A model generated the notes under the pieces. The model had not been told where the DNA came from. It did no database searches and was given only the letters and a program-made list of their open reading frames with translations. The translations under genes and the position numbers were made by a program. From Chromera velia (Eukaryota; Sar; Chromeraceae), in contig JAHBMJ010000918.1 of assembly GCA_018398765.1 (NCBI GenBank), forward strand, positions 40,806 through 73,081: 32,276 bases of DNA, in the 5' to 3' direction. This document shows, piece by piece, positions 1 through 32,276 of this stretch (position 1 is its first letter; each line of letters begins with the position of its first letter).

Positions 1-790
1 TTATCTGTCGCCCCCCCCCCGTATGCCTCCTCCATGAGGCGTTGACCCTCCTCTGCCGTTATTTGTCTCCCCTCCCCCCCTACCCTTAGCCTCCCGTTGC
101 CCCTCCCCTCCCCTCCCCTCCTCCCCTGTCTTGTCTATCTTCCCTTTGCTGTGACTGTTCATGCCCCTCTGGTGTGTCTGCCCCCGCTCTTGCGGTACAG
201 CCTGGCTGGGTTGACCCTTCATCTCTTCAATTCCACCCCTTCCCTCCCCCCTGGTGACCCTGAGGTTTTCTCTTAGACTCTCGCCCTCGCCTGCAGCCCT
301 AGCTGTGTCCCGTTGACTTGTTTCCCCCCCTCCCGTCTGTAGCCCTGATCCCCTCCGTTTTCCTTCTCTTGAGGCCTCTCGGCTCCCTTGACCCCCTTCC
401 CTTTCCTTCCCCTGCCCTCTTTTTGAAAAGCCACCTTACTATTTTGAAAAAGTCTGAGTGGTGGATTTCAAGAAGTATAGAGACTACGAAGCTGGAAATT
501 TATGTACAAAGCAGGCTAGAAAGCGATCAAGCTTAAAGCGCCTCAAAACAAACACGAACCTTTAAAGGCCTTTAACATTTTTTTTTTTTATATATAACTA
601 GAAGAAATGTCCCGTTGTCAAAAATGGTAAGTCAAAAGAACCAATTTACATTGTCCAGTTTCATATCATTGACTTAAAGTTCTTTCCTAGCTTCTAGACT
701 GGAGAATCGCATTATTATGTTATTTATTTTTTTTTTAACCCGCTTCATTTGACTTACTGCGTGTTTGTACGGCTTTAGAATACGAGATAC
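1..790. other. C/T-rich low-complexity spacer, no gene seen
   Basis: The first 430 bases are strongly pyrimidine-biased on the + strand, with C runs of up to ten and repeated CCCCTCCCCT blocks. From about 540 to 760 the DNA turns AT-rich with T runs. Short open frames here are compositional and match nothing I recognise. The right part probably holds the 3' untranslated region of the minus-strand ankyrin gene that ends at 791. Confidence 0.6.
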
Positions 791-1513
791 TCATTTGCGA
801 CGACGGGTTGGACGGGATCGACCACTGCCAGTGCCAGTGCCTGAACTGCGGCCGCCTGAATTGATTGTGTGGACCAGATTCTCCAGACTTGGGAACAGAC
901 TTTGCGGGACTTTATCGAAAGTCCCTTTCACAGCAGTCTGCACATCGGCAGGAAAAGTTGCCAGTAGGTTCTCTCCCTCCACAGTGCGTCTTTCCTGCAC
1001 AGCCAGGCAGGCGCCTTTCTCAAGGAGACGCCTCGCGAGGTCCCACTGCTTCGTATTCAATGCAGCAGACAGAGGGCTCTGAACCCTGGCGCCTGCAAGC
1101 ATCCCAACTTTTCGTCGATTCACATCCACCCCCCTATCCAACAACGCCACCGCCCCCTCCTCCCACCCACTTCTGAGTGCATTCACAAGAGGGCAAAAGT
1201 CCCCCTGTCTCGCAACCCCCTCGCCCAGACACTGGAAGGGCTCCTCCAAGTCTATCTTAGGGAGCGATCGGATGATCCGAAGCAGAAGAGAACCGCGAGA
1301 ATCCTCGACATCGATCAAATTTGCAAGCCAAGACCCCGACCCGAATCGAGAAACAGTCCACACAGACTTCCTCCAGTCGAAGGGGAAAGAGAAACCGAGT
1401 CTTGAGTCAAGGTGTCCGCCCTCCTGCATTCATTCAAAGGAGAAGGGATTTTCTTGCTCTGCATGTAAAACTGAAAAGAAAAAAGTGGAATCGGACGCAA
1501 AGAAAGTGAAAGA

Positions 1514-1551
<38 letters not shown>

Positions 1552-4357
1552 AACCCATGCAGATGCTGATTGTTGCAGCATGGAAGGCCCGACAAACTGC
1601 ATGTATTGTCAATGAAAGGAACCATAGAGTTCTTCCAGAAGAAGCATGCACGCATTGCAACAAGAGGGCCTCAAAAAGTGGTTTTGCTATCCATGCAAAC
1701 AAAACAGATTGCTGTCCTTAAGGAACCTGACGCACGCAACCGACCCTCAGAAGGTTTTCAGCCGTTCGCCATTGCCTCAGTGCCCCCCCTTCCTCAATCT
1801 TCTTCTGGCTCATGTTCGCTCTGTCACACAAGAGAACTGCCAGGACGCTGGTCAGCTCTTTTTCTCCCTTTGGCGCCGCTCCCCCCTTCTCAAGGAGAAG
1901 CTGCAGAAGAGGCGCGTCCCCCATCTGACACACCTTTGACAGAAGCGACAGAGGAGGAACTATCCCACCCACCCCCTCCGAAGGAGACTGAGCGGCTGAC
2001 GAACATTTTCCCCCGTGAGAAACCAAAAGCTTCACCACTGAGAAGATGTGCTGAAGCAGTTCTGGGCCCTCCGGTTCGGTTCGTGGCACGCTCTCGCACA
2101 GTGCCGCTTCGAGGGGGGACATCAGAACCTCCTTCCCATACTCACCACTCGCCAGTCCACACTCATTTGCATCCACCCCTTTCTCCAAAAGCAGGCAGAC
2201 TCTTAACAGGCTTCTTAGGCTTCTTGACTGACAGCTTTTGCGGACAGCTTCAACTAGGGGCACTCGTCGCGGCTCCGGTTTGTCTCTTCTTCCTACCCCC
2301 ACCCCCACCCCCTTTTCAAGAAGAAACACCAAAGTGGGAGGAGAGCAATCACACTTGCACGCAAGAGAGAGTGCCGAGTGACCGTCCTCATTCACAGAAC
2401 TCAGATCTGCCCCCCGCTCCACGAGTGCCTCTAGAAGTTCGACTGCAACAGACGCGTCATTCTCGTTAGAGCCGACAGACTCCAACACAAACGCAACAGG
2501 GGAGATGGGATTCACCCCCCTCCGGTGTGTCTGAGCCTGCGTGGCTGGACCTGTTGGCGCCGCCGCATTAGCTGCGCCAAATAGGCCCTGGGCCGGTGGG
2601 TGGGGCATGGGAGCCGGAACAGGCGGGACCCCCATCGGAAAGGGGGAAGGGGCCAACGGAGGAGGAACCTGAGGAGGATGAGGAGGACCCGGTAGAACCC
2701 CTAAAGCTGCGAGTAGAGCGGCGTGAGCGGCGTTCATGTCCACCCCCCCCGGGGGCTGAGGCTGAAAGTCAGCGGGGCTGTCCACCAATTCCCCGGGAAG
2801 ATTCGGATCTGCCCCCCCTTTGCTGAGGAATAGACGCACGAGGTCTGGGTCTTTGGCCTCACAGGCGAGGAGCAGTGGGGAGATTTTGCTTGTAGACACG
2901 GACGGAGAAGCGGACTCCTGAGCCTCAGCTTCTGTGGCAAAGGAACACTGGGCACCATTTGAGACAAGGAGTCTTGCAAGGCGTGTTGCAGTGTTGCGGG
3001 ATTCTGCTGAAGAGATGTTTGGGCGGGGAGGACCGGAAACGATTCTCCGCATGACAAGCTGTAAGGGGGTGTAAGACTTTCCATTCATCATGACAGTTAC
3101 TTTCGTTTTCGCTTTCCATTTCAACAGAAGGGCGAGCACAGGCTCGGAGTCACACAGAAGTGCTTCGACGAGGGGTGAACGATTGGCGAAATCAAATCCC
3201 CTCTTCACTTTCTCTGGCAGTGCTCCGTTTTTCAGAAGAACTTCCGCGCTCTTCTCCATGCCCAACGCGCATGCCAAGGAGAGAGGGGAATGCCTGTCGA
3301 ATCCTTTCTGCACTCGGTTCAGATCAATGCCCTTCAGTGACATGAGTGCTTGGAGAGTATCTTCGCACTGGGTGTCGATCAGTACATTTGTAATACCTCG
3401 TGACCCTCTTTGGTCGCTGGCCACTTTCTCGAAGACTAGGTAAGGAACCTGCCCCCCCTCCCCTTCCGCTAGAACACCATTAGTTGCATCGATCAGCACC
3501 CTCACAGCCTCGGTGTCTCGGTACGTGCAGGCCAGGCCGAGAGCAGTGTACGACTCTCTCGGTGCCCCCGTGTCGAGGAGCGGCTGCTCTCGACGGGAAT
3601 TTCGGGCTTTCCAGTGCAGATACCCCGACGCCTTTGCCGCCTTTGCCATGCGGCCAAGCAGAGGGAGACCCTTCTCTCTGTCGTGCCCATTCTCAGAGGC
3701 CGACTTTCGGAGGCGGATGCCTAGAAGCCTGACTAAGGTGTGAAGAGGGGTATCCGGCTGCATCCGAATCTCTCCTTCAGAGGACGCGCCCCAGTAGAAT
3801 GTGTCTACACGTGCCCCGGCCTGCAGAATTCGCTCTGCCGCCTCTATATTGCGCACACCAATCGACAGCTGCAGAATTTGGAGACAGCATAGATTACTGT
3901 CCCAAACCCATGAGTCTGGACTCACAATGCCGTGCTCAATTAGGTGAGACACCCGCTCTGCCGACAGGTTAGACACTTCTCTTTCCGAAAAATCGGCGCT
4001 GAGGGAAGTGGGACCCCTCTGCGTCAGGAACTCGACACACTTCGCCGAGTTGGGGCTTTTCTTGAGACATCTTTTCAGAAGAAACGGGTAGCGCCCCGAC
4101 ACTCCATTGAGTGCAAGTACCTGTTGCAGCGCCTTGACGTCATCCTTTTCGAAGCAGGCGTCCATAAGGACGGAAACCTCTTCCCTCTCAGAGGCCGAGG
4201 AGAACCCAAGACACACACTGCCCAACCCGAGAGTTGTCGTGTTGTCTCTTAGAGACAGCAGCTTCTTCGAAACAGCAGAGACCTTCCAGAACGTCCGAAG
4301 GCCCAAAAGCCCGCTTGCTATCAACACATTTAATACCTCACCGTCCTTCGCAACCAT
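791..4357 (-). CDS. Ankyrin-repeat protein with F-box-like N-terminus, two exons
   Basis: The large exon runs from an ATG at 4357 to about 1730, and a second exon runs from about 1423 to a stop at 791. Acceptor AATGCAG|GAG at 1423 is phase 0. Several phase-0 donors are possible near the end of exon 1 (for example AGG|GTCGGT), so the exact junction is open. The protein is roughly 1,080 aa. Residues 7-35 (LIASGLLGLRTFWKVSAVSK) resemble an F-box. Then come many degenerate ankyrin units such as SPLSLACALGMEKSAEVLLK and TALGLACTYRDTEAVRVLID, ending in short forms like ALLDRGVDVN in exon 2. A Pro/Ala-rich spacer of about 80 residues (near 530-610) splits the repeat array. Ankyrin arrays bind protein partners. 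If the F-box is real, a role as an SCF ubiquitin-ligase substrate receptor would follow, but that is inference. Two-exon continuity rests on ankyrin sequence on both sides of the intron. Confidence 0.83.
1517..1547. repeat. (CA)n microsatellite in the ankyrin gene intron
   Basis: About 15 uninterrupted CA units lie between the two ankyrin exons. Read on the gene strand it is a (TG)n tract about 100 bases upstream of the proposed 3' splice site. Confidence 0.95.
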
Positions 4358-4691
4358 CTTTTTTCTCCCGTGTGATTCCGGGGAAGAGGTGTTCGCAGAG
4401 CAGCCAACGATCGAGACTAAATATGAGGAGCGCCGGCTCGTGTGGGAGCTGTCGGGAAAAACGGTTCACAAGAATGACAGGCAACCAAAATCAAGGTCAG
4501 TCTGTTGAGCCAGTGGACAACATTGGTTGTGCATACAAACGTGCTTACTTTGACGCCAGAAACTGTCCGGCCAGCTCAATGGAGTAGAAGTGCATCACAC
4601 GTTTAGAGGGAATATAGAACTTCCTCTGGCGAAACGGGACTTGGGCACGATGCACAGTTCTGTCCGATCGATTAATTGTTACCGTTGCAGG
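4358..4691. other. Upstream region of the ankyrin gene
   Basis: No coding sequence is recognised. The stretch precedes the ATG of the minus-strand ankyrin gene and probably holds its promoter and 5' untranslated region. No TATA box or other defined element could be supported. Confidence 0.4.
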
Positions 4692-4718
4692 ACCGGATAC
4701 CCTGGACATTAATTTGTG
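4692..4718 (+). repeat. Left arm of 27-bp inverted repeat
   Basis: Exact reverse complement of 7642-7668. Followed at 4717-4735 by a GGCCC/GGGCC hairpin with a T-rich loop. Confidence 0.9.
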
Positions 4719-4735
4719 GGCCCTTTTTTGGGCCA

Positions 4736-6661
4736 CGCCGCCGGAGCGCCGCGCATTGATGCCCGTCTACCGATACAGATGCAACACGCATGCGGTGAAG
4801 ATTGCATGCATACATTATAATGTCCCTACGGGACATGCCGTGGCCCCCAGGGGTGAGATAGGGTGAGAGCATGGTGAGAGCACTGAGAGGTGCGTCCATG
4901 ATCGTGGTACATGCATGCAACAGGTTCCCCTTCCCATATTAATATATTAGATGGGAAATCTGACGCCATTCAGATTTTTGAAATCTGACGCGCCCATAGG
5001 GACGCGCGAAAGTCCCTTAATATATGGTGCATGACAAAACCCTCAATCACGGTTGTTAGCTACACAAAAGCGTAGCCGCGATATCTATAAATGCCATAGA
5101 GGGTCGGAGACGGCTGGACGGGCTTCAAGACGGTTGAGAAGAAGAAATAAGAAGAGCTTTGCTATTAGATACGTTTGCTAATAAAAAAATTAATGACGTA
5201 CAAGGACTTCGCTAACATATGGTGTTAACGTGAATAAACATGAAAGAGAAAATGAAATTGTAACCGCAGCAATACATTACTAATAAATCTTTAACAACTT
5301 ATTTTTGCTTTAAAAAAAAAAAAATCAGAGTGCTCCCCGCTTAAATCTACTTATATTTTTATTTTCTACTTATGGAGTCAATATATAAGTCTTTTACATA
5401 CAGACACACATGTTGTAATGTTTCTTTCATTTACTTTCATTTATATTTTGGCCATTCTAGTAGTAGCATAGTAGTATATGTAGTAGCCAAACATTATATA
5501 CGCTTTCTATTATCTCTCACCCGCACGTCCAAACAGCTTCTGTTCACAAACTCATACATACTCATAAACACGCTCGCTCTCTCTGTCTCTCTTCATTTAT
5601 CCACCTGCAGGCCTAAGCGGATTCTGTTACTGCACATACTTCCTTTTCATACCCCTCTTTCTCCATGCACCCGCACGCCCAAACATTTACCTACACGCCC
5701 AAACGGCTTTTGAGAGTGTTCACACACTTGCTTACATAGCTTTATTCACAGGCCCAAACGGCTTCTGTTTATATCTTTCCCTCTTGAACTCACCAAGCGC
5801 TGGACCCATACGCGGTAAGCCTCTCCACAACATTTCAAAGCGAATACTACAGCATCCACAGTGACACACACTATATATAGACAGTATTTTGTATCCTAAA
5901 TCCTTAAGTGGAGGTAGAAGGAAGTTAAGAAACCAGGTGTTGAAGAATAACAAGAGGGGCCAAGCAGAGAGAAAGAAGACGGGTAAAAAGAGGTTCCTGC
6001 AGATCACATTAACCGTTTTTCCTCTTTGTCAAGCGTACTCAGTCGTGGTGCGGCCCACTCCTGACTCTGTAAGGTGGCATGTCTTAACTTACCACTGAGC
6101 TTGGTAGCATAGTCAAACAACGGAGCAATTTAGAACAGCTTCACTTAGACGGTGTGTTTTATCGCCTTCCTTGAAAACTACATAGATGATCAAATCTACA
6201 TACAATTCCCCTCCATGTGTGTTTTTGCATATGTACTGATACATTAAGGTTAGGCGCATGTTTGCCATGTACGCGCTGTACAATTGCCGGAAAGTGCAGG
6301 TCCCGAAAGGCAAATGTAACCCGATTTATTGGTAATTCGACTTTTTTTTTTCCATAGGTGCGGCTAAGGGTTTTAACAGATACTATGGCCGGGGGCCATG
6401 GCATCTGATCATTGCATACCGTCTCCACTGAGGTCTTTTTTTCACGCTCCTGTTGTGATCTCTACTGTCAGTGAGAGAGGTCAAGAAGAAAAATAAAAGT
6501 CCAAACCCCCATCTGGAAGACTTATCCGGCAGATCCCGAGCTTTAGAGCCCTAAAGGAGCTAATTTTTTTCTTTTGCGGCCGCCTTGAAGCTGGGCAGGG
6601 GGGATTACGGCTTTGCCGCCTGTAAGCAACAATGTGCACACTTCCTCCTTTGTTAATTATT
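4736..6661. other. Non-coding AT-rich interior
   Basis: No gene is recognised. About 4920-5370 has many short A and T runs. From 5400 to 5760 the + strand carries repeated 'cgcccaaac' type phrases (near 5527, 5678, 5696 and 5753), a weak degenerate tandem pattern. The small open frames across this stretch match no family I know. Confidence 0.5.
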
Positions 6662-7552
6662 GAGATCTGGAGGTCGATTCAAAAGGAAGCAGAGGCTGTG
6701 TGAATAGACAGAGCACTTCTTGTGCAAGTGTTAGAAGAGAGAAATGAGAAGTTTGCTTGTAAGAAAGTGAAAGCGGGAGACTTTGTGCCGTATGTCATTA
6801 CAGGCACCACTGACAAGGGGACTTTCAGAGTCACTGTGTGGGCAGGGTTGCAGAAAGCGGGCCCCCAAGATGGGGAGAAGAGGGCTTATACGATTGCTGA
6901 GCATCGCGTGTTGGAGATTCCCGGCCGACACAATTTTAAATTTCATTTCTCTGCAGAATGGGGGACAGATTGGGTAAAATGCATGAAGAGAGAGACAGTC
7001 CGTCTCTATGTGGTGGATGTTGTTAAGACAGAGGAAGCAGGGTTGAAGGCAGAAACGGATTGAGCACTTGGATTGACAGCTGCTTTCTGGGGTGAGGGAA
7101 TAGTGACCAAGGCACAGCCTCAGTTAAAGCACACGCCAGTGAAAGGATCTTTTTTCAGCAAGTTTCACAGCAAGGAGACAGAACTACACACAGTGGAAAC
7201 CCTTCTTCGAGTCTGGGGTCCTGAATGGAGGGATCTCTTGATAGATGAGCAAGGTGTGTGGATGAAAGAGCTGAAACTCTTATGGTTGCACATAAAAGCC
7301 TTGTGTTTTAAATGCGAAGGCCCCCTTAGAGTCTGCGGGGGAGTCCGGAGATGCAATAGAATGCTTCCTTCCGCTGAGACTGAGCCTTCCAGGCCGGCTC
7401 ATCGCCCTGTCACGCAGTGTGAAATCTGTTGTGCAAACCCCACATACCCCCCTTGCTTTGGAGATGAGCGGTGCACCCAGGGAGAGAACAGAGAAATTAG
7501 ACTTTGTATCGCAAATTGCAAGGAAAGAAAAGTTTCATGTCAATGTTAAATG
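6662..7552 (+). pseudogene. Broken Cys-rich coding fragment, possible family-B DNA polymerase C-terminus
   Basis: One reading frame (2) carries protein-like sequence across three open pieces: a short piece from 6662 ending in TGA at 6701, a 113-codon piece ending in TGA at 7061, and a piece of about 158 codons ending in TAA at 7547-7549. The middle piece has KAGDFVPYVITG, which resembles the GDxVPYVI motif in the thumb of family-B DNA polymerases (established for pol alpha and delta), followed by RAY as in RAYHPDE of pol alpha. The last piece is Cys-rich with CxxC-like pairs (CFKC, CEICC), as expected for the polymerase C-terminal zinc modules. No palm motifs are present, so at best this is a decayed 3' fragment. 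The family assignment is a guess from short motifs. The shared frame and the lack of an intact start are directly visible. Confidence 0.3.
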
Positions 7553-7641
7553 ACAGTAAATAATTTAAAAAGCAAATTTTCTCCAGGACCAGATTTCTTT
7601 AAAGTTGAATGCATCTATAACTTAGTTTTTATAAAAATGCA

Positions 7642-7668
7642 CACAAATTAATGTCCAGGGTATCCGGT
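7642..7668 (-). repeat. Right arm of 27-bp inverted repeat
   Basis: Exact reverse complement of 4692-4718. It lies about 90 bp after the stop of the Cys-rich fragment. Confidence 0.9.
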
Positions 7669-7773
7669 TTTGCAGCTCGCCCGCAGTGCATGCCTCTGCA
7701 AACCCGAACCCATGCATGCATGCAGCTTTGACTGACGCACGCGCAAAAAGCAACATGGCCCCCGCGAGTCCTC

Positions 7774-7806
7774 CGGACAAGCCGTGGCCCCCGGTAATAC
7801 CACGGC
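7774..7806. repeat. GCCGTGG...CCACGGC hairpin
   Basis: The sequence gccgtggcccccggtaatac continues to ccacggc, giving paired arms. The same core appears at about 4829 (gccgtggccccc) and reversed at about 6386, so it looks like a dispersed short repeat rather than a terminator. Confidence 0.5.
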
Positions 7807-9937
7807 ATCTGTATTAGACCCATTTATGGCTATTCTATTTTCAGACCTGTCTGGTGTGAGAAGGTATATGTCAGACTTGATGCTTGCTGTCTTGTTTTGA
7901 CGTGGCTTTGACTCTCTCTCTCAAATAACTGAGTTACAGCTCCTGATAGTCAGTTAAACAAATGTAAATAAATTATATAAGATTAAAAAAAAATAAAATT
8001 TCTTCTAAACTGTTCCACTATGTTCCACTACATAAAAATCTACAATGCTCAGAATAAACACAATATTTGAACCTGAATTTGAATTTACTCTTTTAGAAAA
8101 AATAAATAAGCAGACATGTATCATGATCATCAAATAATTAACCTAGACAATCACTGTCGGCTTTTAGGGTTACGCGGTAACCGCTAGAGATCGCTAGAGT
8201 AACCGGCACACAAGTTAGTTAGGTTTTTAATAACCTTTAATTCAGTTGATTAATTTCAGTAGTTAAATTACTTTAGATAGTTTTTTTCAAACTTAGCTAC
8301 CAGAGGTCCAGTGAGCTTTTGAATTATTGTATAAGATGATATACAACTTATATATGATCTAAGTTTACACTTATTTGCTCCAACTTATACTCACTTTAAA
8401 TACATGTCGTTTAAGACAATGTGTCAAATTAACACTGTCAGTGTGTTTTTGAAAAAACCTTTTTAGAACATACACGGCGGGCTTTCAACTTTTACAAAGA
8501 ATGCAAACAGATCGACCGTTACAGATCTTTGCCAATGAAAGACAGGTCTAGGGCCAGCCAGCCACCAAGATTGGTCCTCACAGGTTAACGACTTCAAGTG
8601 AGCAGGGCAACACCCGAGCGTGCATATGGAACCGGGAGGAGAAGGAAGAAGCGAAGGAAGAATTTTGAAATCAGCCTTCGATTCTTCCACTTGCCGCCCC
8701 AATCCCACCAGCCATGCAGCAGTGCATGACCTCGAGATGCACTCCTTTTGCAACGATTCTCTTCGTCGAACAACCGAAGAACTGTCTGGCGTACTGAATG
8801 CCAAAAGCAAATCCTGGAAGGAAACCCTTCCGTACACTTTCGCTTACATGCAGTTACCTTCTCTGACAAATCTAGTCCAGCAGATCGATCTCCGGAATTC
8901 ATGCACATAGAAGCAGAAAGCCAGACTGCAATATTGAGCTTTGTGACATAAAAGGTCCAAGGACAGATCTTTAATTGACGCGTTTATTCTTCATGCAACT
9001 TTGCAGAAAACAACTAAAAACAACAGGCGAGAGACAAAAAAACGGGCACAGATTCTCATGCATCGCCTCGCAGCCCTATCCGCGCCTCCTGTCTCTCTCG
9101 ATTGAGAAATGGAAGGGAGTGGAAAACTGTGAGACGAACTAAGCAGCAAAGTGCTGTCTTTTCTTTCAGCGTCTCTTCGTCATTAATTTTGCAACTGTCT
9201 TTGTTCTCTTCGTGAACACAGGGGTCCCATGCCCATGCGATGCTTTTTTTTTTGTTTTTGTAGAAGAAAAAAAAACAACACAGTTTCTGCCGAATGTTCC
9301 TATCATTGTTTTGCACCATTTTTCATTTGAGGATCTTTCTGCCTCTCTTTTCTTTGTTTCTGCTTGGCTCTTGTGCGAAAGGAATGAAGAGAACTCTTTG
9401 GCCTCCAGAGGGGGGCTCCCTTCTTTCCTTTTTGAGTTTCTTGTTTGCTTGTCGTTTTGCAAACACACAAGCTGCTCTTGAATTTCGATTTTCTTCCCCT
9501 GGAAAAGGCTGAAAAGACGACAAAACAGGAGGAAAAGGAGTGAGGGACGAAGGGAGGGGGAAAGAGGAAAGGAAGAGGGAGACGGGGAGAAGTAAGAGCT
9601 ATGGACTGAAATTCCAAAAGAGAAAGAGAGAAAAAGCTAAAGATAGAGTGTCGCACGGAATGAGAAGGCCGAACATTCGCTAGATTTAATCTTTTTGGAT
9701 TCCCTTCTTTCCTTGTTTTCCTGCCCTTTCGGGATCATGGCGTGCTTCCTTTGCATCCTTTCCATTATTCGATATGTGGAGTGAGGGGTATCTTTTTTGG
9801 CCGTTTCTTCCTTTTTCTTTTTCATCATGCCCCGCCCTCGCACCACAGGAGAACCAGCATTCCCTCCAAGCTTCCATCCCACAGCTTAATTTCCTTCAGG
9901 TCCCGTGCAGAAAAGCCTAAACGTTCGTTCCTCCTCT
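7807..9937. other. AT-rich then purine/pyrimidine-rich spacer downstream of the kinase gene
   Basis: From 7900 to 8460 the DNA is AT-rich without coding signal. Around 8463-8910 overlapping open frames exist on both strands (a 124-codon frame on minus, a 96-codon frame on plus), but neither resembles a known family and I cannot choose between them. From 9000 to 9700 there are long purine or pyrimidine stretches. The part next to 9938 should contain the kinase 3' untranslated region. Confidence 0.5.
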
Positions 9938-15989
<6,052 letters not shown>

Positions 15990-16138
15990 GCTGCAGATTT
16001 CCTCCGGAGACAGGAATGCAATTGTTGTTCGTGTGACCTTAATTGTTGAATACAGTCAGACAGACCACGGGAAGTCACTTTTCCCTCTACCGTCGTGGCC
16101 TTGACCTTGTTTGACGGATCCGAATTTTCTGCGTGAGG
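15990..16138. promoter_or_regulatory. Short head-to-head intergenic region, probable bidirectional promoter
   Basis: The proposed ATG of the kinase (15989, minus) and that of the PDE (16139, plus) are 149 bp apart, so both promoters and 5' leaders must lie here or inside the other gene. No TATA box stands out. If the kinase instead starts at 15416 the gap is 722 bp. Confidence 0.5.
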
Positions 16139-16379
16139 ATGGGGGAAGGCAGTCTGCCATGGCCTGACACCATGGGAGGACTTGCTGGGGGATTTTGGGC
16201 TCCGAAGAAGAGGAAAGACAACGGGAAGGACAAGGAGAAAGAGGCAGCCGGCACTGAAGTGCTCACCGACCGGATCGCAACTGAAAAGTACTCAGGGTAA
16301 GTCGAAAGGCGTGCACATACTGAGTCCAAACACGAAGCTTTCAAACTCTGGTATATGAATCGATTTTACATATATACAT

Positions 16380-16446
<67 letters not shown>

Positions 16447-19400
16447 TCCGTTGATGCAGGTACTTTCTGGATTCGGATGCGGAGACAGAGTTCGTTCAAG
16501 TGAACCAAGGGCAGAGAAGGCTTTGGCTTCTCTTGACTGCGTTCTTCTTTCTTTTTCTGGATGCGCTGTTTTTTGGACTCACTTACAGCCAGGAAGATTT
16601 CGTGAACACTGTGCGCAAATCAATAACAATGTCGTCGGCCGCCTTTCTGATGGGCATCGGTTTCTGGTATCCGTTTGCTCCTTTTCTGTTCGAAAAATTG
16701 GTGGCAGGTGGGATTGTTGTCTGGGTCTTTTCCATGACCATTCTAAGGGAAGGCATCATTGTTCCTGTCGCCGAGACCGAGGACTTGTTGCAGAGGGAGA
16801 TTCTGACTTTGGCACTTGACATTGTTTTTGTGGTAACGCTGCTGATGGTGATACCTCTGCGGCGACCGACACTGCTCGCTGTAGTTGGGTTGGTGTTCGG
16901 GATCCAAATTGCCGCAGGGGTCTGTCTCGTGACAGTGAATGGACTCGAGGGCGGCATTGAACCGACACCCATCTTCGGCGCATTGGCGGCTTACATGGTC
17001 CTCTTCGCTGTGTCACTCATTCTGGCCAGAGAAGAGGTGAGGGGGTGTTAGTATGAAAAAGTGGATTGGTATGGGTGAGTGTCCTGTTTTGGTCGGAGAG
17101 GAAGTGCATAATGTGCGGTGCCTCCAAACAACAAGAGTAATGATGCAGTGGCAGCAACCAAATCGACTCTGTCGATCTATACCAGAATGCGTACGTGCCT
17201 ATCTCAAAATACCTTTGAGCCAACGCTACAAGGTGTCGTCAGTCCTTTCTGCGTACTTTGCTCTCGCATCCCCAGAGATAGTACTTTTCTTCATGTAGAT
17301 TGAACAATGCAGGTTCCCTTTCTTTCTCTGCACGATCAATCGCTTTGCTTGCAGCATGCCACCAGAGTGATGTTCTTCAACGTACAGAACCAAAAATTGA
17401 GGATCGACCAGCTCTTGGACGAGGTGTACGGGCTGATTCGTGTCAAGGGCACATCCAACAACCAGGCTACCTCCTCTGCGGAGAGACTGGTGGGACTTCT
17501 CACAGGCGCAATTGAGGAACTCAGGTGGCAAGAGAATGTCATGAGAGCTCAAGTGACTCACTCAACAAGGTGCGAAGATTGGTAGGGTAGGAGGATGGCA
17601 GGGTGTCGGAATCGGCACAGAGAAGCAGGGACGCCATGATGGAAACCATTGGAAGAACTCGCGGCCTCTTTTCTCTTCTTTTCATTTCTGCATGTTCTGA
17701 ATTGCCTTCGCTTCTCTCTCGCACCTTCCAAAGTCTCTCTCAATTCTGTCTATGCAGCTGCGTATATCCTGAGTCCAGCGGATGTCCCTTCAATTCTTTG
17801 CTCAGTTTCTTGGCTTTTCTGCCTGCCGTTGCCTCCATTTTTCCCTGCATATGCGTACAGGGTGGGCAAGTCGACTCTGTGACGTCGAGACGAATTGCTG
17901 AAACGACGCGAAAGGTCATCAAGGAAATCTCCGAGGCCGCCGCTCTCGCTGCAAACGCAGAGAGTTTTACGCAAGTCGACGTCAAGCAGGCAAGTTTGGG
18001 TTCATTGGGGCATGTTTCTCTGGCTGGTGGGTGCTTGCACAATAGACAGACAGATGCATGCACTCACATGTACTTAAAAAGACAGGATGTCGCTCAGAAG
18101 GAAAGGAAGAAGGAAAAAAGGAGAGGAGAAGACTGAAGAAACCATTCAGACAGGAGAGGAAAAAAATACTGTCCAGAGCAAAAAATCATGCAGGCTCCCA
18201 GATGCTCAAACCAGGAGCGCGAAGAGGCAGAACAGAGCCCTTCGAGCAAGATCACTGTCTCCCTTTCGTATTTGTTCTTTTTTTTTGTCTTTTTGTTCCT
18301 TTCGATCGAATCTACCGGCCATTCGTCGAAGCACAACTCGCGAAATCTCTAGCTGAGATTTCCATGTCGGCTTCTGTGCAGATCTCTTTTTTCTAAGCAT
18401 GTAAATTCCTCCACAAAGACATGTGCACAAACGTCAGCGATATCACCGCTAGCCCTTTGAAAGAGTCAAATCCAGAGATACGGTAGAGAGCTCCGATGCA
18501 CGTTGAAGAACTCTCTTCCTCTCTCTGTATGCCCTAATCTCTTTTCTTCTTCTTCTCTTTTTACTTCTCCAGATGATCAAGCGAGCGCACAGAGACTCTC
18601 AGCAGTTGCCCCTCGACGTTGACGACCCCCAAAGAGAGACCAGTCCCTTCTCTTCCCCAATGCCAATCAACCACCTCTACGCAGGAGGAGATAATAGCGA
18701 TACGGAGGGTGACGCTCTCCAAGGTCTTCCCCTCATGACCTCAGAGGAGGAGGGGGTGATGGTTCACTTCCTCTCCTCCAATTTCACGCGTCAACGAGTC
18801 TATGCACATCCTACGGGTGGGGCCGTATCTCGACGAAGGTCTTCCGTGTTCTTTCCGGGAGACGAGGTGGCGCCCCCACCTCCAGTGAGGTCTGTGTCGT
18901 GTCAACAGAGGGTAGAGGAGGAGGTCGACCGGCTCCTTTCGCCATTCGAACCTCTGATTCCCTCTTCGTTGGGAAAGAGACCCCCCGACAGTCACACGCA
19001 CGCTCCAAAACCTCAGCTGCAGCTGTGTGTGTATGAGGAGTTGAATGGGAAGAAAGAAAGAGAACAGGCTGACTTAACGAAAGCAAGTGCACTGGAGTGG
19101 AATACCGATATCAAAGAATTGGAAGAGAGAGACAACGAAATCAATTCAGCCTTCTCTCCTCGAAGAGTTCCACTCCCATCGGGCTCAGGTTTGAAAATCA
19201 AAAACACACTTCCCATAATAGGACTCCAACTACTCCGACCTTACCTTTCCGACCCCCTCAACTTGAAGGACCTCTCTCCAGTCCTCAATTTCGTCCATCT
19301 GGTCGGTCAGTCAGTCAGCCAGTCATGTCGTTCTCCCCCCTCCCCAACGCCCCGCCCCCCACACATACACATTACGCATACAGAGGGAGGGGGTGAGGGA

Positions 19401-19690
19401 GAGAGAGAGAAGGGAAAAAAAAAAAAAGAAAGAAACAAAAAAAGAAAGAGAGAAAAACGGAAACGGTGGGTAGACGAAACGAAAGAACGAAAGCGACAAA
19501 ATTTGATTTTCTTCCGCACTTTCGTTTTCTGAATCTGCGATTCGAGCGTCAGTCTTCCGGCCCTTGGCAGACTTTTGAGCACTTTCTTGCTCTCTCCATG
19601 AGAAAATCAATTACATCAAATCAATCCATTCAGGTCAAAGCGAACCACTCCAAAAAGGCAAAGTACCATAACTCGATTCATGGCGCTGAG
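16139..19690 (+). CDS. Membrane cyclic-nucleotide phosphodiesterase, 5' part only
   Basis: Exons: 16139-16296, 16460-17036, 17355-about 17552, 17861-17989, 18573-19301, 19634-19690 (about 616 codons). Exon 2 encodes six hydrophobic helices (for example LWLLLTAFFFLFLDALFFGL and IFGALAAYMVLFAVSLILA). Exons 3-4 encode a helical linker. Exon 5 has an acidic Ser-rich linker with a basophilic-kinase-like RRRSS site, then LEWNTDI and LPIIGLQLLRPYL, as at the start of a PDEase_I domain. Exon 6 reads YHNSIHGAE, the conserved YHN..H motif that supplies the first metal-site histidine region. Six helices followed by a PDE domain is the layout known for Plasmodium and Toxoplasma PDEs, which hydrolyse cAMP or cGMP at membranes. 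The exon 4 donor looks like a GC-AG intron (CAG|GCAAGT). The exon 3/4 junction is ambiguous. The HD motifs and the rest of the catalytic domain are not found before the window ends. Confidence 0.85.
16384..16441. repeat. (TA)n(TG)n microsatellite in the first PDE intron
   Basis: About 14 TA units run directly into about 15 TG units, ending 18 bases before the acceptor TTGATGCAG at 16459. On the transcript this forms the region just upstream of the 3' splice site. Confidence 0.95.
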
Positions 19691-19701
19691 GTGAGTGCTC
19701 A

Positions 19702-19926
19702 AACGATAGAAAAAGAACTATGGAACAGATTTTTTACATCATTTCTAGAAACATAGGCTGCCATATGCTGCCATACAAATTTTGTAAGTTTCATAATCGT
19801 TTCATACCGTTTTTCTTACTATTCAAAACCGTTAAAAAATGGCCTCAAAATCAAAAAATTTGTATGACAGCCTATGTTTCTAGAAATGATATAAAAAATC
19901 TGTTCCATAGTTCTTTTTCTATCGTT
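19702..19926. mobile_element. Foldback (MITE-like) element next to PDE exon 6
   Basis: Left arm 19702-19781 and right arm about 19851-19926 are near-perfect reverse complements (aacgatagaaaaagaactat at the outer end). They differ by a single base change and a short duplication (gccatatgctgccatac versus gtcatac). The loop is about 70 bp. It contains no coding sequence. The element begins 12 bp after the GT donor of PDE exon 6. No clear target-site duplication is visible. Confidence 0.75.
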
Positions 19927-20989
19927 ACAACGTCTTTTTACACAAAGTTTCAGCTTCTAACTCCTTACCAATTATGAGAACAAGTTTTTTACGGAAATGC
20001 GCCGCTTTAGGGGGGCAAAAAGCACCCCACTCGCCCCCGGCATGCGAGATGGCCTTTGAATGATGGTTACTGACCCAAAATGACCTCTAACCGGGTAACC
20101 CGTAACATCACGAAGCGACAATGCTGCGACATGTATTTAACCCCCATAACCTATAACACAATGAATAACCCACACCAAAATTTTGTGTTTTTTGGAAGTA
20201 ACTCGTCAAGCCGCACCTGAAAAATATTTTGTTACTAAAAAACCAAATGAAATTTTCACTTTTTTTAGTTATATCAGCTCTAAAATTTAGTATACACATC
20301 AGAAATGCTGCCCCCTAGAGTTATTTTTATAATAAAGTCTGACCACAGACTTTAGACTTTAAAACTTCTTTGGTTTTAAAACTTTAAGAATAAAAAGCTT
20401 AAATACATTGATGTATTAAAATTGTTTAGAATTGTTTAGCTATGTTCAACCTTTTAAAATATTTTTCAATGTATGACAAAAAACTATAAAAAACCTTTAA
20501 AGTGCGTTTCAAAAGTTATATTTTAGAGTCTACAGACCAAAACCAGACTTTAAACTTTATTTCACTTTAAATACCCCCCGGGCGCTAGTCAGATTTTGTA
20601 GACTCTTTCATACCACTTACCGGCCTTTTCCCATGAAAAAAACAAACCACCGGCAGTTTTCTACTCAAAAACCGCTTCATACCGGATTTTCCCTGAAAAA
20701 TAATATTTATAAATATTTATATTATTATACATATATATAGTGAAAAAGAAGTTTGTAAAAATAATGACATGGTTCTAGTAGAGTAGTAGTAATTAAATAT
20801 TGCACTATAAAATGATATATTAAAATTATTTTAAAGTATCTTTTCTTAGAATTTTTCCTAAAAAAGAAATTTGAAGTCATTTATCCTCCATTGAAACATC
20901 TTGCTGCATCTGGCCGCGTTTTCCTTGCGCTAGCTGCTGGCACAGTGGCACATCAGAGTTAGAATCGTCCCAACCTGACCCGAACTGGT
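19927..20989. other. AT-rich non-coding region
   Basis: No gene is seen. It contains T- and A-rich stretches, repeated 'actttaaa'/'tttaaagt' phrases (20340-20570) and two copies of a 'ttcatacc...accgg' phrase near 20611 and 20683, similar to 'ttcatacc' in the loop of the adjacent foldback element. This suggests further decayed repeats. Confidence 0.5.
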
Positions 20990-21500
20990 CACAGAGCGGC
21001 TGAGTGGCTGGCTGACTTGCGCTGACTTACTGGTTGACTGGCAGGCTGACTGACAGGCTGACTTACTGACAGACTGACTGACTGACTGACTGACTCACTG
21101 TCTGGCTGACTGACTCGCTGACTGACTGACTTATGACTTACTGACTGACTGACTAGCTCACCGACTGACTGGCTAAATCTGGCTGACTCACTGGCTTACT
21201 GACTGACTCACTGACTGAGTGACTGACTCATGACTGACTGACTGACTGACTGACTGACTCTCCGACTGACTGGCTGACTGACTAGCTCACTGACTGACTC
21301 ACTGACTGACTAACTGACTGACTCACTGACTCACTGACTCACTGAGTCACTGACTCACTGACTCACTGACTCACTGACTGGCTGACTTGCGCTGACTTGC
21401 TGGTTGACTGCCAGTGGCTGGCTGACTGGCAGACTGACTGACTGGCTTGCTGGCTGACAAGCTGACTGGCTGACTGATTGACTGGCTCAGCCTGGCTGTC
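20990..21500. repeat. GACT tetranucleotide array
   Basis: About 500 bp of tandem CTGA/GACT units with interspersed variants (GGCT, CACT, TACT, AGCT). Read on either strand it gives Ser/Gln/Val-type open frames that are not genes. Confidence 0.95.
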
Positions 21501-21883
21501 AGTGAGTGATTGACGGAGGGGCTCACTAGATCTGACTGGCTGCATAACTGCCTCCGCTTCGCGTAGATGGCAGGACATGACAGGAGACTGCAGGAGATGG
21601 ACAGAGATGGATTCTGACGGAAGGAGACGGCTTAGTCCCTCCCTCTACAAGTTGCAAAGAGAGGCTGGGCAGAACACTATCTTCATTTTAGCTCTGGTCT
21701 CGGCTGCAGAGCCTCCGGTGCAGACTACCAAGTTGATGGAAAAAACATGAGAAGACATTGAAAGACATGAGAGACCGGACTCATCGGGACTCATGCACAA
21801 ACACCGATGATCAACGAACGATGTACATGCACGCATGCGTCCATACACATGTCACGTCATGCCTCCGATAAGGTCTATGCAAG
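21501..21883. other. Low-complexity flank of the GACT array
   Basis: No gene is seen. From 21560 to 21640 there are irregular repeats of 'gacaggaga/ggagatgg' type, then unique sequence with ATGC-rich alternating purine-pyrimidine stretches (21820-21850). Confidence 0.5.
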
Positions 21884-22035
21884 CGGCGCCGGCCTTTGGC
21901 GCCCACCGGCAAGGTCCACGCAGCGCTTTGGCACCCATCGGCAGTCACTGTATCCGGGCGGCGCCTTCGGTGCCTACCGGTAGTTTCCCGGCGGCGCCTA
22001 CGGCACCTACCGGAAACTTCTCCGCCCACCGGCAT
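21884..22035. repeat. GC-rich degenerate minisatellite
   Basis: Four to five units of 30-40 bp share the frame GGCGCC...GGCGCCTACCGG(C/T/A)A with inner variation (ctttggcgcccaccggca, cttcggtgcctaccggta, ctacggcacctaccggaa). Each unit has a short internal palindrome around GGCGCC. Confidence 0.7.
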
Positions 22036-22460
22036 CTTCCCATTTCAAAAACGGCTTTCTGACCACTTTTTTTGAGAGGCCCTTCCCAGGACGCTAGACA
22101 AGGGGACTCGCAGTCCTCGGAGCCCACTTCTTCTGCTTTCCCGTCACTGTTACAGAAAAACCTCCTAGAGGCCATTAGGTCAGCGCTGAAAGGCTCAGCA
22201 CAGGGGGTTACAGGGTGGTAGTATGAGCACCTAGGCTTTTTCCTCCCCAGAGATAGCTCAGCACAGACGCGGCTAAGGGGCTGCACTCTACATATAGGTA
22301 TATCATGACCCCTGACTTTAAAGAAAAACAGACAAAAATCTAGGAATGTTATGCAAGAAGTTTCATAAAAAACCAAAAACTATAAATTACAGAGAACATG
22401 ACAGTAACATTAGTTTTTATGTTGGGCTAGAAATATGCATTCATTTTTATGAAAAACTTC
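22036..22460. other. Non-coding spacer
   Basis: No gene is recognised. Open frames on the minus strand over 21945-22376 partly reuse the minisatellite and lack family features. Confidence 0.4.
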
Positions 22461-23068
22461 GTGTCGCCAGGTTTTGTTGGGCTGTTGGGCTTGTTATACT
22501 GTTGGGCTTCACCTTGCCAGGAAGCTGTTGGGCGCCCAACATGCCCAACAAGAAAGCCCAACATGGCCCAACAGCCCAACAAACACTCCCAATATGCATA
22601 ACACGTACAATCATGATGATGAAAATGATCTGGAAGAATACTAGAACAATATAAAACACTGTTGGTGTTCTAGCAGTCAGCCCAGGTCGCCAGAGAGGAC
22701 CCGGAAGCAGCAGCACCAGCCGCCTCTTCCCTCTCAACCCATATTATCCATTTTTTTCCAAACAGTCCCCTCTCTGAATAATATTGTGTGTGCAGGTTTG
22801 TCTCAATTTTCTTTGGTATATTGTGAACGTTTTACGAAGAGTTTCAGGCTCATACTGCACTAATGTGCAGCGCTGAATGTCTTAAATGGTGTCTGTTGTA
22901 TTCATATGCTTTGATACGTGGACCTGGCGTGTAAGACAAGCTTGTAGGGAAGGGAAAGGACCTTGTTAGGCTCTGTTGGGCACTGTTGGGCTTCATGACC
23001 TGTCATGCAGCTGATAAAAGGCCCAACAGAGCCCAACAGGCAACAAGCCCAACAGAACCTGGCGACAC
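22461..23068. mobile_element. GTTGGGC/GCCCAAC repeat element with inverted ends
   Basis: Ends 22461-22482 (gtgtcgccaggttttgttgg...) and 23047-23068 are reverse complements with one mismatch, 608 bp from end to end. Just inside each end lie clusters of the 7-mer GTTGGGC and its reverse complement GCCCAAC, at least a dozen in total, able to form nested hairpins. No protein is encoded. The right part is present again in the duplicated segment after 23412. Confidence 0.65.
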
Positions 23069-23411
23069 AACTTTGGACTGACATTTCTTAAGACTGAAGT
23101 TGAACTAGAGCTTAAAAATAGCCCAACATAACACTCTAGAATATGTTTTATCTGCTAGTTTTAACCTTATAACTTGGGATATAATATATAGTGTAAAAGG
23201 ATATAGGAAAATTTAGGGGTGAAGCATAGGTATACCCACAGTGCGGCCCCCTAGCAGGTGCGGATTCTGCGTATTGCCATGTGTTTGGCAAGAGGTGATG
23301 CCCCGGTGGGTTTCATATCACTGCTGGCGGGGGGAAGGTGCTTTGCTTTGAAGAAGAACGCACAGGGAACGGAGGTGAGACCGATTGTAGTGGGGGATGT
23401 TCTACGAAGGT
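22536..23411. repeat. First copy of an exact 876-bp duplication, likely assembly overlap
   Basis: Compared by eye with 23413-24288 the sequence is identical, at an offset of 877, and the two copies are separated by a single N at 23412. The copy ends abruptly inside the reverse transcriptase frame. This is the signature of two contig ends joined without merging their overlap. Confidence 0.92.
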
Positions 23412-23412
23412 N
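23412..23412. other. Single-N scaffold join
   Basis: One ambiguous base lies exactly between the two copies of the 876-bp sequence, so it marks a contig junction rather than a base-call problem. Confidence 0.95.
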
Positions 23413-24288
23413 CCAACATGCCCAACAAGAAAGCCCAACATGGCCCAACAGCCCAACAAACACTCCCAATATGCATAACACGTACAATCATGATGATGAA
23501 AATGATCTGGAAGAATACTAGAACAATATAAAACACTGTTGGTGTTCTAGCAGTCAGCCCAGGTCGCCAGAGAGGACCCGGAAGCAGCAGCACCAGCCGC
23601 CTCTTCCCTCTCAACCCATATTATCCATTTTTTTCCAAACAGTCCCCTCTCTGAATAATATTGTGTGTGCAGGTTTGTCTCAATTTTCTTTGGTATATTG
23701 TGAACGTTTTACGAAGAGTTTCAGGCTCATACTGCACTAATGTGCAGCGCTGAATGTCTTAAATGGTGTCTGTTGTATTCATATGCTTTGATACGTGGAC
23801 CTGGCGTGTAAGACAAGCTTGTAGGGAAGGGAAAGGACCTTGTTAGGCTCTGTTGGGCACTGTTGGGCTTCATGACCTGTCATGCAGCTGATAAAAGGCC
23901 CAACAGAGCCCAACAGGCAACAAGCCCAACAGAACCTGGCGACACAACTTTGGACTGACATTTCTTAAGACTGAAGTTGAACTAGAGCTTAAAAATAGCC
24001 CAACATAACACTCTAGAATATGTTTTATCTGCTAGTTTTAACCTTATAACTTGGGATATAATATATAGTGTAAAAGGATATAGGAAAATTTAGGGGTGAA
24101 GCATAGGTATACCCACAGTGCGGCCCCCTAGCAGGTGCGGATTCTGCGTATTGCCATGTGTTTGGCAAGAGGTGATGCCCCGGTGGGTTTCATATCACTG
24201 CTGGCGGGGGGAAGGTGCTTTGCTTTGAAGAAGAACGCACAGGGAACGGAGGTGAGACCGATTGTAGTGGGGGATGTTCTACGAAGGT
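23413..24288. repeat. Second copy of the 876-bp duplication
   Basis: Identical to 22536-23411. This copy continues without interruption into the retrotransposon reverse transcriptase, so it is the one that preserves the native context on the right. Confidence 0.92.
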
Positions 24289-26519
24289 GGGTTACGAGAG
24301 CGATCCTCTTGGAGTTCGGTCCTCAGTTCGAGAGGCACCTTGGCCCCCTGCAGTTTGCTGTGCGCACTAGAGCAGGTACGGAAAAGTTGTTTCGGTGTGT
24401 ACAAACGTGCCTGCAGCGTTCTCCTTCATCTGCTGTCTTCAATTTAGATGCATCCAATGCCTTCAATGCTTGCAATCGTCAGGTAGTCATGGACGAGCTC
24501 CATGTACATTTTCCCCATCTGTATACATTCTTTGCGCTACGGTACGGAACCCCTTCCAATCTGGTGTTCAGGGATCAGACAGGTTTCTTGCAAAAGATCA
24601 AGTGCGAAGAAGGTGTGCAGCAGGGGGATGTAGTAGGGCCCCTTTTATTCTGTCTCGGGCTAAAGCCTTCCCTCGATGGTGTGTTGGGGGATCTGCAGGC
24701 TAAGCATGGAGGAAAGAGGTGCTTTGTCGGTGCTTTCATAGACGATGTCTCCATGGTTTTCCCTCTCCACCCCCTATCTCAGATTCCTGCAGATGGACAG
24801 GACGACAGTATCCTGCATATATGGAGGGTGAGTACGGCTAGGTTGCACAGCTTTGGGCTGATGCTACGGCCGGACAAGAGCTCCGTTCATTCTCCCTCAT
24901 GGCAGCCCATGGTAAGCTGCCCGGCAGCCTACCCTTCTCCCCCTGGAATCTCTCCCTCTCTCACAGGTTTCCGTCTTTATGGTGCGGCAAGTGGGACGGT
25001 GCAGTATCAGAGTGAACACTTCGATAAAAAACTGAAAGAGGCGCGGGAGCTCAGTGAGGCAGTCAAAGAGTATGGGGACCTGCAGGGGGCTCACCTCCTG
25101 ATGTATTTCTGCGTTCTCCTAAAGCTGATTTACCTCACGAGAATCATGGAAGACGTCATCACGTCGGACGAGTGGTCGTGTGCTGATAAGGAGTTAGGCG
25201 AGTCGTGGGCATGCATCATGGGTTTGTCAGAGCAGGAGTGGGGGCAGGGAGAAGTACGAAATCAAGCCTACCTTCCTCAGTACTAAGGGGGTCTGGGTCT
25301 TACTTGTTTTCGCACAACCGCGACGGCAAGTTTGTTGGAGAGTTGTGGAGTTACGTTGTCTGACGTGGTTCAGCGACTGACAGACCAGGCTTTCCTCGGT
25401 CAGGGCCAGGCACCAAAAAGGGAAGCCTTTTCAGCTCTTCCCTGGCTACAGGCATCCAAGCGCGAGTTTGACTCAGAGAGGGCAGAGGCAGCGGCGGAAT
25501 CGGTGAAGCTCAAGGCAAACCATCCGTTAAGACACGGGTGGAATTCTATGTTTGACGTTTGGTGGAGAGCGTTATCCGGCCAAGAATAGCAGAAAATTAC
25601 CAACGCCATTCACCGATCGTGCAGAGTGTATCTTTTTTCGAAGGTGCAGCTCTCTGAGCGCGTCCGCCTGCATTCCTGCTCCAGCAACGGGGCTTCAGCG
25701 TGGCTGAGTGTCATTCCCTCATCTGGTTGGCTGCGCTTCCCTCCCGCAGTTTATCGGGTAGCGATCCGCATTCACCTCGGCCTGGGCATCCCGGAGATGC
25801 GTAGGGCAGGGGTGTGTGTGTGCGGGTCTCCTCTCAACCCCAGAGGGCACCACGCACAGAAGTACCCGAATGGAGGGGGCGTGCACTGGTGCCATGAGCA
25901 GGTAAAAGGGGCGTTTATACAGATTCTGCGTGGGCTCCACCACACTCACGTACTGGAAGAAACGACCCTGGGTTATTTAGGGGTCGCTACCGATTCCCAT
26001 CTCGCTGATCAGAAGAACAAACGGGCAGACATCTTTGCCTCCCTTTCAAATGGTGACACCATCCTAGCGGATGTTTTCGTCACTTTTCCCATCTCGTCTA
26101 ATACCGCCCGCCTGCGTACCCGATCGAAAACAGCAGGGGCAGCCGCCAAGACGAAGAGTGAGGAGAAGCAGAGGAAATATGCTGTCACGGCTCGTCTGGT
26201 GGGCCTGCGATTCGTTCCGCTAGTCTTCGAGACCTTTGGACGACCAGATGGAGAGACAGTCTCTTTTGTGAAGGAGCTGGTCAGGATTACGGGTTCAAGA
26301 GCGGGTTTTTCTACGGAGGGAGAGATGAGGGCAGTCCAGGCGCGTCTCACAGACCGGTATTGGAAGGTCCTTGGTTGTACGCTGCAGCGGTACGTGGCTA
26401 TCAACGTGCTGACTTCTGCCTTTCATAGCAGGGGTCAGCGGGGTCCTTTCCAGCCAGCCTCCCTTTTGGGACGTGAGTTCTTGATACAGTTAGCGCACGA
26501 GAGGGACCGTTTTGTTTAG
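24135..26519 (+). pseudogene. Non-LTR retrotransposon ORF: reverse transcriptase plus restriction-like endonuclease, two stops
   Basis: One frame spans about 795 codons, broken by TAA at 25284 and TAG at 25587, with homologous sequence continuing in frame on both sides (LPQY*GGLGL and SGQE*QKITNAI). RT landmarks: RPIVVGDVLRR (41-51), FNLDASNAFNA (D105), GVQQGDVVGPLLF (160-172), and the catalytic box AFIDDVS (200-206). The C-terminal part has a CxC...H zinc-knuckle-like stretch near 25815-25880 in which the usual last Cys appears replaced, then RAD at 26022-26030 and ADV at 26067-26075, spaced like the (K/R)PD-x12-14-(D/E) core of R2/Utopia-type endonucleases. These enzymes copy RNA into target DNA at a nick. 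The frame opens just after a TAG at 24129 and lacks the normal N-terminal region, as in a 5'-truncated copy. Retroelement identity is firm; the clade is inference. Confidence 0.88.
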
Positions 26520-27210
26520 GAGGATTCTGAAATTGCTACGTAATTTGTTTAAACTTGTTTTTTGATGCATGAATGTGCATGGATGTTTACGTGTTCGGTC
26601 TTTGTTTCTTCTCTTTTCTGTTGTGTAGGTATCAGACACTCTGTGGGTATGTGTCGTGCTCGGCATCACGTCTTTGTTTCCCTGATTAATTCTCCTTGGG
26701 GGAGAGCAGCTCTTACAGTGCCGCGGGAAAGTGTACTACCATGCATCTGTTTGCTGGTTCGTTGCATTCTACTGTTGCTCTCAAACTTTCACCCACATTT
26801 CTTTGTTTTTTTTTTTTCATGCTCCATGCAGCCAGTAAGGTTCGGGTTCTGTTTTTTGTCTTTGTGCTTCGAGGTTGAAGTCGATCTTTCTTGGTATTCT
26901 GATTTAAGCTCGGAATGTCTCGCCGCTGGCAGGCCATTTTGCAAGTCTTAAGCCTCTTTTTTGTCTACTCCGATCGTCGTTTGTGTCCTCCAGCCGTTGG
27001 TCTTCACTGGGGGTCGTGGCCGTGGTTCCTTGACCTAGGAATTGAACGCAGACTTTGCCTTAGGTTTACGCTTCTAGGGATTGAACCTATACCGTCGCCC
27101 CTAAGACTGGGCGGTGAGCTCAATATCATCATTCTGACCACCATCCTGGGGGTAACTTTAAAACTTTACATATCATACCTAGATGCTGTCCGGCAGTGGT
27201 ATCTCTAAAC
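26520..27210. other. Probable 3' tail of the retrotransposon, non-coding
   Basis: T-rich sequence follows the retroelement stop. A 129-codon open frame at 26562-26951 is hydrophobic and T-rich without recognised features. The paired phrases 'ctaggaattgaacgc' (27036) and 'ctagggattgaacct' (27074) are weak direct repeats. The 3' end of the element could not be fixed. Confidence 0.4.
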
Positions 27211-28040
27211 TAATGATCTAGGTAGAACCAACTTTTATACATTTTTAATTCATTAAACCTTTTTCCTAGCCTTAAAAAAAATTTTTAAAAAGGGCTCTTT
27301 ATTATATTTATTTATTACTACTGTTCTTAATTATTGCAATCAATGCCTAGCTAGGACACTCCCCTCTTTCTAGCCTGCTTTGCTAGTAGGTAACTTAAAT
27401 TTGTTCCATAAGTTTGAATCAATAATGAATGCAGGCTCTGCCAGTGGGTTGTCCTCAAAGCCTTGTTAGTCGCTTGAAATCTAACGTCGCTGGGTCTAGG
27501 ATTTAAGCCTCAATCATCATATTAATTACGGATTTTGATTGTTGCAGTAAGATTATTCTGATAGTTATACATAGTTATCTACTAGGCATGATGTTCATAT
27601 GCAATCGACATGCAATCGACAATCCAGTTAACCTTTTTCCTAGCCGCTTAATTTCACAGGCTCGTATGTTAGCTTTCTGGTTTCTACATAACAGTTTGTC
27701 ATCCTTTTAAAATCCTTTCAAATAAATTCAGAAAAATACCAATCCCCTCGAATTTTCGATCTCACTGTCGAGTCACCATGCAATCACCACGCTAGATCTC
27801 CGAGTCTGACACGAGCGACCCATCTCATTCACTGAACCGACATTGAAGTAGACACGCACAAATACACTGGTACAGAGAAACAACACAGCATCGCATGAAC
27901 ACGTCAATGCACAAAAAAAAATATACGCAAAAGACAAGAAGTCAGAGGGAAAATGGGTAAAAAAAAACTTGAGAGAACTACGACAGGGAAGTGAGCAAAG
28001 CAAGGGCAAGGGAGCAAGAGAGAAAGAAGGGGGGAAGCTC

Positions 28041-28080
<40 letters not shown>

Positions 28081-28341
28081 CACACTTAACGCAACCCACG
28101 CATAGTCTCTCTTTCTGTAAGTTACAGTTGAAAAAAAAAAAGAGAGTAGACAGGAACCTCTTTGAGAGAGACTGCATAACCCAAATTCATCGGCCAGTCT
28201 CTTTTGGTCTCTCTATCCATTTTACAGACAGAACACCTCCCTCTCTCTCAAGATACTTGGACCCTCTCTTTCCCTCTTGCAATGCATGACATCTCTGTGC
28301 AAGTCTTTCGGTCTCAGACAGTGACAGACACCCAAATTCAT
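27211..28341. other. AT-rich spacer with a short direct repeat and a (GA)n tract
   Basis: The 16-mer aacctttttcctagcc occurs at 27256-27271 and 27630-27645. A (GA)n tract lies at 28040-28078. No gene is seen. The right end should include the 3' untranslated region of the minus-strand membrane protein. Confidence 0.55.
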
Positions 28342-29403
28342 TCAAACATGACTATCAGAGCCTGCCACCGTCCACACCATGGCAGACGTGTGGCTGTTAG
28401 TGCTGCTCTCTTCCTTTGAAACTCCCGTATGCTGTCTGTCCACAGCAGGGCTGTCTGAAGGGGAAACACTGGGACTGCTCTTCCGCTTCCTCTCACCAAC
28501 AGCCCTCCAGCCTATCACTGCGGCATGGGTGTACACCCAGGTGCCGACGAGGCCAATAATCAGAAGAACGGACAAAGCAAAAAGAGTAGCAAACCAGACT
28601 CCACGAACCGTCAGTGCAGCGAAGACAATAAAAGCGACTGTCGCTGCCACTTTCAGCACAGCAAGAACAGTATGAAGCAATGCAAAGCACATCCAGAAGC
28701 CCCGTCTGTCGACACTCAGACACTGAGAGGGGGAGAAGGACCACGCGGCGATTGAGGACATCAACAACGAACCCTTGAGAAGAAGCACAACTACAATCTC
28801 GCTCACAAGCCACCCAATATTAGTCGCATAACTCATGGACATAGCAACCATAGCGATTCTGACGCCCCAAAATGCAAGCATGAGCGTGTCCCAGGCAACC
28901 AGACGCACCATCGCGGGTTGTCCGTCCCTCTCGACGACGAGTGCCGACGCTCGTACCGCAACCGTCATATAGACACCAATGCATACAGCGGACATGACGG
29001 CAAGGAGAGGAAAGACAATGAGCGCAAGGCCCCACCACCCAAGATAGACAGAAAGAAGGATGGAGACAAACATCCCCATAAGAGAAACTCCGGTAAGAAC
29101 AGCATGCAGCAGTGCAAACCCAATCCAGAAGAAGCGTGAGCTAAGCCAGCGTTGAGATCCCTTTCCCTGGCCATAGAAGCTTGCCAGCACCATGGAAGAC
29201 ATCACCAGGGACAACGCGAACAGAATAAAGCCGAAGATTTCCGTGATCACAAGCGAGGTTTCCGAGAAGGGAGCCCCCATCCTATACGCACTGAATACCA
29301 TCATGAGGACGTCAAGCACGGCGACAAGGATCACCAGAGTTCCCATGTTCTTCTTCATTTCCGCAGAGGGAAAAGTGGAAAGTTCGGCCGACGTCGTCGT
29401 CAT
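28342..29403 (-). CDS. Eight-helix membrane protein with duplicated four-helix unit
   Basis: A single uninterrupted 353-codon frame. About eight hydrophobic segments are visible (near residues 21-40, 50-76, 91-117, 121-150, 166-190, 196-222, 234-265, 267-295), followed by a charged Ser-rich tail (RKRKSSPSVSPSDSP). The two halves are related: DVLMMVFSAYRM (31) matches DTLMLAFWGVRI (172), LVMSSMVLASF (66) matches LLMSSIAAWSF (213), and FWIGFALLHAVL (92) matches FWMCFALLHTVL (236), an offset of 141-147 residues. The protein therefore arose by tandem duplication of a four-helix module. I do not recognise the family and assign no transport or receptor function. The lack of introns contrasts with the kinase and PDE genes nearby. 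A start further upstream is not needed, since MTTTSAELS gives a plausible short cytosolic leader. Confidence 0.78.
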   Translation of the reverse strand: MTTTSAELSTFPSAEMKKNMGTLVILVAVLDVLMMVFSAYRMGAPFSETSLVITEIFGFILFALSLVMSSMVLASFYGQGKGSQRWLSSRFFWIGFALLHAVLTGVSLMGMFVSILLSVYLGWWGLALIVFPLLAVMSAVCIGVYMTVAVRASALVVERDGQPAMVRLVAWDTLMLAFWGVRIAMVAMSMSYATNIGWLVSEIVVVLLLKGSLLMSSIAAWSFSPSQCLSVDRRGFWMCFALLHTVLAVLKVAATVAFIVFAALTVRGVWFATLFALSVLLIIGLVGTWVYTHAAVIGWRAVGERKRKSSPSVSPSDSPAVDRQHTGVSKEESSTNSHTSAMVWTVAGSDSHV

Positions 29404-29724
29404 CTTTCTTCGCCTTGGGGAGGTTCAGAGTGCACAATTAATGCACAGCAGTGAAGAAATAAGGAGACGGTTAAAGGTTGCTTCTTTAAGGTCGCTGATA
29501 CCAGCAAATTAAGATCCGCCAAGTCACGAACTAGCTCGAGTTGATGACGTACAAGTGAAAATTCCGACGTGCAATGAATATACCACAAACCTTAAAGAGA
29601 TCTTAAAGAGCCTTGATCCTTTCATCCAATTCAGGAAATTTCAGGAAAGGGGAGACGCGGGCCGGCCGGCTAAACATGATTAATAATTTGCTGGTTCGCT
29701 GCGCGCAAGCGCGGCCGGGGGGGG
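29404..29724. other. Upstream region of the membrane protein gene
   Basis: No coding sequence is recognised. It contains the probable promoter of the gene starting at 29403 and becomes GC-rich toward a G run at 29717-29724. Confidence 0.4.
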
Positions 29725-29776
29725 NNNNNNNNNNNNNNNNNNNNNNNNNNNNNNNNNNNNNNNNNNNNNNNNNNNN
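29725..29776. other. 52-base N gap inside a G run
   Basis: The gap is flanked by eight G on the left and thirteen G on the right. The flanks gctgcgcgcaagcgcggcc and gtgcgcgcttcgcgtgcgcg are close to inverted repeats. Sequencing probably failed on a G-rich hairpin or quadruplex-prone tract. Open frames read through the gap are meaningless. Confidence 0.95.
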
Positions 29777-31349
29777 GGGGGGGGGGGGGTGCGCGCTTCG
29801 CGTGCGCGCAGCGGACCGGTCGCGCCTCCCCCAAACGAAAAGTGGCGGCGCCGCGGCCCCACATGCAGGGCCCGCGCGCGGCGCCGCGTTTTGCCTGCAT
29901 GCATGAGTTAGCTGCATATATACTCTTATAGTCTCACTACAAAACTGAGAAAAGACAATGTTAGACAATGTATGACTTTATGTGACTCGATCTCGATCAT
30001 TCAATATGATAATGATCTATCTAATCGAGCTAATGCACGGTGTAACTAGGTGTAACAGCCGTGAACAGCCGCAGCGAGCCACAGGGACCCCCTTTGAGGC
30101 TTTCAAACACTTTTACGTCTGTTGTCGACGTAACGTCTTGCGTAAGGTCCTGTCAGTGATCGATACCCCTCTGCCCTTTCACGGTTTCCCCCTCCCAGCT
30201 GACAGTGTGTACTTGAGGGTACTTGAGGGATCCAGTTGAAATGCTTGTATTGCCTCTTCTACCCCTTGATCCGGGTATTAGTCTCGATATGATCATCTCC
30301 CTGCATTACAACACAGATAGAGCAAGACTCTGAAGTGTCTAAACCAACTCTGAAGTGTCTAGAATGTGTCTAGACCACCCTATAGGCACTCCCACATTTT
30401 GAGGGAAGGTGTCAGACTCAGACGAAGTGTCTGTCAGTGAATGAAAATGCTTAAAATAACCTCAAATATGTAATAATAACTGTTGCTATAGTAATGTGGA
30501 AAAAAACTTTCAAAGAGCTTATGCAGAGACAGCGAGATAGAGAAAAAGAAAGATCGGTATTTGCCGATTTTGACTCTTTGCACCATATAGAAAGTATCAA
30601 AAAGTGTTTCTGCAGAGATACCAGGAGATGCATAATCTGGAGAGGCATCATGATGCAAATCAAGAACTAAAATAAAACAGGAAAAGAGAAGTAAGAGAAG
30701 CTATCATTCGGAACCGACAAGTAAGAGAAGACTGAGACAGAATGCAGCGATTTTGAGAGATCCTAGGAAGAAGACATCAATGTATGAATATAGAGGGAGG
30801 TACATGAATGTACAAGAAACTAAGTTTTGGAGACACTTGTCCAAAAAAACAGACAAACCCGCAGACAAACAGACAGACACAAAGACTGACTGTATATCAT
30901 TATCTATTTCTTTTTTTTTATTTTTCCTAATCACTTCTAATCCATACACGGAACAAGGTGATAAGACAAAGCGAAAGAAAACGAAAAAATATAAACAGAC
31001 TTCAGCTAGTACAGACGAGGGTCAGGGGACAGACAGAAAAACAGACAAAAAGATAGACAAACAGACAGACAGACAGGAAGAAAGCAGAGGTATAAAGTAT
31101 ATTGTCAGCCGACTGTTTTATGAAGTCCAGGGCGTCTCTCTCTTTGGGTTCCTGCATTTGTTGACGATTGGGGAGGGATTGAACGTGAGTAGAATAGCAG
31201 AAGGGACCTGAAAACTCAATTTGATGCTACCGAGTCGTTTATGGAGTCATAGGGCGTTGCACATCCATATAGTCATACAAACCTCTGGAGGTGGACTGAA
31301 AGGGACAAAGAAGCTTCCTATCGATAGCTACAGAAGAAGCGGCTCTTAA
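29777..31349. other. Non-coding stretch with simple repeats
   Basis: GC-rich palindromic sequence runs to about 29900, then AT-rich DNA. 'actctgaagtgtcta' occurs twice in tandem at about 30327-30361, with further 'gtgtct' copies to 30435. ACAG-rich DNA lies at 30846-30890 and 31025-31078. The open frame at 30753-31211 reads through the ACAG tracts and has no family signature. Confidence 0.5.
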
Positions 31350-31368
31350 TTGCTATTCACAGGTCCCC

Positions 31369-31480
31369 CCTGGAACGGAGGAAACGATTTGTCACGAGAA
31401 GACGAGGAAAAATTGACTGCGAAGACCAACCATTTTGCGAGTGCTGAGATCAAGCGACCGTACTTTATCTCTTACTGCTT
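31369..31480 (+). CDS. Possible exon of an unidentified gene
   Basis: A consensus-like acceptor (TTCACAG|GTCCCC) at about 31368 opens a frame reading PPWNGGNDLSREDEEKLTAK and then HFASAEIKRPYFISYCL. The polar, well-mixed composition looks like protein, but the frame soon becomes low quality and no partner exons were identified. It does not match the missing PDE catalytic motifs. The right boundary is approximate. Confidence 0.25.
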
Positions 31481-31710
31481 GCATGGCCCCACTCTTCTCC
31501 CTCTTATCCCGCTTTGCCTGCAGAATTCAGTTGAAGGGAACACAATGAAGGGGGGGATAGAGCAAAGACACATCTGCATCACGTATGTCATCCCTGTCTT
31601 CCCTCCTTAGTCCGTCAGAGCCAATGTGTAGGAACACTTCGCCGCACTTCGCACAGCATCCAACAAATCCTCTTCAATCCTTATCACTTTTACACATTTC
31701 CTTCGAAAAC

Positions 31711-31882
31711 TCATTCTAACACAGGCATGCACAGACAGCAAAACTGCACATTCCCGTCAATTCTGACCTTGCTGTCGGGAAAATTCACGCATTCATAGCT
31801 CTGGCGACGGCTGCCAGGACCCCGGGTCTCTCCACAGACGGCGCAAAACGGATTTCCACACCAGCATCTCAGATGGAAGCAT
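31711..31882 (-). CDS. Possible terminal exon, Cys-rich zinc-binding-like
   Basis: On the minus strand, after a good acceptor (CCTTGCAG at about 31883), the frame reads HLRCWCGNPFCAVCGETRG and later VQFCCLCMPVLE before a stop. The repeated CxC and CxxC pairs suggest a small zinc-binding module. An upstream partner exon was not found. A longer reading with a hydrophobic leader from 31980 is also open. Confidence 0.3.
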
Positions 31883-32177
31883 GCTGCAAGGGCAACAGAG
31901 AGGTTGAGTGACACGACGAAGAAAAAAAAACGATTTTCAGCATCCCTGATTGCGCGCGCATTTCTCCTATTTGAATTCATTCTCTCAAACGTCTCTCAAT
32001 CGCTCTCTCTTCTTTTCTCCCAAGCCGGCCTCTCTTTCTTCCTTTTTCTTTGCCTGTCTATATCCCTCTCACTTTGTCTCTATTGCTCCTTTTCTGTTTC
32101 TCTCTCGCTGATTCCCCTCTGCCTCCCCACCCCAGCCCCACCCTCTCCCTGTCCTTTCATGGGCGTGCTCGCGTGCG

Positions 32178-32234
32178 TGCGTGCGCTAGTGCGTGCGTGT
32201 GTGTGTGTGTGTGTGTATGTGTGTGTGTGTATGC

Positions 32235-32274
<40 letters not shown>

Positions 32275-32276
32275 GT
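32178..32276. repeat. (GT)n microsatellite at the window edge
   Basis: GT units with GTGC and GTAT variants fill the last 100 bases. They are preceded from about 31980 by a pyrimidine-rich (TCTC-type) stretch, and the array continues beyond the window. Confidence 0.95.

Follow-up and report, generated by a model that had tools for sequence, protein, structure and literature searches.

Structure of the phosphodiesterase locus

The stretch analysed here (32,276 nucleotides, hereafter the window) corresponds to positions 40806-73081 of scaffold C917 of the Chromera velia genome (177.8 Mb, 4040 contigs) and contains a locus for a cyclic nucleotide phosphodiesterase (PDE). Six exons on the forward strand, spanning 16139-19690, were joined in phase into 616 codons with no stops, using as a guide a paralogue on contig C1765 whose exons were read from its translations and which set the exon 3 and exon 5 donors. 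The first-pass annotation had stated that the six exons join well; this holds with the paralogue-homologous donors, whereas the first-choice donors for exon 3 (GTGCGA) and exon 5 (GTTTGA) broke the frame and were replaced.

Exon 1 (16139-16296), placed by the in-phase join, carries the first ATG and ends at a GTAAGT donor. Exon 2 (16460-17036), 36.5% identical to the C1765 paralogue, encodes the membrane domain as judged by the hydropathy of the protein. Exon 3 (17355-17552) shares about 55% identity with its counterpart, and its donor (GTGACT at 17553) is homologous to the GTCAGT of the paralogue. Exon 4 (17861-17989; 58.7% identity) is followed at 17990 by a GC-type donor, GCAAGT, the counterpart of which in the paralogue is GTCGGT. 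Exon 5 (18573-19301; 40.5% identity) encodes the linker ahead of the YHN motif, and exon 6 (19634-19690; 65% identity) encodes the C-terminal YHNSIHGAE; their donors, GTCGGT at 19302 and GTGAGT at 19691, are the same as those of the paralogue, so that the ending and consensus donor reported earlier for exon 6 are borne out. The sequence directly after exon 6 is GTGAGTGC. Without splicing at 19691, the frame would continue for 21 codons beyond GAE into a foldback element and then reach a stop. Elsewhere in the window, the minus strand at 1718-4465 holds an open frame of 915 codons that contains ankyrin repeats (Ank_2, E 1.5e-17).

The 616-residue protein has five hydrophobic segments above the hydropathy threshold and a possible sixth below it. 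Membrane segments ahead of the catalytic domain, as in apicomplexan-type PDEs, are thus present and are homologous to those of C1765. An architecture with membrane segments before PDEase_I, and mostly six such segments in the apicomplexan PDEs of one clade, are described in an excerpt of PMC10865986. The YHNxxH motif with which the catalytic profile opens is present as the YHNSIH closing exon 6; in another PDE contig, C2536, profile position 1 coincides with the YHNxxH motif. The gene therefore resembles apicomplexan-type class I PDEs (PF00233) in its membrane segments, its linker and the start of its catalytic profile, and the C1765 paralogue in its exon structure, but its HD motif and nearly all of its catalytic domain were not found. 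It covers 9 of the 238 PDEase_I profile positions and then ends, so that the catalytic profile has barely begun, in contrast to the stop in the middle of the domain first annotated. The protein had no Pfam match at E values up to 10, as would be expected with only these 9 positions present, and a PDB sequence search with its last 148 residues gave no match at E up to 1.

The exon 6 donor

In the C1765 paralogue, YHNAVHGAE is directly followed by GTGAGT, a 315-bp intron and then an exon with the HD motif CHDLGHP, in agreement with the earlier expectation that the next exon should carry the HD motifs. A Pfam search of the genome for PDEase_I gave 83 matches on 34 contigs, in 21 of which a match begins at profile positions 5-11, near the exon 6 boundary (checked at base level only for C1765). 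In 4 contigs (C2536, C2678, C3849, and C1117) a match begins at profile position 1, and in the first three of these the sequence reads through the boundary position without an intron. An intron directly after GAE thus seems, from these sequences, to be common to one part of the family. Since the homologous codon is a splice site in C1765 and a match starts near the boundary in 21 of 34 contigs, the 19691 donor is more than a chance occurrence and very probably authentic, the base-level proof coming from C1765 alone.

The foldback element and the breakpoint

Only 11 bases of intron 6 (19691-19701, forward strand, as read from the sequence) precede a foldback (palindromic) element at 19702-20046. 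The repeats were reported earlier to begin 12 bp after the donor, and the element does begin at base +12 of the intron. Of 315 candidates for this foldback family, 40 scored, including the window copy, so that the family is represented at no fewer than 39 further sites. Among 14 other copies with flanks, 10 form palindromes of 443-460 bp, full copies being about 455 bp long. Five of these 10 (L035, L038, L040, L041, and L047) end exactly in CGCATGCC and GGCATGCG, and the ends of the other five are off by a few bases or by the alignment stopping point. The palindrome alignment of L034 covers 362 bp only, and L036 sits at a contig end. Like foldback elements or palindromic MITEs, the family is dispersed in many copies, and its inverted arms are long, with recurrent ends (CGCATGCC...GGCATGCG); it may differ from them in target-site duplications, none of which was obvious by eye in the flanks of the full-length copies.

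The window copy itself differs in having just one complete arm. It retains the centre and the right arm, including the intact right end (GGCATGCG); on the left it starts about 131 bases inside the element (1370 to 1501 with L038 as the ruler), and the left end is absent. Two of the 14 other copies, L042 and L043, also have a single arm and, in mirrored coordinates, are broken at most about 11 bases from the same point, so that an internal point of the element looks break-prone (3 of 15 copies examined, with the window copy).

The breakpoint is thus at 19701/19702, where the sequence is free of gaps, and the N at 23412 lies 3.7 kb further on. Because the window copy lacks about 131 left-arm bases relative to the full palindromes, the junction at intron base +12 cannot be explained by the plain, clean insertion of a foldback. 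A deletion or rearrangement that had one of its ends within the arm is the best explanation for the damage. Around the break, the intron of the C1765 paralogue reads GTGAGTGCACATGACGATGAGA and the window GTGAGTGCTCAAACGATAGAAA; the ACGAT common to both may be microhomology, although it is short and possibly due to chance.

Short-read assembly struggles with high-copy palindromes, and the junction might instead be a chimera that arose at the long palindrome during assembly or gap filling, with the true intron continuing differently there. We consider this unlikely: there is no N at 19701/19702, and at k=71 a spurious join would normally require a shared stretch longer than the few bases shared at the junction. 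It would nevertheless fit the published Chromera pipeline (Velvet at k=71, SSPACE, GapFiller, and IMAGE, as given in an excerpt of PMC4501334), if the present assembly is the same one.

Sequence downstream of the gene

The foldback is followed by a CTGA tandem array (21022-21484), two copies of an 876-base sequence (22536-23411 and 23413-24288) on either side of the single N at 23412, a degenerate reverse-transcriptase gene with two in-frame stops on the forward strand (24132-26519), and an unrelated 360-codon open frame on the minus strand (28342-29424) with no Pfam match at E 0.1. The retroelement of the first-pass annotation has a reverse transcriptase domain (RVT_1, E 3.9e-10), and the unrelated minus-strand gene corresponds to the 360-codon open frame. 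The description of the region as over 7 kb of repeats is upheld in part, by the foldback family, the CTGA array and the reverse-transcriptase gene, but 20047-21021 and 21485-22300 had no match when compared with C917 and 117,619 further bases.

Since the 876 bases on either side of the N are identical, the join at 23412 is probably right and represents an unmerged contig overlap, with the second copy being probably a false duplication; less probably, two copies of a repeat were joined to each other. At the other three single-N joins of C917, no exact overlap between the ends reaches 15 bases. With the breakpoint 3.7 kb upstream in gap-free sequence, the N at 23412 does not create the junction. 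The suspicion that the scaffold is misjoined at 23412 is weakened by the identical 876-base flanks, although it keeps some plausibility.

Search for the catalytic exons

C917 is 116,470 bases long, including 14,124 Ns. The rest of the scaffold was to be searched for a PDEase_I fragment according to the earlier proposal, and none was found by Pfam, tblastn or a local profile. No match to PF00233 was obtained on C917 in the Pfam search at E 0.001, and neither the HD metal-binding motif (CHDxGHP) nor the rest of the catalytic domain was found in its sequenced part. Ten catalytic pieces from 7 other contigs were compared with the whole of C917 by tblastn at E up to 10, and the output contained exon 6 (best E 0.063, the exon being very short) and scattered weak matches. 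As a positive control, the same 10 pieces gave 89 rows at E 0.001, self-matches included, against eight paralogue loci, and the HD exon of C1765 recovered seven loci on six other contigs. A local profile made from the catalytic pieces identified 4 stretches in the C1765 locus at E 1e-26 to 1e-4 (the profile being built partly from C1765), and on C917 nothing better than E 0.85 (C917_m0_32503), which was taken as chance. Within the window, no catalytic exon was found from 19691 to the end (12,585 bases, including a 52-N gap at 29725).

Two candidates were rejected. The best tblastn match on C917, at 84705-84797 (E 0.044; with another query 84708-84851, E 3.1), was regarded as chance because the FF and QGD of the matched exon are absent and the unfiltered local profile does not list it. 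Contig C3797 was considered as the missing half; it reads GAG GTG GGG without an intron at the exon 6 position, which does not fit an intron directly after GAE. This contig carries, at 65671-67769, a PDE catalytic cluster that runs off the contig end in mid-exon, and the upstream half is absent from that stretch.

Origin of the partial gene

The three options first offered for this locus, a very large intron, truncation and a misjoin, all still stand, with their weights shifted by the gap-free breakpoint and the damaged foldback arm. Tentatively, and with a little less than even confidence, we favour a 3'-truncated gene: a class I cyclic nucleotide PDE of the membrane-anchored kind would have lost its catalytic exons, leaving the 5' part of the gene. 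The foldback element would most likely have lain originally downstream of the PDE gene; a deletion or rearrangement would then have fused intron 6, at its base +11, with a site inside the left arm of the foldback, and the same event would have removed the outer left arm together with the catalytic exons in between. We infer this order of events, a deletion as the event itself and the lack of a surviving 3' half from the single locus. In favour of truncation, the next exon of the paralogue lies at a distance of 315 bp, yet nothing like that exon was found on C917 by the Pfam, tblastn and profile searches. Against it, none of the six exons or the five intervening introns is damaged, as would be more usual for a gene that still works; the damaged arm is possibly incidental, given that 2 of the 14 other foldback copies are one-sided too; and 14,124 of the 116,470 scaffold bases are N, while the genome copy may be incomplete. 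As the six exons are undamaged, the loss would have been recent or the remainder would still be constrained.

The undamaged exons also speak for an intact gene, with a large repeat-filled intron 6 and with exons 7 onward either hidden in a gap of the assembly or placed on a different scaffold. This is a serious possibility, though a somewhat doubtful one, and our estimate includes its proposed cause, either a wrong join at 23412 or the absence of small scaffolds from the genome copy. There is room for such exons in the N runs of 52, 2,500 and 7,760 downstream of the gene on C917 and at the one-N join ahead of the reverse-transcriptase gene. The published C. velia assembly is given in an excerpt of PMC4501334 as 193.66 Mb in 5953 scaffolds, compared with the 177.8 Mb and 4040 contigs used here, and the shortest contig among the loci listed has 16,123 bases, suggesting that small scaffolds may be absent. 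However, with the join as it is, the intron would be at least about 9 kb long (19691 to the gap at 29725, less the 0.9-kb duplication) and would hold a minus-strand open frame, whereas that of the paralogue is 315 bp; the exact 876-base overlap around the N speaks for the join being a true one; and a separate event would be required for the lost arm of the foldback.

It is also conceivable, although very improbable, that 19691 still serves as a splice donor, with exons 1-6 either trans-spliced to a catalytic half from elsewhere or ending in the foldback and encoding a membrane protein that lacks the catalytic domain and regulates the intact paralogues. If true, trans-splicing or such a regulator would account for the undamaged exons and splice sites. 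Truncation, a hidden intact gene and an assembly chimera would all be ordinary, and the locus most likely does not represent a new kind of system.

Significance

Genes truncated by transposon-linked deletions are a known phenomenon. The window gene resembles them in that its sequence ends inside a repeat, but here the event is deduced from a single locus and an intact version was not found. For annotation, the PDE gene should be labelled as partial or truncated, and a false duplication of about 0.9 kb is probable within 22536-24288. With breaks near one internal point in 3 of 15 copies, the foldback family may be a source of gene truncation in the genome of C. velia.
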